Part shown: one piece after another, positions 1-64,000 of the stretch | How the letters are laid out: the number at the start of each line of letters is the position of its first letter | How positions within the stretch are numbered: position 1 is the first letter of the stretch | Assembly (NCBI GenBank): GCA_020073615.1 | Contig: JAIQEX010000003.1 | Coordinates: 62,001-126,000, forward strand | Direction of reading: 5' to 3' | DNA from: Terriglobia bacterium | GTDB taxonomy: Bacteria; Acidobacteriota; Terriglobia; Bryobacterales; Bryobacteraceae | Length of the DNA stretch: 64,000 bases | Translations under genes and position numbers: made by a program | Notes under the pieces: generated by a model | What the model was told of the DNA's origin: nothing | Database searches by the model: none | The model's input: the letters and a program-made list of their open reading frames with translations, nothing else

Positions 1-1055
1 CGCCGAGCCGGAACACCGCGCAGCTCCATCAGCGCATGCGCGAGTTCGCGGCGCTGCACGGCGTGACTCTGTTCGAGGTGGGTGAGGGCATCGGCCACCA
101 GCTCATCGTGGAGAGCGGACGCGCGATTCCGGGCAGCCTGGTGCTGGGCGCCGACAGCCACTCGGTCACCTACGGCGCGCTCAATGCTTTCGCGACCGGG
201 ATCGGTTCGTCCGATCTGGCGGCCATCATGATCGCCGGGCGCATCTGGCTGCGCGTCCCGGAATCCATCAAAGTGACGCTCACCGGCCGTCTGCCGGTGG
301 GCGTGTATCCCAAGGACGTTGCGCTGGCGCTGGCGGGCTTGCTCGGCGCCGATGGCGCAACCTACCAGGCGCTGGAATTCGCCGGACCTGCCGTGCGCGA
401 TCTCGATCTCGAGGACCGGCTGGTGTTGGCCAACTTCGCCGTGGAGATGGGCGCGAAGAACGCCATCTTCCCGGCCGACGACCGCACGTATGCCTATCTC
501 GACGGGAGAGCGGCGGCGCCGTTCGCCGCGGTGGCGCCGGACGCCGGCGCGCACTACTGCCGCGAGATTTCGCTCGCGCTCGACTCGCTCGCACCGCAGG
601 TTGCGCTGCCGCACCAGGTGGATCGCGTAACGGGCATCGCGAATGCCGCCGGTACGGCCGTGCAGATGGTGTACCTGGGGACCTGCACCGGTGGCCGGGT
701 GCGCGATTTTCACCAGGCGCGCGATGTGCTTCGGGCCGCTGGCGGAATTGCGCGCGGGGTGCAGTTGGTGGTCACTCCAGCTTCGCGCACGGTGCTCGAG
801 ACGCTGATGCGCGATGGCACGCTGGCCGACTTCATCGCGTGGGGCGCGGTCGTTGGGACCCCCGGATGCGGCTCGTGCTGCGGCACCTGCGGCGCCATTC
901 CGGGCGATGGCGTGAACGTCATCTCCACCGCCAACCGCAATTTCAAAGGACGCATGGGCAACGGCCAGGCCGCCATCTACCTGGCTTCGCCCGCCAGTTG
1001 CGCCGCGGCGGCGGCGCGCGGCGCGATCGCCGATCCGCGGGAGGTCATGCCATGA
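1..1055 (+). CDS. LeuC-like hydro-lyase large subunit (5' end outside window)
   Basis: This is the C-terminal part of an aconitase-superfamily large subunit (3-isopropylmalate dehydratase/homoaconitase type), a 4Fe-4S enzyme that isomerises or dehydrates a hydroxy-diacid. The reading frame is open to the window edge, so the N-terminus is missing. Visible signatures are GADSHSVTYGALNAFATGIG, a first cluster cysteine in LGTCTGGR, two further cysteines in GCGSCCGTCG, and the STANRNFKGRMG substrate motif. It overlaps the small-subunit gene as ATGA. The family is certain. The substrate is not: the small subunit has a non-standard motif and no other leucine genes are nearby, so a role in leucine synthesis is not implied. 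Confidence 0.9.
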   Translation, partial: PSRNTAQLHQRMREFAALHGVTLFEVGEGIGHQLIVESGRAIPGSLVLGADSHSVTYGALNAFATGIGSSDLAAIMIAGRIWLRVPESIKVTLTGRLPVGVYPKDVALALAGLLGADGATYQALEFAGPAVRDLDLEDRLVLANFAVEMGAKNAIFPADDRTYAYLDGRAAAPFAAVAPDAGAHYCREISLALDSLAPQVALPHQVDRVTGIANAAGTAVQMVYLGTCTGGRVRDFHQARDVLRAAGGIARGVQLVVTPASRTVLETLMRDGTLADFIAWGAVVGTPGCGSCCGTCGAIPGDGVNVISTANRNFKGRMGNGQAAIYLASPASCAAAAARGAIADPREVMP

Positions 1056-1546
1056 CGGGCCGCGCCCGCGTGTTTGGCGGCGATGTCAACACGGATTACA
1101 TCATCACCTCGCGCCGCAAGCGCGAAAGCCTGGATCCACAGGTTCTGCGGCGCTATCTGTTCGAGGAGCTGGACGCAGATTTTGCCGCTTCCGTGGAGCC
1201 CGGCGACCTGATCGTCGCGGGAAAGAACTTCGGTTGCGGCTCGGCCATGGAGGTCGCGGTGACCGCGGTCGTCGGCGCCGGCATTCCGGGCGTGCTGGCT
1301 CCCAGCTTCTCCCGCACCTACTATCGCAACGCCGTGAACAACGGGCTGCTGCCGGTGGTTTGCGACACCAGCGGCATCCACGAGGGCGACCGGCTCACCG
1401 TGCTGCGAGGCGAGGGACTCGCGGTTCGCAACGAGACTACGGGCGAGACCATCGCCGCCGCGGCGCTGCCCAGGATCATGTGGGAGATCGTCGCGGCCGG
1501 CGGCCTGGTGCCCTATTTCCGCCGCCACGGCGATTTTCAGGTGTAG
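1052..1546 (+). CDS. LeuD-like hydro-lyase small subunit
   Basis: A 164-residue swivel-domain subunit that pairs with the upstream LeuC-like protein. The ATG start overlaps the large-subunit stop (ATGA), implying translational coupling. The family motif is present as GKNFGCGSAMEVA, where typical LeuD/aconitase proteins read NFGCGSSRE; the Ser-Arg that contacts substrate carboxylate is therefore replaced by Ala-Met. The rest is ordinary: PSFSRTYYRNAVNNGLLP and a normal length. I infer a hydro-lyase acting on an acid other than isopropylmalate. The aminotransferase starts three bases after the stop, so the genes form one operon. Confidence 0.88.
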   Translation: MTGRARVFGGDVNTDYIITSRRKRESLDPQVLRRYLFEELDADFAASVEPGDLIVAGKNFGCGSAMEVAVTAVVGAGIPGVLAPSFSRTYYRNAVNNGLLPVVCDTSGIHEGDRLTVLRGEGLAVRNETTGETIAAAALPRIMWEIVAAGGLVPYFRRHGDFQV

Positions 1547-1549
1547 CCG

Positions 1550-2704
1550 GTGACGGACGAGACGACTTACCGCCTTCGCCTGCCCGGACCCACCGCGGTG
1601 CCCGAAGCAGTGCGCCAAGCCATAGCGAGGCCGGCGCTGAGCCACCGCGGGCGCGAGTTCACGGCCATCCTGCGGCGCGTGGAAGAGCTCATTCAGCCGG
1701 TGCTGGGCACGCGCCAACCGGTGCTTTTCTTCGCCAGTTCGGGGACGGGCATGATGGAGGCCGCACTGGTCAATATTCTGGCGCCGGGCGAGCGCGTGCT
1801 GGTGGCCGTCAACGGCCAGTTCGGCGAGCGCTTCGCGGCCATCGCCCAGGCGCTGGGCGCGCAGGTGGACGCGCTCGAGATTCAGTGGGGGCGCGCGGTC
1901 GCGGCGGGCGAAGTGGAGCGGCGCATCGACGCCGCCGAGTATCGCGGCGTCGTGATCGTGCACAACGAAAGCTCCACCGGGGTGGTCTCCGATCTGGCGG
2001 CGATCGGCGCCGTGCTGCGCGGCCGGCCCACGCTGCTGGTGGCCGATTCGGTGAGCGGGTTGGGCGGCATGGCCATGCGGCAGGACGAGTGGGGCGTGGA
2101 TGTCGTGGTCTCGGCGTCGCAGAAGGCGCTGATGTGCCCGCCGGGATTGGGCCTGGTCAGCATCAGCGAGAAGGCCTGGAAGGTGGCCGGCCGGGCCGAC
2201 CGGCTGCCGCGCTTCTACTGGGATTTCCGCAAGGCCATGGCCGCGATGGAAAAGCCCGACCAGCCCGAGACGCCGTTTACCACGCCGGTGTCGCTGGTGG
2301 CCGGCCTGTGCGAGGCATTGGAAATGATCCATCGCGAAGGCTTGCCCCACGTGCTCGCGCGGCACCGCCGGTTGTCGGCGGCGTTGCGCGCCGGGTGCGC
2401 GGCGCTCGGGCTGCGGCCGTACGGCCAGGCGGACGCGCTATCGAGCACTGTGGTGGCCCTGGAAGTGCCGGGGGGACTGGACGGCGGCGAGATCGTGCGC
2501 GCGCTCTACGAACGGCACGGCACGGTAATCGCCGGATCGCGCAACAAGCTTGCGGGAAGAGTGATCCGCATCGGCACCATGGGGCACGTGTCGGCGGGCG
2601 ACATCTTGACCGACCTGTGGCACCTGGAAGCGACGCTGCGCGAGCTGGGCCAGACGGTGTCGGCGGGCGCGGGAGTGGCGGCAGCGGCGGCGGTGTTACA
2701 GTAA
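1550..2704 (+). CDS. class V aminotransferase (serine/alanine-glyoxylate type)
   Basis: A 384-residue PLP enzyme of the class V family, closest in appearance to alanine- or serine-glyoxylate aminotransferases. It opens with RLRLPGPTAVPEAVRQA, typical of that group. The PLP lysine is K192 in SASQKALMCPPGLG, and the cofactor aspartate lies in LLVADSVSGLGG. The GTG start directly follows the LeuD-like stop. Its place between a hydro-lyase pair and an RraA-type aldolase suggests that it supplies or removes an amino group in the same small catabolic or interconversion route. The specific substrate cannot be read from sequence. Confidence 0.87.
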   Translation: MTDETTYRLRLPGPTAVPEAVRQAIARPALSHRGREFTAILRRVEELIQPVLGTRQPVLFFASSGTGMMEAALVNILAPGERVLVAVNGQFGERFAAIAQALGAQVDALEIQWGRAVAAGEVERRIDAAEYRGVVIVHNESSTGVVSDLAAIGAVLRGRPTLLVADSVSGLGGMAMRQDEWGVDVVVSASQKALMCPPGLGLVSISEKAWKVAGRADRLPRFYWDFRKAMAAMEKPDQPETPFTTPVSLVAGLCEALEMIHREGLPHVLARHRRLSAALRAGCAALGLRPYGQADALSSTVVALEVPGGLDGGEIVRALYERHGTVIAGSRNKLAGRVIRIGTMGHVSAGDILTDLWHLEATLRELGQTVSAGAGVAAAAAVLQ

Positions 2705-2711
2705 ATTTCTC

Positions 2712-3389
2712 ATGGCTGGCAAAGTTGGATTCCGCGTTCACGCGCCCTGGCAGCGTCCCGATGAGGCGCTGCTGGCGGCTTTTGGAACGGCCTCGAGCGC
2801 GCAGGTGGCCGACTGCATGTCGCGGCTCGGCGCCATGGATTCGGGCATCAGGCCGGTGTGGCAGTCGCCGCGCGTGGTGGGTGCGGCGCTCACCGTGTGG
2901 TGCCACACGGGCGACAACCTGATGGTGCACAAAGCGCTCTCGCTGGCCCGGCCGGGCGACATCCTGCTGATGAACACGCAGGGCAACGTGGTGAACGCGG
3001 GATTCGGCGAGCTGCTGGCATCGAGCGCGGTCCGCCTCGGCGTGCACGCGGTGATTGTCGACGGCGTGGTGCGCGACGCCGATGGTTTGCAGGCTCTGCG
3101 GTTGCCGGTCTACGCGCGCGGCCTGGGCCCCAACGGGTGTAATAAGGATGGCCCGGGAGAAGTCGGCGCCATCATCGCCTGCGGCGGCGTGGCGGTGCGG
3201 CCGGGGGATGTGATCGTCGCCGATCGCGATGGTGTGGCGGTGGTGCCGCTCGAGGATGCGCCGGAGGTGGCGAAACTGGCGGTGGAGCAGATGGCGCGCG
3301 AGGAGAAGCGGATGGCCGAGATCGCGCGCGGCGTGCTGGTGCGCCCGGAGATCGATGAAGCGCTGCGCAAGCTCAAGATCATCGAGTGA
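2712..3389 (+). CDS. RraA-like / 4-hydroxy-4-methyl-2-oxoglutarate aldolase family protein
   Basis: A 225-residue protein of the RraA/HMG-aldolase fold. Class II members cleave 4-hydroxy-2-oxo-dicarboxylates to pyruvate plus a 2-oxo acid, using a divalent metal. The family motifs are present: the GFGELLASSAV helix and VDGVVRDADGL with the catalytic Arg-Asp pair. The short N-terminal extension and longer C-terminal tail resemble the aldolase group more than the RNase E regulator RraA. It starts seven bases after the aminotransferase and its 3' end overlaps the convergent gltS-like gene by 11 bases. An aldolase role is inferred from family and context. Confidence 0.82.
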   Translation: MAGKVGFRVHAPWQRPDEALLAAFGTASSAQVADCMSRLGAMDSGIRPVWQSPRVVGAALTVWCHTGDNLMVHKALSLARPGDILLMNTQGNVVNAGFGELLASSAVRLGVHAVIVDGVVRDADGLQALRLPVYARGLGPNGCNKDGPGEVGAIIACGGVAVRPGDVIVADRDGVAVVPLEDAPEVAKLAVEQMAREEKRMAEIARGVLVRPEIDEALRKLKIIE

Positions 3390-4557
3390 GGTTCGCCATG
3401 GCGGTGATGATCAGCGAGTTGGTGAAGTCGATCAGGAACGCGCCCACCACAGGCACTACCAGGAACGAGCGCGGCGCGGGGCCGTACTTTTCCACCAGCT
3501 CCTCCATGGAGGCGATGGCGTTGGAAGTGATGCCCAGCATGAAGCCGCAGAAGCCCGCCGCCGTCACCGCCGATTCGTAATCCCGCCCCATCGCACGGAA
3601 CGACATGGCGACACACATCAGCCAGCACAGCGCCACCTGCGCCGCCAGGATGGCGATCATGGGCAGCGCCAGGTGGGTCAGCTCCCACAAGCGCAGGGTG
3701 ACGAGCGCCATCACGATAAACAGGTAGAGCACGATTCGCCCCACGGCGAGCACCTCGCCCTGCGAAATGCGCACGAAGCCGAAACGGTCGGCGAGATTGC
3801 GAATGAGGGCGGCCACGATCATGGCGCCGATGTAGCCGGGCAGAATCAGGCCCAGCCGCTCCAGTTGCGCGCTGAGCACGCTGCCGAGCCCGATGGCGAT
3901 GCCCATGAGCAGAACGGTTGTGAGGAGTTGTGGTGCGGAGCCTTCGGCTCTTGCGGGGCAGACCGGGAGGTCTACCCCACCGGGCTTCAGATTGTGGCGG
4001 CGGATCAACCAGCCGCCGATGTACCCTCCGATCAGGCCCGCTACCGTGATGCCGAATGTGGCCGCGGCAAAGGCCACCGTGGTGGCGCCCGCCACACCCA
4101 TCCTTTCGAACGTTCCGCCGAAGGCTAGAGCTGTGGCCGGACCGCCGGCGAGCGCGACCGAGCCGGTCAGGATTCCCAGCCGCGCATCCACGCCCAGGGC
4201 CAGCGCCAGGCCCATGCCGAGCAGGTTTTGCAGCACCGCGCCGAAACTCGCGATGGCCAGCAGCCGGATCACGCCCATGCCGCCCTCGCGGATCAACTGC
4301 AGGCGGGCGTTCAATCCGATGGTGGTCATGAACGCGACCATCAGCAGATCGCGCAGCACGACATCGGCCTCGAAGTTCGCCACGCGGTCGCGCAGCGCGA
4401 GGGCGGCGACCGCATACACCATGCCGCCGACGATGGGCACGGGGATATTCAGGCGATCGAGCAGCGGTATCTTCCGCTTCAGCCAGAAGCCCAGCAACAC
4501 GCCCAGGCACGCCAGTCCCAGCACCAGCGCGGCGTCGAGTTTCCACACCGGTATCAT
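3379..4557 (-). CDS. gltS: sodium/glutamate symporter, GltS family
   Basis: A 392-residue inner-membrane protein with about ten hydrophobic segments in two related halves, matching the ESS family of sodium:glutamate symporters (E. coli GltS has about 400 residues). Typical stretches are IPVPIVGGMVYAVAALALRD, FMTTIGLNA, and in the second half GAMIVAALIRN and FLIDFTNSLIITAMANL. I chose the start MIPVWKLDAALVLG because a -10-like TATACT lies 25 bases upstream. An in-frame ATG at 4599 would add 14 polar residues and place the start upstream of that element. It converges on the RraA-like gene and is divergent from the M1 peptidase. Confidence 0.87.
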   Translation of the reverse strand: MIPVWKLDAALVLGLACLGVLLGFWLKRKIPLLDRLNIPVPIVGGMVYAVAALALRDRVANFEADVVLRDLLMVAFMTTIGLNARLQLIREGGMGVIRLLAIASFGAVLQNLLGMGLALALGVDARLGILTGSVALAGGPATALAFGGTFERMGVAGATTVAFAAATFGITVAGLIGGYIGGWLIRRHNLKPGGVDLPVCPARAEGSAPQLLTTVLLMGIAIGLGSVLSAQLERLGLILPGYIGAMIVAALIRNLADRFGFVRISQGEVLAVGRIVLYLFIVMALVTLRLWELTHLALPMIAILAAQVALCWLMCVAMSFRAMGRDYESAVTAAGFCGFMLGITSNAIASMEELVEKYGPAPRSFLVVPVVGAFLIDFTNSLIITAMANLTR

Positions 4558-4581
4558 GCGCGGTCCCGCGGCACAAATTGC

Positions 4582-4589
4582 AGTATAGT
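4582..4589. promoter_or_regulatory. overlapping divergent -10 elements
   Basis: The near-palindrome AGTATAGT reads as TATAGT on the plus strand, 21 bases before the peptidase ATG, and as TATACT on the minus strand, about 25 bases before the chosen gltS start. A GGGGG ribosome-binding stretch then precedes the peptidase ATG. No clear -35 box was seen on either side, so this is a suggestion from spacing only. Confidence 0.35.
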
Positions 4590-4609
4590 AGGTCTCCATT
4601 GGGGGTTGA

Positions 4610-6202
4610 ATGAGAAAGTCTCCGCTCGCCGGCCTGGCTCTGTGCGCGTCCCTGGTTTTTGCCGACACGTACCCGCGCCAGCCGGGTGTCGACGTGCAGC
4701 ACTACATCTTTCGCGTCGCGCTGAATGACGAGAACGATGAAATCGCGGGCGAGGCTACCGTGGTGCTGCGCTTCGTCCAGGACGGAGTCACGTCCTTCAC
4801 GCTCGATCTTACTTCGCCCGCCAACGGCAAAGGCATGACGGTGGCGGAAGTGACTTCCGAAGGCGCCGGTCTGAAATACACGCACGAGTCCGACCGCCTG
4901 GTGGTGATCCTTCCGGCGGCGCGCCAGGCGGGCGATCTCGGGCGGTACACCGTGAAGTATAGCGGCGTCCCCGGCGCCGGCCTGAAGTTCGTCAAGAACA
5001 AGTACGGCGAGCGAACCTGCTTCAGCACCAACTGGCCCGACCTGGCGCGCCAGTGGCTGCCCACCATCGACCATCCCTACGACAAGGCCACCAGCGAGTT
5101 TCTCATCACCGCGCCGGCGCGCTACCAGGTGGTCGCCAACGGCCTCTTGCAGGAGATGATCGATCTGGGAGACGGCCGCCGCATGACCCACTGGAAACAG
5201 TCCGTGCCCATCGCCACCTGGCTGAACAACATCGGGGTGGCGGAGTTTGCCATGCGCAACTTCGGCGCGGCCGCGGGCGTTCCCTTGCAGACGTGGGTCT
5301 TCCCGCAGGACCGCGACGCGGGCATGGCCACCTTCGAAGCTCCCACGCGCCAGGCGATCGAGTTCTACGGCGACCACATCGGCCCCTACCCTTACGAGAA
5401 ACTCGCGGATGTGGAGGCCGCGGGGATGGGCGGCGGCATGGAGCACGCCAGCGCCATCTTTTTCGGCGAGCGGTCGGTGGCCAACCGGCCCGCCTTTTCC
5501 CTGGTGGCGCACGAAACGGCGCATCAGTGGTTCGGCGATTCGGTTACCGAAAAGGACTGGGACGACGTGTGGCTGAGCGAGGGATTCGCCACCTACTTCG
5601 CCCTGCTGGCAAGCGAGCATTACGAAGGGCGCGACGCTTTTGTGGCGGGCCTGAAGCGCAGCCGGGCGGGTATATTCGCCTTCGAAAAGAGCCTGCCCGG
5701 CGCGGCCGTATTCCAGGCCAAGCCCTGGAAGGGAATCCCCAACGGAATCGTCTACCAGAAAGGCGCGTGGGCGCTGCACATGCTGCGCGGACAGATCGGC
5801 ACCGCGAAATTTTGGGACGGCATTCGCGAATATTATCGCCGCTATCGGGACGGCAATGCGTCCACTGGGGACCTGCGGAAGGTCATGGAAGAGGTCTCGG
5901 GCGCCGATCTCGGCTGGTTCTTCGAGCAGTGGATCTACCGCGGCGGATTGCCGGTGGTCGAGGGCGCATGGCAGTACAATCCCGAGAGTAAGAAGATCGA
6001 GATCGAACTCCTGCAGACGCAGTCGGGCGACGCTTATCGTTTGCCGATCGATGTCGCCGTCCGGGGCGCGGCACAGGCCGTGAAAATCGAGATGACCGCG
6101 AAGCGGCAGAAGTTCGAGGTGGCGGCGGAACAGGCGCCGTCAGGGGTGGAACTCGATCCCAATACCTGGATCCTGATGAATGCCCACTTCGCCAGGAAGT
6201 AG
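4610..6202 (+). CDS. secreted M1-family zinc aminopeptidase
   Basis: A 530-residue metallopeptidase with an N-terminal signal sequence (RKSPLAGLALCASLVFA), so it is probably periplasmic or secreted. The zinc site is complete: H301-E-T-A-H305 and E324 in LSEGFATYF, the gluzincin HEXXH-X18-E arrangement. The exopeptidase motif appears as GMGGGMEH upstream. A conserved tyrosine region (GIVYQKGAWALHMLR) follows. It lacks the long C-terminal ERAP-like domain, as many bacterial M1 enzymes do. The likely role is trimming N-terminal residues from peptides, and the divergent glutamate carrier could take up one product. The 3' end nearly abuts the convergent glycosyltransferase. Confidence 0.92.
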   Translation: MRKSPLAGLALCASLVFADTYPRQPGVDVQHYIFRVALNDENDEIAGEATVVLRFVQDGVTSFTLDLTSPANGKGMTVAEVTSEGAGLKYTHESDRLVVILPAARQAGDLGRYTVKYSGVPGAGLKFVKNKYGERTCFSTNWPDLARQWLPTIDHPYDKATSEFLITAPARYQVVANGLLQEMIDLGDGRRMTHWKQSVPIATWLNNIGVAEFAMRNFGAAAGVPLQTWVFPQDRDAGMATFEAPTRQAIEFYGDHIGPYPYEKLADVEAAGMGGGMEHASAIFFGERSVANRPAFSLVAHETAHQWFGDSVTEKDWDDVWLSEGFATYFALLASEHYEGRDAFVAGLKRSRAGIFAFEKSLPGAAVFQAKPWKGIPNGIVYQKGAWALHMLRGQIGTAKFWDGIREYYRRYRDGNASTGDLRKVMEEVSGADLGWFFEQWIYRGGLPVVEGAWQYNPESKKIEIELLQTQSGDAYRLPIDVAVRGAAQAVKIEMTAKRQKFEVAAEQAPSGVELDPNTWILMNAHFARK

Positions 6203-6207
6203 CGGAG

Positions 6208-6936
6208 TCACATCGCGTGGTACTTGCCGCGCTTGTAACGCCACACCACCGACAGCACGCGGAAGCCATATTTGATGGGGTTCAAATGTGACTTCTCTCC
6301 GGCGTAAATCGTCGGGATAGCGATCTCCGCGATGCGCAGGCGCAGGACGCGCGCCATGACGATCATCTCCAGGTCGAAATCGAACGATGCGGAGAATGTC
6401 TCAAACGGAATCGTCTCCAGTGCTCTCTTCGCGTACAGCATGTAGCCGCTATGATACTCGGCGAGTTTCATGCCGAAGGCCCGGTTCTCGATGGCCGTCA
6501 GCGCCTTATTGGCCACGAATTTGTAAAGCGGCATGTGGCCGCGCAGGGCGCCACCGCCGAGCATGCGCGACCCTTGCACCAGGTCGGCCGCGCCGCGGTC
6601 GAGCGGCTCGAGCAGGTCCACGATCTTCTCCGGCGAGTACTGGCCGTCGGCGTGCAGCACGATTCCGGCATCGGCGCCTTCCGAACGCGCGTAGCGCAGC
6701 AGGGTTTTTACCGTTTCGCCATAGCCCCGGTTGGTTGCATGGGTCAGCACCACCAGGTTGGCGAACTGCTTTTCGAGGCGCGCCAGCGCCGCCGCGGTGT
6801 CGTCGCCGCTGCCGTCGTTCACCACTACGAATCGCCGGATGCGCCGCCGTGCTTCGGGCGGAACGCGCGCGAAAACCTTCTCGATGGTGGCGCCGGCGTT
6901 GAAGGCCGGCATCAGCACGAATACGTTTTCAACCAT
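6208..6936 (-). CDS. family 2 glycosyltransferase, polyprenyl-phosphate sugar transferase-like
   Basis: A 242-residue GT2 enzyme resembling soluble DPM1/polyprenyl-phosphate mannosyl- or glucosyltransferases. The nucleotide-sugar fold is clear: VLMPAFNAGATIEKVFARVP, VVVNDGSGDD, and the metal-binding HADGQ in place of DADGQ. The end is soluble, without the two C-terminal membrane helices of ArnC. Its ATG lies within the end of the upstream epimerase gene (8-base overlap), so the two are translationally coupled. Together they could make and load a sugar onto a lipid carrier for GT-C enzymes such as the nearby 654-residue membrane protein. That chain is inference. Confidence 0.87.
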   Translation of the reverse strand: MVENVFVLMPAFNAGATIEKVFARVPPEARRRIRRFVVVNDGSGDDTAAALARLEKQFANLVVLTHATNRGYGETVKTLLRYARSEGADAGIVLHADGQYSPEKIVDLLEPLDRGAADLVQGSRMLGGGALRGHMPLYKFVANKALTAIENRAFGMKLAEYHSGYMLYAKRALETIPFETFSASFDFDLEMIVMARVLRLRIAEIAIPTIYAGEKSHLNPIKYGFRVLSVVWRYKRGKYHAM

Positions 6937-8008
6937 TGCTGGCGGCGGTTTTCCGGCGCTCGGAAACGTAATACCGCATGGTGGTCTCGAGGGTTTCGCA
7001 GATGCCCCACACCGGCTCCCACCCGAGCAGGGTGCTCGCCTTGGCGATATCCGGGATGCGCCGGTCGGAATCGTCGTAGCCCTCGCCGTAAAACTGCTCG
7101 CCCGGCACGCTGATAATCTCCGGCAGCGGCGTCGCAGGGTCGCGGAACTTCGCGGCGTAGATCTCGCGCATGGTCTCGGCCATCTGGCGGATGGAGACCT
7201 CATTGTGGGGCGAGCCGATGTTGACGATCTGGCGGTCGCACACGCCGCCGCGGTTTTCGACGATCCGGTAGGTGCACTCGATGGCGTCGTCGATGTAGGT
7301 GTAGCAGCGCCGGTTCACGCCGCCGTTCACCAGTTTCATGGGGGTGCCGTTGAGCAGGGCATCCATGAAGAACGAAAACACGCGCGGGATGTCGTCCTCT
7401 TTTTGCGGCAGAAAGTCGATCTTCGGCCCGATGAAGTTGAACGGCCGGACGATGGTGTAATTGAAGCCATGCTCCAAACCGTAGGCGTGCAGCACCCGCT
7501 CCAGCAACTGTTTCGCACAGGAGTAGATCCAGCGGTGCTTGGCCACCGGCCCCAGGATGTACTCGCTGGTGTCTTCGGAAAAAGTGGCATGGATAGGGTC
7601 TTCGGGATCGGCGACCGCGGCGTTCTGCAGGCTGGCCGCGGTCCGGCCGTAGACTTCGCAGGTCGAAAACTGGATCAGCCGCTTGCCATGCCGCACGCAC
7701 GCCTCAGCGATCTTCAGGTTTTCGAGGAAGTTCAGGCGGAAAACCTCGAGCGGAATCCGCAAATACAGGCCGGGGTTGGCGTAGGCAATCAGGTCGATCA
7801 CGAGATCGGCGTCGCGCACCAGGCCGTCCAGGTCCCAGCCCGCGCTGCGGATGTCCTGCTGCAGAAAAGTCAGGTTGGCATGATCCAGGTCCTCCGCGAC
7901 TTTCTCGCTCTGGAGATCGACCGCGGTGACGATGTGTCCTTCCTTAAGCAAGCGGTGTGTGAGATGAGAGCCAATGAAACCGGCGGCCCCCAAGGCGAGA
8001 ATCTTCAT
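6929..8008 (-). CDS. NAD-dependent epimerase/dehydratase, ArnA dehydrogenase-domain-like
   Basis: A 359-residue short-chain dehydrogenase of the extended type. The Rossmann start is GAAGFIGSHL and the catalytic Tyr-Lys pair is in WIYSCAKQLLERV. It follows the decarboxylating UDP-glucuronate dehydrogenase half of ArnA closely in order: LIAYANPGLYLRIPLEVF, STCEVYG, RPFNFIGPKID, and NRRCYTYIDDAIECTYRI. The formyltransferase half of ArnA is absent. Probable substrate: a UDP-hexuronate or related nucleotide sugar. It heads a two-gene operon with the GT2 gene and is divergent from the large membrane protein. Confidence 0.85.
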   Translation of the reverse strand: MKILALGAAGFIGSHLTHRLLKEGHIVTAVDLQSEKVAEDLDHANLTFLQQDIRSAGWDLDGLVRDADLVIDLIAYANPGLYLRIPLEVFRLNFLENLKIAEACVRHGKRLIQFSTCEVYGRTAASLQNAAVADPEDPIHATFSEDTSEYILGPVAKHRWIYSCAKQLLERVLHAYGLEHGFNYTIVRPFNFIGPKIDFLPQKEDDIPRVFSFFMDALLNGTPMKLVNGGVNRRCYTYIDDAIECTYRIVENRGGVCDRQIVNIGSPHNEVSIRQMAETMREIYAAKFRDPATPLPEIISVPGEQFYGEGYDDSDRRIPDIAKASTLLGWEPVWGICETLETTMRYYVSERRKTAASNG

Positions 8009-8064
8009 TGCGGTGGCTGCGTCCTCCGTCTGCTACGCTGTCTCTTTGCTTGACTCCCTATCAT

Positions 8065-10029
8065 ATGTCACTTCTGTTTTCGGGCGGCGCCCGCCCGCCG
8101 GAACTGCCCAGTCCCGAGACCGTACTGGCCGCCGCGGCGTTCGTCCTGGCCGTGGTGGCGGCGCGCTTCCCGCTGCGCTGGTTGGGGTGGTGGGAACGTC
8201 CGCTGGCGCGCCTGGCCCGCCGGAAGCGCCTGGCGATCCTCGTCGCCGGCCTATCCCCCCTGCTGTTGCGGGCCGTGCTGCTTCCGTGGTTCCCCATCCC
8301 CGAGCCGCGCGTACACGATGAGTTCAGTTTCCTGCTGGCGGCCGATACCTTCGCGCACGGCCGCCTGGTGAACCCGCCGCACCCGTTGTGGGTACATTTC
8401 GAAAGCATTCACATTTTGGCGCGGCCGGTCTATGCCAGTGCGTTTCCCATCGCGCAAGCCGCGGTGCTGGCCGCTGGCACCATCCTGTTCCATCACCCCT
8501 GGGCCGGCGTGTGGCTCAGCGCCGGCCTCATGTGCGCCGCGGTTTGCTGGATGCTACAGGGATGGCTGCCGCCGCGTTGGGCGTTGCTGGGCGCGGTCCT
8601 GATCGTCTTGCGGCTGGCGGTTTCCAGTTATTGGATGAACTCGTACTGGGGCGGGTGCGTGGCTGCGGCCGGCGGCGCGCTGGTGCTCGGGGCCTTGCCC
8701 AGAATGATGCGGCGGCCCCATTGGCGCCACGCCGCGCAGATGGCGGCGGGCCTCGCAATTCTCGCCCACAGCCGTCCGGTGGAGGGCGCTTTCTTGGGCC
8801 TCGCGGCCGCCATCCCGCTGTTCACCTGGATGCTGGGAAAACAGGGGCCGCCGCGTTCCGTGGCCCTCCGCCAGATCGTGCTTCCGCTGTCTCTGCTGCT
8901 GGCTTTGGCCGGCGCCGCAACCGCCTGTTACTTTGCGCGCGTTACCGGCAAACCGTGGATGGCCCCCTATGTTTTATACCGCGCCGGCGTGTCCATGGCG
9001 CCCCATTTTCTGTGGCAGCGGCCCGGCCCCGAGCCGCTCTACAACAACCAGGAGATGCGGCATTTTTACGTGTACTCGGAAATGGCCAGTTACCGGGAGG
9101 CGCGCGCGCCGCTCGCCGCCGGCCTCATGCGCAAGGCGGCCGCGTACTGGCGCTTTTACGTGGGGACGCTGCTCAGCATCCCGCTCCTCACCCTCCCGCT
9201 GCTCTGGCGCCGCCGGCAGTCGCGCCAACTGCTGGTGATGGCCGCCGTGTTTTCGCTCGCTCTGGTGGGCCAGGTGTGGCACAACGTACACTATGCGGCG
9301 CCCGCAACGGGCCTGGCGATCCTGATCGTGGTGATGGGCCTGCGCACGCTGCGGCTCTGGCGCTGGCGGCGCCATCCCACGGGCCTGTACCTGGTCCGCT
9401 GCCTGCCGATGGCGTGCGTCCTCATGCTGCTGGTTCAGACTGTCGCCCCGCGCGCCCAGGACGGCCCGATCGAGCAGCGTAGCTGGCGTTGGCCGCCTCC
9501 CGGGAATGTGGCGCGGGCACGCATTCTCAGGCAACTCGCCAGCACGGGGGAGGATCACCTGGTGTTCGTGCGTTATGGAACGGCGCATGACCCAGGCGAC
9601 GAATGGGTCTACAACGCCGCCGATATCGACCGCGCGCGCGTGGTCTGGGCCAGGGAATTGGACCCGGCCAGCAATGCGAAACTGCTGCGTTACTACGCCG
9701 GACGGCGCGCGTGGCTGATGGAACCCGATCTGCCGTCCGCTCCCCTGACGCCCTACCGCGACGCTCCCTTCCGGCCTATGCCGTTCGTCCAGCTCGGCGC
9801 CCCCGGTATCGCGGTGCTGCGGTCCGCCGCCGAGGTGGGGCGTAAGGTCCTGGAGACAGCCGGCGTGCGCGAGGATACGCCGCTGAGCTGCTACGGCTGG
9901 AATTTCGTCTTCACGCACGCGACGGGCGTGGCGGGTCCGGCGGTCAACGGCGAATGCTACGGCGGCAATGATCGCGCGCGGCCAGTCGCCTTTACGCAGT
10001 GGTTCTCCTGGCTCGTCCGCCAGCGGTAG
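8065..10029 (+). CDS. multi-spanning membrane protein, GT-C glycosyltransferase-like
   Basis: A 654-residue protein with about ten hydrophobic segments in the first 430 residues and a soluble C-terminal third. An acidic pair early in the first loop (VHDEFSFLLAADTFAHGRL) is followed by NPPHPLWVHFES, a layout seen in PMT/ArnT-like GT-C transferases that use lipid-linked sugars. I chose ATG at 8065; an earlier in-frame start at 8008 would overlap the divergent epimerase. The adjacent sugar-nucleotide and GT2 genes support an envelope glycosylation role. The exact reaction is unknown. Confidence 0.75.
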   Translation: MSLLFSGGARPPELPSPETVLAAAAFVLAVVAARFPLRWLGWWERPLARLARRKRLAILVAGLSPLLLRAVLLPWFPIPEPRVHDEFSFLLAADTFAHGRLVNPPHPLWVHFESIHILARPVYASAFPIAQAAVLAAGTILFHHPWAGVWLSAGLMCAAVCWMLQGWLPPRWALLGAVLIVLRLAVSSYWMNSYWGGCVAAAGGALVLGALPRMMRRPHWRHAAQMAAGLAILAHSRPVEGAFLGLAAAIPLFTWMLGKQGPPRSVALRQIVLPLSLLLALAGAATACYFARVTGKPWMAPYVLYRAGVSMAPHFLWQRPGPEPLYNNQEMRHFYVYSEMASYREARAPLAAGLMRKAAAYWRFYVGTLLSIPLLTLPLLWRRRQSRQLLVMAAVFSLALVGQVWHNVHYAAPATGLAILIVVMGLRTLRLWRWRRHPTGLYLVRCLPMACVLMLLVQTVAPRAQDGPIEQRSWRWPPPGNVARARILRQLASTGEDHLVFVRYGTAHDPGDEWVYNAADIDRARVVWARELDPASNAKLLRYYAGRRAWLMEPDLPSAPLTPYRDAPFRPMPFVQLGAPGIAVLRSAAEVGRKVLETAGVREDTPLSCYGWNFVFTHATGVAGPAVNGECYGGNDRARPVAFTQWFSWLVRQR

Positions 10030-10032
10030 AAA

Positions 10033-11571
10033 TCACAGCGATCGCAGGAAGTCGAGCATCGCCTGTTTGTCGGCGGCCGCGAGTGAGTTGAATTTCCGGA
10101 TCACTGCCGTGGCTTCCGACGGCGGATAGTTGTTGTCGCCGCCGTTACCGTCGTGGCCGTGGCCGTGGTCTTCCTCGGCGGCCGAGGCGTGCGCTTCGAT
10201 GGCCGCCAGCAGGTCGCTCGTTCGTCCGTCGTGCAAGAAGAAAATGCGCTGCCCGATTCCCCAGAGCGGCGTGGTGCGGAACATGTCTCCCTGCGCCAAG
10301 CCCTGCGTGACGTTGTCCGCCAGGCCGCCGCCCATGTGATGGATCAGCAGGTCGGAATAAAGATGCGCCTGCTGGTTCTGGAGCGCCTCGGTTTCGTGGC
10401 GCGGGCCGGTCACCATCACCGGTGTGTGGCAAAGGAAGCAGCCGATTCCCGGACCGGTGGCATCGGTGCCGAATAGTTGCTGCCCGCGCCGTGCGCTGGC
10501 CGAGAACGGCACCGGCTCCGGCGCCGCCAGCTCGCGCATGAAGATGGCGAATCCCAGCCAGTCCGCCACCTGGTGCAGCGGATCGGTGAAACTCTGGTTA
10601 CGCAAGTCGTTCAGGTCCGTGCGCGTGATGTCGTTGGGCTCGTTCACGCCCTGGGTGCAGGCCGGCGTTTCGTCGCGCGCATTGGGGAACACATCGTTGG
10701 TGACGCCCATCTCCACGTTGTAGGCCTCGCCCGCGAAGATCGCCAGCGATTTGTTCTGCGCTTTCCATCCGAAACGGGTGATGGTGCCGTCGTTGCCGCT
10801 CCGGTTCGGGCTGCCGCCGATGCCCAGCGGAATGCGCAGGGACGCGGTTGCCGCTGCGCTGCCGATAATGGTCCGGTCCTGGATCGCTTCGATCAGGCCG
10901 AGGCCAAACGTCTGCAGCGGAATGCGGAACGACAGGTTTCCGTTCCGGAACTGGGTTTCGAAATCGGTCGCCGGAAGAGCCGCGGCCGTGCACCCGGGCG
11001 CGCCGATGTCGGATCGTCCGACGATGGTGAACAAGGCGTGCACTCCTCCGTCCGGCGTGCCGTCGGGCTTTCTCTGAAACCGGACTTCGCGGATGGGGCC
11101 GAACTGCGTGATGAACGACGGCACCGCGTTCTGCGCGCCTTTGCGGTGCGGAATGAGATCGAACATCGGGTTTTCCGGCTTGCGATGCTGGTTTGGCGGA
11201 TCTTGCGGATTGGGCACCAAGAAGCCACCGGAGCCGCCGATGGCGGGCTGCTGGTGGCAGACCGAGCACTGGTCGCCATTGAATCGCGCGCCCAACCCCG
11301 AGGAATTCGTCAGCGTCGCCAGGTTCGGATCCTGGCCGGTGTCGGCTCCCAGCGTGACGTCGCTGCACGTGTCGCACACGCTTTCGAGCTGCGTCATGCG
11401 CAGCGTACCTTCCTTAAACAGCGCCTGTTCGTTGGCGTTCAGTCCCGCCAACGGTTTTCCGGCCCCGGCGGGCCCGCCGCGCACCCCCGGGTCCTTTTGC
11501 GCCTGGCAAAGCGGCGCCAAACAAATCGCCGCCATAGCGGCAAGCAGGCTGGTCTTCCCCGTCCGATTCAT
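10033..11571 (-). CDS. di-heme oxidoreductase-like protein (DUF1111 type)
   Basis: A 512-residue exported protein with a signal peptide (LLAAMAAICLAPLCQA) and two heme c motifs, CSVCH and CFLCH. A third pair, CDTC, lacks the histidine and is probably not a heme site. The order of motifs, including the GGSGG after the first heme and the late TTPLWGIGQRIFFLHDGR, fits the DUF1111/thiol-oxidoreductase group related to di-heme peroxidases. It should act in the periplasm. It is the last gene of a minus-strand run after the two-component pair, 92 bases downstream of the regulator. Electron donor and substrate are unknown. Confidence 0.83.
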   Translation of the reverse strand: MNRTGKTSLLAAMAAICLAPLCQAQKDPGVRGGPAGAGKPLAGLNANEQALFKEGTLRMTQLESVCDTCSDVTLGADTGQDPNLATLTNSSGLGARFNGDQCSVCHQQPAIGGSGGFLVPNPQDPPNQHRKPENPMFDLIPHRKGAQNAVPSFITQFGPIREVRFQRKPDGTPDGGVHALFTIVGRSDIGAPGCTAAALPATDFETQFRNGNLSFRIPLQTFGLGLIEAIQDRTIIGSAAATASLRIPLGIGGSPNRSGNDGTITRFGWKAQNKSLAIFAGEAYNVEMGVTNDVFPNARDETPACTQGVNEPNDITRTDLNDLRNQSFTDPLHQVADWLGFAIFMRELAAPEPVPFSASARRGQQLFGTDATGPGIGCFLCHTPVMVTGPRHETEALQNQQAHLYSDLLIHHMGGGLADNVTQGLAQGDMFRTTPLWGIGQRIFFLHDGRTSDLLAAIEAHASAAEEDHGHGHDGNGGDNNYPPSEATAVIRKFNSLAAADKQAMLDFLRSL

Positions 11572-11663
11572 CACTGTTTTCCCTCCGTCTTGCGAGAGGA
11601 TACGGCGGAAACCGCCACTGGTCACCGCATATTTGGGTAGGGAAGTTGTAAACTGCGCCGCCC

Positions 11664-12317
11664 TCAGCGCACCAGCCGTTCGCGCAACGCCTTGGCCACC
11701 GCCTCGGACATGGAATGCACCTGCAGCTTTTCGTAGATGCTTCGCAGGTGGAAGCGGATGGTGTTCACCGAGACGCCGAGCTCGTCGGCGGCCGTCTGGT
11801 AGTGGTGTCCCTCCACCAGCAGCCGCAGAATGCGCATCTCGTGCGGCGTCAGGTCGTAGCCGGGGATGGGCGCCGGCCGCCGCGGCGATTGGAAGTGCTC
11901 CACCACGCGGCGCGCAATCTGCGGCGACATGGGGGCGCCGCCCTCCATGGCTTCCCGCAGGCTGGCCATCAGTTGCGCGGGCGGCGTGCCCTTCAGCAGG
12001 TACCCACAGGCGCCCACGCACAGCGCGCCGAAGATCCGCTCCTCGTCTTCGTACACGGTCAGCACCAGCGGCACCAGCCTGGGAAGCCGCTCCCTGAGCA
12101 GGCGGATGCCTTCGATCCCGGAGATGCCGGGCAGCCCGATATCCACCAGCGCGATATCGGGCGGCGCTCCTTCCACGCCCGCCAGCGCCTCTTCCATCGA
12201 GCCCCATGCGCCCGTGCAGGCGAAGCCGTTCGTGCCCGAAATCAGCGCGGCCAGGCCGGCGCGGATCTTTTCCTGATCTTCGATGATGGCCACCTTGATG
12301 GGAACGGGCGGTGCCAT
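11664..12317 (-). CDS. NarL/LuxR-family response regulator
   Basis: A 217-residue response regulator. The receiver domain (about residues 6-125) has the acidic pair ED in VAIIEDQEK, the phospho-acceptor Asp in ALVDIGLPGISG, and the Lys in GYLLKGT. The C-terminal LuxR-type helix-turn-helix reads LTPHEMRILRLLVEGHHYQT then ELGVSVNTIRFHLRSIYEKL. A start four codons earlier (12329) is also possible. It lies 48 bases after the histidine kinase on the same strand and is almost certainly its partner. Confidence 0.93.
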   Translation of the reverse strand: MAPPVPIKVAIIEDQEKIRAGLAALISGTNGFACTGAWGSMEEALAGVEGAPPDIALVDIGLPGISGIEGIRLLRERLPRLVPLVLTVYEDEERIFGALCVGACGYLLKGTPPAQLMASLREAMEGGAPMSPQIARRVVEHFQSPRRPAPIPGYDLTPHEMRILRLLVEGHHYQTAADELGVSVNTIRFHLRSIYEKLQVHSMSEAVAKALRERLVR

Positions 12318-12365
12318 GAACTCCCACACATCTTACAGCCCCGGCGCCGCACCCGCCCTACATAC

Positions 12366-15300
12366 TTATGCGGGGAGTTTCTGCGGGGACGGCGGCACGC
12401 GGCTGCGGCGGCGCTGCCCGAGCGGAACGCGCAACCGCAGCACGGTCCCCTGGCCGGGACGGCTGTGCAATTCGAGCGCGGCCCCCAGCAGGCGCGCCCG
12501 CCCGGCCATGTTGCGCAGCCCGTGGCCGTGGACGGCAGGGCCGGCGTCGAAGCCGCATCCGTCGTCTTCCACGCGCAGCACCAGGTGGTTCTGCTCCACG
12601 GCCAGGGCGATGCCGGCATGGCGGGCGTGCGCGTGGCGCGCGATGTTGTTCACGCACTCCTTGAAGATCAGGAACACCTGCCGCCGTGTGTCGACGCCGA
12701 TCCGCAGATCGCGCTCCTGCGGGGCGGCGGAAAACTGCAGCGCGACGCCGCGCCCGGAAAGCGTCTCGCCCGCGAACCAGCGCATGCGCTGCGTGAGGTC
12801 GTGCAGGCGGTCGTGGCTGGGATCGATGGCCCACACGATCTCGCTCATGGACTGCAGCAGCTCGCGCGACGTGGCTGCGATCTCGTCGAGCGCCTGGCGA
12901 TCCGGCCCCGCGCGGCGGCTCACCACCTCGCTCATGATGGCCACCTGCGAAAGACTCGCGCCCACGTCGTCGTGCAGATCGGTGGCGATGCGCGTGCGCA
13001 CCCGCTCCAACTCCAGCAACTGGCCCATCCGCCAGCGATACACGCCGTACAGGCCGGCCGCCAGCGCCACCGCCATCAGGCTCAACGACCACCAGCGCCG
13101 CCACAGCGGGGTGGCGACAAACAGCTCGACCGACGCCGGCGGATCGGTCGCCGCCCCCTCGTCGTTGATGGCGCGCACCAGCAGGCGATAGCTACCCGGC
13201 GCCAGGCCGGCGAAGTGCACCGAGCGCGCACCCTCGAGCGGCTGCCATGCTCCCACGGCCCCTTGCAGCATGTACTCGTAAGTGAGCGACCGGCCGGTGC
13301 CCAGTTCGAGGCCCACGAAATCCACCTCGACGGCGTTTTCGTACGGCCGCAGCGCAATGCGGCTCACGGCGGTCTCGCCGCGCTCCGCTACCGGCACGTC
13401 GCGTCCCGAAGATCGAATGGAATTGATGTAGACGGGTGGGATGGTGTGGGGCTCGTCCGGCTGGGGAGTGAATCGCGAAGCACCCATGGTCGAGCCGAAC
13501 CAGAGATCGCCGTGCCGGTCCCGCCACGCGCACAGCAGCCGCCCGCGGATCAGCCCGTCGGCGGTGGTGTAGCGCCGCCGCCAGCTGCTGGCCGGATCCA
13601 GGCCGGCCACCCCGCGCCCCGTGCACGCATAAATGCGGCCCCTGCGGTCTTCCGCCAGGCACGCCACCGCCTCGCCCAGGACCTTCTGAAACTCCGGGCG
13701 CTCGCGGGCCGGATGGTCGCAGCGGAACAGGCCCTGGTAGTTGCCCAGCCAGAGGCGCCCGCTCCCGTCGAAGTGCAAAGCGGACGCGGACTCCGGCGCC
13801 GTCCCCGCGCGGTCCATCCGCTCCAGCCGTCCCCGGCGCCAACGAAAGATGCTGGCAGTCGAGCCGACCCATAGGTCTCCGGTGGAATGTTGCGCCAAGG
13901 CGATGATGGGCGGCCCGGCGAGCACCGGCGGCCGCGCAAACGAGCCGGAGGCGCGATCCCAGCGGCTCAGGGTCGCGGGACCGTTGGTCGCCACCCAGAT
14001 GTCGCCCCGGCTGTCCTCGAAGAGCTTGAAGGTCTCGTTGCCGCCGAGCCCGTCTCTGGTTGTGTAGACGGCTTTGGGCGGGGTGCTCGCCAGCGCGGCG
14101 GCGCCGCCGCGCCCGTCGAAGCGGCACAAGCCCTGCCCGGTTGCCACCCACCAGTCGCCTTCCCGGTCCTCGAGCGCGATGGTTCCCCGTCCCCATCCCA
14201 TCCAGTGGATGTGGCCGGGCAGCGCCGGGTGAATGGCGGTGAAATGCTCGCCGTCGAAGCGGTTGAGGTTCAGCGAGTCGTACATCAGGCTGACCGCAAA
14301 CAGGTCGCCCGCCCGCGACTCGGCGAAAGCGGCGATGGCATTGCGCGCCAGGCCGTCCGCCCGGGTGTAGGACATGATCCCGCCGTGTGCGATGCGCTTG
14401 ACGCCTTCGTCCCCGGTACCGATCCAGAGGTTTCCCGCGCGGTCCTCGCCGATGGCCTGGACGCCTCGGGCGACAACCCCCGCGGCGGCGCGGAACGGAC
14501 GTTGCGGATCGCCCGTGAATTCGCTCGCCCCGCCCTCGGTGGTGCCGGCCCAGAGGCGCCCGGCGCGGGTGATGTAGAGGCAGTAGATGCGGCCGGCCCC
14601 GATACCGTCCCGCGCGGTGAACACGCGTTCGACGATGCTGCCGTCCGGCGCCGGTTTCGCCCGCAGCCGGCACAGACCGGAGTGCGTGCCCACCCACACC
14701 GCGCCTTCCCGGTCCACCGCTATCGCGTAGACCCACTTCTGGCGCCGGCCCTGTGCCAGGAAGTTGGGAGGCCCGTTCGGCTCGCCGTAGCGCTTTACCT
14801 CGCCCGCCGGAGTCATCTCCACCACTCCCTGGTCGAACGCCGCCATCCACAGACTTCCGCCGGGCGCCTGCGCCATGCTCACAATGGGCACGCCGCTCAG
14901 AACGGCTTCAAAATCCGGTACCGATCCTCTCCAGCGGATGCGGTACAGGCCGCCACTGGTGCCGCACCACAGCACGCCCGCGCGATCTTCAAACAGGGTA
15001 GTGATCTCCCGTTCCTCCGCCTTCGGTCCCGGGTAGTACACCGCGAAGCGGCTGCGCCCGCCTTCGCCGACACGAGCCTCCAGCACCGCGAGTCCCGCGC
15101 CGGTGCCCGCCACCAGGAGTCCCCCGCGCGTCTCCACCACGGTGTTGACCACCGGGTTGGGCAGCCCCTGCTCGACGCCGTAGGTCCGGAATTGGTATCC
15201 GTCGAAGCGCGCCAGGCCCTCCGGCGTGCACATCCAGAGAAAGCCGCGGCTGTCGGGGACCACGCAGGAAACCGAATCGCGCGGCAGCCCGTCGGCGGTG

Positions 15301-15389
15301 GTGTACCCGCGCACCGGCAGTTGCACGGCCACCGCCGGGAGCGCCAAGGCGAGCGCGATCCACACCCTGCGCGCGAGCGGCACCGCCAC
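12366..15389 (-). CDS. propeller-sensor hybrid histidine kinase (Reg_prop/Y_Y_Y/HisKA_3)
   Basis: A 1007-residue membrane kinase. The GTG start gives a signal-anchor (VWIALALALPAVAVQ). Residues about 25-650 are a periplasmic double beta-propeller, with repeated DRAGVLWCGTSGGL- and GDLWVGS-like blades. A Y_Y_Y domain follows (FVGLELGTGRSLTYEYMLQG), then one membrane helix near residues 763-782. The HisKA_3 histidine is H806 in DLHDDVGASLSQ. The ATPase domain has DDGCGF and GHGLRNM. This layout is known from Bacteroidetes and Acidobacteria sensors of extracellular glycans or other signals, but here no receiver is fused and the regulator is the next gene. Confidence 0.93.
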   Translation of the reverse strand: MAVPLARRVWIALALALPAVAVQLPVRGYTTADGLPRDSVSCVVPDSRGFLWMCTPEGLARFDGYQFRTYGVEQGLPNPVVNTVVETRGGLLVAGTGAGLAVLEARVGEGGRSRFAVYYPGPKAEEREITTLFEDRAGVLWCGTSGGLYRIRWRGSVPDFEAVLSGVPIVSMAQAPGGSLWMAAFDQGVVEMTPAGEVKRYGEPNGPPNFLAQGRRQKWVYAIAVDREGAVWVGTHSGLCRLRAKPAPDGSIVERVFTARDGIGAGRIYCLYITRAGRLWAGTTEGGASEFTGDPQRPFRAAAGVVARGVQAIGEDRAGNLWIGTGDEGVKRIAHGGIMSYTRADGLARNAIAAFAESRAGDLFAVSLMYDSLNLNRFDGEHFTAIHPALPGHIHWMGWGRGTIALEDREGDWWVATGQGLCRFDGRGGAAALASTPPKAVYTTRDGLGGNETFKLFEDSRGDIWVATNGPATLSRWDRASGSFARPPVLAGPPIIALAQHSTGDLWVGSTASIFRWRRGRLERMDRAGTAPESASALHFDGSGRLWLGNYQGLFRCDHPARERPEFQKVLGEAVACLAEDRRGRIYACTGRGVAGLDPASSWRRRYTTADGLIRGRLLCAWRDRHGDLWFGSTMGASRFTPQPDEPHTIPPVYINSIRSSGRDVPVAERGETAVSRIALRPYENAVEVDFVGLELGTGRSLTYEYMLQGAVGAWQPLEGARSVHFAGLAPGSYRLLVRAINDEGAATDPPASVELFVATPLWRRWWSLSLMAVALAAGLYGVYRWRMGQLLELERVRTRIATDLHDDVGASLSQVAIMSEVVSRRAGPDRQALDEIAATSRELLQSMSEIVWAIDPSHDRLHDLTQRMRWFAGETLSGRGVALQFSAAPQERDLRIGVDTRRQVFLIFKECVNNIARHAHARHAGIALAVEQNHLVLRVEDDGCGFDAGPAVHGHGLRNMAGRARLLGAALELHSRPGQGTVLRLRVPLGQRRRSRVPPSPQKLPA

Positions 15390-15409
15390 AGCATATCATG
15401 CGGGGTTGC

Positions 15410-17158
15410 TTACTGCCCCGCGCCGACCAGCCGCTGGTAGGTCTGCTCCGCCTGGGGATCGGGGTTGTGCGGATGCGCCAGGTAAATGCCGATCCATCGC
15501 CGCGCGCGGTGCCGGTCGCCCACGCGCGCGAATACCTGTCCCAGGCCACGCGCGCACAGCGCATACTGCGGCTCCCGCTCCAGGTGCAGAGCGCACTCCG
15601 CTTCCATGTGGTCCAGCACGCTCAGGGAATCGAGGGGCGCTACGCCCTCGGGAGGCTGCCGCATGAAAATCATAGACGAGGGCTCGCTGTAGACCAGCCT
15701 CCACTCCTGCTGCAGCGGGTCGGAAAGCCCCGGAGCCAGCAGATAGACCAAGCCGCCGGTATATTCGAAGCTGTTCATCACGATGGTCCGGATGCCATAT
15801 TGATCCAGCAGCTCCTGGGCGCTCTTGCCGCCGCTTTCGTCGTGGTTGTAGAGGATCCGCGCATAATCCAGGAACAGCGATTCGCTCAACGCGCGCCCGT
15901 CGATGAACACGCGCTGGTGCGGCCACAGCCGCCAGATCAGATAGCCGCCGTACTCGTAGGTGTTGAACAGGGGCCCGGTGACGTGGTGCGCGAGCAAGAA
16001 ATCGGCGGCGCCGCGCGGATATCTCCACTCCGCCGCGCGCAGTTGGAAGAAGCGGCCGCTGCCGATGCCCATCCCCAGGCCCGCCAGGAGCAACGCCGCG
16101 GCGCCCCACTGCACCGGTGCGGGAAGGTTCCGCTTCCAGGGAAAATAGCAGGCGATCAGCACCGGCGCCAGGAAGCCGATGAAGATTGTGTTGCGCCCGG
16201 CCGCGAGCGCCGCCGCCGCGAATGCCGCGAACAGCAGCCAATCCACCACGCGCACTTCGCGGCGCCGCCACAGCAGCACAACGGCCGCGCCCGCGAGCAG
16301 GAGCGTAAATTCGCCCGGCGGCCAGAGGCGGGGAGGCGACCACTCCAGCAGCCGCGAGGTCAGGTAACTGCTGCGGTAATGGAGTAGAATTTGCGGGACG
16401 CGAAAACCGTTCGGGTTGGCGCCGGAAATCAGAAAGGAAGCCGCGCTCGCCATCCACAGCACGCGGTTGTCCGCCGCCGGCTTCATGCGCCATCGAGCCC
16501 ACAGCGCTTCCGCCGCATACGCGCCCAGCGCCAGCCAGCCCAGAAAATAACCGCCGTGGCAGTTGGCCCAAATCAGAAACAGTACGGGAAGCAGCCACAT
16601 GGCGCGCCGGTATTCCAGGATCGCGACCGTCGCCGCGAGAAACAGGAAGGTGATGAGATACGGCCGGTCCAGGGCGAAATCGGTGGCCACACCGGCGGTG
16701 GCGAATGCGGCGGCAAGCGGCAGGTAGAAGCCGCCCGCGCGGCGGTAGGTCACCAGCCCGGCCAGCGCGCAGAACGCCGCCAGCAAGGCGCCGCGAAACA
16801 GAACCATGCCTGCAAAACCGCCCGTCCGGTAAGCCGCGTAGAACAGCACCTGCGACAGCCACTCGTGCGTCAGATTGAAATGGCGCGTCATCTCCTCGCC
16901 GGGATAGGCCGGCGCGGCCCGGGCGGTGGTGAAGGCGAACGGATCCGGCGCCGGCAGCGCGTGGTTCTGCCAGATATACTCGCCGGTCTTCAAATGCCAC
17001 CAGAAATCCGAATCGCGAATTTCCGGGGTGAACCAGCCCAGCAACAGGACCACCGAGAGCCCCAGCAACAGGGCAGGGAACCAGCGCGGAACCGTCCGCC
17101 CCGGAGTCGCGGGGCGGCGTACGGGCGGCTTGGGCGAGGTGCCGGACGTGACCTTCAC
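15410..17158 (-). CDS. polytopic membrane protein, GT-C-like
   Basis: A 582-residue protein with roughly twelve hydrophobic segments and a soluble C-terminal tail. The first external loop reads DSDFWWHLKTGEYIWQN, common in acidobacterial and planctomycete membrane proteins related to GT-C transferases. The tail from about residue 500 looks helical and TPR-like (ECALHLEREPQYALCARGLG). GTG is the likely start, seven bases after the upstream small gene. It is 20 bases upstream of the kinase, so probably one transcript. Function is not established. Confidence 0.75.
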   Translation of the reverse strand: MKVTSGTSPKPPVRRPATPGRTVPRWFPALLLGLSVVLLLGWFTPEIRDSDFWWHLKTGEYIWQNHALPAPDPFAFTTARAAPAYPGEEMTRHFNLTHEWLSQVLFYAAYRTGGFAGMVLFRGALLAAFCALAGLVTYRRAGGFYLPLAAAFATAGVATDFALDRPYLITFLFLAATVAILEYRRAMWLLPVLFLIWANCHGGYFLGWLALGAYAAEALWARWRMKPAADNRVLWMASAASFLISGANPNGFRVPQILLHYRSSYLTSRLLEWSPPRLWPPGEFTLLLAGAAVVLLWRRREVRVVDWLLFAAFAAAALAAGRNTIFIGFLAPVLIACYFPWKRNLPAPVQWGAAALLLAGLGMGIGSGRFFQLRAAEWRYPRGAADFLLAHHVTGPLFNTYEYGGYLIWRLWPHQRVFIDGRALSESLFLDYARILYNHDESGGKSAQELLDQYGIRTIVMNSFEYTGGLVYLLAPGLSDPLQQEWRLVYSEPSSMIFMRQPPEGVAPLDSLSVLDHMEAECALHLEREPQYALCARGLGQVFARVGDRHRARRWIGIYLAHPHNPDPQAEQTYQRLVGAGQ

Positions 17159-17165
17159 AAGGCGG

Positions 17166-17771
17166 CTATTCCACCGGCACGGCGCGGTCGAAGATCACGT
17201 CCACGGTCGAGCCGCGGCTCAACTCCACTTCCTTGCCGCGCGTCAGCAGCACCGTGGCCAGGCCCACCGCGCCGCCCGCCCCGGCGCCGATTCCCGCCCC
17301 TTTCCAACTGCGGTCGGCCAGGCCGCCCAAGGCCGCGCCGCTGCCCGAGATGGTGGCGACGCGCGCCGCATCGGCGCCGTGGCTGCCGCCCTGTTTGACC
17401 TCGTTCTCCTTGGTATCGACCTTCTGCTCCGTGCCGTCGGAATCCACCGAAGCGAGGTGCGGCGCCACCCGAATCACCTTCCCGCCTGGCAGCGTGAGCG
17501 TTTCAATGCGAAGCGCCAGCTCCGCCTTTCCCTTCACCCGGCCGCTGCGCAGGGCGTGCGCCACCACTCCCTGGACGTAACTCCCCACCGGCACCACGGT
17601 GGCTCCGTTGGCCACGATCGGCGTGGCCGTGGTCATGTACACATAATCGCCCTCGCGGGCGGTGCGTGTGCTGACGGAATTCACCAGCCGCAGCAGCACA
17701 TGGCTGCCCTGCGGAATTTCCGCCGCAGAGCAGAGCGCGGGAATCGAAAGCGCGAAAATTGCCAACCGCAT
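17166..17771 (-). CDS. secreted small envelope protein, unknown function
   Basis: A 201-residue protein with a signal peptide (MRLAIFALSIPALCSAAE) and a strong ribosome-binding site (GAGGAGGG) before its ATG. The middle is beta-rich (HVLLRLVNSVSTRTAREGDYVYM) and a glycine-rich hydrophobic stretch, AGIGAGAGGAVGLATVLLT, lies near residues 160-178, followed by a strand close to the end. It is the first gene of the minus-strand run leading to the kinase. A paralogue with the same order of parts lies at 45512-46207. I recognise it as a recurring acidobacterial type but cannot name a function. Confidence 0.72.
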   Translation of the reverse strand: MRLAIFALSIPALCSAAEIPQGSHVLLRLVNSVSTRTAREGDYVYMTTATPIVANGATVVPVGSYVQGVVAHALRSGRVKGKAELALRIETLTLPGGKVIRVAPHLASVDSDGTEQKVDTKENEVKQGGSHGADAARVATISGSGAALGGLADRSWKGAGIGAGAGGAVGLATVLLTRGKEVELSRGSTVDVIFDRAVPVE

Positions 17772-17847
17772 CGCACCCTCCTCCCTCTATGCTAACCCGG
17801 CGCGGAGCGGCGGCCCTTGGTATCATCTCCGGGTGAGGTATTTGAAG

Positions 17848-18342
17848 ATGAGACTGTCCGTGCTGCTTGCGGCTGTGACCGTGCTGGCGCCGGCCGCACG
17901 GCCGGCCGACGGCGATTCCATCGACTCCCTGGTGAAAGCGGTCTACGACACCATCTCGGGGCCGGCCGGGCCGCGCGACTGGGACCGCTTCCGCGCTCTG
18001 TTCGCCGAAGGAGCGCGCCTGGTCCCCGTGCGGGTGACCGAGGGGCGCGCCACCCCGGCGGCCATGACCGTGGAAGACTACGCGAAACGCGCGGGAGGGA
18101 GCTTCGAAAAGAGCGCCTTCTACGAATCGGAAGTCTCGCGCCGCGTGGAGACCTTCGGCAACATCGCGCACGTGTTCAGCACCTACGAATCGCGGCATGT
18201 GCTGGGGGAGAAGCCGTTCGCGCGCGGCATCAACAGTTTTCAACTGGCGAAGTCGGGGACCGAGTGGAAGGTCGTGACCATCCTTTGGGACTCCGAACGC
18301 GAAGGAATGCCCATTCCGGAGAAGTACCTCTCCGGAAAATAA
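17848..18342 (+). CDS. secreted NTF2/SnoaL-like protein
   Basis: A 164-residue exported protein with signal peptide RLSVLLAAVTVLAPAARPAD. The mature part has the helix-then-curved-sheet order of the NTF2-like fold: IDSLVKAVYDTISGPAGPRDW, FRALFAEGARLVPV, VSRRVETFGNIAHVFSTYES, and GTEWKVVTILWDSER. Such proteins are ketosteroid-isomerase-like or simply bind small ligands, and no catalytic residue can be assigned. An in-frame GTG at 17833 is an alternative start. It lies 43 bases upstream of the TonB receptor and could be co-transcribed. Confidence 0.75.
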   Translation: MRLSVLLAAVTVLAPAARPADGDSIDSLVKAVYDTISGPAGPRDWDRFRALFAEGARLVPVRVTEGRATPAAMTVEDYAKRAGGSFEKSAFYESEVSRRVETFGNIAHVFSTYESRHVLGEKPFARGINSFQLAKSGTEWKVVTILWDSEREGMPIPEKYLSGK

Positions 18343-18385
18343 CCCGCTTACCACCGGCCCCGTTTTCTGATATCCTGCCCCCATT

Positions 18386-21300
18386 ATGGTGATCAAGGGG
18401 ATTTTGGGGACAATTCTGTTCCTGCTGGCCGCGGGCGCGGCGTTCGCCCAAGGCACCACGTCTCGCGTTCTCGGGACGGTGCAGGATTCGAGCGGGGCCG
18501 TCGTGCCCGGCGCCTCGGTCAAACTTACCAACGAAGGGACGCGCGTCTCCTTCGAAACCCGGACCTCCTCCAGCGGCACCTATGCGCTCGAAGCCGTCCA
18601 GCCCGGCTCCTACGAGCTCGACGTGACCGCCCCCGGCTTCCGCACGTTCAGCTCGCACGACAACGCGGTCACCATCGGCCAGCCGGCCACCATCAACGTG
18701 AAACTCGAAGTGGGCGCCGTCACCGACAAGGTCGTGGTCTCGGCGGCGGCCGAGCTGGTACAGACCAGCACTTCGGCGAACGTGGGCAACATCATCGAGG
18801 AGAAGACCATCAAGGACCTGCCCATCGTCGGCACGCGCGGCCGCAACCCGCTGGGGCTGGTGGATCTGCAGCCCGGCGTCATCGATACCCAGGCCATCAC
18901 GGGAGGCGCGGTGGTGGTGTTCGGGGCGCGCGACCGCGCCTGGAACTTCACCCTCGACGGCATCGACAACAACGAGAGCAGCAGCGGGGGAAGCGACTTC
19001 GCGCCCCTGCGCACCAACCCCGACTCGGTGGCCGAATTCCGCGTCATCACCTCCAACCCCAGCGCCGAATACGGGCGCAGCAGCGGGGCGCAGGTGGCCA
19101 TCATCACCAAGTCCGGCTCCAACGAGTTTCACGGCGCCGCCTTCGAGTTTTACCGCACGCCGCGCTTCAACGCCAACGAGTGGCAGAACAACTTCAACAG
19201 CACCGGCAAGCGCCAGTTCGTGCAGCACATCTTCGGCGGCGATGTGGGCGGGCCCGTCTGGAAGAACCACACCTTCTTCTTCGTCAACGTGCAGGCCCTG
19301 GACGCGCTCTCCACCTCGTCAATCACCCAGACGGTCTACACCGCGCAGGCCCGGCAGGGCATTTTCCGCTACGTCATCGGCGGACGCAACGCTCCCTTCG
19401 GCGGCGCCAATGCGTCGGTCGACGCCAACGGGAACGTGCTCTCTGGAATCAACGTGGGCACGTACAACATCGCCGCTAACGACCCGCTGCACCTGGGCCT
19501 GGACAAGACCATTTCCGGCCTCATGGCTTCCTCGCCGCTCCCCAATACGTTCAACACCGGCGACGGATTGAACACCGCGGGCTTCGCCTTCGCCGCCCCC
19601 AGCCAGGAGCGGCAGCACGACGTCACCTTCAAAATCGACCAGGTCATCAACGCCCGGAACACGCTCTACGCGCGCGTTTCGTGGGGCCAGCAGAACACCA
19701 ATTGCGACGGCGCCAACGGCGGCCTGTCGCTGTTCCCCGGCACGCCGTGCCAGGTCAACACGCTGCGCGATCCCAAGAACATGGCGTACAACTGGCGCTG
19801 GAACCCCACCCCGCGCCTCACCAACGAGGCGGTCTTCGGCCTCAACCAGTTCAGCTTCACGTTCGACCAGCCGTCGGCCGACCTGAACAAGCTCTCCTTT
19901 GCGGGCTCCACTCCCGTGGCCACGGCTGCCGCCGATTTCGGCAACTCGCGCACCCTCAAGACCTGGCAGTTCGTCGATAACCTGGCGTACCACTGGAACA
20001 ACCACGCGCTGAAGTTCGGCACCAACCTGCGCCTGGGGCGGGAAATCGACGCGCGCGGCAGCGTGGGCGCGTACAACGCCACCACCGACGTCTTCTTCAC
20101 CGCCGATCTCGATAACACCCTGTTCGCCATTCCCACGGCGGTCAACCAGTCCTTCGATCTGCCCACCATCCGCACGGGCATCAACTTCCTGCTGGGCCGC
20201 GTGGGCGAGATCCAGCGCGGCTTCTCAGCCCCCGATGGCCAGAAGTTCGTCACCGGCCTGCTGCCCATCGACACCCACTGGAACGAGTACGATTTCTACG
20301 GGCAGGACACCTGGAAGGTGCGCCGCAACCTGACCATCGATCTCGGCCTGCGCTGGGAAATTAAGATGGCGCCCAGCTCCCCCAACCCGGTGATGTCGCA
20401 CCCGAACCAGCCGCTGGTGTTCGGTGGCGCCGCCACTGACACGGCGCAGTGGGTCTCCGGGCCGCTCTTCCGCAACGGCTTCGGCAACCTGGGACCCTCC
20501 ATCGGCGTGGCCTGGGATCCGTTCGGCACCGGCAAGACGTCGATCCGCTCGAACTACCGCATCGCCTTCGACCGCGTAAACAGCTTCCTGCTTTCTTCAC
20601 AGGTGCTCAACAACCTGCCGGGCCTGGTCTTCAGCTTCGACGACACCAGCGTCGGCCAGAAGGATACGCGCCTCTCGACACTGTCGCCGTCGCAGCCTCC
20701 CACCGGCACCAGCCCGAGCGCCTTCAAGCAGCCCGCGCCCTTTTCGAGCGCTTCCATCGCCGTGGTGGACCCGAATTTCAAGTTCCCCACCACGCACGAG
20801 TGGTCCTTCAGCCTGCAGCGCGAGTTGTGGCGCGGCGGTGTTCTCGAAGCCGACTACATCGGCCGGCGTGCCTACCACCTGCTGGGCGCCTACGACGCCA
20901 ACCAGCCGAACCTCTTCGCCCCCGGCATGCTGGATGCCTTCGCCACCGTGAAAGCGGGCGGCCAGTCGGACCTCCTCAACCGCCTGTTCTCCGCCGACAG
21001 CCGCATCACCGCCGGCAAGACGGCCTCCGATATGATCCGCGCACAGTTTTCCAGCTCGCTCAGCCTCAACAGCTTCGCCGCCATCCTGAGCTCGCTCGGG
21101 CGGCGCATCCAGAGCGGGCAGAACGTGACCGCGCTCTCCGGCGCCGGCGCTTTCGCGGTGATCCCCTTCCCGCAGTTCTCGGGCAGCGTCACGGCGATCG
21201 ACTCCAACGACTTCTCCACTTACAACGGGTTAGTACTCCAATACCAGCAGCACTGGCACAACGGCATCTACTTCCAGTTCAGCTACACCTATTCGAAGGC

Positions 21301-21988
21301 CCTGGCCACGCGCGATTTCGACCCGACCTTCACCGTGGTCGGAACGGCCAACTCGCAGTCGGCCTCCTCCACCCCGTTTGACCTCTTCAATCGCAAGCTG
21401 AATTACGGCGAGCCGCAGTACGATCACCGTCACGCCCTCCAGGCTCACGGCGTAGTGGAATTGCCCTTTGGACGCGGCAAAGCCCTGGCCCACGCCCTGC
21501 CGGCGGTGCTCGACCGCGTCGTCGGCGGATGGGAGCTCGCGCCCATCTTTACCTTCTACTCCGGCCGGCCGCTCACCGTATACTCGGGCGCCAACACGTT
21601 CGGCAGCGTGGTGCAATCCACCGCCAACTGCAACGGGTGCTCGCACGACCTGGGCCACGTGCAGGATGTCAACGGCTTCAAGTGGTTCTTCAACCCCAAC
21701 ACCGACAAGCAACTGTTCAGCGCCCCCGCGCCCGGGCAACTGGGCAACACCGGCAAGGGCTTCTTTTTCGGCCCGACCTTCTTCGATATCGACATGGCGC
21801 TGCTCAAGCGCATCCGCATTTCGGAGTCGAAGAACATCGAGGTGCGCGCCGACGCCACCAACATCACCAACACGCCGTCCTTCGGCCCGCCGACGCTGAC
21901 CTTCACGTCATCGCTGTTCGGCCGTATCGGCGGCACCGTGGAAAGCGCCTCACGCAAATTCCAGTTGGGGATGAAGTTCAACTTCTGA
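18386..21988 (+). CDS. Oar-like TonB-dependent outer-membrane receptor
   Basis: A 1200-residue outer-membrane protein. After a signal peptide (ILFLLAAGAAFAQ) comes a carboxypeptidase regulatory-like domain (about residues 25-115: VLGTVQDSSGAVVPGASVKL). A plug domain follows (IIEEKTIKDLPIVGTRGRNP; LDGIDNNESSSGG), then a long beta-barrel ending in the outer-membrane signature QLGMKFNF. Acidobacteria of the Solibacter group carry many of these, thought to import oligosaccharides or other large ligands. No TonB box could be fixed. It converges on the SBBP protein across a perfect hairpin. Confidence 0.93.
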   Translation: MVIKGILGTILFLLAAGAAFAQGTTSRVLGTVQDSSGAVVPGASVKLTNEGTRVSFETRTSSSGTYALEAVQPGSYELDVTAPGFRTFSSHDNAVTIGQPATINVKLEVGAVTDKVVVSAAAELVQTSTSANVGNIIEEKTIKDLPIVGTRGRNPLGLVDLQPGVIDTQAITGGAVVVFGARDRAWNFTLDGIDNNESSSGGSDFAPLRTNPDSVAEFRVITSNPSAEYGRSSGAQVAIITKSGSNEFHGAAFEFYRTPRFNANEWQNNFNSTGKRQFVQHIFGGDVGGPVWKNHTFFFVNVQALDALSTSSITQTVYTAQARQGIFRYVIGGRNAPFGGANASVDANGNVLSGINVGTYNIAANDPLHLGLDKTISGLMASSPLPNTFNTGDGLNTAGFAFAAPSQERQHDVTFKIDQVINARNTLYARVSWGQQNTNCDGANGGLSLFPGTPCQVNTLRDPKNMAYNWRWNPTPRLTNEAVFGLNQFSFTFDQPSADLNKLSFAGSTPVATAAADFGNSRTLKTWQFVDNLAYHWNNHALKFGTNLRLGREIDARGSVGAYNATTDVFFTADLDNTLFAIPTAVNQSFDLPTIRTGINFLLGRVGEIQRGFSAPDGQKFVTGLLPIDTHWNEYDFYGQDTWKVRRNLTIDLGLRWEIKMAPSSPNPVMSHPNQPLVFGGAATDTAQWVSGPLFRNGFGNLGPSIGVAWDPFGTGKTSIRSNYRIAFDRVNSFLLSSQVLNNLPGLVFSFDDTSVGQKDTRLSTLSPSQPPTGTSPSAFKQPAPFSSASIAVVDPNFKFPTTHEWSFSLQRELWRGGVLEADYIGRRAYHLLGAYDANQPNLFAPGMLDAFATVKAGGQSDLLNRLFSADSRITAGKTASDMIRAQFSSSLSLNSFAAILSSLGRRIQSGQNVTALSGAGAFAVIPFPQFSGSVTAIDSNDFSTYNGLVLQYQQHWHNGIYFQFSYTYSKALATRDFDPTFTVVGTANSQSASSTPFDLFNRKLNYGEPQYDHRHALQAHGVVELPFGRGKALAHALPAVLDRVVGGWELAPIFTFYSGRPLTVYSGANTFGSVVQSTANCNGCSHDLGHVQDVNGFKWFFNPNTDKQLFSAPAPGQLGNTGKGFFFGPTFFDIDMALLKRIRISESKNIEVRADATNITNTPSFGPPTLTFTSSLFGRIGGTVESASRKFQLGMKFNF

Positions 21989-22002
21989 AGCCGGCTTCCA
22001 GG

Positions 22003-22026
22003 GGGGCGCAGGTTGGCCTGCGCCCC
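22003..22026. terminator. bidirectional hairpin between convergent genes
   Basis: A perfect 10-bp stem (GGGGCGCAGG / CCTGCGCCCC) closes a TTGG loop, 15 bases after the TonB receptor stop and 34 bases before the SBBP gene end. No U-run follows on either strand. It sits exactly where both transcripts should end, so a shared terminator or RNA-stabilising hairpin is likely. Confidence 0.7.
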
Positions 22027-22059
22027 TTAGCCCTGGGCTGGCTCCACGGTAGGAGTGGC

Positions 22060-25000
22060 TTATTGCTGGATCGGGATCACTACCGGACCGGGCGGCTTGG
22101 AGTTGATACTCGATGGCGACGTAACCCCGTTGACGGAAATCCAGATCGGGTACAAGCCCGCCGGCAGCGGCGGCACTTTGAAGTTGATCTGGAATTGCCC
22201 CACCGCCACCAGGGCTGCCGCATCGGCCGCGACCGTGACCGTGCCGATGGTCACCGTCACGCCGCCGACCGCCTGCGGCGTGGGCAACACTCCGGCGGGC
22301 ATCGGTACCAATGCGCTGGCGTAGAGCTGGATGATGTCCCCCGGCCGGGCATTGCGAAATGCGGGGCCGATAGCCGGATCGCCTACGAACTTGCCGTCGG
22401 GAAAGAACACCCCGCCGGCGTAATTCGTCCCGTTCACGATGATGGGTAAGATGCCGGGCGAGTTAGTCACGGCGGCGGCCGTCACGGTGTTACTCACTAC
22501 ACTGTTGGCGATCACCTGCACGGAAGCGGTTCCAGTCACTCCGACGGGCACCTGGAAGTTGATCTGTGTCGGACTGATGTAATAGACCGCCGCGGGGAGG
22601 TTGTTCACCGTCACGTGCGTTCCGCTCAGGTTGGTGGGCAGGCTGTTGCCGAGGCCGGTGAAATCGGATGCGTCCCAGTTGCGCGTGGTGCTCGCAAGGT
22701 TCGTGCCCTTCACCTGCGCCCAGGATCCCGGCACCAGCCCTCCTTCTATATACGTCATGCCATTGGCGAGACTGCCTTCATCGAGCGTGGGCACAGCGCT
22801 GGGTGCGATCTTGGCGACAAAGCCGTTCCCTTTCTGGCAGCACGCGCCATCGCTCGAGGTAGTCTGGAATGCGCCGGGGGTCGTGATCAGGTCCGGGCCG
22901 AACGTATTGCCTGCAACGTAGATGTCGCCGGCGGAGTCGACTGCCAGCCCGGCTGGATTCGCGGTATTTTTCCCGTTGGAACCGACGATCGTGGAGAACA
23001 ATAGCTTCGTACCCGAGGGGTCAAGCTCGGCGACGAGCACCTGCTGGTTCCCGCCGTTTCCGACCGGCTCAACGGGGTTGACCAATGGGAAACCCGTTCC
23101 GGTTTGCCCCATGATATAGATGTTCCCCTTCCCATCCAACTGGATGGGGCCGGTAAAGAACAGGGAATCGCTCCCACCGGGTTTGCCGCCTCCCACATAA
23201 GTGGACCACAGGATGGTCTTGCCGAGAGGATCTAGTTTGGTCACGTGGGCCGCCGCGCAAGTCCCCCCATTAGGCCCGCAGACGGTCTGATAAGCGCCGG
23301 GCGTCACCGGAAAATCCTTGGAATTGGTGTATCCGACGATATAGGCATTGCTTGCGCTATCGATGGCGATGCCGCTGGTGTAGTCGCCTGTATTTCCTGT
23401 TTGTCCGCCCAGGTAGGTGGCGTACGCCAGCGATGCCCCACTGGCGGAAGTGACCGGATTGAACTTTGCGACGAAGCCACGCCACGTCGTCATGATGGTC
23501 CCGCTGGGGCCCAGGGGAACACCGTCAGGCTGAATCACCCCGGCGGTCGTCGGCAGCCTGCCGGCCTGGGTATCGCCGATCAGATAAAAGTTGCCGTTGG
23601 CCTCCACCGCGATCCCGGTGGCGTACGTGCCGCCGTTGCCCTTATCGGCAGCCGCCCCAATTCCATTCAAGTCGCCGAACAGGCTGGAGTAGAGCAGTTT
23701 GTCGCCGGTGGGATCGAACACCGCGGCGAAGGCGTATTGCGGTGAGCGTCCGCCGGTCTTGTCTCCGCCGATCACCGCACCGCTGGTGGTGGGAAAACAA
23801 CCTTGGAACGTGTATTGCGTGGAGCAATACACCTGCTCGTTGCCTGCGATGTAGGCGCGGCCGGCGCTATCGACGGCAATGGCGGTCGCGTACTGGTAGG
23901 CGTATCCGCCCAGAAATGTGGAGTAGATAAGGCCCGTTCCCGTGGGATTCAGCTTGGTCACAAATGCGGACCTGTTCGCCTGGTTGCAACCGGGTGGCGC
24001 AGAGGATGCCCCTGTATTGCCAGGAGTTGGGGAGCAGACTATCTGGTACGCTCCAGCGGTGATCGGGAAATTGGTTGATTGTGTCATACCGGTCACGTAA
24101 ACGCTGCCACTGGAGTCCACTGCAATAGCATAACCTTGGTCAAAGCCGTTGCCGCCGAGATAGGTCGAATAGACCACCGAACTGCCGTCCGGACTGAATT
24201 TGGTTACAAAGGCTGTAGCCCATTCCCCGGGAGTGACGCCCGGCAACTTCGCCGGAGGCGCGCTTAGATTTGGTAAAGGGTTCTTCGTCGGGAAGTCTAG
24301 GGAGAGGGTGTTGCCGGTCACATACGCGCTGCCCGCGCTGTCCACCGCGATACCCTGCGACGTACTGAGCTTACTCCCACCGGGTCCCGTCGCAATCCCG
24401 ATGGCATCGGTGTCTTTTCCGCCCAGATAACTGGCATAGCTGAGCACCGGGTCGATGATCAGCGCCCGGGAATGGTCGTAGCTGCCCAGCCGGAAGCGCA
24501 CCTGGTTCCCGGCCACGGCGAACGCCCCTTCGACGCGGGTCTTCTTGTTTCCATCCATTTGGTACAGCACCGGCTTCTGGAAGGTGGCCGGGCCGTGGGG
24601 CGCACGCAGAGCCAAATTGCCCTGCGCGTCAACGCTGGCGCGGGCCCCGTCGATCCGCCACGCAATGCGGCTGGGGTCGGCCCCGGGGGCGACCACAAAG
24701 TCGTACTCCAACTGGCGCTGATTCCCGTAGAAAACCAGATCCACCCCTGGGTAGACCTGGGAGTACTGGACCTTGCCATAGGTCGGGATGCCGGAGCGCC
24801 AGTTCTTCGGGTCGTTGCCGATGAAGTAGCTCACCACGCCGGCCTGCCGGGCCAGTCCCACTGCGTTGACCTGGGGATTGGCCGCGATCAGGCTCATGCG
24901 CAGGGTGTCGACCGACGCGGCTTGGGGTGTTTGCCGCTCCAGGTTCAGGACGACATTGCCCGGGGTCAGGAAGAGCGCGTAGCCGGAACCGCGCGAAAGA

Positions 25001-25236
25001 TACTGAACCGTGGAGTCCAACTGCCCCTGATTCGGCTCGAAACTCAACGGTACGCTCATGAGCTTCGCTTCGCCGGCCTGCCGGGAGGCCGCTGGCGCCG
25101 CCTGCCCCTGGTTATCACGCGAGGCCGCGGAGGCGCGCGGCCAGCCCAGACTTAAGATGATCGAAATTATTGCGAGCACCGTTACTGCCCAAAGCGCACG
25201 TGCCCGAGGTGCAACCAAAGACCGGTCATTTGTCAT
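22060..25236 (-). CDS. SBBP-repeat beta-propeller protein with Solibacter C-terminal domain
   Basis: A 1058-residue exported protein. A signal anchor (LWAVTVLAIISIILSLGW) precedes a DUF-like N-terminal region (FEPNQGQLDSTVQYLSRGSG). Many SBBP repeats follow, each with a YSTYLGG strand and a VDSSGSVYVTGMTQSTNFP half, through about residue 800. The last 230 residues match the TIGR03437-type domain, with VNNLPAAVYYISPTQINFQV and GQFQINFKVPPLPAGLYP. The role is probably cell-surface binding or adhesion; no enzyme residues are visible. Start ATG at 25236 has GGAGAGGG upstream. The repeat units are protein-level and diverged, not DNA tandem copies. Confidence 0.9.
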   Translation of the reverse strand: MTNDRSLVAPRARALWAVTVLAIISIILSLGWPRASAASRDNQGQAAPAASRQAGEAKLMSVPLSFEPNQGQLDSTVQYLSRGSGYALFLTPGNVVLNLERQTPQAASVDTLRMSLIAANPQVNAVGLARQAGVVSYFIGNDPKNWRSGIPTYGKVQYSQVYPGVDLVFYGNQRQLEYDFVVAPGADPSRIAWRIDGARASVDAQGNLALRAPHGPATFQKPVLYQMDGNKKTRVEGAFAVAGNQVRFRLGSYDHSRALIIDPVLSYASYLGGKDTDAIGIATGPGGSKLSTSQGIAVDSAGSAYVTGNTLSLDFPTKNPLPNLSAPPAKLPGVTPGEWATAFVTKFSPDGSSVVYSTYLGGNGFDQGYAIAVDSSGSVYVTGMTQSTNFPITAGAYQIVCSPTPGNTGASSAPPGCNQANRSAFVTKLNPTGTGLIYSTFLGGYAYQYATAIAVDSAGRAYIAGNEQVYCSTQYTFQGCFPTTSGAVIGGDKTGGRSPQYAFAAVFDPTGDKLLYSSLFGDLNGIGAAADKGNGGTYATGIAVEANGNFYLIGDTQAGRLPTTAGVIQPDGVPLGPSGTIMTTWRGFVAKFNPVTSASGASLAYATYLGGQTGNTGDYTSGIAIDSASNAYIVGYTNSKDFPVTPGAYQTVCGPNGGTCAAAHVTKLDPLGKTILWSTYVGGGKPGGSDSLFFTGPIQLDGKGNIYIMGQTGTGFPLVNPVEPVGNGGNQQVLVAELDPSGTKLLFSTIVGSNGKNTANPAGLAVDSAGDIYVAGNTFGPDLITTPGAFQTTSSDGACCQKGNGFVAKIAPSAVPTLDEGSLANGMTYIEGGLVPGSWAQVKGTNLASTTRNWDASDFTGLGNSLPTNLSGTHVTVNNLPAAVYYISPTQINFQVPVGVTGTASVQVIANSVVSNTVTAAAVTNSPGILPIIVNGTNYAGGVFFPDGKFVGDPAIGPAFRNARPGDIIQLYASALVPMPAGVLPTPQAVGGVTVTIGTVTVAADAAALVAVGQFQINFKVPPLPAGLYPIWISVNGVTSPSSINSKPPGPVVIPIQQ

Positions 25237-25475
25237 AGTCGTTGTCCCTCTCCATCCTTCCGGAATGGCGCCGGGGTTCAGTGGCCAGGATCACCGTTTT
25301 GACTTCCTGGCCAATATCAAGCATAACTCCTACCGGATAATAGGAGCTGGTTTTCTTATCTCCTTTTCTCCCGAGCGGCTCCGGCCAGTCCTAGGCCCTG
25401 TGGACCTTGCCGTACCGGAGCTTCGCCGCCAGACAGCCTCCCGTCCCGGCTGAGGGCTGCCGAGGCTCGGGAAGC
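25237..25475. other. divergent intergenic region, no gene seen
   Basis: Between the SBBP gene start and the promoter of the sugar operon I see no coding frame of convincing composition and no tRNA or riboswitch fold. It looks AT-richer by eye than the coding DNA, as expected for a region holding two divergent promoters. A GC-rich imperfect hairpin (CCCGTCCCGGC / GCTCGGG) near 25440-25471 could be an operator, but this is weak. Confidence 0.4.
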
Positions 25476-25504
25476 TTGACAGGGAATCCGGGCTTCCATA
25501 AGAT
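25476..25504 (+). promoter_or_regulatory. sigma-70 promoter for the pentose operon
   Basis: A consensus -35 TTGACA (25476-25481) is followed by a 17-base spacer and a -10 TAAGAT (25499-25504). Transcription should start at about 25511, which coincides with the first possible start codon of the symporter (TTG), so the mRNA may be nearly leaderless. Confidence 0.65.
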
Positions 25505-25510
25505 AGGCTT

Positions 25511-27268
25511 TTGCAAGCGATTACAACTTTCCTCCCACCGGCGCTGCTGGCCGAGAGCAACCCCTCGCGCCTGCTCACCCTTTCGGGCGTTGATCTCGCC
25601 ATCATTATTCTCTACTTCTTCGCCGTCCTCGGCATCGGCTTTTACCTGAAGCGCTACACCAAGACCGGGGAAGATTTCTTCCTCGCGGGGCGGGAGATGA
25701 CCGCCTGGGTGGCGGGCTTGAGCTTCCTGGCCGCCAACCTGGGCTCGCTGGAACTGATGGGCTGGGCGGCGTCGGCCTATCAGTACGGCATTCTGGCGGC
25801 GCACTGGTACTGGGTCGGCGCCATCCCGGCCATGCTGTTCCTGGCCATCGTGATGATCCCGTTCTACTACATCTCCAAGACCCACTCGGTACCGGGATAC
25901 CTGAAGCTGCGCTACGGCGAACCGGCGCGCGCGCTGTCGGCGGTCTCCTTCGGCTTCATGACCGTGCTGATGAGCGGCATCAACATGTATTCCATGGCGC
26001 TGGTCTTGAAGGTGGTGCTGGGATGGGACATCCATTTCAGCATCTGGGTCTCCTCCATCACGGTGGCGCTGTACGTGGGGCTGGGCGGGCTGCTCTCGGC
26101 GATCTTCAATGAAGTGCTGCAGTTCGTGCTGATCTGGCTGGGCGCGCTGTTGATCTCCATCATCGGGCTGATCGAAACCGGCGGCTGGAGCGGCATGGTG
26201 GCGCGCATCCACCAGAACTTCCCGGGCCAGGATTACACCCACATGTGGCGGACGCTCGGCAAGTTCACCGACAACCCCATGGGCATCCATTGGGTGGGCA
26301 TTGTATTCGGGCTGGGGGCGGTGATCTCCATGGGTTACTGGACCACCGATTTCCTGGTGGTGCAGCGGGTGATCGCGGCCAAGGACCTGCGGTCGGCGAA
26401 GCTGGCGCCGATCATCGGCGCGGCGTTTAAGATGTGCGTGCCGTTCATCGTCATTCTGCCGGGCCTGCTGGGCCTCGCGCTGCTGGACATTCCGGGCCAT
26501 CACTTCCTGGTGGGCGAAGACGCGGTGGCCGAGGCGCTGAAGCACGGGCAGGTGCTGCACAGCTATAACGAAGTGCTGCCCATCATGCTGGCGCGGTATT
26601 GCGGGCCCGGCCTGATGGGGCTGGGCATTACCGCGCTGATCGCCGGCTTCATGTCGGGCATGGCGGGCAACGTGAGCGCCTTTGCCACGGTGTGGACCTA
26701 CGACATCTACCGCGCCACGTTCCGCAAGGACGCCAGCGACGCGCACTACGTTTCGGTGGGCCGCTGGTGCACCATCCTGGGTGTGCTGGTGTCCATCGGC
26801 ACGGCATATCTGGTGATGTCGTTCGACAGCATCATGGATTACGTGCAGGCGCTGTTCAGCTTCTTCATCGCGCCCCTGTTCGGCACGGTGCTGCTGGGCA
26901 TGTTGTGGCGGCGCGCCACGCCCGCGGCGGGCTTTTGGGGACTCTTCGCCGGCACCGCCTCCTCGGTGGGTATGTTCGCCTGGGTGAAGCTGGACCCGCG
27001 GGCGCTGCGCTACGTGGCTCTCTCGCCCAACGCCAGGGACATGGCCGAGAACATGTTTCGCGCGCTGTGGTCGTGTATCGTCTGCGTCCTGGTCACGTAT
27101 GCGGTGAGCATGGTCACGCGGCCCAAGCCCGCCGCCGAGCTGACCGGCCTGGTGTACGGATGCACCGAAGTGCCATCGGAGGGCCATCTGCCGCTATACC
27201 AGCGGCCCATCTTCTGGGCGGGCGTGGTGGCCGCGGTGTTCCTGGTTTTGCAAATCATATTCTGGTAG
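25511..27268 (+). CDS. sodium:solute symporter (SSS family)
   Basis: A 585-residue inner-membrane symporter with about 14 hydrophobic segments. SSS-type features include FLAGREMTAWVAGLSFLAAN, the GYLKLRYG motif after helix 3, and IAGFMSGMAGNVSAF in the core. TTG at 25511 is the only standard initiation codon before the first helix, and it sits at the predicted transcription start. Because a FucI/AraA-like isomerase, AraB and AraD follow, the substrate is probably a pentose (L-arabinose or similar) taken up with sodium. The last codon is followed directly by the next gene. Confidence 0.88.
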   Translation: MQAITTFLPPALLAESNPSRLLTLSGVDLAIIILYFFAVLGIGFYLKRYTKTGEDFFLAGREMTAWVAGLSFLAANLGSLELMGWAASAYQYGILAAHWYWVGAIPAMLFLAIVMIPFYYISKTHSVPGYLKLRYGEPARALSAVSFGFMTVLMSGINMYSMALVLKVVLGWDIHFSIWVSSITVALYVGLGGLLSAIFNEVLQFVLIWLGALLISIIGLIETGGWSGMVARIHQNFPGQDYTHMWRTLGKFTDNPMGIHWVGIVFGLGAVISMGYWTTDFLVVQRVIAAKDLRSAKLAPIIGAAFKMCVPFIVILPGLLGLALLDIPGHHFLVGEDAVAEALKHGQVLHSYNEVLPIMLARYCGPGLMGLGITALIAGFMSGMAGNVSAFATVWTYDIYRATFRKDASDAHYVSVGRWCTILGVLVSIGTAYLVMSFDSIMDYVQALFSFFIAPLFGTVLLGMLWRRATPAAGFWGLFAGTASSVGMFAWVKLDPRALRYVALSPNARDMAENMFRALWSCIVCVLVTYAVSMVTRPKPAAELTGLVYGCTEVPSEGHLPLYQRPIFWAGVVAAVFLVLQIIFW

Positions 27269-27274
27269 GTGACT

Positions 27275-27493
27275 ATGCATCGACCCGGCATGCTTTCCAT
27301 CTGGTTCTTCATCGGCGTGCTGCTGCTGGCGTACGGCGTATTGATTCTGGGCGCCGGCCTGTATGAGTTGGTGTCGCCGCCCGAGCACCCCGTGGTGCTG
27401 GCGTCGCTGCACGCGGGCATCTGGTGGGGCGCGCTGCTCATCGCCATGGGCGCGGTATACTCGGTGCGGTTCCGGCCGGGGAAAGGGAACTGA
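27275..27493 (+). CDS. small two-helix membrane protein
   Basis: A 72-residue protein with two hydrophobic helices, IWFFIGVLLLAYGVLILGAGLYEL cut by a short loop, then AGIWWGALLIAMGAVYSV, ending in basic residues. A GTG two codons earlier is an alternative start. It lies six bases after the symporter and three bases before the isomerase. Small proteins like this often accompany SSS transporters in acidobacterial and planctomycete sugar operons and may be an accessory subunit. Function is unknown. Confidence 0.75.
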   Translation: MHRPGMLSIWFFIGVLLLAYGVLILGAGLYELVSPPEHPVVLASLHAGIWWGALLIAMGAVYSVRFRPGKGN

Positions 27494-27496
27494 GCA

Positions 27497-28918
27497 ATGA
27501 CCAATGGGAAACCCCGCCGGATGACCTTCGGCGTGATCGTCGGGAACCGCGGGTTCTTTCCGGACCACCTGGCGCTGAGCGGGCGCTCGGAGATGCTGGC
27601 CACGCTCGAGAAGGCCGGTCACAATGCGGTGGCGGTGGGCCTGGACGAGACCAAGCACGGCGCGGTGGAGTCGCGCGCCGAAGCGGCACGCTGCGCCGAT
27701 CTGTTCAAGAAGAACCGCGACGCCATCGACGGCGTCATCGTGACCCTGCCCAATTTCGGCGACGAGCGCGCCATTGCCGACACCCTGCGCATGGCGGACC
27801 TGCATGTGCCCGTGCTGGTGCAGGCCACGCCCGATTCGCCCGGACGGATGACCATCCAGGACCGCCGCGACAGCTTCTGCGGCAAGATGTCGGCGTGCAA
27901 CAACCTGGCGCAGTACGGCATTCCCTACTCACTCACCACGCGCCACACCGAAGCCCCGGATTCGGACTTTTTCCGCCGCGACCTGCAGTGGTTCGCCGCC
28001 GTCTGCCGGGTGGTGCGAGGCTTGCATCGTCTGCGCATCGGGGCCATCGGGGCGCGCCCCGCGGCGTTCAACACGGTGCGCTACAGCGAAAAGATCCTGG
28101 AGGCCAACGGCATTTCCGTCGAGCCCATCGACCTGTCGGAGATCCTGGGCCGCATCGCGCGCATGGGCGATCAGGACCCGGCGGCGGTGGCCAAGCTCGA
28201 GGCCATTCAGCGCTACGTGCCCACCGGCAGCGTGCCCTCGGACGCGCTGCTCAAGATGGCCAAGCTGGGCGCGGTGATCGACCAGTGGATGGCGCAGACC
28301 GAGGTCGCCATCAGCGCGGTGCAGTGCTGGACCTCGCTCGAGGAGTTCTTCGGGGTGGTGCCGTGCACGGTGATGAGCATGATGAGCGAGAACCTGATGT
28401 CCAGCGCCTGCGAGGTGGATATCTGCGGCGTGGTGGGCATGCACGCCCTGCAACTGGCCTCGGGAACGCCCAGCGCGCTGCTCGACTGGAACAACAACTA
28501 CGGCGAAGATCCGGACAAGGCGGTCTGCTTCCATTGCAGCAACCTGCCCAAGCATTTTTTCCGCGAAGTGACCATGGACTTCCAGCAGATCATCGCCGGC
28601 ACGGTGGGCCGCGAGAATACCTACGGGACCTGCGTGGGGCGGGTGAAGAGCGGGCCCATGAGCTTCGCGCGTTTTTCCACCAACGACCGCGAGGGCACGA
28701 TGGCGGGCTACGTGGGCGAGGGCGAGTTCACCGACGATCCGCTGGAGACCTTCGGCGGCGCCGGCGTGGTGCGCATCCCTCGGCTGCAGGCGCTGCTGCG
28801 CTACATCTGCGAGCGCGGCTTCGAGCATCACGTGGCCGCCAACCTGGCGCCGGTTTCGGCGGCGGTGCACGAAGCCGCCACGCGTTATCTGGGCTGGAAT
28901 GTTGCGCAGCACCAGTGA
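27497..28918 (+). CDS. L-fucose/L-arabinose isomerase family protein
   Basis: A 473-residue aldose-ketose isomerase of the FucI/AraA-fold. The start FGVIVGNRGFFPDHLALSGR and the FCGKMSACNNLAQYGIPYSL segment are typical of the FucI-like branch. Metal-binding acidic residues are likely in EVDICGVVG and LDWNNNYGEDPD, with a histidine in CFHCSNLPKHFF. Known members interconvert L-fucose/fuculose or L-arabinose/ribulose with manganese. Since AraB and AraD follow with no fuculokinase or fuculose aldolase, I infer the pentose reaction here, with this enzyme standing in for AraA. Confidence 0.85.
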   Translation: MTNGKPRRMTFGVIVGNRGFFPDHLALSGRSEMLATLEKAGHNAVAVGLDETKHGAVESRAEAARCADLFKKNRDAIDGVIVTLPNFGDERAIADTLRMADLHVPVLVQATPDSPGRMTIQDRRDSFCGKMSACNNLAQYGIPYSLTTRHTEAPDSDFFRRDLQWFAAVCRVVRGLHRLRIGAIGARPAAFNTVRYSEKILEANGISVEPIDLSEILGRIARMGDQDPAAVAKLEAIQRYVPTGSVPSDALLKMAKLGAVIDQWMAQTEVAISAVQCWTSLEEFFGVVPCTVMSMMSENLMSSACEVDICGVVGMHALQLASGTPSALLDWNNNYGEDPDKAVCFHCSNLPKHFFREVTMDFQQIIAGTVGRENTYGTCVGRVKSGPMSFARFSTNDREGTMAGYVGEGEFTDDPLETFGGAGVVRIPRLQALLRYICERGFEHHVAANLAPVSAAVHEAATRYLGWNVAQHQ

Positions 28919-28925
28919 CCCTTCC

Positions 28926-30530
28926 ATGAGCATCGTGGCCGGCGTGGATTTCGGAACCCTGAGCGTGCGCGTCTCCATTTTCGACAGCGCCCGCGGCCGG
29001 CTGGGCGCGGGCGTGGCCGAATACCCGCTGTGCCGCAGGAAGGAAGATCCCGACCACGCCACGCAAAGCCACGCCGACCACATGAAGGCGCTCGCGCTGG
29101 CAACCCACCGCGCGCTCGAGGACGCGGCCGTGGGGGGCGGCGCGGTCGAGGCCATCGCGCTCGACACCACCGGCTCCAGCGTCGTCCCCGTGGACGCGCA
29201 TCTGGAGCCGATCGACGATTACTACCTGTGGTGCGACCATCGTGCCTGGAAGGAGGCCGCGGAGATCACCGCGGCCGCGCGCAGCCACGGGTTGCCGGCC
29301 ATCGACTGGTGTGGCGGCGTCTATTCCTCGGAGTGGGGATTCGCCAAGCTCCTGCACTGGCTGCGCCACAATCCGGAAAAGCGCGCCCGCTTCGCCACCG
29401 CGCTGGAGCACTGCGACATGGTGGCCGCCGTACTGTGCGGCATCGACCGCCCGGCCGAGGCGCCGCGCAGCGTCTGCGCCATGGGCCACAAGTGGATGTG
29501 GAACGCGGCCCTGGGCGGGCTGCCTTCGGAAGAATTCCTGACGGCCGTCGATCCGCTGCTGGCCGGAGTGCGCGGCAAGCTCGACGGCCGCTACCAGGCC
29601 TCGGATCGCATTGCCGGACACCTCGCTCCGGCGTGGGCAGCGAAGCTGGGGCTGCGCGCCGGCATCCCCATTCCGGTGGGCGCGTTCGACGCCCATTGGG
29701 ACGCCATCGGCGCCGGCGTCCGGCTGGGCGACGTGGTGAACGTGGTGGGCACCTCCACCTGCATCATCGCCATCAGCGAGAAGGCGGGACTGATCCCCGG
29801 CGTGTGCGGCGTGGTCGAAGGGTCGGTGGATCCCACGCGCACCGGCATCGAGGCGGGACTTTCCGCCACCGGCGATATCTTCGATGCCATTGCACGGCGC
29901 GCCGGCTCCACGGTTGCCGAACTTTCGCGCGGCCTGGAAAACTATCGCGGCGGCGAAACCGGCCTGCTGCGCCTCACCTGGGACAACGGCGACCGCACCG
30001 TGCTGGTGAACCCGGAACTGGGCGGCATCACGCTCGGCTGGCGCCTGACGCACACCGCGCAGGACGAGCTATTCGCCGCGATCGAAGGCACCGCGTTCCA
30101 CACCCGCGTGATCCTGGAGCGCATGGAGCGGCACGGCGTGCCGGTGGACCGCATCATCAACGGCGGCGGCATTCCGCAGAAGAACCCGGTGCTCAACCAG
30201 GTGTACGCCAGCGTGCTGGGGAAGCCGATCCTGGTGCCCAAAGGCGATGTCACCAGCCTGGGCTCGGCCATCTTCGCGTTTCTTGCCGCGGGGACGTTCC
30301 GCAGCATCGCCGAGGCGCAGGATGCGCTGTGTCCGGGCTACGATACCGTGCAGCCAGCGGCCGCCGATGCCGCAGCCTACCGGGAGCTGTACGCTCTCTA
30401 TCGCGAGCTCTACTTCGCGTTCGGCGAGCGCCGGAGCGATGCCGCACCGATGGGCGAGGTTCTGCCGGCGCTGCGCAGGATCGCCGCCCAGGCCAGGGGA
30501 GGGAAGAGTGCTGGAACCGCTGCGGACTGA
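28926..30530 (+). CDS. araB: ribulokinase
   Basis: A 534-residue FGGY sugar kinase closely resembling AraB: the ATP-fold start GVDFGTLSVRVSIFD, the long AraB-type substrate loop DDYYLWCDHRAWKEA, GGVYSSEWGFAKLLHW, and the C-terminal NGGGIPQKNPVLNQ adenosine motif. It phosphorylates L-ribulose at O5. I chose the internal ATG at 28926, seven bases after the isomerase stop; the longer reading would overlap that gene by 20 bases. Its 3' end overlaps the next gene by 23 bases. Confidence 0.92.
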   Translation: MSIVAGVDFGTLSVRVSIFDSARGRLGAGVAEYPLCRRKEDPDHATQSHADHMKALALATHRALEDAAVGGGAVEAIALDTTGSSVVPVDAHLEPIDDYYLWCDHRAWKEAAEITAAARSHGLPAIDWCGGVYSSEWGFAKLLHWLRHNPEKRARFATALEHCDMVAAVLCGIDRPAEAPRSVCAMGHKWMWNAALGGLPSEEFLTAVDPLLAGVRGKLDGRYQASDRIAGHLAPAWAAKLGLRAGIPIPVGAFDAHWDAIGAGVRLGDVVNVVGTSTCIIAISEKAGLIPGVCGVVEGSVDPTRTGIEAGLSATGDIFDAIARRAGSTVAELSRGLENYRGGETGLLRLTWDNGDRTVLVNPELGGITLGWRLTHTAQDELFAAIEGTAFHTRVILERMERHGVPVDRIINGGGIPQKNPVLNQVYASVLGKPILVPKGDVTSLGSAIFAFLAAGTFRSIAEAQDALCPGYDTVQPAAADAAAYRELYALYRELYFAFGERRSDAAPMGEVLPALRRIAAQARGGKSAGTAAD

Positions 30531-31203
30531 AGTCTGCGAAGCCAATCTGGAGCTGGTGCGGCGCGGCCTGGTGATCTATACGTTCGGCAACGCCAGCGGG
30601 ATTTCGCGCGAGCATGGCCTGATCGCGATCAAACCGAGCGGCGTGCCGTACGAGAAGATGACGCCGGCGGACATGGTGATCGCCGATCTGGACGGCCGCG
30701 TGGTGGAGGGCCGCCTGCGCCCGTCGTCGGACCTGGCCACGCACGTGGCGCTGTATCGCGCGTTCCCCTCTATCGGCGGCGTGGTGCACACCCACTCGCG
30801 CCACGCCACGGCCTGGGCGCAGGCCTGCCGCGAGATTCCCTGCTTCGGCACCACGCACGCCGACTACTTCCACGGCCCGGTGCCGGTGACCGCGCCGCTG
30901 ACGCCGGAGGAGATCGAGTCCGACTACGAAGCCAACACGGGCGTGGCGATCGTACGGCGCATGGAAGGGTGCGACCCGCTGTCGTGCCCGGCCTGCCTGG
31001 TGGCCGGACACGCTCCGTTCTGCTGGGGCCGATCGGCGGCCGAGGCGGCGCACACCGCGGTAATCGTGGAGGAACTGGCGGCCATGGCGTGGCAGACGCT
31101 GACGATCAATCCCGCCGCGCGCCCGATTTCCGATGCGTTGCGCGACAAGCATCACTTCCGCAAGCACGGCCCCGGGGCGACGTACGGGCAGACGGAGCGC
31201 TGA
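30508..31203 (+). CDS. araD: L-ribulose-5-phosphate 4-epimerase
   Basis: A 231-residue class II aldolase/epimerase. Zinc ligands are the histidines of VHTHSRHATAWAQA plus a late one; FGNASGISREHGLIAIKPSG binds phosphate; THADYFHGPVPVT is characteristic of AraD rather than fuculose aldolase. The GTG start at 30508 is set by a strong GGGGAGGG ribosome-binding site immediately upstream and lies inside araB. It yields D-xylulose 5-phosphate for the pentose phosphate pathway, completing the operon. The convergent HigA-like gene follows. Confidence 0.92.
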   Translation: MLEPLRTEVCEANLELVRRGLVIYTFGNASGISREHGLIAIKPSGVPYEKMTPADMVIADLDGRVVEGRLRPSSDLATHVALYRAFPSIGGVVHTHSRHATAWAQACREIPCFGTTHADYFHGPVPVTAPLTPEEIESDYEANTGVAIVRRMEGCDPLSCPACLVAGHAPFCWGRSAAEAAHTAVIVEELAAMAWQTLTINPAARPISDALRDKHHFRKHGPGATYGQTER

Positions 31204-31225
31204 AGCAGAGGCGTGGTCCCGTGAG

Positions 31226-31555
31226 TCATGCTGCGGCCGTGCGCCGCCGGACCTGTCTTTCGATCGTCTTCCATGACTTGTGCCGGGTCAGAAGCAATTC
31301 GTACTCTTTTTGAATATTCATCCAGAAATCGGCGCTCGTGCCGAAGTGCCGTGCCAGACGCAGTGCTGTATCGGCGGTGATCCCGCGGCGCTCGTTGACG
31401 ATCTGGCTGATACGGGTGACCGGCACGTGGAGTTCCAGAGCGAGGCCGTTGATCGAAATTCTCAGCGGCTTCATAAACTCCTCGCGGAGCATTTCGCCAG
31501 GGTGAACCGGAGGACGGGTGATAATCCAGCCGCCTTCAGGACGCATGATGCTCAT
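31226..31555 (-). CDS. higA: HigA-family antitoxin / VapI-type HTH regulator, orphan
   Basis: A 109-residue Xre-type DNA-binding protein. It has the standard HigA layout: HPGEMLREEFMKPLRISI, then the helix-turn-helix ALELHVPVTRISQIVNERRG, then TALRLARHFGTSADFWMNIQ. HigA normally represses its own operon and neutralises the HigB mRNA interferase encoded just upstream. Here the 15 bases upstream lead straight into the end of an ADOP permease, with no HigB. It may be a remnant or a stand-alone regulator. A later ATG (31546) is possible. Confidence 0.85.
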   Translation of the reverse strand: MSIMRPEGGWIITRPPVHPGEMLREEFMKPLRISINGLALELHVPVTRISQIVNERRGITADTALRLARHFGTSADFWMNIQKEYELLLTRHKSWKTIERQVRRRTAAA

Positions 31556-31570
31556 ATGTTCGCTCCCGCC

Positions 31571-33994
31571 TCAATCTCTCAGGGCGCGCACCGGATCGGT
31601 GCGCGTTGCCTTCCACGCCGGCAAGAAACATGCCGCCAGCGACGCTGCCGTCATTATCAGAAACGCCGCTGAGAATGCCAGCGGATCGCGCGGGCTGGTC
31701 CGGTACAGCAGATCGCCGAGCAGCCGCGTCAAACCCAAGGCGGCGCCCGCGCCCAGCAGCGCTCCGGCCAGGGTCAGCGCTACCCCGTGCGACATCACCA
31801 GCCACAACAGGTCCGGCGCGCGCGCGCCCAGTGCCATGCGCAGCCCCAGCTCGCGCGTGCTCTGCGAAACCGCGTACGACATCACGCCGTAGAGACCGAC
31901 TGCGGCCAGCACCAGCGCCAGTCCGCCGAAGATGCTCAGCAGGGTCATCGCGGCGCGCTGCGTCCAGCTCATTCGATCCACCTGCTGGCGCATGGTGATC
32001 ACCTCGCTGGGCGCGAGATTCGCGTCCAGCGCGTGGATCTCGCGCGCCAGCAGTCGGGCGACGGTGGCCAGCCCCAGCGTGCTGCGGACAAATAGAGTGG
32101 CGCCGCGCTGGCTCTGGCGCATCGGCACGTAGAAAAACGGCTTCGCCGTCTCCGCCAGGGTTCGGTACTTGGATACTTTCGCCACGCCGGCCACTCGCAG
32201 CCAGCGCCCCTTCACCTGCAGCCGCTCGCCGACCGGGTCCTGGCCACGCCAGTATTGCGCCGCCATGGCCTCGTTGACCACCGCCACCGGCGGCGCCGTC
32301 TCGTTGTCGGCGCGCGTGAACTCGCGTCCCGAGACCAGCGGAATCCCCAAGGTTGCCAGATAGCCGGGGCCGACCTCGTTGTAATCCGCCGTCGGCTGCT
32401 CGCCGGGCGGGCTGTCGTAGCCCTCCACCGCGATCGGCGCGCTCGAATAACCGATATACGTGAACGGCCGGATGCGCGAGAAGGCCACAGCTTCGACACC
32501 GGTCACGCCGCGGAAACGATCCACCAGCTCATCCTCGAAATTCAGCGCACGCAGCGTGTCGTAACCGGCGCTGGCGAAATCGATCGAGCTCGTCACCAGG
32601 CTGCCCGCGGCAAAGCCCGGGCTGGTATTCTGAATCTCCCGCACGCTGCGCGCCAGCAGCGCCGTGCCCGCGAGCAGTACAAAGCTCAGCGCCACCTGCG
32701 CCAGCACCAGCCCGGAGCGCACATAAGTCTTGCCATATCCACCGATCACTCCGCCCGATTCCGCCTTCAATCCGCCGGCCAGGTCGATCCGGCCCACCTG
32801 CAGCGCGGGAATCAATCCCAGGAGCAGCGCTGAAAACAGGCATACGCCGGCGCTCAACGCCATCACCCGCCAATCGATTTCCGCCGGCAGGTTCACGGTG
32901 ACGCCCGGCGCCGTCGGCCGCAGCAGCACGATGAGATTGCGGCACCAGTAGGCGACCAGGAATCCGCCGGTCACCGCGATGGACGAGAGCACCAAGCCTT
33001 CGGTGAGCAGTTGCTTCACCAGGCGTGCCCGTCCCGCCCCAACCGACAACCGGATGGTCATCTCCTGCCGCCGCGCGAAACTCCGGACCAGCAGCAGATT
33101 GCCCACGTTCGCGCACGCAATCAACAGAACGAAGACGGCCACCACCATGGAGATGCGGAGCGTCGGCAGCAGCGTGCCCGCGTTGTTGAACGGCGTCGCC
33201 CACAGTGGGTACAGCTTGAACTCCCGCCCGCGATTGGTCCTGGGATATTCGTTCTCCAGCCGAAGGGCCACCGCCGACACCTCGGCCTGCGCCTGCTCAA
33301 TGGTGACCCCGGGCTTGAGGCGCGCGAATCCCTCCACCCAGCGCGCGCCACGGTTCTCCAGCTTATAGTCGCCGCCGGTGAACAGCGATTCCATCGACGC
33401 CGGCACCCAAAACTGGAACGAGTAGCCCACGAACGTGCCGTAAAATCCCTCCGGAGCCACTCCGATGATGGTGTGCTTCACGCCGTTCAGCATTTGGATC
33501 CTGCCGATGATGTTCGGGTCGCCGTGGTAGCGGTCCTGCCAGGCCTGGTAGGCGATGACCGCGACCGGATGCGCGTTCAGTCCGGCCTCGTCGGCCGGCT
33601 CAAATCCGCGCCCCAAAGCCGGGCGCACGCCGATGGCGTCGAAGTAATTCGCCGAAACCACGCTCCCGGTGGCCACCTCGGCGCGATCGCCGATGCTCAG
33701 CGTGGCGCCGAAGATGCGGTCGCCGATGAACGTCTCGATGAGCCTGCAAGTCTTCTGGAGATCCTGGAAATCCGGCCAGGAAACGTCGGTCCGCGTCCCC
33801 CGATGCAATCCGCCGACCGCCACCAGCCGGTCCTGATTCTGCACGAGTGGAAACGGCCGCAGCAGAATCCCTTCGATCCAACTGAAGACCGCAGTGGTCG
33901 CGCCGATTCCCAGCGTGAGGCAGAGAATGGCGAGTATCGAAAAGCCCGGACTGCGCCGCAGCATCCGGAGTGCAAGGCGTAGGTCGTGAAGCAT
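31571..33994 (-). CDS. ADOP-family ABC-type permease (MacB/FtsX-like)
   Basis: An 807-residue membrane protein of the acidobacterial duplicated orphan permease type. The start LHDLRLALRMLRRSPGFS and first helix FSILAILCLTLGIGATTAVFSWI lead to a MacB periplasmic domain and an FtsX domain, then a second copy of both (QVALSFVLLAGTALLARSV; MTLLSIFGGLALVLAAVGLYGVMSYAVSQ), ending ARALRD-like as PVRALRD. No ATPase gene lies beside it. I placed the start at the internal ATG, because the preceding 19 codons lack the family sequence. Export or mechanotransmission is inferred from the family. Confidence 0.9.
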   Translation of the reverse strand: MLHDLRLALRMLRRSPGFSILAILCLTLGIGATTAVFSWIEGILLRPFPLVQNQDRLVAVGGLHRGTRTDVSWPDFQDLQKTCRLIETFIGDRIFGATLSIGDRAEVATGSVVSANYFDAIGVRPALGRGFEPADEAGLNAHPVAVIAYQAWQDRYHGDPNIIGRIQMLNGVKHTIIGVAPEGFYGTFVGYSFQFWVPASMESLFTGGDYKLENRGARWVEGFARLKPGVTIEQAQAEVSAVALRLENEYPRTNRGREFKLYPLWATPFNNAGTLLPTLRISMVVAVFVLLIACANVGNLLLVRSFARRQEMTIRLSVGAGRARLVKQLLTEGLVLSSIAVTGGFLVAYWCRNLIVLLRPTAPGVTVNLPAEIDWRVMALSAGVCLFSALLLGLIPALQVGRIDLAGGLKAESGGVIGGYGKTYVRSGLVLAQVALSFVLLAGTALLARSVREIQNTSPGFAAGSLVTSSIDFASAGYDTLRALNFEDELVDRFRGVTGVEAVAFSRIRPFTYIGYSSAPIAVEGYDSPPGEQPTADYNEVGPGYLATLGIPLVSGREFTRADNETAPPVAVVNEAMAAQYWRGQDPVGERLQVKGRWLRVAGVAKVSKYRTLAETAKPFFYVPMRQSQRGATLFVRSTLGLATVARLLAREIHALDANLAPSEVITMRQQVDRMSWTQRAAMTLLSIFGGLALVLAAVGLYGVMSYAVSQSTRELGLRMALGARAPDLLWLVMSHGVALTLAGALLGAGAALGLTRLLGDLLYRTSPRDPLAFSAAFLIMTAASLAACFLPAWKATRTDPVRALRD

Positions 33995-34320
33995 ACCGGG
34001 ATATGGACGTGCACCGTGGCCGATCGTCACGAGAACCGGGAACCGCGGCAAGCATGGCTGGCGCCTCGGGGAGTTGCCTTACCGCACGCGCCACATCACC
34101 ACGCCGTGCGCCGGCACGCTGGCCATCTGCGCCGGGCCCTCGATATTCTGGTCCTTGTGAGTCCACAGGTCAATTCCAGGGCTGCGCCTGGGTTCGGCAC
34201 GCCTACACGCATTCACGTGGCTGTTTGTCGCCATGGTGGAATTCGGCCTCCTCGTGGTCCAGATACGGCAATCTGGAGGGTTGCCAAGCCGCGATAATGT
34301 GAGCGGCTTGCATCCGGGAA
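33995..34320. other. non-coding stretch with a decayed alpha-galactosidase tail
   Basis: No intact gene is present. The only recognisable content is the minus-strand segment 34072-34171, which encodes a degraded copy of the last 30 residues of the GH27 alpha-galactosidase found at 35102 (DLWTHKDQNIEGPAQMASVP, ending GVVMWRVR and a stop). The rest shows no codon bias and probably carries the permease promoter. Confidence 0.6.
34072..34171. repeat. 100-bp direct repeat, copy 1
   Basis: This segment aligns without gaps to 35095-35194, with seven mismatches in 100 bases. On the minus strand it encodes the terminal residues of a GH27 alpha-galactosidase. It lies downstream of the HNH pair, the other copy upstream, so the two copies bracket that cassette. 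Confidence 0.85.
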
Positions 34321-34739
34321 TTATGTCGTATACAACCCTTCCAGCCAAAGCTCGTAACGGACCATCTGCCTCATTTCCTCATTCAGCCCAAGTACCCGGA
34401 CCGTCGCGCGTCCTACCGGTGTCAGCCCCCTGATCTCGACACCGAGCCGCATGAGGGTGCCAATGTGTGCAGGAAAATGTTCCGGCCAGGAGTCCTTGCG
34501 CGGATGAAAGAGCGCCGCGATATGCCCGGTCTCCGGATCGATTCCCGACAAGTTGGAACCTTTTTTCAGATTGCAGTTCCAACAGACGAATGCAAGATTG
34601 TCAATGCTCGTCGCTCCACCGTGTTGCCTGGCCACAATGTGTTCCATGTGGAATCCGCGGCGGAACGCCGCTTGCGGCAGGAGCAATACTAGCAGCGATT
34701 GCCGGCGCGCCGCCGGACGGTCTCATCCGGCTCGCTCAT
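34321..34739 (-). pseudogene. HNH endonuclease, broken by a stop and a frameshift
   Basis: The ATG at 34739 overlaps the stop of the upstream 93-residue gene (ATGA). The frame reads MSEPDETVRRRAGNRC, then TAG where a glutamate codon (GAG) is expected in the C-x-Y-C zinc pair, then YC. One base is missing after that cysteine, which moves the rest, LLPQAAFRRGFHMEHIVA, into another frame. The remaining 121 residues are a good HNH nuclease: FHMEHIVARQHGG, SIDNLAFVCWNCNLKKG and GIDPETG. The catalytic core is intact but cannot be reached by normal translation. A TTG at 34686 could give an N-truncated product lacking one zinc pair. Sequencing error cannot be excluded. Confidence 0.75.
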
Positions 34740-35017
34740 TCCGGCTGCTGCAAGATCTGACGGGCCTTCGACTGCCAGTACGCGAGGAGATCATTGATAT
34801 TGACGTAAGCTTCCAGCTCAGCTTCTTCCTCGCCGGTCAGTTCACCTTCATTGGCTCGGAGATTCAGCTCTTCAATACGGGCCGCATCCGCTTCGGGGAA
34901 GTCGAAAGCCAAAACGCTTTCCGCGAGCGCCGGAGTCATCCCACCTCCGGGCAAATCGAACACCCGGAGCAATACCTCAGCGTGCGGCTTGGCGCTAAAT
35001 CTGAAACCCGCCATCAT
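34736..35017 (-). CDS. 93-residue protein coupled to HNH gene, unknown function
   Basis: A small acidic protein. The first half resembles a compact beta segment (FRFSAKPHAEVLLRVFDLPG), and the second is strongly helical and acidic (ARIEELNLRANEGELTGEEE, then LEAYVNINDLLAYWQSKARQ). Its stop overlaps the HNH start as ATGA. Such short acidic helical proteins are often found directly before HNH genes in cyanobacteria and Acidobacteria, possibly as a partner or inhibitor, but no function is established. Two ATG codons in a row mark the start. Confidence 0.65.
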   Translation of the reverse strand: MMAGFRFSAKPHAEVLLRVFDLPGGGMTPALAESVLAFDFPEADAARIEELNLRANEGELTGEEEAELEAYVNINDLLAYWQSKARQILQQPE

Positions 35018-35078
35018 TCTATTTTACGCCTGCGAGAAAGCGCAGCCGCTCCGGCGGCCGGGGCACGCCTTAAACCGC

Positions 35079-35096
35079 CTGCCAGGCCGCTGGCAG
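35079..35096. terminator. small hairpin downstream of the alpha-galactosidase relic
   Basis: CTGCCAG / CTGGCAG form a 7-bp stem with a four-base loop, just past the end of the degraded GH27 gene and just before the 93-residue gene. It may be the old terminator of the galactosidase gene. There is no U-run. Confidence 0.4.
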
Positions 35097-35194
35097 TTGC
35101 CTTACCGCACGCGCCACAGCACCACGCCGTGCGCCGGTACGCTGGCCGTCTGCGCCGGGCCCTGGAAATTCTCGTCCTTGTGAGCCCACAGGTC
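35095..35194. repeat. 100-bp direct repeat, copy 2
   Basis: Partner of 34072-34171 (93 of 100 bases equal, no gaps, offset 1023 bases). This copy is still joined to the rest of the GH27 relic, so it is the original tail; copy 1 is the detached duplicate. Confidence 0.85.
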
Positions 35195-36238
35195 CCGCGC
35201 GCGCGATGGGGTCTTCATGCCCAGGTCCGACCATCTCACGGTCATGCGGGATTCGGCCGCGCCGCGGTTGAATAGCGCCACCGCGCGGTCGCCGCCATCC
35301 AGTTCGCGCACCCGGACTTCCTGGTCCCCGGATTTCCAGGCGCGCGTTCCCTGCCCGCCAGCAGGGGCGCGGCGAGTATCAACCACAGGCTCATGTGCGT
35401 CCGGAACTCGTCGTCTTTCATGCCTCCGTTGCCGATTTCGAGCATGTCCGGATCGTTCCAGTGCCCGGGTTTGGCCCACGGCGCGAGGCCGTTCTGGTTG
35501 AACCCGATGCCCGCCATGGAGTCCCAGGCGTCGCGGATATCGCCGGTGGTGCGCCACAGGGCCGCCCACCTCCGGCCCCCACTGCCACACCTCCGCGGCG
35601 CCGTACTGTCACAGGCTGTAAACCATGGGCCGCCCGGCGGCGCGCAGGGCATCGCCCATCTTCTGGTAGACCGGCTGCATCTCTTCGTCGGTGTAGAGAT
35701 TGAGTGCGGCGCACCAGTCGTATTTCAAATAGTCGATGCCCCAGGCGGCGTAGGTGCGCGCGTCCTGCTCTTCGTGCGCGTAGCTGCCTTCGTAGCCCGC
35801 GCAGGTGTTCGGCCCCGGCGAGGAATAGATCCCAATCTTGAGACCCTTGCCGTGGACGTAATCGGCGAGCGCCTTCAGATCGGGAAACTTCCTGTTGGAG
35901 CGAATATTCCCCTGGGCATCGCGCTCGCCTTCCCACGTGTCGTCGATGTTGATATAGAGGTAGCCCGCGTCTTTCATGCCATTGGAGGCCATGGCGCCGG
36001 CCATTCCGCAGCATCCGGGCGCCGGCGCGTGCCGATGCGCAACTCGCCGCCCGCCAGTTTTCCTTCGTATTTCACCAGCCGTTCCTTGTGCCCGGTATCC
36101 ATCAGGCTGCCGGTGATGGTGAAGCCGTCCGCGCCGCCGGTGCTCTCCTCGATGGTGTAGTAGAACTGCGTCTCCCGGATATGGGCCGGTAATGCGCGGT
36201 CCGTCCTGCTTCAGATCGAACAGTGCACGCTTGGGCAT
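35102..36238 (-). pseudogene. GH27 alpha-galactosidase, multiply disrupted
   Basis: The family signatures lie in order on one strand but in different frames. An N-terminal beta domain (QFYYTIEESTGGADGFTITG) is reached only after a frameshift near 36180. Then come ASNGMKDAGYLYINIDDTW, the nucleophile in DYLKYDWCAA and MVYSL. There a TGC cysteine codon has become TGA (35609-35611), and reading continues in frame as QYGAAEVWQWGPEVGG. Another frameshift follows before the acid/base motif GHWNDPDMLEIGNGG. A deletion plus shift near 35350 removes the stretch after APLLAG, and the tail ends GVVLWRVR. The 5' end is also lost against the VWFA gene. Confidence 0.85.
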
Positions 36239-36245
36239 CCCTCCA

Positions 36246-37292
36246 TTATGTGGCGTAGTAGCCGTCGCGGGTCTGCACCACCAGCCCCTTTTGCCGGCCG
36301 GTCAGGTGGATGCGGCGATACCCGGCGCCATCCTTGCGATCGGGGGTGTAGCCCAGGTTGTACTGGTTGCGCAGCTCCTCTTCGATATCGGAGTAGACCT
36401 TGTCGATGGGCTCCTTGTGGGAGACTTCGAAGAACCGGCCGCCGGTTTCGCCGGAAATGCGCTCGAGGACCTTCTTGCCATCGCGCTCTCCCATTCCTCC
36501 GCGCCCGCGGCCCCATCCGCCGCCGCGCCGCGAGGGCCCGCCGAAACCGCCCATGCGCCCGTACGCGTTGGGGTCGGCGAACAGCACCGAGTAGGCCAGG
36601 GTATCGGCGCGCTGCGCAGACTCCACCCCGTCCTCCAGCGTCATCTTGCTGCCCGTGTCCACGCCGTCGGAGAGAATGATCAGCGCCTTGCGGCCCTTCT
36701 GCTTCTTCATCAGCTCGTCGGCGGCCAGCATGACGGCGTCGTAGAGATCGGTGCCGCCCCGCCGGCCGCGCGATCCACGGCCCCCGGGATTGGGGTTCGG
36801 GTTGCGCTGGCCTAAGCGCGGCTCGGCGGGAAGTTGCACCTCACCCAAGGACTTTTCGAGCTTCTCGCGCGACGACGTAAGATCTTGTAGCAGTTCCACT
36901 TCCGAATCAAAATGAATGATAAACGCGAGGTCCTTCTCGGGACGCAGCACCTGCTCCAGAAAGCGGCGGCTGGCGGTGCGCTCCTGGGCGAGAACGGTGC
37001 GCTGGCTGAAGCTGGTGTCGATCAGCAGGCCCAGGGTGAGGGGCAAATCGGATTCCTGCGAAAAGTATTTGATGGTCTGCGGGCGACCATCTTCATCCAA
37101 CTGGAAATCGTCCTTGGTAAGGTCGCGGACAATTTGCCCCTGCTTGTTGCGCACGGTGGCGAACACGTTGACCACCTTCACGTCGGTGGAGAACGTGGTG
37201 TTTGCCTGCTGGCCCCGTAGAAGCCGCACTGCCGGCCACAGCGCGCACGAGGCAAGCACACTGCGCCGCGAGATCTTGATATCGCATCCCAT
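36246..37292 (-). CDS. secreted VWFA-domain protein (TIGR03436 type)
   Basis: A 348-residue exported protein with a twin-arginine-like or Sec leader (KISRRSVLASCALWPAVRLL). A short beta domain (VKVVNVFATVRNKQGQIVRD) precedes the VWFA fold. The metal site is complete: D-T-S-F-S in GLLIDTSFSQ, T in GGTDLYDAV, and D in LSDGVDTGS. A glycine/arginine-rich insert (GGFGGPSRRGGGWGRGRGG) interrupts the domain before the last helices. It ends with the usual NQYNLGYTP and YRRIHL strands. ATG at 37292 was chosen because the leader begins there. It lies 35 bases after the kinase gene, so the pair is probably an operon. Confidence 0.88.
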   Translation of the reverse strand: MGCDIKISRRSVLASCALWPAVRLLRGQQANTTFSTDVKVVNVFATVRNKQGQIVRDLTKDDFQLDEDGRPQTIKYFSQESDLPLTLGLLIDTSFSQRTVLAQERTASRRFLEQVLRPEKDLAFIIHFDSEVELLQDLTSSREKLEKSLGEVQLPAEPRLGQRNPNPNPGGRGSRGRRGGTDLYDAVMLAADELMKKQKGRKALIILSDGVDTGSKMTLEDGVESAQRADTLAYSVLFADPNAYGRMGGFGGPSRRGGGWGRGRGGMGERDGKKVLERISGETGGRFFEVSHKEPIDKVYSDIEEELRNQYNLGYTPDRKDGAGYRRIHLTGRQKGLVVQTRDGYYAT

Positions 37293-37327
37293 TTCTTTCA
37301 AGTGAGATGCGCGGGATTGCCAATGGG

Positions 37328-39985
37328 TTACTTCCAGAACTGCCACCACGGCTGGGGCAGGGGGTAGCCCTCCAGCAGCCAGAGGCCGGATTTCGAAGTC
37401 ACGCCCGCGGTGGTGAGGCTTTTGCCGTCCGGCGACACGCTGAGCCGCGTCTGGTAGTTGTTGCCGCCGCTGATGGCCATATCGCTGGCGTAGTCGGCGA
37501 TGGCGCGGACCGCACCCGACGGCACATCCACCGCCTTCACGAAGTTCCGGCCGCGGTCGCGGCCCGCCGCGTAGAGCGTCTTGCCGTCGCGCGAAAACGC
37601 AATGGCCGCGCTGTTCAGCTTGGGCAGAGTGCGCGACCGGCTGCCGTCGGGTGCGAAAAGCGCGATGCCGTCGCGCGCCTCGCACGCAATCCACTCGCCG
37701 GTGGGCGACCACTCGAGCGGCGTCTCACAGGTGGGACCGCCGGGAACCAGGTGCGGCGACATATCCGCTCCCACGCCTACCACGGCCGGCTGCCAGGGGT
37801 GATCCTTCTGCATCAGGCCGGCGAGCGAGCTGCCGTCCGGAGACCAGCTTGGCGACATCATGCCCTCGCCGGTGAGCCGTATGGGCGCGCCGCCTACCGT
37901 GGGCGCGAAGAAGATGTTGCCGGGTCCGTTGGCCGAGTGGCGGACAAAGGCGAAACGGTTGCCGTCCGGGGAGAACACCGGATGCCCCAGGCCGGTAATG
38001 ATTTCTCCCGGCGGAAAATCGCGCTGCGTGACCGCCGGCCGGTCAATGCCCGCCTTCACGTTGTGGATCCAGATTTCCCGCACACCGCTGCGGTCCGTGG
38101 AATACACGATCTGGCTCCCGTCCGGCGACCAGGAGGGCGAGTACATGTTCATGCTGGCGGCCAGCAGGGTCCAGTGGGGCGAGCCGTCGAGCGGGATTTG
38201 GATCAGATCGTAGTCGTCGGTGATCTCGGTGAATACCAGGCGCTTGCCGTCGGGCGCGAGCGAGGGCGAATCCTCCGAGGAAGTGCCCGCGGTCAGCTTG
38301 CGCAGCTTTTCGCGCTTGGTATCGGCCAGCCAGAGGGCGGACTGCTCCGCGCCGCGCAGCGAAAAGGCCAGCACCGCGTACCGGCTGTCCGGCATCCACG
38401 CGGCCTTGGGATTGAAGGCGAAATCCATGCCCGCAAACAGGCGCCGCGGCGGCTCATGCCCGCCGGGGAACGGCAACAGCCAGATGCGCGGCTCCAGGCC
38501 GTGCGCCACCAGCAGAATGGACGCGCCATCGGGGGAAAACCAAAGGCCGTTGCCGCCCGCGTCGAGCGGCGTCGCGAAGGGGGCAGGCGCATACGGGCGC
38601 GGCTCCGCTCCGGGCGGAGACGAAATCCACAGCGAAGCGCGCACCTCGCGGCCGGAGGCGGCGGCCCGCCAGATGGCGAGACTCTTGCCATCGGGTGAGA
38701 TCGCAGCCGCGGAAAGGTCGGCCAGAATGCGCGAAGATGGTCCCCCGGCCGGGCTGATGGCCCGCAGTTCGCCCTTCCCGGCCGCAGCCAGGTAGTAAAT
38801 AAGGCTGGAATCGGGCGCCCAGAACGGCTGGGAGACGCGGTCCGGGTCCTTGGTGAGCTGGATCGGAACCGCCGAACGAAGCGCGCGCGCCAGGAGTTGG
38901 GGAACGCCCTCGATCTCCTTGATGTAGGCGATGGTGCGGCCATTGGGCGCCCACGCCGCCTGGTACTCGGGCTCGTGATCGTTGGCGAAGGGCGTGAAGC
39001 GGTATTTCGCCAGGTCGATCGGCTCCAGTTCGACGAGATGATGGGCCGAGACCAGCGCCAGCAGCACCGCCATCGCGGCTGCGGCCGCCGGCCACAACCA
39101 TTTCCGCGGGCGCGGCGCGGCGATCGGGGTGGACGCGCCGCTCGCGCGCGACCCCGTGCTCACGGTACGCAGGGCGAACGCCAGGTCGCGCGCCGAGTGG
39201 AATCGCCGCTCGGGCTCCTTCTCCAGACAATGGACCACGATCTGGCGCAGGGCGGGCGCGGCGGTTTCGGGAAGCTCGGGCGCATCCTCGCGCAGGATGG
39301 CGGTCATTACTTCCGCGGCCGTTTTGCGCTCGAAGGTCGGGCGGCCGGTGAGCGCTTCGTGCAGTACGAGTCCGAAGCTGAAGATGTCCGAACGCGCGTC
39401 CACGGTATCGCCGCGCACCTGCTCCGGCGACATGTAGCCCGCCGTACCCAGCACGGCGCCCGCCGAGGTGCGTGTGAGAAACGCCGTCTCATCGCCCGGC
39501 ACGGCGGCCTTGACCTGCTTGGCGAGGCCGAAATCCAGGATCTTGGGGCGCCCCTCGCGCGTCACCATGATGTTCTCCGGCTTCAGATCGCGGTGCACGA
39601 TGCCGCTCTCATGCGCGGCCGCCAGACCGTCTGCGATCTGCGCCGCCAGGTCCAGCAGCCTGCTTTGCGTCAGGGCTCCCCGCCGGATCATTTCGCGTAG
39701 CGAATCGCCCTCGATCAGCTCGGTAACGATGTAGGCGAAGCCGTTCTCCGCGCCGGTGTCATAGAGCGAGACGATATTGGGATGATTCAGCGCGCTGGCC
39801 GAGCGGGCCTCCTGCTCGAAACGCTGCCGCCGGCCGGCATCGGCGGCCACGTCGGGCGGAAGGATCTTCAGCGCCACCGCGCGCCCCAGCCGCGTGTCGC
39901 GGGCGCGGTACACCTCGCCCATCCCTCCTTCGCCCAACAGGGAGACGATTTCGTAAGGACCGACCCGGGTGCCTGGAGCCAGCAT
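37328..39985 (-). CDS. serine/threonine protein kinase with C-terminal TolB-like propeller
   Basis: An 885-residue membrane kinase. The Hanks-type domain (residues about 10-275) is complete: GEGGMGEVY, the lysine in AVALKILPPD, HRDLKPEN, DFGLAKQ, and the GTAGYMSPEQVRG activation segment. One membrane helix (KWLWPAAAAAMAVLLALVSA) follows near residue 300. The rest is an extracytoplasmic six- or seven-bladed propeller of PD40/WD40-like repeats (AWAPNGRTIAYI, FSPDGASILLV, WSPDGSQIVYS, FSPDGNRFAFV). This fusion is common in Acidobacteria. Its signal and targets are unknown. Confidence 0.94.
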   Translation of the reverse strand: MLAPGTRVGPYEIVSLLGEGGMGEVYRARDTRLGRAVALKILPPDVAADAGRRQRFEQEARSASALNHPNIVSLYDTGAENGFAYIVTELIEGDSLREMIRRGALTQSRLLDLAAQIADGLAAAHESGIVHRDLKPENIMVTREGRPKILDFGLAKQVKAAVPGDETAFLTRTSAGAVLGTAGYMSPEQVRGDTVDARSDIFSFGLVLHEALTGRPTFERKTAAEVMTAILREDAPELPETAAPALRQIVVHCLEKEPERRFHSARDLAFALRTVSTGSRASGASTPIAAPRPRKWLWPAAAAAMAVLLALVSAHHLVELEPIDLAKYRFTPFANDHEPEYQAAWAPNGRTIAYIKEIEGVPQLLARALRSAVPIQLTKDPDRVSQPFWAPDSSLIYYLAAAGKGELRAISPAGGPSSRILADLSAAAISPDGKSLAIWRAAASGREVRASLWISSPPGAEPRPYAPAPFATPLDAGGNGLWFSPDGASILLVAHGLEPRIWLLPFPGGHEPPRRLFAGMDFAFNPKAAWMPDSRYAVLAFSLRGAEQSALWLADTKREKLRKLTAGTSSEDSPSLAPDGKRLVFTEITDDYDLIQIPLDGSPHWTLLAASMNMYSPSWSPDGSQIVYSTDRSGVREIWIHNVKAGIDRPAVTQRDFPPGEIITGLGHPVFSPDGNRFAFVRHSANGPGNIFFAPTVGGAPIRLTGEGMMSPSWSPDGSSLAGLMQKDHPWQPAVVGVGADMSPHLVPGGPTCETPLEWSPTGEWIACEARDGIALFAPDGSRSRTLPKLNSAAIAFSRDGKTLYAAGRDRGRNFVKAVDVPSGAVRAIADYASDMAISGGNNYQTRLSVSPDGKSLTTAGVTSKSGLWLLEGYPLPQPWWQFWK

Positions 39986-40064
39986 GCGCGTGAGTAGTTA
40001 TCATACAACGCGCTCCCGGCCGCGGCCCGCCAGTGCCGCGACCGCGTGAAGGGATTCCTTTCTA
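39986..40064. other. short spacer before the recombinase element
   Basis: No gene seen. It carries the upstream region of the kinase gene (minus strand) and leads into the palindromic element at 40065. Confidence 0.4.
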
Positions 40065-40087
40065 TGTGGGGCAGGCTGGCAGCCTGC
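40065..40087. repeat. REP-like palindromic element, left copy
   Basis: Contains the hairpin GCAGGCT / AGCCTGC with a three-base loop, preceded by TGTGGG. An inverted copy with one mismatch lies at 42712-42734, so the pair flanks the recombinase element. Similar GC-rich palindromes occur as dispersed repeats in Solibacter-type genomes (from memory, not checked). Confidence 0.6.
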
Positions 40088-40100
40088 GAGCCAGTCACAT

Positions 40101-40562
40101 AATGCCCATCATTTTGCGCCAACCGAAATCGTAACGGTCTACTATCGCTGGCACCCCCTCTACGGCCGGAGCCTGCCAGTCCATCGGCGACAGAAATCTG
40201 CCTGCGGCGAAGTCGTTTTCGTTCAGTTGGAACGGGGCTCTACTTGCGCGTTGCCCGCGTGGATGCTCCATGCCGCTTGTGCCGCCTTCGTGGTGGGCCC
40301 TCCGCTGATCTCCGCCAGCGCATTGCTGGAACTTCGCGACCTGCTCCACTCCTTGCCCTCCGGCGCCGAATGCGCTAAGGCTTCGCTGAAGCCCAAGGAG
40401 GGCCGTCATGAAGCCTCAGCCGAAGTCTCCACTCGCGCAGTTCAACCTTCCCCTTCTGGAGCCAGCCTCGTTGGCGCTCCCGGCCGACAAGGACCAGCAA
40501 CTGATTCAAGCTCTGATCGAACTGCTGCTCAGCGCCGCCAGCGCGCAGGGAGAAAACCATGA
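40101..40562 (+). pseudogene. recombinase-associated small protein lacking a start codon
   Basis: The frame encodes EIVTVYYRWHPLYGRSLPVH, then VVFVQLERGSTCALPAWMLH, VVGPPLISASALLELRDLLH and a polar tail to the TGA at 40562. This resembles short proteins (YYRWHPL type) that often precede a family of serine recombinases in Acidobacteria and Planctomycetes. No ATG, GTG or TTG exists in frame between the upstream stop (40047) and ATG 40254, which lies after the conserved core has begun. The 5' end was probably lost at the palindromic element just upstream. Function of the intact family is unknown. Confidence 0.6.
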
Positions 40563-40581
40563 ACCCCAAACTGACCGCTGA
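40408..40581 (+). CDS. 57-residue protein, second ORF of the recombinase element
   Basis: A short frame starting at ATG 40408, inside the end of the preceding frame in another phase and overlapping the recombinase start by 23 bases. It encodes KPQPKSPLAQFNLPLLEPAS, then a helix QQLIQALIELLLSAASAQ. The nested overlaps on both sides are what one expects of a compact mobile element. It is probably a small partner of the recombinase. Function is unknown. Confidence 0.5.
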   Translation: MKPQPKSPLAQFNLPLLEPASLALPADKDQQLIQALIELLLSAASAQGENHEPQTDR

Positions 40582-42633
40582 ACATCTGGAGCGTGAAGCC
40601 ATCGTCTCCATTCGCCAATCCACGCCCAACCAGGTGCGGCGGGCCAACGGTTGCAATATGCACTCCAGGATCGGGCGCGTCAGTTAGGCTTCCGGCCGAT
40701 CGCGGTGATCGACGAGGATCTGGGACGCTCGGGTTTGGGTATGGCCGACCGCAGCGGATTCGACCAACTGGTGAGGGCGGTCTGTAGGGGAGTTGTGGGT
40801 GCGGTCTTCTGCCTCGAAGCTTCGCGCCTGGCGCGCAATGGCCGCCAGTGGCAGGGCCTGATCGAGTTCTGCGGAATCATGGGAACGCTGATCGTGGACC
40901 CGGAGGCGATCTACGATCCGGCTCTGTGCGACGATCGCCTGCTGCTCGGGGTGAAGGGAACCATGGCTGAGTACGAGTCCAACCTGTTCCGTCAACGGTC
41001 GGCGGCGGCGATCCGGCAGAAAGCCCAGCGCGGCGCATTGCAGTTCAGCTTGCCTGTGGGCTATGTGTGGACGGCCGAAGACCGGATCGAGAAGGAACCC
41101 GATCAGCGCGTCCAGCAGGCGCTTGCGCTGGTGTTCGCGAAGATGGCCGAACTGCCCAGTGCGCGTCAGGTGTTGCTGTGGTTCCACCGGGAGGGCATCT
41201 CGCTGCCGAGGAAAAGCCAGGATCGACCCGACGGGCCCACCGTCTGGGCTGCGCCGACCTACAGCGCGCTGCACAGCCTGCTGTCCAACCCCATCTACGG
41301 CGGCGCCTACGCGTTTGGCAGAACCCAAACCAGAACCAGGGTGATCGCGGGACGGGCCCGCAAGACCGTCGGGCACAAGAAGCCCCGCGCGGAATGGACG
41401 GTCTTGATTCCGGATCATCATCCCGGTTACATTTCGTGGGAGCAGTACGAACGCAACCAAGCCAAGATGGCCGAAAACGAACACATGAAATCGCGTGCCG
41501 AGCCGAAAGCCGGCCGTGGCGGACGGGCGCTGTGGAGCGGGATGTTGCGCTGCCGGCGGTGTGGTCGCATGCGGTATGTTTCCTATAGCGGGAGCAAGGG
41601 GATAGTGCTGCGCTACCAGTGCCGGGGAGCCCACATGAATCAGGGAGAGCCCCGGTGCATGACCTTCAGCGGACTGGGAATGGAGCGGGCGGTGGCGAGC
41701 GAAGTGTTGCGTGCCATCGGCGGCAACGCGGTGGAGGCCGCGGTGGCCGCGGCGGAGAAAATCAGACAGCAACTGCGGGAGCAACGGCGGGCGGTGGAGT
41801 TGGAAGTGGAGCAGGCGCGTTATGAAGCCAAACTGGCGGGGCGACGCTATGATGCGGTCGATCCCGATCGGCGGCTGGTAGCAGCGGAGTTGGAATCGCG
41901 GTGGAATACGGCCCTGCAGAAGATGAAAGCGTTGGAGGATCGGCTACGCGAATTCGACGATGCAGGGAAGGCGCCGGCAATTCCAGACAAAGAGATCCTG
42001 GTCAGTTTGGCGCAGGATCTGCCGGCGATGTGGAACGCGCCGGGGACCGATGCCGGGTTGAAGCAGAGAATCGTGCGCATCCTGGTGGAGGAACTGGTGG
42101 TGGATGTGGACGAGGAGAAACAGGACATTGTAGTCCTGATTCACTGGGCCGGGGGACGACACTCAGAGTTGCGGGTGAGCAAACGCGCCACGGGGCAGCA
42201 CGGACAGGCGACGGGCATGGAAGCGGGCGAAGTGATCCGACAGATGGCCGGCAAATTCGGGGATGGAGAAATTGCCGCGACGCTGAACCGGATCAAGCTC
42301 CGCACCGGAGCCGGCCACAGTTGGAATGCCGAGCGGGTTTACGGGGTGCGGCGTCAACAGGGGTTGCCGGGTGCCGGGAGCAACCTGGAGAATCGGACGG
42401 TGACCTTGCAACAAGCTGTCGAGCGAACCGGGGTCAACGAGTTAAGCATCCGGCGCTTGATCGAACAGAAAGTGCTTCCGGCACGGCAAGTGGTGCCCAG
42501 CGCACCGTGGGAGATCTCGCTGGATGCCTTGAATTCACCGGGGGTGCAACAGGCCATCGAGAGCATTCGCAAGCGCAAGCGCCCGTCAACACCCCAGGAC
42601 GAGAAGAGCGATCTATTGTTTTCAGAGAGTTGA
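40559..42633 (+). pseudogene. large serine recombinase with a frame break at the N-terminus
   Basis: ATG 40559 opens MNPKLTAEHLEREAIVSIRQ, whose SIRQST motif holds the catalytic serine. That frame stops after about 42 codons. The rest of the enzyme continues in another frame as GQRLQYALQDRARQLGF, IAVIDEDLGRSG, EASRLARNGRQW and KGTMAEYESNLFRQR. A recombinase domain follows, then a zinc ribbon (CRRCGRMRYVSY with a later CRGAHMN), a coiled coil near residues 370-430, and a C-terminal MerR-like segment (TLQQAVERTGVNELSIRRLI). The break lies at about 40639-40644, where a few bases seem to be missing between QVRR and GQRLQYAL. Without frameshifting, the serine is not joined to the body, so this copy is probably inactive. 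Confidence 0.78.
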
Positions 42634-42690
42634 TGAGGTAACTCACTATGTCGTTGGATCCTGCGGCCGATTGTCATTCGGCCCGCGACA

Positions 42691-42711
42691 GCGGCGGTAG
42701 ACAACCGCCGC
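42691..42711. terminator. hairpin downstream of the recombinase
   Basis: GCGGCGGT / ACCGCCGC form a perfect 8-bp stem with a five-base loop (AGACA), 57 bases after the recombinase stop. It directly abuts the right palindromic element and may end transcription from both the recombinase and the convergent ADOP fragment. Confidence 0.5.
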
Positions 42712-42734
42712 GCAGACTGCCAGCCTGCCCCACA
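42712..42734. repeat. REP-like palindromic element, right copy
   Basis: Inverted copy of 40065-40087 with one mismatch (GCAGACTGCC for GCAGGCTGCC). Together they bound about 2.6 kb that contains only the recombinase element. Confidence 0.6.
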
Positions 42735-42738
42735 CCGG

Positions 42739-44050
42739 TTACTCCTCTCTCAAGGCCAGCATGGGATCCACGCGCGTGGCTTTCCGCGCGGGAAGATAGC
42801 TGGCCAGCAGCGCGGCGGCGGCCAGCAGCGCGGCGACGGCGGCCAGGGTGCGCGGATCGCCCGGGCTCACGCCATAGAGCTGCGCGGACAGGAGGCGCGT
42901 CAGGAACACCGAACCCAGCGTTCCCGCGGCGAGCCCCAGAATCACCAGGCGGCCGCTCTGCACCAGAATCATGGCGCGAATCTCGCCGGCCGAAGCGCCC
43001 AGCGCCATGCGGATGCCCATCTCGTGCCTGCGCCGCGAAACCGCGTAGGCCAGAACGCCATAGAGCCCGACCAACGCCAGCAACAGCGCCAGCCCGGCGA
43101 AGAATCCGAAAATCGTGGCAAAGAAACGCTCCTGCCAGATGGAGCGGTCACCGCGTCTTTCATGCTCAGCACGCGGCTGATGGCGACGTTGCGATCGATC
43201 GCCGTCATGCGGGCGCGCAGCGCCTTGGCGGGATCGGCGAGGCCGTTGGAGGTGTGCAGCAGGTACGCCATGGACGCGATTGGCAATCCTCCATGGGGCA
43301 GATAGACGGTGTTGCGCCGCAGGATGCGCAGCGATTGATTGCGCGCCACGCGTCGGGCGATTTCCTGGTCCACGATGGTGATGAGCGGGTTCTTGCCGTC
43401 GCTTTCGGCGAAATCGCGGCCCTCGAGGATGGGGATGCCAAGCGTCTGGAAATATCCCGGGGTGACCACGACGTGGTTGATCAGCGGCGCGTCTTTCAAG
43501 CCGAGCACGGGCCGGCCTTCCGCGGTAAAGCTGCGGCCCCAGGCGTCGAGCAGGGGTACGGCGCTGGCGCCGGCCACGGAAATCACGCCGGGCAGCGAAG
43601 CAAACTCTTTGCGCACGCGGCCGACCAATTGAACCGCCGCCGGCCCGTGGTAGCGCGTGCCGGGAGCGGCCGTCTGCAGCGGCGTGATGTTTTCCGTGCG
43701 GAAACCGGCGTTCATGCCGTTGAGCTTCCAGAAGGTCTGAATCATCAGGCCCGCGCCGGCCAGCAGCAGGACCGAAACGGCGACCTCGGCCACTACCAGC
43801 GCATTGCGGAACCACGCCGTGACGCCGCCCGCTGTGCTGCCGCGCCCGCCTTCCTTCAGGGTTTCGACAAGGTGCACGCGCGCCGCCGACCACGCGGGAA
43901 GGGCGCCGGCGAGAACCCCGGTTCCCGCGGTGACGGCCACGACAAAAACCAGCAGGCGTGCGTCCTGAGTGAAGCGGATCCAACCCGGAAGCTGCTGCGG
44001 GACCAGTGCCAGCAGCGCCGGAATCGCGGCCCAGACCAGCAGCGCGCCGG
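42739..44050 (-). pseudogene. ADOP permease, 5'-truncated and frameshifted (left half of head-to-head pair)
   Basis: This is the C-terminal half of an ADOP permease. It begins abruptly with GALLVWAAIPALLALVPQQL, continues through the linker VHLVETLKEGGRG and the second periplasmic domain (NALVVAEVAVSVLLLAGAGL, VVTPGYFQTLGIPILEGRDF), and reaches VLSMKDAV. There one base is missing (about 43146-43150) and the gene resumes in another frame as SIWQERFFATIFGFFAGLAL, VGLYGVLAYAVSRRRHEMGI and the terminal ATRVDPMLALREE. The N-terminal half is absent. Upstream is the mirror-image fragment of another ADOP gene. Confidence 0.85.
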
Positions 44051-45465
44051 CGGCGGCCTGGGCTTCATTCTGGCTTACCTCGGAGTCCCCGCGCTGCTCT
44101 CGCTGGTTCCGGTGGAGCTCCCCCGCTGGATGAATTTTGCCGTGGACTACCGTGTGCTTGGATTTGCGCTGGCCATGTCGCTCGCCACCAGCATTGCGTT
44201 TGGCATGGCGCCGGCCGTGGGGGCGTCCGGCGTCGATCTGGCGGCTGCGCTCAAGGAGGGCGGCCGCGGCCGGCGGCAGCGCCGGCCTGAGGCAGAAACT
44301 GCTGCGCCACGGCCTGGTAATTTCCGAGGTCGCTCTATCAGCGACGCTGCTGGTGGGCGCGGGCCTGATGATCCGCAGTTTCGCCGCGCTACGTTCGCAG
44401 AGCCTCGGCTATCGCCCGGAGAATGTCCTGTCCCTGAACATCGACTACCCGGACAAGCGCTACCCCAATGGCCCGCAGGCCCGCGCGTTGATCGACCGCT
44501 TGACCCGCGAGATCGGCTCGCTCCCGGACGTGACGGCGACGGCGTTCACCACCGAGGCGCCGCTCGAAAGCTCGTGGACGCGCATCTTCACCATCGAAGG
44601 CCGCCCCGTGCCGTTGCAGGATATGCCCTTCGTTACCCACCTGGTGGTGGGACCAGGGTATTTCGAGACGCTGGGCCTTCCGCTGCTCGAAGGCCGCACC
44701 TTCACCGCCGCCGATTACGACGAGCCCGGCGTGCTCATTGTCGCCCAGGCGTTCGCCCGGAAGCACTGGCCGAAGCAGAGCGCCATCGGTCAGCGCGTGC
44801 GCTTCGGGCCGCCCAAGAACAACGAGCCGTGGCACACCATCGTCGGCGTGGCTGCCGGCAGCAAACAGAGGGACCTGAAAGGGGTGGACGGATCCAGCGT
44901 GTACCTGCCGTACAGCGCGCAGGTGACGCCCAACAGCCTCCTGGTGAGGACGAAGGGCGATCCGCTGCGGCTGGCCAAAGCGATTGCCGCCCGCATCGCC
45001 GCGGTGGACCACGATATCGCCGTCAGCCGCGTCTTCACTCTGCGGCAGATCATGAACCGCGTGGCGTGGCAGGACCGTTTCTTCACGGTTCTGCTCGCCG
45101 TTTTCGCGGTGCTCGCGCTGGCGCTGGCCGCGGTGGGGTTATATGCCGTGCTCTCCTATGCGGTGTCGCTCCACACGCACGAAATCGGCATCCGCATGGC
45201 GTTGGGCGCTTCGGCTGCCAGCGTGCGCCTGATGGTGCTGCGCCAGGGACTGGCTCTGGCCGGCGCCGGCCTGCTGCTGGGCACGGAGGCGGCACTGGCG
45301 CTGACACGCCTGCTGGAGTCGCAACTGTTCCAGACCTCGCCTCTGGACCCGGCGGTCTACGCGAGCGCGCTCGCGATGCTGTCGGCGGTGGCCGCGGCGG
45401 CGGCGTTCCTGCCCACGCTCCGGGCCACACGCGTCGACCCGGTAATCGCTCTGCGGCACGAGTGA
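44046..45465 (+). pseudogene. ADOP permease, 5'-truncated and frameshifted (right half of head-to-head pair)
   Basis: The C-terminal half of a different ADOP permease on the opposite strand. It starts at GLGFILAYLGVPALLSLVPV, the position equivalent to where the left copy starts. An extra C near 44271 shifts the frame within LKEGGRG, after which GLRQKLLRHGLVISEVALSA, VVGPGYFETLGLPLLEGRTF, WQDRFFTVLLAVFAVLALAL and the terminal RVDPVIALRHE follow in one open frame (44272-45465). The C-terminal FtsX domain is intact but the first membrane half is gone. Divergence from the left copy shows two different parent genes. Confidence 0.83.
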
Positions 45466-45511
45466 TGGGACAGACGCGGCGCCGCAACGCACTCCTGGAG
45501 ATTCAATACGA

Positions 45512-46207
45512 ATGACAAACGGCTCTCAAATTGCAGCAAATGATTCCCAGAGAGGTGTGACCGTGCAAAAGTTATATTGCGTACCATCACTCGTCTTCAG
45601 CGCATTGCTGTGCGGTGGTTCAGCGGCGTCGTTGGCGGCTGCGGAAGCCGTATCGGCGCCTGCGATCACGCTGCCGGCGGGCACTAGAATTCCCATCCGC
45701 TTGGGACAGTCTCTGGATACGAAGCGCGATCGGCCCGGCACCGCGTTTCTTGCGCACGTGGCTGCGCCGGTGCGGCATGGCGGCGAAGTCGTGCTGGAAC
45801 GAGGCGCCGTGTGCCGCGGCCACCTCGTGGAATCCAAACCATCGGGACGTCTGAAAGGGCGTGCGGTGATCCGCCTCGCGCTCGACTCGGTGGAATCCCG
45901 GGGAAGGACGTATGCCATCGTGACGTCCCGCTCCGGTTTCGCGAGCAAGGGGCATAAGAAGCGCAACCTGGCTCTGATAGGCGGGGGCGCCGGCACGGGC
46001 GCGGGAATCGGAGCCCTTGCCGGCGGCGGCGTGGGCGCGTTGATCGGCGCGGGAGCGGGGGCTGCCGCCGGAACCACGGGCGCATACATCACCGGCAAAC
46101 GCAACCTGCACCTTGCGCCCGAGACGCGTCTCAACTTTTCATTGCAGCGCCCGCTGACGGTTCATCGCCCCGCGGAATCCGCGCAACGCTTGCCGGGCAA
46201 GGGGTGA
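45512..46207 (+). CDS. secreted envelope protein with glycine-zipper helix, paralogue of 17166-17771
   Basis: A 231-residue exported protein with leader YCVPSLVFSALLCGGSAASLA. The mature order is the same as in the protein at 17166: a strand region (ITLPAGTRIPIRLGQSLDTK), a beta segment with KGRAVIRLALDSVESRGRTY, a glycine-rich hydrophobic stretch (IGGGAGTGAGIGALAGGGVG continuing through GAGAGAAAGTTGA), and a late strand TRLNFSLQRPL. GTG at 45563, seven bases after AGAGG, is an alternative start. Probably an envelope or outer-membrane-associated protein. Function is unknown. Confidence 0.72.
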   Translation: MTNGSQIAANDSQRGVTVQKLYCVPSLVFSALLCGGSAASLAAAEAVSAPAITLPAGTRIPIRLGQSLDTKRDRPGTAFLAHVAAPVRHGGEVVLERGAVCRGHLVESKPSGRLKGRAVIRLALDSVESRGRTYAIVTSRSGFASKGHKKRNLALIGGGAGTGAGIGALAGGGVGALIGAGAGAAAGTTGAYITGKRNLHLAPETRLNFSLQRPLTVHRPAESAQRLPGKG

Positions 46208-46232
46208 TGGGGCTCCTGCGCGCTGGTCGCGC

Positions 46233-47816
46233 CTATGGCTTGCCCTTCATGGCGATGCACTGGGGAAAGCCATTGGGAAAAACCACCACGCCCCTCAGCA
46301 TCCTGAGAGGCACAGGCGCGGGATCCGAGGCGGTACTTCGTGCCGCGGCGCTACATAGCTGGTCGGCAACAAGCGCCGCATTGTGCCACGCTTGAAGGTT
46401 ATACGCCAGCGCGAGAGCGGAAGAGAATACCAGGCAAGCCGCGCCCGAAATTCGATGCCGCGTGGATCCGGCCGCCATCGCCAAATGACCGAGCAGGACG
46501 CAAAACCCAACGCTTGGCAGGTAGAGGATTCGCGAGCCGAAGGCAGAACGGCCAATGAGTGCCAGGTGGATCGCGGGTAAGACCGCACAGATGGTCAGGC
46601 CGGCGAGCGAACTGACAATGCGGAAGGGAATCCCTACTCGAGCATAAACCAATGACAAGACTGCCGCACCGCCGATCAGGATGCCGGCCGCCAGCCACCG
46701 CGAGCCAGACGCGGCTTCCCAATTGACGGGAAACAGTAAGATATCCCAGATTCGCGAGCTAAGAGCCTTGGCAACCAGGAGAGGCTTCAGTGACAGGATC
46801 TGAGGCCGCCCGGTTAATGAATCGGTGTATCCTCCGGGCCCGCCAAACAGGTACCAGCGATGGACAAACAACAGGATACACAAGCCACTGGCAGCTACCA
46901 CAAACAGGCGCAGCCGGCGATCTTTGGAACGATCGCCCGCGATGGCGAATGCCCAAACGGCTGCCGGAGCGACATAGGCGCTCTCCTTGCTTAGTACCGC
47001 CATCAATATGCAACACAAAGAGAGCGCCATTGCCCCATAAGATGGTCTCGCCGTTCGAAGAACGCAAAAGACGGCCGCGAGAGTAAAACCGCACGCCAGC
47101 AGATCATAGTTCCCGGCGGTCCATGTGACAACTTCGGGACGAGTGCCATGCGAGCCGAACAACAGCGCCGATAGACTGGCCAGCAGACTATGGCGCCAGA
47201 GCGCGCGCACGATCAGGTACAGGAAGGTGCAGTTGACGAGGTGAATCGCAAGGGCAACGATGTGCCACCTGGCCGGATCGTAACCGGCCCACATTCTTAC
47301 CAGGCCATAGTAAAGGTAGCCGACGGGCCGGTACGATCCATCGCCCGCAGGCCTGAGCAGGGCCGCCAGCAGGTGCGTCTGGCCGAGCGAAGTGCCACTG
47401 ACCAATACGTAGTCGTCGCTCAAGAACGGATCGCGGAGGTTGCCGCTGAAGGTAATTGCCACGAACAACAAGGTCAGAAGTAACGGCACGGATGAAAGCG
47501 AATGATCGAGAGCGGCTTCACGAAGGAATGCGATGTTCTTGCCCGGCCCATTTGCCTTCAGAAACACGAGGATCAGGAAAGCAGCGGCGAAGACGCTCTC
47601 CACGGACAGCGGTGAATCGAACAGCAGCGAACCAATCCGGAGAGGACCGTGCCAGGCGCGGGCAGAGCATGCAACGGCGGCAAGTATTCCTACACCCAGG
47701 ACTGTGGCACAGGCGTACCATCGAATCCGATTCCAAAATCGCTTCAAGGGCGTTGCCGCATCCGTAGTGGTTAGCGAGCGGCCACGGGTTCGATCAGCCG
47801 GCACAATCTGCATCAT
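46233..47816 (-). CDS. polytopic membrane protein, GT-C-like
   Basis: A 527-residue protein with about eleven hydrophobic segments. The acidic pair in the first long loop (DPFLSDDYVLVSGTSLG) followed by RPVGYLYYGLVRMWAG and YDPARWHIVALAIHLVNC resembles TMTC/PMT-like proteins that may use lipid-linked sugars. Base composition looks less GC-rich by eye than the flanking genes. No partner genes lie near it. A second methionine directly follows the first. The specific role is unknown. Confidence 0.7.
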   Translation of the reverse strand: MMQIVPADRTRGRSLTTTDAATPLKRFWNRIRWYACATVLGVGILAAVACSARAWHGPLRIGSLLFDSPLSVESVFAAAFLILVFLKANGPGKNIAFLREAALDHSLSSVPLLLTLLFVAITFSGNLRDPFLSDDYVLVSGTSLGQTHLLAALLRPAGDGSYRPVGYLYYGLVRMWAGYDPARWHIVALAIHLVNCTFLYLIVRALWRHSLLASLSALLFGSHGTRPEVVTWTAGNYDLLACGFTLAAVFCVLRTARPSYGAMALSLCCILMAVLSKESAYVAPAAVWAFAIAGDRSKDRRLRLFVVAASGLCILLFVHRWYLFGGPGGYTDSLTGRPQILSLKPLLVAKALSSRIWDILLFPVNWEAASGSRWLAAGILIGGAAVLSLVYARVGIPFRIVSSLAGLTICAVLPAIHLALIGRSAFGSRILYLPSVGFCVLLGHLAMAAGSTRHRISGAACLVFSSALALAYNLQAWHNAALVADQLCSAAARSTASDPAPVPLRMLRGVVVFPNGFPQCIAMKGKP

Positions 47817-47922
47817 ATCGCGGCCGGAGCCGGCAGCTCCAGGCTTTGCGCCCGGGGCCGGGATGACCTGAGAGAGTGGTGGGTGCGGGGTCCGGCGGTA
47901 TTGTGGGATCGGACGAAACAGT

Positions 47923-48108
47923 TTGGACTACGACGGAGCACGGGATCCCCAACGCCGGTATGCGGTCCTCCATCGAATTCAAACCGTGAAGAAAGCCGAG
48001 ACGCGGACGCGGAAGATCGCGCAGTTTATTGGAATGCTGGAGCGGGAAGAGACGATTCTTTCCCGATCCGGCCGGCGCGGCCGCCAGGTGGCGACGACGC
48101 GCGGTTAA
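47923..48108 (+). pseudogene. possible C-terminal remnant of a YdeI/OmpD-associated family gene
   Basis: A 61-codon frame whose middle reads IQTVKKAETRTRKIAQFIGM, then LEREETIL. This resembles the C-terminal signature of YdeI-like proteins (a lysine-rich K-x-ETR-x-RRI-x helix). The first 20 codons do not resemble the rest of that family, so only the tail seems to remain. It converges on the Flp pilin gene with a four-base overlap. Confidence is low because the match is short. Confidence 0.35.
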
Positions 48109-48287
48109 GACGCGGTGTTGGCCGACACAAGGTTGGAGTTCGTGGTGCTTGTGACCCCTGCGATGCTGCCACCCATACTCCAAGCTATGCCAAGGACCGT
48201 GAACAAGACGAATGCGAGCAACAGCGTGTACTCGACCAGGTCTTGGCCTCGGTCGTCGTCGAGCAGTTGGTTCAAGAGCAGTCTCAT
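48105..48287 (-). CDS. flp: Flp-family type IVb pilin
   Basis: A 60-residue pilin precursor. The N-terminal basic/polar leader RLLLNQLLDDDRGQ is followed by the Flp processing region and helix DLVEYTLLLAFVLFTVLGIA, with the conserved Glu-Tyr of mature type IVb pilins. The short tail is Ser/Thr/Asn-rich. A tad/cpa assembly locus is not in this window, so this is a solitary pilin gene, as often found in Acidobacteria. Upstream 48288-48410 holds no gene and presumably its promoter. Confidence 0.85.
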   Translation of the reverse strand: MRLLLNQLLDDDRGQDLVEYTLLLAFVLFTVLGIAWSMGGSIAGVTSTTNSNLVSANTAS

Positions 48288-48410
48288 GACATCCTACCTA
48301 TCGAGCATAGGCCTGTTCGGAGCTTTCGCCAAGTCGCAAAAGGTGGACGGGCATGCGTTAACCAAAGTTAACAGATCTCTGCCGAATGATGCGTCCACTC
48401 GGGAGTCCAC

Positions 48411-49856
48411 CTAGGACTTCACATCCTGAATGGGGGTGGCCATATACCACTGGTTGCCGAAGGCGTCTTGGACTCCCGCGCGGCGGACGCCATAGGATTG
48501 GTCGGCGGGCTCGCCGATGGAAACGGCGCCGGCGCCCAGCGCGCGGACGTACGATGCATCCACGTTGGGCACGTGCAGGTAGAACATGCCGGGCATCGGC
48601 TGGTAGGGACCGTGCGCTTCGCCCAGTTCCAACACCGAATCGCCGATGCGGATACTGGCGTGCTGGATTACGCCTTCGGGTGTGGCGTAGCGGGCAATCT
48701 CCTGGGCCCCGAAGCCGCGCTTCAAGAAGCCGATGACCGGATCGGCGCGCAGGGGGTGCAAGGTTGGCGTAACCGTGCGCATCCCCTCGGGCGTGTAGCT
48801 CTCGCCTTTTGCAGTGGCGATGTACCAGTGATTGCCGAACGGATCGCGCACCGATGCGCCGCGCTCGCCGTACGGATGGTCCTCGGGCGCCTGGATCGCC
48901 TCCGCTCCGGCTTCGAGGGCGCGCCGGTAGACGTCGTCGGTATCCGCGACGTAGACGTGCAGCGCGCCGGGAGACGTTGGTCCCTGCCAGGCGAGATCGG
49001 GCGCGCCGCCGCCCAACATGAGCATGGAATCGCCCAGGCGCAGCTCGGCGTGAACGCCGCCCGCCGAGCCGATGGCGCGGAACTTCTCCTCGGCGTCGAA
49101 GACCCGCTTCGTGAAGTCGATCAGCCCCGGCGCGTCCTGTACCACCAGGTACGGCGTGACGGTGTGGTAGCCCTCGGGAATCGGGCTTGGGGCGGTGGGT
49201 TTGGCACGCTGTTCTTCCTCCATGGCGGCGAAGTGCCGGTGCATCTCTTCGACGGACATCTCGTGTTTGCGCGTGACGATGTTCCAGGTGTATCCGAAGG
49301 GGTCGGCGACCGAGCCGGACCGGTCGCCATAGAACTTGTCGCTGACCGGGCCGGTGATGCGCGCCCCGGCGGCCACGGCCCGCTCGACGAACGCGTCCAC
49401 GTCGTCCACGTTGAGGGCGATGCTAACCGGGGAACCGCCCAGGGTTTCCGGTCCGGCGAAACCGTACTCCGGCGCCTCCTCGCCCAGCATGATGACCGAA
49501 TTTCCGATGGCCAGCTCGGCATGAGCGATCTCGCCGTGGGCTACGAAGCGCATGAGCTCGGTGGCGCCCAGCGCCTGTTTGTAAAAGTCGATGGCGGCTG
49601 CCGCGTTGCGGACGCGCAGGCGTGGAATCGCCGTCTGCCGGACGGCGGCCGGTGTTGCAGCTTGACTTGCCATAAGCGTTTTCCTCTCCAAATCGGATTT
49701 GAGACGTGCTTTGAAATTTTCGCGCGGCAGAGCGCGCAACTCGCGCGCTATGGCCAGCAGCGGCGCGATGTCCGCGTCCGCAGCCTGGCCGGCGCGTCCC
49801 GCGAGCAGGGCGTCGATGGCCTGGTCGAGTTGGCCGGCCCGAGTGGGCTTAGCCAC
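48411..49856 (-). CDS. triple glyoxalase (VOC/PhnB-like) protein with sigma-linked N-terminus
   Basis: A 481-residue protein. Residues 1-62 are helical (QLDQAIDALLAGRAGQ, LRALPRENFKARLKSDLERK) and resemble short regulatory regions that follow ECF sigma genes. Three tandem VOC domains follow at about 76-195, 225-345 and 350-478. Each carries the PhnB-like sequence of paired beta-alpha units (RNAAAAIDFYKQALGATELM; DAPGLIDFTKRVFDAEEKFR; DPVIGFLKRGFGAQEIARYA) and a late DPFGYTWN/DPFGNHWYIAT/DAFGNQWYMAT strand. The GTG start overlaps the sigma gene by eight bases. The domains may bind or modify a small molecule. No metal triad could be fixed with certainty. Confidence 0.85.
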   Translation of the reverse strand: MAKPTRAGQLDQAIDALLAGRAGQAADADIAPLLAIARELRALPRENFKARLKSDLERKTLMASQAATPAAVRQTAIPRLRVRNAAAAIDFYKQALGATELMRFVAHGEIAHAELAIGNSVIMLGEEAPEYGFAGPETLGGSPVSIALNVDDVDAFVERAVAAGARITGPVSDKFYGDRSGSVADPFGYTWNIVTRKHEMSVEEMHRHFAAMEEEQRAKPTAPSPIPEGYHTVTPYLVVQDAPGLIDFTKRVFDAEEKFRAIGSAGGVHAELRLGDSMLMLGGGAPDLAWQGPTSPGALHVYVADTDDVYRRALEAGAEAIQAPEDHPYGERGASVRDPFGNHWYIATAKGESYTPEGMRTVTPTLHPLRADPVIGFLKRGFGAQEIARYATPEGVIQHASIRIGDSVLELGEAHGPYQPMPGMFYLHVPNVDASYVRALGAGAVSIGEPADQSYGVRRAGVQDAFGNQWYMATPIQDVKS

Positions 49857-50412
49857 GGGAGCCTCCCATCTGCGCCCGCAGGCTTTGCAAGGCGCGAAAT
49901 TGCAGTTGCTTCACGGCCCCTTCGCTCCTGCCCAACTGCTGCGCGATCTCGCGAATGCTCATTTCGTCGACGAAGCGCTGGTGGACAACCCGCCGCTGGT
50001 CGTCCGGAAGCTGGCGCACCAGGCGAAAGAGGCGCGCCCGATTCTCCAGCGCTTCCAGATCGGGCGCGGCGTTGGGTTCCGGCGGATCCTCGATGGCGGG
50101 AACCTCTCGTGCGTCGCGTTTGGACCGGTCGGCCACGACGTTGGCGGCGATTCTCATCAGCCAGGCCCCGAAGGGAGCGCCGCGCCATTCATAGCTGCGC
50201 AGGTTGGCGAGGGCGCGGTGGAAGACCTCCGACGTCAGCTCTTCGGCAGTGTCGCGGTCCCGTACCCGGCGGCCGATGAACGCGTAGATCTTCTCGAAGT
50301 GCAGCTCGTAGAGATCGCCAAACTTCGCGGGGTCCTTCTGCGCAGCTTCCACCAGCAGACGCTCGTCCGTATCGGTCCGGGCTATGCTCTCCGCCGGTTT
50401 TCGCGCCGCCAT
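49849..50412 (-). CDS. ECF-type RNA polymerase sigma factor
   Basis: A 187-residue sigma-70 family protein with only regions 2 and 4. Region 2 reads FGDLYELHFEKIYAFIGRRV then TAEELTSEVFHRALANLRSY and AWLMRIAANVVADRSK. Region 4 reads LPDDQRRVVHQRFVDEMSIR then EIAQQLGRSEGAVKQLQFRA. It should direct RNA polymerase to a small regulon. No anti-sigma gene with a membrane helix follows; instead it overlaps the triple-glyoxalase gene, whose N-terminal helices could contact it. Confidence 0.93.
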   Translation of the reverse strand: MAARKPAESIARTDTDERLLVEAAQKDPAKFGDLYELHFEKIYAFIGRRVRDRDTAEELTSEVFHRALANLRSYEWRGAPFGAWLMRIAANVVADRSKRDAREVPAIEDPPEPNAAPDLEALENRARLFRLVRQLPDDQRRVVHQRFVDEMSIREIAQQLGRSEGAVKQLQFRALQSLRAQMGGSRG

Positions 50413-50463
50413 TACTCCTCTGAGTCTATAAACTATCGGGCGGGCGAAAGGTTACGGCGGTAG

Positions 50464-52380
50464 TCATCGTCCCGGGGGAATATCGAGCGCGGGGTTGCGC
50501 GTGAAGAAGCCCCAGGGGACCAGCTTGAATCCCGCGGCGTGGACCGGCATCACGGGCCAGTCCTCGGGGCGCGGATTGTGGGTGATGCCCATGGTGTACC
50601 AGAGCACGATATCGCGGTTGTCGATGGAGCGGTCGGCGGCGGTCCACTTCACCAGGCCGTCGCCGCCCTGGCTCTGGTTGGGATAGTCGCCTGCGGCGTA
50701 CTTTTCCGGCGCGTTGTAGGGCGTCACCCAGATGTGCGCGTTGAGGAAGCCGGCGCGTTTGCGCAGCCACGAATCGGGCTGGGCGAAGGGCACGGCATTC
50801 TCCCCGGGCAGCAGCGCGTAGCCGGCGGGCTGGCCGAGCGCGTTGGCCGCCGACGGGTTCACCACGATCCATCGGCGGCTGCTCTCCAGGTTGATTTTGC
50901 GCTGCGCCTGGCGCTCGGTCGCGAGCGGCGTCTCCTGCATGAGGAATGCGCCTCCGTGAGGATTCCGCGGGCCGGCGGGCACGGGCACGCTGTTCATCTC
51001 GAGGGCGCGGTTCGCCAAGCCATCCACATCCAGGTCGAGACGGAAGGTGAAGAAGTGCTGGTGGTGCGGGGCGGCGAGGTTGGGCGCCACCAGGTGGCTG
51101 TAGGGATCGTGCATGGCGCCGGCGACACCTTTGAAGGCCATGATGCCGGTGAGGGCCACGCGCATCTCGAGCGCGCCGTCCTGGTGGAAAATCCAGTCGA
51201 AGCCGTACTCGTAGTTGCCCGGCTGCGTGAGGTAACCGAGCACCAGCTCGCGGGCGCGCCGCGTATCGTCGCCGTGCTTCCAGGAGACGCCGGCGTCGCG
51301 TTCGTAGAGCGCCACGGCGCCGGGAATGGTCTCGGGCGCGCCGGAGGAATCGGCGATCACGGCATCGAGGAGGGTGCAGTTGACGGGACAATCGGCGCCC
51401 ACGCGCAGCGGGCTGGCGTTGGCTCCCAGACCGAGCTCGCCCACGTCGAAGCTGTTGCGGAAGAACCAGCCCGCGCCGGGGTCGCCGTAGGGGACCACCA
51501 TTTCCGAAAGCGAGCCGCGGTACAGGATGGAGCGCACGCGCCCGCCATCTTCGTAGCCCACGGTGTACAGCACCAGGCCCTCCCGCGGATCGAGCGCATA
51601 ACGGAAGCGCCACTTCTGCCAGCGCACTTCGCCGCCCTCGATCTGGAAGCCGGGGCCGTTGGGCTGCGAGATGGCCAGCGGGGCGGGCGCGGCGCGGAAC
51701 GGCGCGGTGGCGCGCGGGTCCAGGTCGGCATTGCCGCGCGAGACGGGTGCGCCGCGATCGATATCCAACACGTCGATCACCTTTCCGGTGGTGAGGTTCA
51801 CGTGGCCGGCCACGCCTTCTATGGGATGTCCATAGAAGTTCTCACCGTAGCCGCCGTGGTAGGGCACCACGCGCACGATCCGTCCCTGCGCGGTGCCCGG
51901 CAGCGCGAAGTAGCCGGCGCTCCAGGCCATCACGATCACGCGGTTGGGATCGCCGATGCCGCGCTCTTTGATGGCCTGCTGCCAGCGGGGATCGGCGCTC
52001 ACCAGCTCGGCCGCCAGGTTGGAATCCTGCTCGGTGAGGGCGGGCTGCGCGCCGGGAATCTCCTTCCAGGAATCGACGCGTCCGGAGGCGAGGTTGGCGA
52101 TCGCCTCGAAGGTATGGTTCCCGGCGCGGTCGAAGATCACGGCGAAGGCGCGCCGCGGGATGGCGGCTTTGCGCAGCACCAGTTCTTTGGGGGGCTCATC
52201 GAGCGCCAGAAGACTGAAGCCTGCGCCGCGCGGAAAGCGCCCGGAGCCCTTGAAGATCTTCGCCGCCGCGCGAATCTCCTCGGCGGTCAGGGGGCTGAGG
52301 GGATGCGGCTCCGCGGCCGGCGCGCGGCCCGCCACGCACAGGAAAACGAAGAACAGCAGGGAGACGCGTCGCATGGCCAT
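50464..52380 (-). CDS. secreted copper amine oxidase
   Basis: A 638-residue primary-amine oxidase with signal peptide VSLLFFVFLCVAGRAPA, so probably periplasmic. The TPQ cofactor tyrosine is Y390 in GNYEYGFDW, the N-Y-E-Y consensus. Copper ligands are the histidines of HHQHFFTFRL and a later one. The catalytic base Asp lies in FFRNSFDVGELGLG. It oxidises primary amines to aldehyde, ammonia and peroxide. An ATG two codons on is an alternative start. It begins 14 bases after the E2 gene, so it may belong to the lipoamide operon, an unusual association. Confidence 0.92.
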   Translation of the reverse strand: MAMRRVSLLFFVFLCVAGRAPAAEPHPLSPLTAEEIRAAAKIFKGSGRFPRGAGFSLLALDEPPKELVLRKAAIPRRAFAVIFDRAGNHTFEAIANLASGRVDSWKEIPGAQPALTEQDSNLAAELVSADPRWQQAIKERGIGDPNRVIVMAWSAGYFALPGTAQGRIVRVVPYHGGYGENFYGHPIEGVAGHVNLTTGKVIDVLDIDRGAPVSRGNADLDPRATAPFRAAPAPLAISQPNGPGFQIEGGEVRWQKWRFRYALDPREGLVLYTVGYEDGGRVRSILYRGSLSEMVVPYGDPGAGWFFRNSFDVGELGLGANASPLRVGADCPVNCTLLDAVIADSSGAPETIPGAVALYERDAGVSWKHGDDTRRARELVLGYLTQPGNYEYGFDWIFHQDGALEMRVALTGIMAFKGVAGAMHDPYSHLVAPNLAAPHHQHFFTFRLDLDVDGLANRALEMNSVPVPAGPRNPHGGAFLMQETPLATERQAQRKINLESSRRWIVVNPSAANALGQPAGYALLPGENAVPFAQPDSWLRKRAGFLNAHIWVTPYNAPEKYAAGDYPNQSQGGDGLVKWTAADRSIDNRDIVLWYTMGITHNPRPEDWPVMPVHAAGFKLVPWGFFTRNPALDIPPGR

Positions 52381-52394
52381 GGATGGAGCGGCGC

Positions 52395-53693
52395 TTACAG
52401 CACCTCTTCGGACCAGCTTTCCAAGACCTGCCGCACCTTGCCCATGAACTGGTCGGCCAGCGCGCCATCCACCAGGCGGTGATCGAAGGTCAGCGAGAGA
52501 TGGCAGATGGAACGGATGGCGATGGCGTCGTCCACCACCACCGGCGTCTTATCCACGGTGCCGACGCCGAGGATGGCCACCTGCGGCTGGTTGATGATGG
52601 GCGTGCCCACCAGGCTTCCGAAGCTGCCGAAATTGGTGATGGAAAAGGTGCCGCCCTGGACTTCGTCGGGCTTGAGCTGGCGGGAGCGGGCGCGCGCGGC
52701 GAGATCGACGATGGCGCGCTGCAGGCCGAGCACGTTTTTCTCGCCGGCGGCGCGGACGACGGGGACGATCAGCCCGTTTTCGAGCGCCACGGCGATGCCG
52801 ATATTCACTTCGTTGTGGTAGACGATGTTGTTGCCGTCGAGCGATGCGTTGAGCAGCGGGAACTGGCGGAGCGCGGCCACCGACGCGCGCACCATGAACG
52901 GCAGATAGGTCAGCGAGAAGCCGTAGTTGGCCTGGAACTGGTCCTTGAGACGCTCGCGCAGACGCGCCACCTTGGTCATGTCCACGCGGTGAATGGTGGT
53001 GACGTGCGCCGAGGTGCGTTTGGAGAGCACCATGTGCTCGGCGATTTTGAGGCGCATGGTGCTCATGGGCTCGATGCGCGTGCGGGCCTGGCCCGCGGGA
53101 GCGAGCGGGGGCGGTGGCTGCTGCGGCGCCGCTGGTGGCGCGGCCGGTTGCGGAGCGGCGGCGGCCGGGGGAGCGCCCTGTTGCGTCAGGTAGCCTTCCA
53201 CGTCCTGCTTGGTGATGCGCCCGCCGGCGCCGCTGCCCTTCACGCGGCTCAGGTCGATCGCGTGCTCGCGCGCCAGCTTGCGCACCAGCGGGGAAAGCGG
53301 GAAGGCGGGCTCGGCCGCGGCCTCGGCGGCGGGCGCGGTTTCTTCGACCGGTTGCGGCGCGGGTGTGGGTTGGATGGCCTGCTGCGCCGGCGGTTCGGGC
53401 GCGGGCGCGGCCTTGGCTTCCGCGGCTGTGGCCGGCTTCGGCTTGGCTGCGGGGCCGCCGCCCTCGTCGAGACGCGCCACCACGGTGTTGATCCCCACCG
53501 TCTGGCCTTCTTCCACGAGCACTTCGGAAAGCGTGCCGGCGGCGGGCGCGGGAATCTCGGTGTCTACCTTGTCGGTGGAGATTTCGAACAACGGCTCATC
53601 GCGCTCCACGCGCTCGCCGGGCTTCTTCAGCCACTTGGTCAACGTGCCTTCGACAATGCTTTCGCCCATCTGGGGCATCACGACGTCGGTCAT
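52395..53693 (-). CDS. 2-oxoacid dehydrogenase E2 (dihydrolipoamide acyltransferase)
   Basis: A 432-residue E2 with one lipoyl domain (residues 1-76, lipoyl lysine in ISTDKVDTEI), an Ala/Pro-rich hinge, a peripheral-subunit-binding domain (SPLVRKLAREHAIDLSRVKG), a second Ala/Pro linker, and the catalytic domain. The active site is in LTFDHRLVDGALADQF, with the DHRxxDG motif, and the SITNFGSFGSLVGTPIINQP region before it. Transferred acyl group: acetyl, succinyl or branched-chain; the sequence alone does not decide. The start is one base after lipB. E1 genes are not adjacent. Confidence 0.92.
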   Translation of the reverse strand: MTDVVMPQMGESIVEGTLTKWLKKPGERVERDEPLFEISTDKVDTEIPAPAAGTLSEVLVEEGQTVGINTVVARLDEGGGPAAKPKPATAAEAKAAPAPEPPAQQAIQPTPAPQPVEETAPAAEAAAEPAFPLSPLVRKLAREHAIDLSRVKGSGAGGRITKQDVEGYLTQQGAPPAAAAPQPAAPPAAPQQPPPPLAPAGQARTRIEPMSTMRLKIAEHMVLSKRTSAHVTTIHRVDMTKVARLRERLKDQFQANYGFSLTYLPFMVRASVAALRQFPLLNASLDGNNIVYHNEVNIGIAVALENGLIVPVVRAAGEKNVLGLQRAIVDLAARARSRQLKPDEVQGGTFSITNFGSFGSLVGTPIINQPQVAILGVGTVDKTPVVVDDAIAIRSICHLSLTFDHRLVDGALADQFMGKVRQVLESWSEEVL

Positions 53694-53694
53694 G

Positions 53695-54339
53695 TCAGTT
53701 CTCTCCCATCTCACAATCGAAAACGCGGCCGAAATGCTCCGCCAGGCTGCGCGCCACCTCTTCCCGCGTGGCGCGCGCGCCAAGCTGCGCCATGGAAGTC
53801 ACCGGTTTGGTCAATCCGCACGGGACGATGTACTGGAAATAGCTTAAATCCGTGGTGACGTTCAAGGCGAAACCGTGCGACGTAACCCATCGGCTGAGGT
53901 GCACGCCGATGGCGGCGATCTTGCGCTCTTCCACCCACACGCCGGTGAGTTTGGGAATGCGCCCGGCGGCGATGCCGTAGCCGGCCAGGGTGTCGATGAT
54001 GACCTGCTCGATGGCCCGCACGTAGGCTCCCACATCGCGCTTCCACTCGCGCAGATCGAGAATCGGATAGCCCACCAGTTGTCCCGGCCCGTGATAGGTG
54101 ACATCGCCGCCGCGGTCGGTGGGGAAGAACGAGATGCCCGCGCGGCGCAGCAGATCCTGGCTGGCCAGCAGGTTTTCCGCGTGCCCGTTGCGGCCAAGCG
54201 TGATGACGTGCGGATGTTCGAGCAGCAGGAGATGGTCGGGTACGGCGCCCTGCTGGCGGCGGCCCACCAGGTTGCGCTGCAGCTCCAGCGCCGCGCCGTA
54301 CTCCACGCGCCCGAGTTCCCGCCAGCAGCACTTACGCAT
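53695..54339 (-). CDS. lipB: lipoyl(octanoyl) transferase
   Basis: A 214-residue octanoyl-ACP:protein transferase. It carries the family signature RGGDVTYHGPGQLVGYPI, the catalytic lysine in ERKIAAIGVHLSRWVTSHGF, and the catalytic cysteine in FQYIVPCGLTKPVTSM. It attaches octanoate to lipoyl domains, including that of the E2 encoded next, before LipA inserts sulfur. LipA is not in this window. It overlaps lpdA by eight bases, so the three genes are coupled in an order that makes sense for assembly of one complex. Confidence 0.95.
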   Translation of the reverse strand: MRKCCWRELGRVEYGAALELQRNLVGRRQQGAVPDHLLLLEHPHVITLGRNGHAENLLASQDLLRRAGISFFPTDRGGDVTYHGPGQLVGYPILDLREWKRDVGAYVRAIEQVIIDTLAGYGIAAGRIPKLTGVWVEERKIAAIGVHLSRWVTSHGFALNVTTDLSYFQYIVPCGLTKPVTSMAQLGARATREEVARSLAEHFGRVFDCEMGEN

Positions 54340-55735
54340 TGATGGCCAGACCGTAGACCGCGTTGAAGGCCTCGCCCACGGCTTCGTACAGCGTGGGGTG
54401 CGCGTGAATGGTCTGCATCATGACCTCGACGGTGGCTTCCGCCTCCATGGCCGCCACCGCTTCGGCGATCAACTCGAACGCCTCCGGACCGATGATGTGC
54501 ACGCCGAGGATCTCGCCGTAGGGCTCGCCGCAGACCACTTTGACGAATCCCTCGTGCCTGCCCAGGATGGTGGCGCGGCTGTCGCCCGCGAAGGGGAAGC
54601 GGCCGGTTTTCACCTTGTAGCCTTGCGCGCGCGCCTGCGCCTCGGTAAGGCCGACGCTGCCGATGCCGGGCTCGGTGTAGGTGCAGCCCGGGATGCGGTT
54701 CCGGTTGATGGGCACGGCGGGCTTGCCGGCCATGTGCGCCACCGCGATCATGCCTTGGCGCGTGGCCACGTGCGCCAGTTGCGGCGTGCCCGCCACGACG
54801 TCGCCGATGGCGTAGACGCCCGGTTCGGCGGTCTGCTGGTGGGCGTCCACCTTGATGAAGCCGCGGTCGAGCTCCACGCGCGTATGATCGAGGCCGATGG
54901 CGCCGGTGTTCGGCTTGCGCCCCACGGCCACCAGCAGCTTCTCGGTTTCGAGTTCCTCCTGCTTGCCTTCCTTGGTGGTGAGGGTGAGCTTGACGCCGTT
55001 GGCGGTCTTCTGAATATTTTCCGCGCGCGCGCCGGTCTCCACGCGAATCTTCTGCTTCTTGAAGACCCGCTCCAGCTCTTTGGATACGTCTTCATCTTCC
55101 ACCGGCACGATGCGCGGCAGTATTTCGATCACCGTGACTTCGGTTCCAAAGCGGCGGAAGATGGAGGCAAATTCCACACCCACCGCGCCCGCGCCGATGA
55201 TGGCGAGGCTCTTGGGCACGGCGGCGAGGTCGAGGATCTCGATGTTGGTGAGGATGCGCTCGGCGTCGGCTTCGAGACCAGGCAGAAGCCGCGCTTCCGA
55301 GCCGGTGGCAATGATCACGTTCTTCGCCTCGAGGGTTTGCGCGCCGGATTCGGATTTCACTTCCACCTTGCCGCCGCCCAGAAGAGTGGCGTAGCCGGCG
55401 ATGCGCTCCACCTTGGCGCGCTTCAGCAGCATGGCCACGCCGTTGGAATGTTTGGTGACGATGCCGTCCTTGCGCTCCTTGACCTTGGGGTAATCGAGGC
55501 GGGGGTTATCGCACTGGATGCCTTCCTTGTCGGCATGCACGAAGCGTTCCCACACATCGGCGGTATGGAGCAGCGACTTGGTGGGAATGCAGCCCACCAG
55601 CAGGCAGGTGCCGCCGAGTCGGGCCTGCTTTTCCACGAGTGCGGTTTTCAATCCGTACTGGCCGGCGCGAATGGCTGCGGAGTAGCCGCCGGGACCGCTC
55701 CCGATGACGATCAGGTCGTAAGGCACTTGTCTCAT
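54332..55735 (-). CDS. lpdA: dihydrolipoamide dehydrogenase (E3)
   Basis: A 467-residue FAD disulfide oxidoreductase. It has the FAD motif GSGPGGYSAAIRAGQYG, the redox disulfide GGTCLLVGCIPTK (C-x4-C), the NAD motif IIGAGAVGVEFASIFRRFG, and the C-terminal His-Glu pair in IHAHPTLYEAV. It reoxidises dihydrolipoamide of the E2 encoded downstream using NAD. It is the first gene of the lpdA-lipB-E2 operon. Length and motifs are fully normal. Confidence 0.95.
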   Translation of the reverse strand: MRQVPYDLIVIGSGPGGYSAAIRAGQYGLKTALVEKQARLGGTCLLVGCIPTKSLLHTADVWERFVHADKEGIQCDNPRLDYPKVKERKDGIVTKHSNGVAMLLKRAKVERIAGYATLLGGGKVEVKSESGAQTLEAKNVIIATGSEARLLPGLEADAERILTNIEILDLAAVPKSLAIIGAGAVGVEFASIFRRFGTEVTVIEILPRIVPVEDEDVSKELERVFKKQKIRVETGARAENIQKTANGVKLTLTTKEGKQEELETEKLLVAVGRKPNTGAIGLDHTRVELDRGFIKVDAHQQTAEPGVYAIGDVVAGTPQLAHVATRQGMIAVAHMAGKPAVPINRNRIPGCTYTEPGIGSVGLTEAQARAQGYKVKTGRFPFAGDSRATILGRHEGFVKVVCGEPYGEILGVHIIGPEAFELIAEAVAAMEAEATVEVMMQTIHAHPTLYEAVGEAFNAVYGLAINA

Positions 55736-55782
55736 TCTAGCCGAGAGGGTTGCAGGCGAGAGGAACCGGCCAGAGCCGCGAA

Positions 55783-56304
55783 TTACGATCGCCCGATTTG
55801 GTTTATTGGCAGCGCAGGCACGGCCAAATCGTGAGCCCAGTGCAGGAGGTGCCGGTCTTCCGTCACCAGAGTCGCCTTGCAGCGCGTTGCAATGAGGAGC
55901 AGGCCGGCATCTGTAGGGCCAAGCTCGATCATGACCCGGCGGTAACTATCGGCGCGGAGTTCGTCAAAGGAGCACGGATGCTCTTCCACTGGGAATTCAC
56001 CCAGTAGAGAAAACATGCTCTCCCAAACCTCGTCTTTGTGGTCAAGGAGCCATCCCTGGCGTTCGATTTTCAACGCTTCGGCGATAACGTGTTGCGTTGT
56101 GATTCGACGTCCCGCGCCGCGGAACCCGAACCAGCGTTCATCAAACACCCCCGGCGGAAGTTCGGGAGACTGTGCTCGCACCTTATTCAAGGCGCGCAAA
56201 CGCTGCGTACCGGGTACGCTCTTCGACCTGAAGTGGTTGTATGGGACCACAAGCAGCAACGGGTTGGTATCGAAGACAAGTTGCCGCGGAGGGCTGCCTG
56301 CCAT
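55783..56304 (-). CDS. PIN-domain protein
   Basis: A 173-residue putative RNase. The PIN fold is recognised by the first acidic site in LVFDTNPLLLVV, a middle acidic helix (HVIAEALKIERQGW), and the late acidic segment ELGPTDAGLLLIATRCKATL followed by VTEDRHLLHWA. Insertions between strands make it longer than VapC toxins (about 130 residues). It starts at the stop of the 232-residue gene (TGATG, one-base overlap), so the two are translationally coupled. It could be a toxin with an unusual partner, or part of a defence pair. Confidence 0.8.
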   Translation of the reverse strand: MAGSPPRQLVFDTNPLLLVVPYNHFRSKSVPGTQRLRALNKVRAQSPELPPGVFDERWFGFRGAGRRITTQHVIAEALKIERQGWLLDHKDEVWESMFSLLGEFPVEEHPCSFDELRADSYRRVMIELGPTDAGLLLIATRCKATLVTEDRHLLHWAHDLAVPALPINQIGRS

Positions 56305-57002
56305 CAGTAAGCGCTCGTGGTCTCTGCTATAAACGGCACATCCTTGGCCAGTGAGAGCTCGGATCGCTTCGCCTTGAACGCGCCGGTCAGCCTCTCAGTA
56401 GTCTTGAGCAATTGTCCGCCGCAATTCTCCGCTTCCAGCCGGTGAGCCGCCACTTCCGGCACCGCGAGCACCGGAACAAATCGACCGCGGAACTGGTTCC
56501 ACAGCCGCGCGGTCGTGTAGTAATCGGGCAAGTCCTGGATATTGTTTACCAGGTACTCGGCGAGAAATCCCCCGAGATCCTCCCTGGTCGGATATCCCCC
56601 GAAAAAACTGCTGAATTCGACGCCGAGCACCGCCGGTGTTTCGGCCTCGACCGCCTGAAACGCTTCCTGGAACAGGCGGCTCTTCGATATTGCCGCGTGC
56701 AGAGCGACGCACGTTTCCAGGAGCCGCTTTACGGCGCGGTCATGTTCGCCGACAAGACCTTCGATAGCCGGGAAGAACGAGAGAAACTGTTCGAGGTTAT
56801 CGCGCGCCGCAACGTGTTCCGCGATTGGCGCCATATACTCCAGGGTTTGACGATGAAAGCGAAACGTCCAGTCGTGGCGGACCGCAAAGCTTCGTTCTGT
56901 CTCCAGACCTCTCAGTACGGGTTGTAAAACCGTGTCGAACCACGCCCTGACAATGTTGGGCCCGTAAGGGGGCTTGCGGCGGCTCGGCTGGCTGACTTTC
57001 AT
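56304..57002 (-). CDS. 232-residue partner of the PIN gene, unknown function
   Basis: A mostly helical protein without recognised domain. The start YGPNIVRAWFDTVLQPVLRG is amphipathic, followed by HDWTFRFHRQTLEYMAPIAE, an acidic helix LEQFLSFFPAIEGLVGEHDR and a helical middle. FFGGYPTREDLGGFLAEYLV and YTTARLWNQFRGRFVPVLAV are well-composed segments. Size and lack of an obvious DNA-binding motif argue against a classical VapB antitoxin. The tight coupling to the PIN gene implies joint function. Base composition looks a little less GC-rich than neighbours, hinting at transfer. Confidence 0.7.
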   Translation of the reverse strand: MKVSQPSRRKPPYGPNIVRAWFDTVLQPVLRGLETERSFAVRHDWTFRFHRQTLEYMAPIAEHVAARDNLEQFLSFFPAIEGLVGEHDRAVKRLLETCVALHAAISKSRLFQEAFQAVEAETPAVLGVEFSSFFGGYPTREDLGGFLAEYLVNNIQDLPDYYTTARLWNQFRGRFVPVLAVPEVAAHRLEAENCGGQLLKTTERLTGAFKAKRSELSLAKDVPFIAETTSAY

Positions 57003-57041
57003 CTTCTACCCATTATCCACCGATCATCGGTGTTTCACGTT

Positions 57042-57740
57042 CTAGCGCACTGCCGGTTCCAGCATGGCGGCGCCCTGGATGCGGCCCTGGCCGGATTCCT
57101 GCAGGAAGACCACGAGGCGCTGGCGGGCGGCGTCCGGGGGCAACTCGATTTCGGCGCGGAAGCCGGCGCCGCGCTTGACCGCACCGATCTTGCGCATGCT
57201 TTCGACGACCGCCACATGATGCAGCAGGCGGCCCTTGTTTTCGCCGGCGGCGACCTGCGTCTCGGCGCTATCGCCGGCCAGCGCCAGAAAGACATCGGCG
57301 GAGACGGGCGCGCCTTCCACTGCGACGCGCAGGCCGGCGCTGGTGCGCGCCAGGCGCAGTGCGGCCTTCGGCCGTTGGTCGGCCCGGGAGATTTCGGCGG
57401 CCGCACGGGAGCCCTCGCTGCCGTTGAATTCGATGCCGCCATCGACCACCATTTCCGGGGTGTAGACGCTGTCCAGGTTGAAGCGGCGGCCGTAGACGGA
57501 CTGGCGTGCGGTAATCGCGGGCGACGAGAAGCGGTCCTTCCAGCCTTCGTGGTCCCAATAATCGACGTGCTCGCTGAGCACGATGGCGCGCGCATCCAGT
57601 TGCAGGAGCAGGCGGTCGGCGGGCGGGCAACTGGAACATCCCTCGGAGGTGAAGAGCTCGACCAGCACGGCCGCGCGGTCGCGGCCGCCAGCCACGGCCG
57701 GCAGCAAGGCGCACAAACCTGCCAATAGAATGCGAAACAT
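57042..57740 (-). CDS. DUF1223 family secreted thioredoxin-like protein
   Basis: A 232-residue exported protein with leader RILLAGLCALLPAVAGG. The DUF1223 signature is clear: VELFTSEGCSSCPPADRLL (a CxxC-like C-S-S-C), LSEHVDYWDHEGWKDRFSSP, and YGRRFNLDSVYTPEMVVDGG. The fold is thioredoxin-like and the role is probably redox, in the periplasm, but unproven. I chose the ATG at 57740, preceded by GGGAGGG at good spacing, over the TTG two codons upstream. Its upstream region is one copy of the 41-bp repeat that also lies beyond the TIR gene. Confidence 0.87.
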   Translation of the reverse strand: MFRILLAGLCALLPAVAGGRDRAAVLVELFTSEGCSSCPPADRLLLQLDARAIVLSEHVDYWDHEGWKDRFSSPAITARQSVYGRRFNLDSVYTPEMVVDGGIEFNGSEGSRAAAEISRADQRPKAALRLARTSAGLRVAVEGAPVSADVFLALAGDSAETQVAAGENKGRLLHHVAVVESMRKIGAVKRGAGFRAEIELPPDAARQRLVVFLQESGQGRIQGAAMLEPAVR

Positions 57741-57743
57741 CTT

Positions 57744-57784
57744 CAAGCCCTCCCGGTGCCTGTTACTACGATAGACGAATCGGG
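57744..57784. repeat. 41-bp direct repeat, left copy
   Basis: Aligns without gaps to 59584-59624, with 37 of 41 bases equal; both share CAAGCCCTCCCGGTGC at one end and CGATAGACGAATCGGG at the other. This copy contains the ribosome-binding site and probable leader of the DUF1223 gene on the minus strand. Confidence 0.85.
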
Positions 57785-57833
57785 CTTTCTAAGCCGGCCC
57801 GGTTCGTCTACACTCGTTTGGGTAGGGCCGGCG

Positions 57834-59480
57834 ATGAAGCGCGTGTTCATTTCGTACTGTCGCGAGGACGGGGACTTCGCGGACAACCTGCGGCACAAAC
57901 TGGAAGAGGCGGAGATCCCCACCTGGCAGGATACGGACCTCTACGGCGGACAGTTGTGGCGGGCGGAGATCGACCTCGCCATACGGGAGTCGCTGGCGGT
58001 GGTGGTGGTGATGTCGCCGGAGGCGGCGCAGTCCGGCTACGTGGCCTATGAGTGGGCGTTTGCCCTCGGCGTAGGGGTGAACGTGGTGCCGGTGCTGCTG
58101 AAGAGCGCGCCGGGGGACCTGCATCCGGCCTTGCAGAGCCGGCAGTGCCTGGATTTTTCGAGCCGGTCGGCGCGGCCGTGGGATCTGTTGTGCCGCGCGG
58201 TGCAGGGGGTGGGGCCACCGGCAGAGGCCACGATTCACATTCCGGAGGGCGCGCCGCCGGTGGTGGAACAGGCGGCGCGGGCCCTGGACAGCATGGATGA
58301 AGAGCAGCGGGAAGCGGCGCTCAAGACGCTGGCGACCATGAATCACCCCACGGTGACCGAAGTGCTGGCGGGGGCCTTGCATCATCCCATACAGGAAGTC
58401 CGGTTTCGGGCGGGCGGGATGCTGCTCGACCGGGGCGACAAGCGGTGCCTGCCGGCGGTGTTCGAATCCCTGCGTGCGAACTGGTCGGTGAGCGGTCTGG
58501 CCGAACTGGGGCGAGAGGCGGTGCCGGAGCTGATCGAAGCGCTGGGCGACGAGGACCGCTCCGTGCGGGCCGCCGCTGCCGGAGCGCTGGGGGCGATCGG
58601 CGATCGGGCGGCGATCCCGCACTTGCAGCGCCTGCTCGCCGATGAGAATGATTGGGTGCGCGCAGCCGCGCTGGACGCCCTCGGCGATTTCCACGATGCG
58701 GCCCTGCTGCCGGCGTTCCAGGAAGCGTTCCGCAACAACAACGCGCCGCGGGCGGCGCTGCGGGCGGCGTCAAAGATTCCGCAGGCCGGCGGCGAGAGCC
58801 TGCTGATCGAGGCGCTCCAGCATGCCGACCGAGACAACCGGCAACAGGCGGGGGAGTTGCTGGAACCCGTGGCTACCGCCGCTGCCGTGGAAGCGCTGCG
58901 CCGAGCCGTCAAAGACCCGGAGAGCAGCGTGCGCTCCCGCGCTCTTGCCACCCTGGCGCGCTTGGGCGGCGCCGCGCACCTGGCGCTCTTCCTGGAGGCG
59001 CTCGAGGATGAACGCGGTGACGTCCGGCGCGCGGCCTCCGAGGCGCTGGAAAAGATCGGAGGGCCCGCGGTGACGGCCGGGCTGGTGGAGATCGTGCGCA
59101 GTCCGGACAAGTTGTATCGCGAGGACGCCGTGCGGCTACTGGGAAAAGTCGGAGAAGAATGGGCGGTTCCGGCGCTCGCCGAAGCGCTCCAGGACGCGGA
59201 CACCGGCGAAGTGGCGGCGTGGTCGTTGGGCAAACTGGCCAGGCCGGGCATGCCGGCCGTAGAAGTCCTGGTAAGGTTGGCGACCGAAGGGAGCGGCCGC
59301 ATGCGCGACGCGGCCCGCCGCGCCCTCTTTGAGATCAAGGATCCTGCCACTATCGGGCCGTTGAGCAGGATGCTGGATGACGATAACCTTCGCGTGGGCG
59401 CCGAGACGGCCCTGCGGCTGATCGGCACACCGGAGGCGCAGCGCGCGCTGGCGGCGTGGCGGCGTAAGGTCCGCCAGTGA
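57834..59480 (+). CDS. TIR-domain protein with HEAT repeats
   Basis: A 548-residue two-part protein. The first 125 residues are a TIR domain: KRVFISYCREDGDFADNLRH, IPTWQDTDLYGGQLW, and AVVVVMSPEAAQSGYVAYEW, where E73 is in the place of the NADase catalytic glutamate. A helical linker follows, then about eleven PBS-lyase-type HEAT repeats (VRAAAAGALGAIGDRAAIPH, VRAAALDALGDFHDAALLPA, VRRAASEALEKIGGPAVTAG). ATG at 57834 starts the domain exactly; a longer in-frame extension would overlap the repeat. Such proteins may signal via NAD loss or scaffold assembly. Role in phage defence is plausible but unproven. Confidence 0.9.
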   Translation: MKRVFISYCREDGDFADNLRHKLEEAEIPTWQDTDLYGGQLWRAEIDLAIRESLAVVVVMSPEAAQSGYVAYEWAFALGVGVNVVPVLLKSAPGDLHPALQSRQCLDFSSRSARPWDLLCRAVQGVGPPAEATIHIPEGAPPVVEQAARALDSMDEEQREAALKTLATMNHPTVTEVLAGALHHPIQEVRFRAGGMLLDRGDKRCLPAVFESLRANWSVSGLAELGREAVPELIEALGDEDRSVRAAAAGALGAIGDRAAIPHLQRLLADENDWVRAAALDALGDFHDAALLPAFQEAFRNNNAPRAALRAASKIPQAGGESLLIEALQHADRDNRQQAGELLEPVATAAAVEALRRAVKDPESSVRSRALATLARLGGAAHLALFLEALEDERGDVRRAASEALEKIGGPAVTAGLVEIVRSPDKLYREDAVRLLGKVGEEWAVPALAEALQDADTGEVAAWSLGKLARPGMPAVEVLVRLATEGSGRMRDAARRALFEIKDPATIGPLSRMLDDDNLRVGAETALRLIGTPEAQRALAAWRRKVRQ

Positions 59481-59583
59481 GAACCTGACCAAGGGGATCA
59501 AATCGGCGATGCGATCCAAGGCTGGAACCCTTCAAGAATTCGCAGATGCTGCGGAGCCACCTCGACGGTATCCTTCCCTGGAC
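59481..59583. other. spacer downstream of the TIR-HEAT gene, no gene seen
   Basis: Between the TIR-HEAT stop and the right 41-bp repeat no convincing coding frame is visible. It probably belongs to the inserted cassette. Confidence 0.4.
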
Positions 59584-59624
59584 CAAGCCCTCCCGGTGCT
59601 ACTTACCACGATAGACGAATCGGG
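59584..59624. repeat. 41-bp direct repeat, right copy
   Basis: Partner of 57744-57784, offset 1840 bases. Unlike the left copy it is not followed by a DUF1223-like gene on the minus strand, so it looks like a duplicate of that gene's leader left after an insertion. Confidence 0.85.
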
Positions 59625-59729
59625 GGCGGGAGGGCGGGGGCGTCGTTTCATCGGGACATTTTGGCTCAAAAGGGAGTTTACACCTGCGGCGAAACCGGGT
59701 TCTGATATTCTAACTTTAAGAGGCCCGCC

Positions 59730-60470
59730 ATGCCACGACCCCGGTTCCCGTTGCGCCGCTCCGTTATCTACGGATACTTCCCCACCGGGGTCAAATGGCT
59801 GCTGATCAGTAATACCGCGATTTTCCTGCTGTTTTACCTGGGCGGCGCGCCGGTGCAGAGTAACATGCTGCTGCTGGCACTGACTCCCAGCCTGGTGGTG
59901 CACAACTTTTTCGTCTTCGAGCTGTTCACCTACATGTTTCTCCACGGCGGGTTCGGCCACTTGCTGTTCAATATGCTGACCCTGTGGATGTTCGGCACGC
60001 CTCTCGAACAGACTTGGGGCACGCGCGCGTTTCTGAAGTACTACTTCCTGTGCGGCGTGGGCGCGGGCGTGTGCGATACCGCGGTGAACCTGATCCTGGG
60101 CCACAAGACCACCACGATTGGCGCATCGGGCGCAATTTACGGGCTGCTGCTGGCCTTCGGCGTTCTCTTCCCGGATGTGCGCGTGCTGATGAACTTTCTG
60201 TTCCCCATCAAGGCCAAATACCTGGTGATGATTTACGGCGCCATCGCGCTCTTCAGCGCGCTGGGCAGCGGGAACAGCGGTGTGAGCAATGTCGCCCACC
60301 TGGGCGGGATGGCATTCGGCTACATTTACCTCAAGGCACGCCTGCCCAAGACGCGCTTGCGGCTGCCCGACGCGGCGGGCTGGTACCGCCAGTGGAAACT
60401 ACGCCGGGCCAAGAAGAAGTTTCAGGTTTATTTGCGGAAACACGGCGGCCCCGGTCCGCGGGTGAATTAA
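59730..60470 (+). CDS. rhomboid-family intramembrane serine protease
   Basis: A 246-residue six-helix membrane protease. The catalytic pair is S133 in IGASGAIYGLLLAFG and H190 in NVAHLGGMAFGYIY. The helix-2 HGGFGHLLFNMLTLWMFG motif (His and Asn of the oxyanion site) and the L1-loop region before it are present. It cuts single-pass membrane proteins within the bilayer; substrates are unknown. An AAGAGG ribosome-binding site precedes the ATG. The C-terminal tail is basic and soluble (WKLRRAKKKFQVYLRKHG). Two genes in the same direction follow. Confidence 0.93.
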   Translation: MPRPRFPLRRSVIYGYFPTGVKWLLISNTAIFLLFYLGGAPVQSNMLLLALTPSLVVHNFFVFELFTYMFLHGGFGHLLFNMLTLWMFGTPLEQTWGTRAFLKYYFLCGVGAGVCDTAVNLILGHKTTTIGASGAIYGLLLAFGVLFPDVRVLMNFLFPIKAKYLVMIYGAIALFSALGSGNSGVSNVAHLGGMAFGYIYLKARLPKTRLRLPDAAGWYRQWKLRRAKKKFQVYLRKHGGPGPRVN

Positions 60471-60535
60471 CATCACAGCGCAACCGCTCTTCGCCGGGCG
60501 GCGTCTTTTGGTATAGTTACGTCAGAAGTACGCCT

Positions 60536-61654
60536 ATGCGAGCCTGGATTGTTCCCCTATTGTGCGGCGCCGCACTTGTCGCCCTGACCGGCCTCGTAGC
60601 CGGCCAGGAGGGACCCAAGCGCGACCCCGGAGAGACCGTAGCTAAGCCCAAAAAGCCCGGCGAAACCGCTACCCCCGATGCCGATCTGCCCAAGATCCCC
60701 TCGAAGTACAAGAAGGAGCCGCAGACCGACACCGGCAATCTGGCCAGCTTCAAAAGCGACGTCGACGTGGTCACGGTGGATGTCGCCGTGCTGGACAACC
60801 GGGGTCACTTCATTCCCGGCATTCCCAAGGGCAACTTCCGCGTCATGGAAGATAACGTGCCGCAACAGATCCGCGGCTACAGCATCGGCGAAGCGCCCTT
60901 GACCATCGCCATGGTGATCGAGTTCAGCAACAAGTTCCAGCAGTTCTACGGGTACACCTGGTATCAGACCCTCCAGTTGGCCTGGGGCTTCGCCAGCACC
61001 TTAAAGCCCGACGACTACGTGGCCGTGGTGGCGTACGATATCAAACCCGAAATCCTCACCGATTTCACCACCGACCGCGCCAAAACGCAGGAAGCGCTCT
61101 CGCGCCTGAATATCCCGGCATGGTCGGAAGCGAACCTGTTCGATGCCATGGTGGATACCGCGGACCGCATGTCGGGCATCGAAGGGCGCAAGGCCATCCT
61201 GCTGATCACCTCCGGGATCGACACCTTCAGCAAACTGACTTATGACAAGGCGCGGAAGGCCGTCCAGGAGGCCGGGGTGCCGATCTATGTCATCGGCCTG
61301 ATGCAGACCATCCGCATCCAGATGGAGGCCATGGGCTACAACGACATCGCGTTTCTGCAGGCGGACAATGAGATGCGGACCTTTGCCAAGGAGAGCGGAG
61401 GGATGGCGTTCTTCCCGCGGTTCGAAGGCGAATCCCCTTCGATTTTCCAGGAGATTCACCAGGCCCTGCGCAACCAGTACGTACTGACCTATTCGTCCAG
61501 CAACAAGGCCCACGACGGCGCTTTTCGCAAGATCAAAGTGCAACTGGTGGACCAGCAGGGGAACCCCCTGCCCGTGAAGGACGAAAAAAACAAGCCCATC
61601 AAGTATTCCATCGTCGCCAAATCGGGATACAAAGCGCCGCGCGCCGTGGAGTAA
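60536..61654 (+). CDS. secreted VWFA-domain protein (TIGR03436 type), degenerate metal site
   Basis: A 372-residue exported protein with leader IVPLLCGAALVALTGLVAG and a Lys/Pro-rich linker. The beta domain VDVVTVDVAVLDNRGHFIPG and the VWFA fold follow the same plan as the protein at 36246, including NQYVLTYSSS near the end. The first metal-site motif is altered: MVIEFSNKF instead of D-x-S-x-S, so metal-dependent ligand binding may be lost, while LFDAMVDTAD and LITSGIDTFS are retained. Function is unknown; the family is typical of Acidobacteria. Confidence 0.87.
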   Translation: MRAWIVPLLCGAALVALTGLVAGQEGPKRDPGETVAKPKKPGETATPDADLPKIPSKYKKEPQTDTGNLASFKSDVDVVTVDVAVLDNRGHFIPGIPKGNFRVMEDNVPQQIRGYSIGEAPLTIAMVIEFSNKFQQFYGYTWYQTLQLAWGFASTLKPDDYVAVVAYDIKPEILTDFTTDRAKTQEALSRLNIPAWSEANLFDAMVDTADRMSGIEGRKAILLITSGIDTFSKLTYDKARKAVQEAGVPIYVIGLMQTIRIQMEAMGYNDIAFLQADNEMRTFAKESGGMAFFPRFEGESPSIFQEIHQALRNQYVLTYSSSNKAHDGAFRKIKVQLVDQQGNPLPVKDEKNKPIKYSIVAKSGYKAPRAVE

Positions 61655-61770
61655 AGCCGCGCACGCGTGTGACGCAGAGTCCCGCGCGCGGCGGCGTAGA
61701 ATCGCATACGCCCGCCGTTCCATTTGTCAAGTACTGGAACTGGCGATTTTCCAAGACGATGCAAAATGCG

Positions 61771-61799
61771 TTGACACAGGGTTACAGCTCTGTTACTCT
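61771..61799 (+). promoter_or_regulatory. sigma-70-type promoter for the receiver-only regulator
   Basis: TTGACA (61771-61776), a 17-base spacer, then TACTCT (61794-61799). The predicted start of transcription, about 61806, is only some seven bases before the ATG at 61813 and downstream of the alternative ATG at 61759. This supports the shorter protein and suggests a very short leader. Confidence 0.6.
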
Positions 61800-61812
61800 C
61801 GCAACGTTCCGC

Positions 61813-62259
61813 ATGAAGCCCGCATCCGTTTCGAACCCGCACATTCTCCTGGTAGACGACAATCGCGATGGATTGTTGGTCCGCAAGTCCCTGCTCGAAG
61901 AACTGGGATATCGAGTACAGATTGCGATTACCGGGGAAGAGGGCCTGAAACTCTTCCAGGCATCGGCCTTCGACGTGGTGGTTACGGACTTCAAAATGCC
62001 GCGTATGAACGGAAGTGAGTTCATCGAGCGCGTTCGCAAGCTGAACCCTAATGCTCGGATCATCCTGCTCTCGGGATTCGTAGACCCGTTGGGGCTGACC
62101 GAGGAGAACACCGGCGCCGACGCGGTGGTGGCCAAGAGCTGTCACGAGGCGGCCCACCTGGTGCGCTGGGTGAAGCGGCTGGTGAACCGCGGCCCCGTGC
62201 GCAAGCCCGCCGCCGCGCAAAAGAACGTTCTGGTGCGGGCGCAGGCCAAGAGCCGGTAA
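61813..62259 (+). CDS. single-domain response regulator
   Basis: A 148-residue receiver domain without an output domain. It shows the acidic pair in HILLVDDNRDG, the phospho-acceptor Asp in VVVTDFKMPRMNG, the Ser/Thr site in IILLSGF and the late lysine in AVVAKSCHEAAHL. The basic tail (RGPVRKPAAAQKNVLVRAQA) is not a known output domain. Such CheY-like proteins act by protein contact or as phosphate sinks. The cognate kinase is not adjacent. Start choice follows the promoter position. Confidence 0.88.
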   Translation: MKPASVSNPHILLVDDNRDGLLVRKSLLEELGYRVQIAITGEEGLKLFQASAFDVVVTDFKMPRMNGSEFIERVRKLNPNARIILLSGFVDPLGLTEENTGADAVVAKSCHEAAHLVRWVKRLVNRGPVRKPAAAQKNVLVRAQAKSR

Positions 62260-62277
62260 ATCTGGCACACTGGAATC

Positions 62278-64000
62278 GTGACGCATTCCTTTTCGCGGTC
62301 GTCGTTGCTGGCCGCCGTGCTGTGCGCGGTGTTGGCCGCGGCTCCCCCCGCTTCCCGCTCGAACGCCGCTGCCGCGCGCCAGCCCGCCATCAAAGCGTCG
62401 CCCGCCGTGCGCCGCTGGATCAAGGGCATGACCCTGCGCGACCAGGTGGCGCAACTGGTGTTCATCGCCTTCCACGGCGAAGCGCCGCATTCGCGCTCGC
62501 GGGAATTCCGCAAGTTCATGCGCCTGATCCGCGAGACCAAGGTGGGCGGCCTGATTCTCAACAACGCCTCCAACGGCCGCACGATCCAGAAGGCCGAGCC
62601 GTACGCCGTGGCGGCATTCTTGAATCGCCTGCAGCGCATCGCCAAGGTGCCGCTGCTGGTGGGCGGGGATTTCGAGCGCGGCGCTTCCATGCGCGTGGCC
62701 GGCACCACCGTTTTTCCGCACGCCATGGCCTTCGGGGCCGCGGGCGACCCGGCGCTGGCGCGCTTCGAGGGCGAGGTGACGGCGCGCGAAGCCCGCGCGC
62801 TGGGCGTCCACTGGGTTTATTATCCGGTGGCCGACGTCAACAACAATCCCGATAATCCCATCATCAACATCCGCTCCTTCGGCGAGAATCCGCAGCAGGT
62901 GGCGGCCTACGTGAAGGCCTTCATCGAGGGCGCGCATTCCGACAAGCGCAACTTCGTGCTGACCACCGCCAAACATTTTCCGGGGCACGGCGACACGGCC
63001 ATCGACACGCACATGAACCTGGCGGCCATCACCGCGGACCGCGAGCGGCTGGAGCGCCTGGAGCTGGTGCCCTTCCGCGCGGCCATCGACGCTGGCGTGG
63101 ATTCCATCATGACGGCGCACATCGCGGTGCCGGCGCTGGGGCCCGCGGATCTTCCGGCCACCCTCTCGCCGGCCATCCTTACGGACTTGCTGCGCAAACA
63201 GCTCGGCTTCAAAGGCATGGTGATCACCGATGCCCTGGGAATGGGCGGGTTGCAGGCATTCGGCGCGGGAGAGATCGCGGTGCGCGCCCTCGAAGCCGGC
63301 GCCGATACGCTGCTCATGCCCGCCGACGCCGATGTGGCGATCAAGGCGGTGGTGGCGGCCGTGGAGAGCGGGAGACTGACCCGCCGGCGCATCCAGGAGA
63401 GCACCATTCGGATTCTGGCCGCCAAGGAGCGCCTCGGCCTGGACCGCAAGCGCTTCGTGAATGTGGAGGCTATCGGCGACACGGTGGCCGCTCCCGAGGC
63501 CGTCGAGCGGGCACAGGAGATTGCCGAGCGCGCGGTGACGCTGGTGCGCAACACGGGCGAGCCGATTCCGCTGGCCGCGCCCGACCGGGCCTGCTTCGTG
63601 GTAATGGCCGAGGGACGGTACGCGGCGGGCGGCCAGGCCTTCACCCAGGAGATCCACAAGCGGCAGCCCAGGGCGGCGCTGGCGGCACTCGATCCCTCGA
63701 TGCCGCGCGCGGCGCTGGACGACGCAGTGGGCAAGCTGCCGGCGTGCGACAGTTACGTGGTGGCGGCCTTCGCCTCGGTGAGCGCCGGCCGCGGCACGGT
63801 GGGCCTGGCGGGCGACCTGCCCCACGTCGTGGAAACGCTCGTGGCATCGCACAAGCTGGTGACGCTCATCGCGCTGGGCAATCCGTACCTGCTGCGCAAC
63901 TTTCCCGAGGTGGCCGGATACCTGGCGACCTTCAGCAACGTGGCGCCCTCGGAGATCGCGGCCGTGAAAGCGCTGTGGGGCGAAATCCCCATCCGCGGCC
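62278..64000 (+). CDS. GH3 family glycosidase, NagZ-like (3' end outside window)
   Basis: The first 574 residues of a glycoside hydrolase family 3 enzyme with leader SLLAAVLCAVLAAAPPASRS, so exported. The GTG start lies 18 bases after the regulator gene. The catalytic domain shows the NagZ-type motif TAKHFPGHGDTAIDTH (acid/base His) and the nucleophile D318 in MVITDALGMGG. A C-terminal domain (VTLVRNTGEPIPLAAPDR onward) follows, as in longer exported beta-N-acetylhexosaminidases. The likely substrate is a beta-linked N-acetylglucosamine, in cell wall or chitin turnover. The gene runs off the window edge with the frame open. Confidence 0.9.
   Translation, partial: MTHSFSRSSLLAAVLCAVLAAAPPASRSNAAAARQPAIKASPAVRRWIKGMTLRDQVAQLVFIAFHGEAPHSRSREFRKFMRLIRETKVGGLILNNASNGRTIQKAEPYAVAAFLNRLQRIAKVPLLVGGDFERGASMRVAGTTVFPHAMAFGAAGDPALARFEGEVTAREARALGVHWVYYPVADVNNNPDNPIINIRSFGENPQQVAAYVKAFIEGAHSDKRNFVLTTAKHFPGHGDTAIDTHMNLAAITADRERLERLELVPFRAAIDAGVDSIMTAHIAVPALGPADLPATLSPAILTDLLRKQLGFKGMVITDALGMGGLQAFGAGEIAVRALEAGADTLLMPADADVAIKAVVAAVESGRLTRRRIQESTIRILAAKERLGLDRKRFVNVEAIGDTVAAPEAVERAQEIAERAVTLVRNTGEPIPLAAPDRACFVVMAEGRYAAGGQAFTQEIHKRQPRAALAALDPSMPRAALDDAVGKLPACDSYVVAAFASVSAGRGTVGLAGDLPHVVETLVASHKLVTLIALGNPYLLRNFPEVAGYLATFSNVAPSEIAAVKALWGEIPIRG

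Follow-up and report, generated by a model that had tools for sequence, protein, structure and literature searches.

The window (the whole stretch of 64,000 nucleotides analysed) carries a gene for a 548-residue protein, here called P0001, in which an N-terminal TIR domain is followed by a long solenoid of HEAT repeats. The gene is real and accessory, and it was probably acquired horizontally. With a probability of about one half, its product is a sensor and effector in a single horizontally acquired gene, the HEAT solenoid controlling an NADase activity of the TIR domain. The features on which this reading rests are collected in Table 1.

Table 1. Positions, in the window, of the TIR-HEAT gene, its domains and the surrounding repeats
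Feature	Positions	Strand	Remarks
TIR-HEAT protein (P0001), 548 aa plus stop	57834..59480	+	open frame from 57834 (ATG) to stop at 59480
TIR_2 domain, aa 4-111	57843..58166	+	Pfam 3.8e-22; pLDDT of TIR-only model 91.5
E73 codon, putative catalytic glutamate	58050..58052	+	aligns with E of WTNYE in AbTIR
Linker and first helices, aa 126-200	58209..58433	+	common to core family (blastp)
HEAT-type alpha solenoid, aa 142-547	58257..59474	+	Pfam HEAT_2, AlphaFold2 model, structural matches
Left copy of 41-bp direct repeat	57744..57784	+	37/41 identical to right copy
Right copy of 41-bp direct repeat	59584..59624	+	37/41 identical to left copy
Inserted stretch between repeats, one gene	57785..59583	.	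absent beside the DUF1223 and rhomboid genes of G001
Imperfect dyad, 13/14 pairs	57772-57785 / 57797-57810	+	spans left junction, 23 bases before ATG

Architecture of the protein and its putative active site

A longer frame of the gene, starting at a GTG at 57756, is an alternative to the frame listed in Table 1; the ATG is favoured by the alignment of the family. The TIR-HEAT architecture, proposed in an earlier sequence-only reading, was confirmed by Pfam and by an AlphaFold2 model. The TIR_2 domain (PF13676) scores 79.5 bits against a curated cut-off of 28, and HEAT_2 matches in six stretches (8.3e-58; 193 bits against a cut-off of 27.7). The model of the full protein, calculated with 13 relatives, has a mean pLDDT of 89.1 and a pTM of 0.66. 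It consists of the TIR fold, a weak spot at residues 128-131 and a solenoid of 26 helices, which correspond to about 12-13 HEAT-type pairs, so that the original count of "eleven or so" repeats was close. Among the structural matches of the solenoid are designed HEAT proteins (alphaRep, Z 24.9, 5.5 Å for 274 aligned residues). The results of the structure search with the full model were filled by solenoids, and a family missing from them is not excluded.

The TIR domain contains the motif S67-G-Y69-V-A-Y-E73, and in the AlphaFold2 model E73 is situated within a helix formed by residues 68-79, in the alpha-C region. The expectation that this glutamate occupies the NADase position was borne out by a family profile of 20 TIR domains, which puts E73 on the glutamate of the WTNYE motif of AbTIR. 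We take the latter to be the catalytic E208 and the residue four positions before it to be W204; the equivalent residue of P0001, Y69, is aromatic as well. According to PMC12162218, the NADase site of Cat1 is formed by S7, H8, N9, N10, D33, S68 and E74 of one TIR domain and K121 and Y122 of another. By position, the spacing of S7, D33, S67 and E73 in P0001 matches that of S7, D33, S68 and E74 in this account of Cat1.

The TIR-only model has its best structural match in a Hydra Toll-related TIR domain (Z 19.2). Its Z score to the TIR domain of SARM1 is 18.5, with 120 residues aligned at 1.8 Å, and the scores for SPARTA TIR-APAZ, MyD88 and AbTir are 18.1, 18.0 and 15.4, respectively. The solved sequences that best match the family TIR profile include AbTIR, BtTIR, SARM1 and Cat1; the top match of the profile is the Hydra Toll-related TIR domain, the aligned stretch of which lacks the glutamate. 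According to the survey PMC7075850, more than 70% of TIR domains possess the glutamate, which is not a strict indicator of activity, and the glutamate alone is therefore weak evidence for catalysis. By reading, it is also present in other TIR domains of the same order. Most of the relatives were retrieved with patterns holding YEWAFALG, so that the constancy of the motif is partly by construction; three members retrieved without this pattern (L077, L078 and L080) still keep YEW.

Probable insertion site and genomic neighbourhood

With up to three mismatches allowed, the 22-base core of the direct repeat has two copies in the 6.96-Mb genome of the window (G000), which are exactly the pair flanking the gene. 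It has one copy in G001, a sister genome from the same genus (640 contigs, completeness 96%), situated beside the DUF1223 gene and without TIR-HEAT, and no copies in the other 24 genomes compared. Because the gene sits between repeats that are unique in its genome, and the single copy in G001 is not accompanied by TIR-HEAT, the simplest reading is that of a one-gene insert, about 1.8 kb in length, whose integration gave rise to a duplication of the target site. The two repeats differ at 4 of 41 positions, suggesting that the insertion is not very recent. The G+C content of the insert is 68.8%, compared with 65.7% for the window, and the GC3 of the gene is ordinary; composition thus gives no foreign signal.

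The DUF1223 gene of G001 is 84% identical over window positions 57048 to 57784, after which a different gene follows. The block of rhomboid, VWA, receiver and GH3 genes in G001 has a DNA identity of 88.7% with a sharp onset at window position 59701, and is preceded by a different gene. In G001 the DUF1223 and rhomboid genes are found on different contigs with other neighbours. As the right flank differs from G001, a further rearrangement must have taken place in one of the two genomes. The neighbour of DUF1223 in G001 (L088:1520-4748) has its counterpart at window 22058-25362, about 32 kb away and in the opposite orientation, which points to an inversion, one breakpoint of which would lie close to the insertion site.

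A classical transposon was considered and rejected, as no transposase-like gene was found between the repeats by reading. No inverted pair of at least 16 bp joining the two ends of the insert was found, shorter ones not being excluded, and a target duplication of 41 bp is longer than usual for transposons. A dyad of the quality of that at the left junction was encountered in 1 of 250 random windows (fold z -2.43); it is a possible operator or recombination site.

The genes on either side of the insert, DUF1223 and rhomboid, are of housekeeping type. Among the six window neighbours scanned with PADLOC there is no clear defence gene, two matches near 1e-3 being to a response regulator, and no defence island was seen among the genes scanned. 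Two adjoining genes at window 55786-57002, on the minus strand, have no Pfam or PADLOC match at 0.01 and a G+C content of 59%, below that of the surroundings. A protein of 173 residues encoded there was judged by reading (FDTN start) to resemble a PIN-type nuclease, and the two genes are perhaps a toxin-antitoxin pair.

Elsewhere, a gene for a phage major head protein (phrog_10, 4.5e-13 to 2.3e-15) lies about 270-390 bases 3' of the TIR-HEAT gene, on the same strand, in 3 of the 14 loci scanned (L033, L034 and L080; L026, L029 and L032 were left out). In addition, a portal gene is found 2.5 kb upstream of TIR-HEAT in L034 (5e-65) and a terminase gene 3.5 kb upstream in L080. The Anaerolineae phage head modules holding or adjoining the gene extend over L033:8976-10805, L034:1658-8202 and L080:1917-10295. 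The TIR-FHA genes of L036 and L037 are 2.6-2.9 kb from terminase genes. These five loci were scanned first, having been chosen for their phage-like neighbours, and L033 and L034, which are closely related, do not count as independent cases. The remaining 11 TIR-HEAT loci (L023, L024, L025, L027, L028, L030, L031, L035, L077, L078 and the window) served as a later control, in which no head or packaging gene was found among 20 neighbour proteins, one or two for each locus; a Nudix protein of L035 has a weak portal match (9e-5). A phage context is thus unsupported as a general rule. When 27 loci with the head protein, from 22 Anaerolineae genomes, were inspected with flanks of up to 1.5 kb, one had TIR-HEAT, and the gene is therefore an optional passenger there.

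In L023 a TIR-FHA gene and the TIR-HEAT gene are adjacent on one strand (L023:8235-10193). A gene for a small HEAT protein is situated just upstream of the TIR genes in L023 (7986-8219), in L077 (near 7025-7237, minus strand) and in L078 (near 7291-7503, minus strand). The protein has 78 residues in L023, where it is 55-59% identical to those of L077 and L078 and 43% identical to the C-terminal part of TIR-HEAT; it is a possible regulatory partner.

Distribution and evolution of the family

The family comprises 17 TIR-HEAT proteins including P0001, all 17 of which score above the Pfam cut-offs for both TIR_2 and HEAT_2. The window genome is taken, from its gene content, to belong to Acidobacteriota, and the 16 other proteins come from Chloroflexota, Pseudomonadota (two Nitrosomonas and one gammaproteobacterium), Verrucomicrobiota and Candidatus Krumholzibacteriota. 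A pattern scan of genome contigs gave 21 loci, 13 of them TIR-HEAT, and three more proteins came from the Anaerolineae class of G441. The lengths range from 236 to 578 residues, and the number of repeats therefore varies.

The possibility of a housekeeping gene, raised together with the original reading, was rejected on account of the rare spread in the order of the window genome, in the genus Nitrosomonas and in the Anaerolineae class: the gene is missing from G001, and no second TIR-HEAT was found in the order (257 genomes searched). A TIR match at 1e-8 is present in 27 of these 257 genomes (E 1.9e-97 for the window and 3.3e-15 for the best of the others), and no HEAT region was seen beside TIR in the 11 of the 26 other TIR-matching genomes that were opened (one locus each, 1.5-kb flanks). 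A search with the whole of P0001 at 1e-10 in 41 relatives gave one other match only, in the HEAT part. The window genome itself has no second full match; three others, of 1e-5 to 3e-4, are HEAT-only or TIR-only.

TIR matches are present in 10 of the 396 genomes sampled from the phylum. Twelve loci from the nine genomes other than that of the window were opened, and they were judged by eye to have other architectures. The motif pattern occurs in two of the 396 genomes, the second being a case, in another genome of the class, of a TIR fragment with YEWAFALG beside a transposase-like gene (L022:1392-1556, minus strand). Within Nitrosomonas, 3 of 81 genomes match the family; the match is of full length in two, the search centre counted, and is confined to the TIR part in the third. 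With six candidates scored in each genome, at least 9 of 298 genomes of the Anaerolineae class have a match at 1e-25. At least four of the 298 have TIR-HEAT, namely G441 (the search centre), G684, G753 and G800; G672 and G799 encode TIR proteins that lack HEAT, and in G531, G569 and G598 the match is confined to the HEAT part. A further genome of this class encodes a 316-residue protein with two TIR_2 stretches (L079:4701-5648, minus strand). In low-sensitivity scans, in which absence is weak evidence, P0001 had no match in plasmids at 1e-10 and no TIR-HEAT was confirmed in viral contigs; its TIR domain, in similar scans, matched two records among plasmids, both of which read as other architectures, and none in phages.

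The linker and first helices match nine TIR-HEAT proteins of four other phyla (blastp, 1.2e-4 to 3.3e-16) as well as L080 (4.6e-4), which argues for one old fusion in the core family. No blastp match of this region was found at 0.01 in L028, L031, L032, L033, L034 and L035, and these may be separate fusions. The same group of TIR domains is fused to FHA in four of four and to receiver domains in three of three such proteins scanned. In a tree of TIR domains P0001 groups with L029 of Krumholzibacteriota at 84/74 only; no donor can be named. The HEAT label requires 4 changes on this tree, compared with 7.6 in shuffles, a result compatible with one origin of the fusion as well as with several.

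The relatives are under purifying selection, as estimated from their sequences: dN/dS in four close pairs is 0.33, 0.09, 0.18 and 0.05. The part outside the TIR domain changes faster in two of the pairs (82% identity versus 95% for TIR in Nitrosomonas, and 89% versus 96% in L033/L034), and the two parts change equally in the other two.

Proposed mechanism, alternatives and known systems

At rest, the HEAT solenoid would keep the N-terminal TIR domains apart or closed. A trigger, most likely a protein of an invader, would bind to the solenoid, whereupon the TIR domains would assemble and hydrolyse NAD+; the resulting loss of NAD+ would stop growth and abort the infection. We infer the NAD cleavage, the autoinhibition, the nature of the trigger and the abortive character of the defence; the target would probably be viruses. 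By analogy with Cat1, whose NADase site is built from two stacked TIR domains (PMC12162218), the solenoid might exert its control through the assembly of the TIR domains. As the insert is self-contained, a single chain may well suffice, although host factors could take part.

A sensor-effector is favoured by the presence of both domains in every member, by the retention of S7, D33, S67 and E73, by the presence of AbTIR, BtTIR, SARM1 and Cat1 among the best profile matches, by the patchy spread, the unique repeats, the three phage-head loci and the low dN/dS, and by the precedent of DSR2. It is weakened by the commonness of the glutamate among TIR domains, by the retrieval of most relatives through the motif, by the top profile match without the glutamate, by the likeness to MyD88, by the lack of a clear defence gene among the six neighbours scanned, by the 11 of 14 loci in which the one or two neighbours scanned include no phage head gene, by the single TIR-HEAT among the 22 Anaerolineae genomes with the head protein and by the divergence of the repeats. 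The retained active-site positions, in members partly retrieved by motif, also bear on a rather improbable alternative, that of a non-enzymatic TIR adaptor in signalling of the Ser/Thr-kinase type, in which the two domains serve solely to build complexes with partners such as TIR-FHA. Fusions of the same TIR group to FHA and receiver domains, the adjacent genes of L023, and a 612-residue open reading frame just downstream in L031 and L032, which in L031 encodes a protein kinase, would all suit such an adaptor; the window gene, however, has no TIR-FHA or kinase-type partner beside it. Similarly, a switch like SARM1, in which the solenoid senses a metabolite or damage to the host rather than a phage and the TIR domain lowers NAD+, would account for the fold of the TIR domain and for the housekeeping type of the window neighbours, and in SARM1, too, a TIR NADase is joined to a solenoid of helical repeats. 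Nevertheless, we consider it unlikely, as the domain order is reversed and the rare patchy spread, the one-gene insertion and the three phage-head contexts better fit an accessory conflict gene.

The TIR domain might instead act as in Thoeris, by making a cyclic ADP-ribose product that is used by an effector from another place in the genome. In favour of this, Pfam ThsB_TIR matches several relatives (8e-5 to 8e-4), and the PADLOC ThsB models weakly match P0001 (0.002) and its relatives. No ThsA-like gene was found in the insert or the six neighbours scanned, however, and such a signal maker is quite improbable. Least credible is a decayed or idle passenger with no function in this host. The single copy, the absence of a relative from the order as searched and the divergence of the repeats would agree with it, whereas the open frame of 548 codons with the landmarks of the family and the purifying selection in close pairs of relatives do not.

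The sensor-effector reading can be extended to a broader proposal, which we consider possible but doubtful: that these proteins form an undescribed one-gene immune module of five phyla, in which direct recognition of invader proteins by a HEAT solenoid, its length differing between members, would release the activity of a TIR NADase. The module would be a bacterial counterpart of DSR2 and, in reversed order, of SARM1, and would be mobile as a cassette of one gene flanked by direct repeats, sometimes carried in clusters of phage head genes. The earlier description of such proteins as little studied holds for the open-access literature on TIR with HEAT or armadillo, where no TIR-HEAT protein is named in the titles or abstract openings of the matches listed. 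The phrase "TIR-HEAT" was not found in the open-access literature, which lacks most subscription journals, and the word "heat" is absent from the main text of the TIR survey PMC7075850. HEAT repeats and TIR domains are both among the parts of ternary conflict systems in the accessible portion of PMC7159879, which does not describe a TIR-HEAT protein. The parts are thus known, and their combination and its spread seem undescribed in the open-access literature. If the sensor-effector reading is true, the union of sensor and effector in one chain, together with the varying length of the solenoid and the existence of natural genomes that carry or lack the insert, would allow direct tests of the sensing step; HEAT solenoids would then be coupled to both SIR2 and TIR NADases, and the finding would bear on how the control of TIR NADases by repeat solenoids, as in SARM1, arose.

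SARM1 (ARM-SAM-TIR) is an animal protein. It shares with P0001 a TIR NADase fold joined to a helical-repeat solenoid, although the order is reversed, the repeats are ARM instead of HEAT, and P0001 has no SAM domain by Pfam. AbTIR and BtTIR are among the closest solved sequences by profile, and E73 falls on the glutamate of AbTIR; their chains (137-184 residues), however, have no HEAT region, and AbTIR has a tryptophan in the place of Y69. The TIR domain of P0001 matches SPARTA TIR-APAZ with Z scores of 14.9-18.1, but the sensors of SPARTA and of Cat1 (TIR-CARF) are Argonaute/APAZ or CARF, whereas the window protein has a HEAT solenoid. None of the SAVED, STING, APAZ and CARF domains of CBASS, Pycsar, SPARTA and Cat1 effectors was found in P0001 by Pfam at 0.01. 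ThsB of Thoeris, the models of which give weak matches to P0001 and its relatives, differs in that P0001 has the HEAT fusion, and no thsA partner adjoins TIR-HEAT: there is one gene between the repeats and no ThsA match in the six neighbours.

The nearest working model, by analogy and with no claim of membership by sequence, is defence-associated sirtuin 2 (DSR2, SIR2-HEAT). According to PMC11263360, a phage protein sets off this NADase with a HEAT domain, the HEAT and C-terminal regions contacting the phage tail tube protein. Both systems consist of one gene with an N-terminal NADase domain, predicted in the case of P0001, and a HEAT region towards the C terminus. In the same account, DSR2 has SIR2 where the window protein has TIR, and its 1005 residues include six HEAT repeats and other helical domains.
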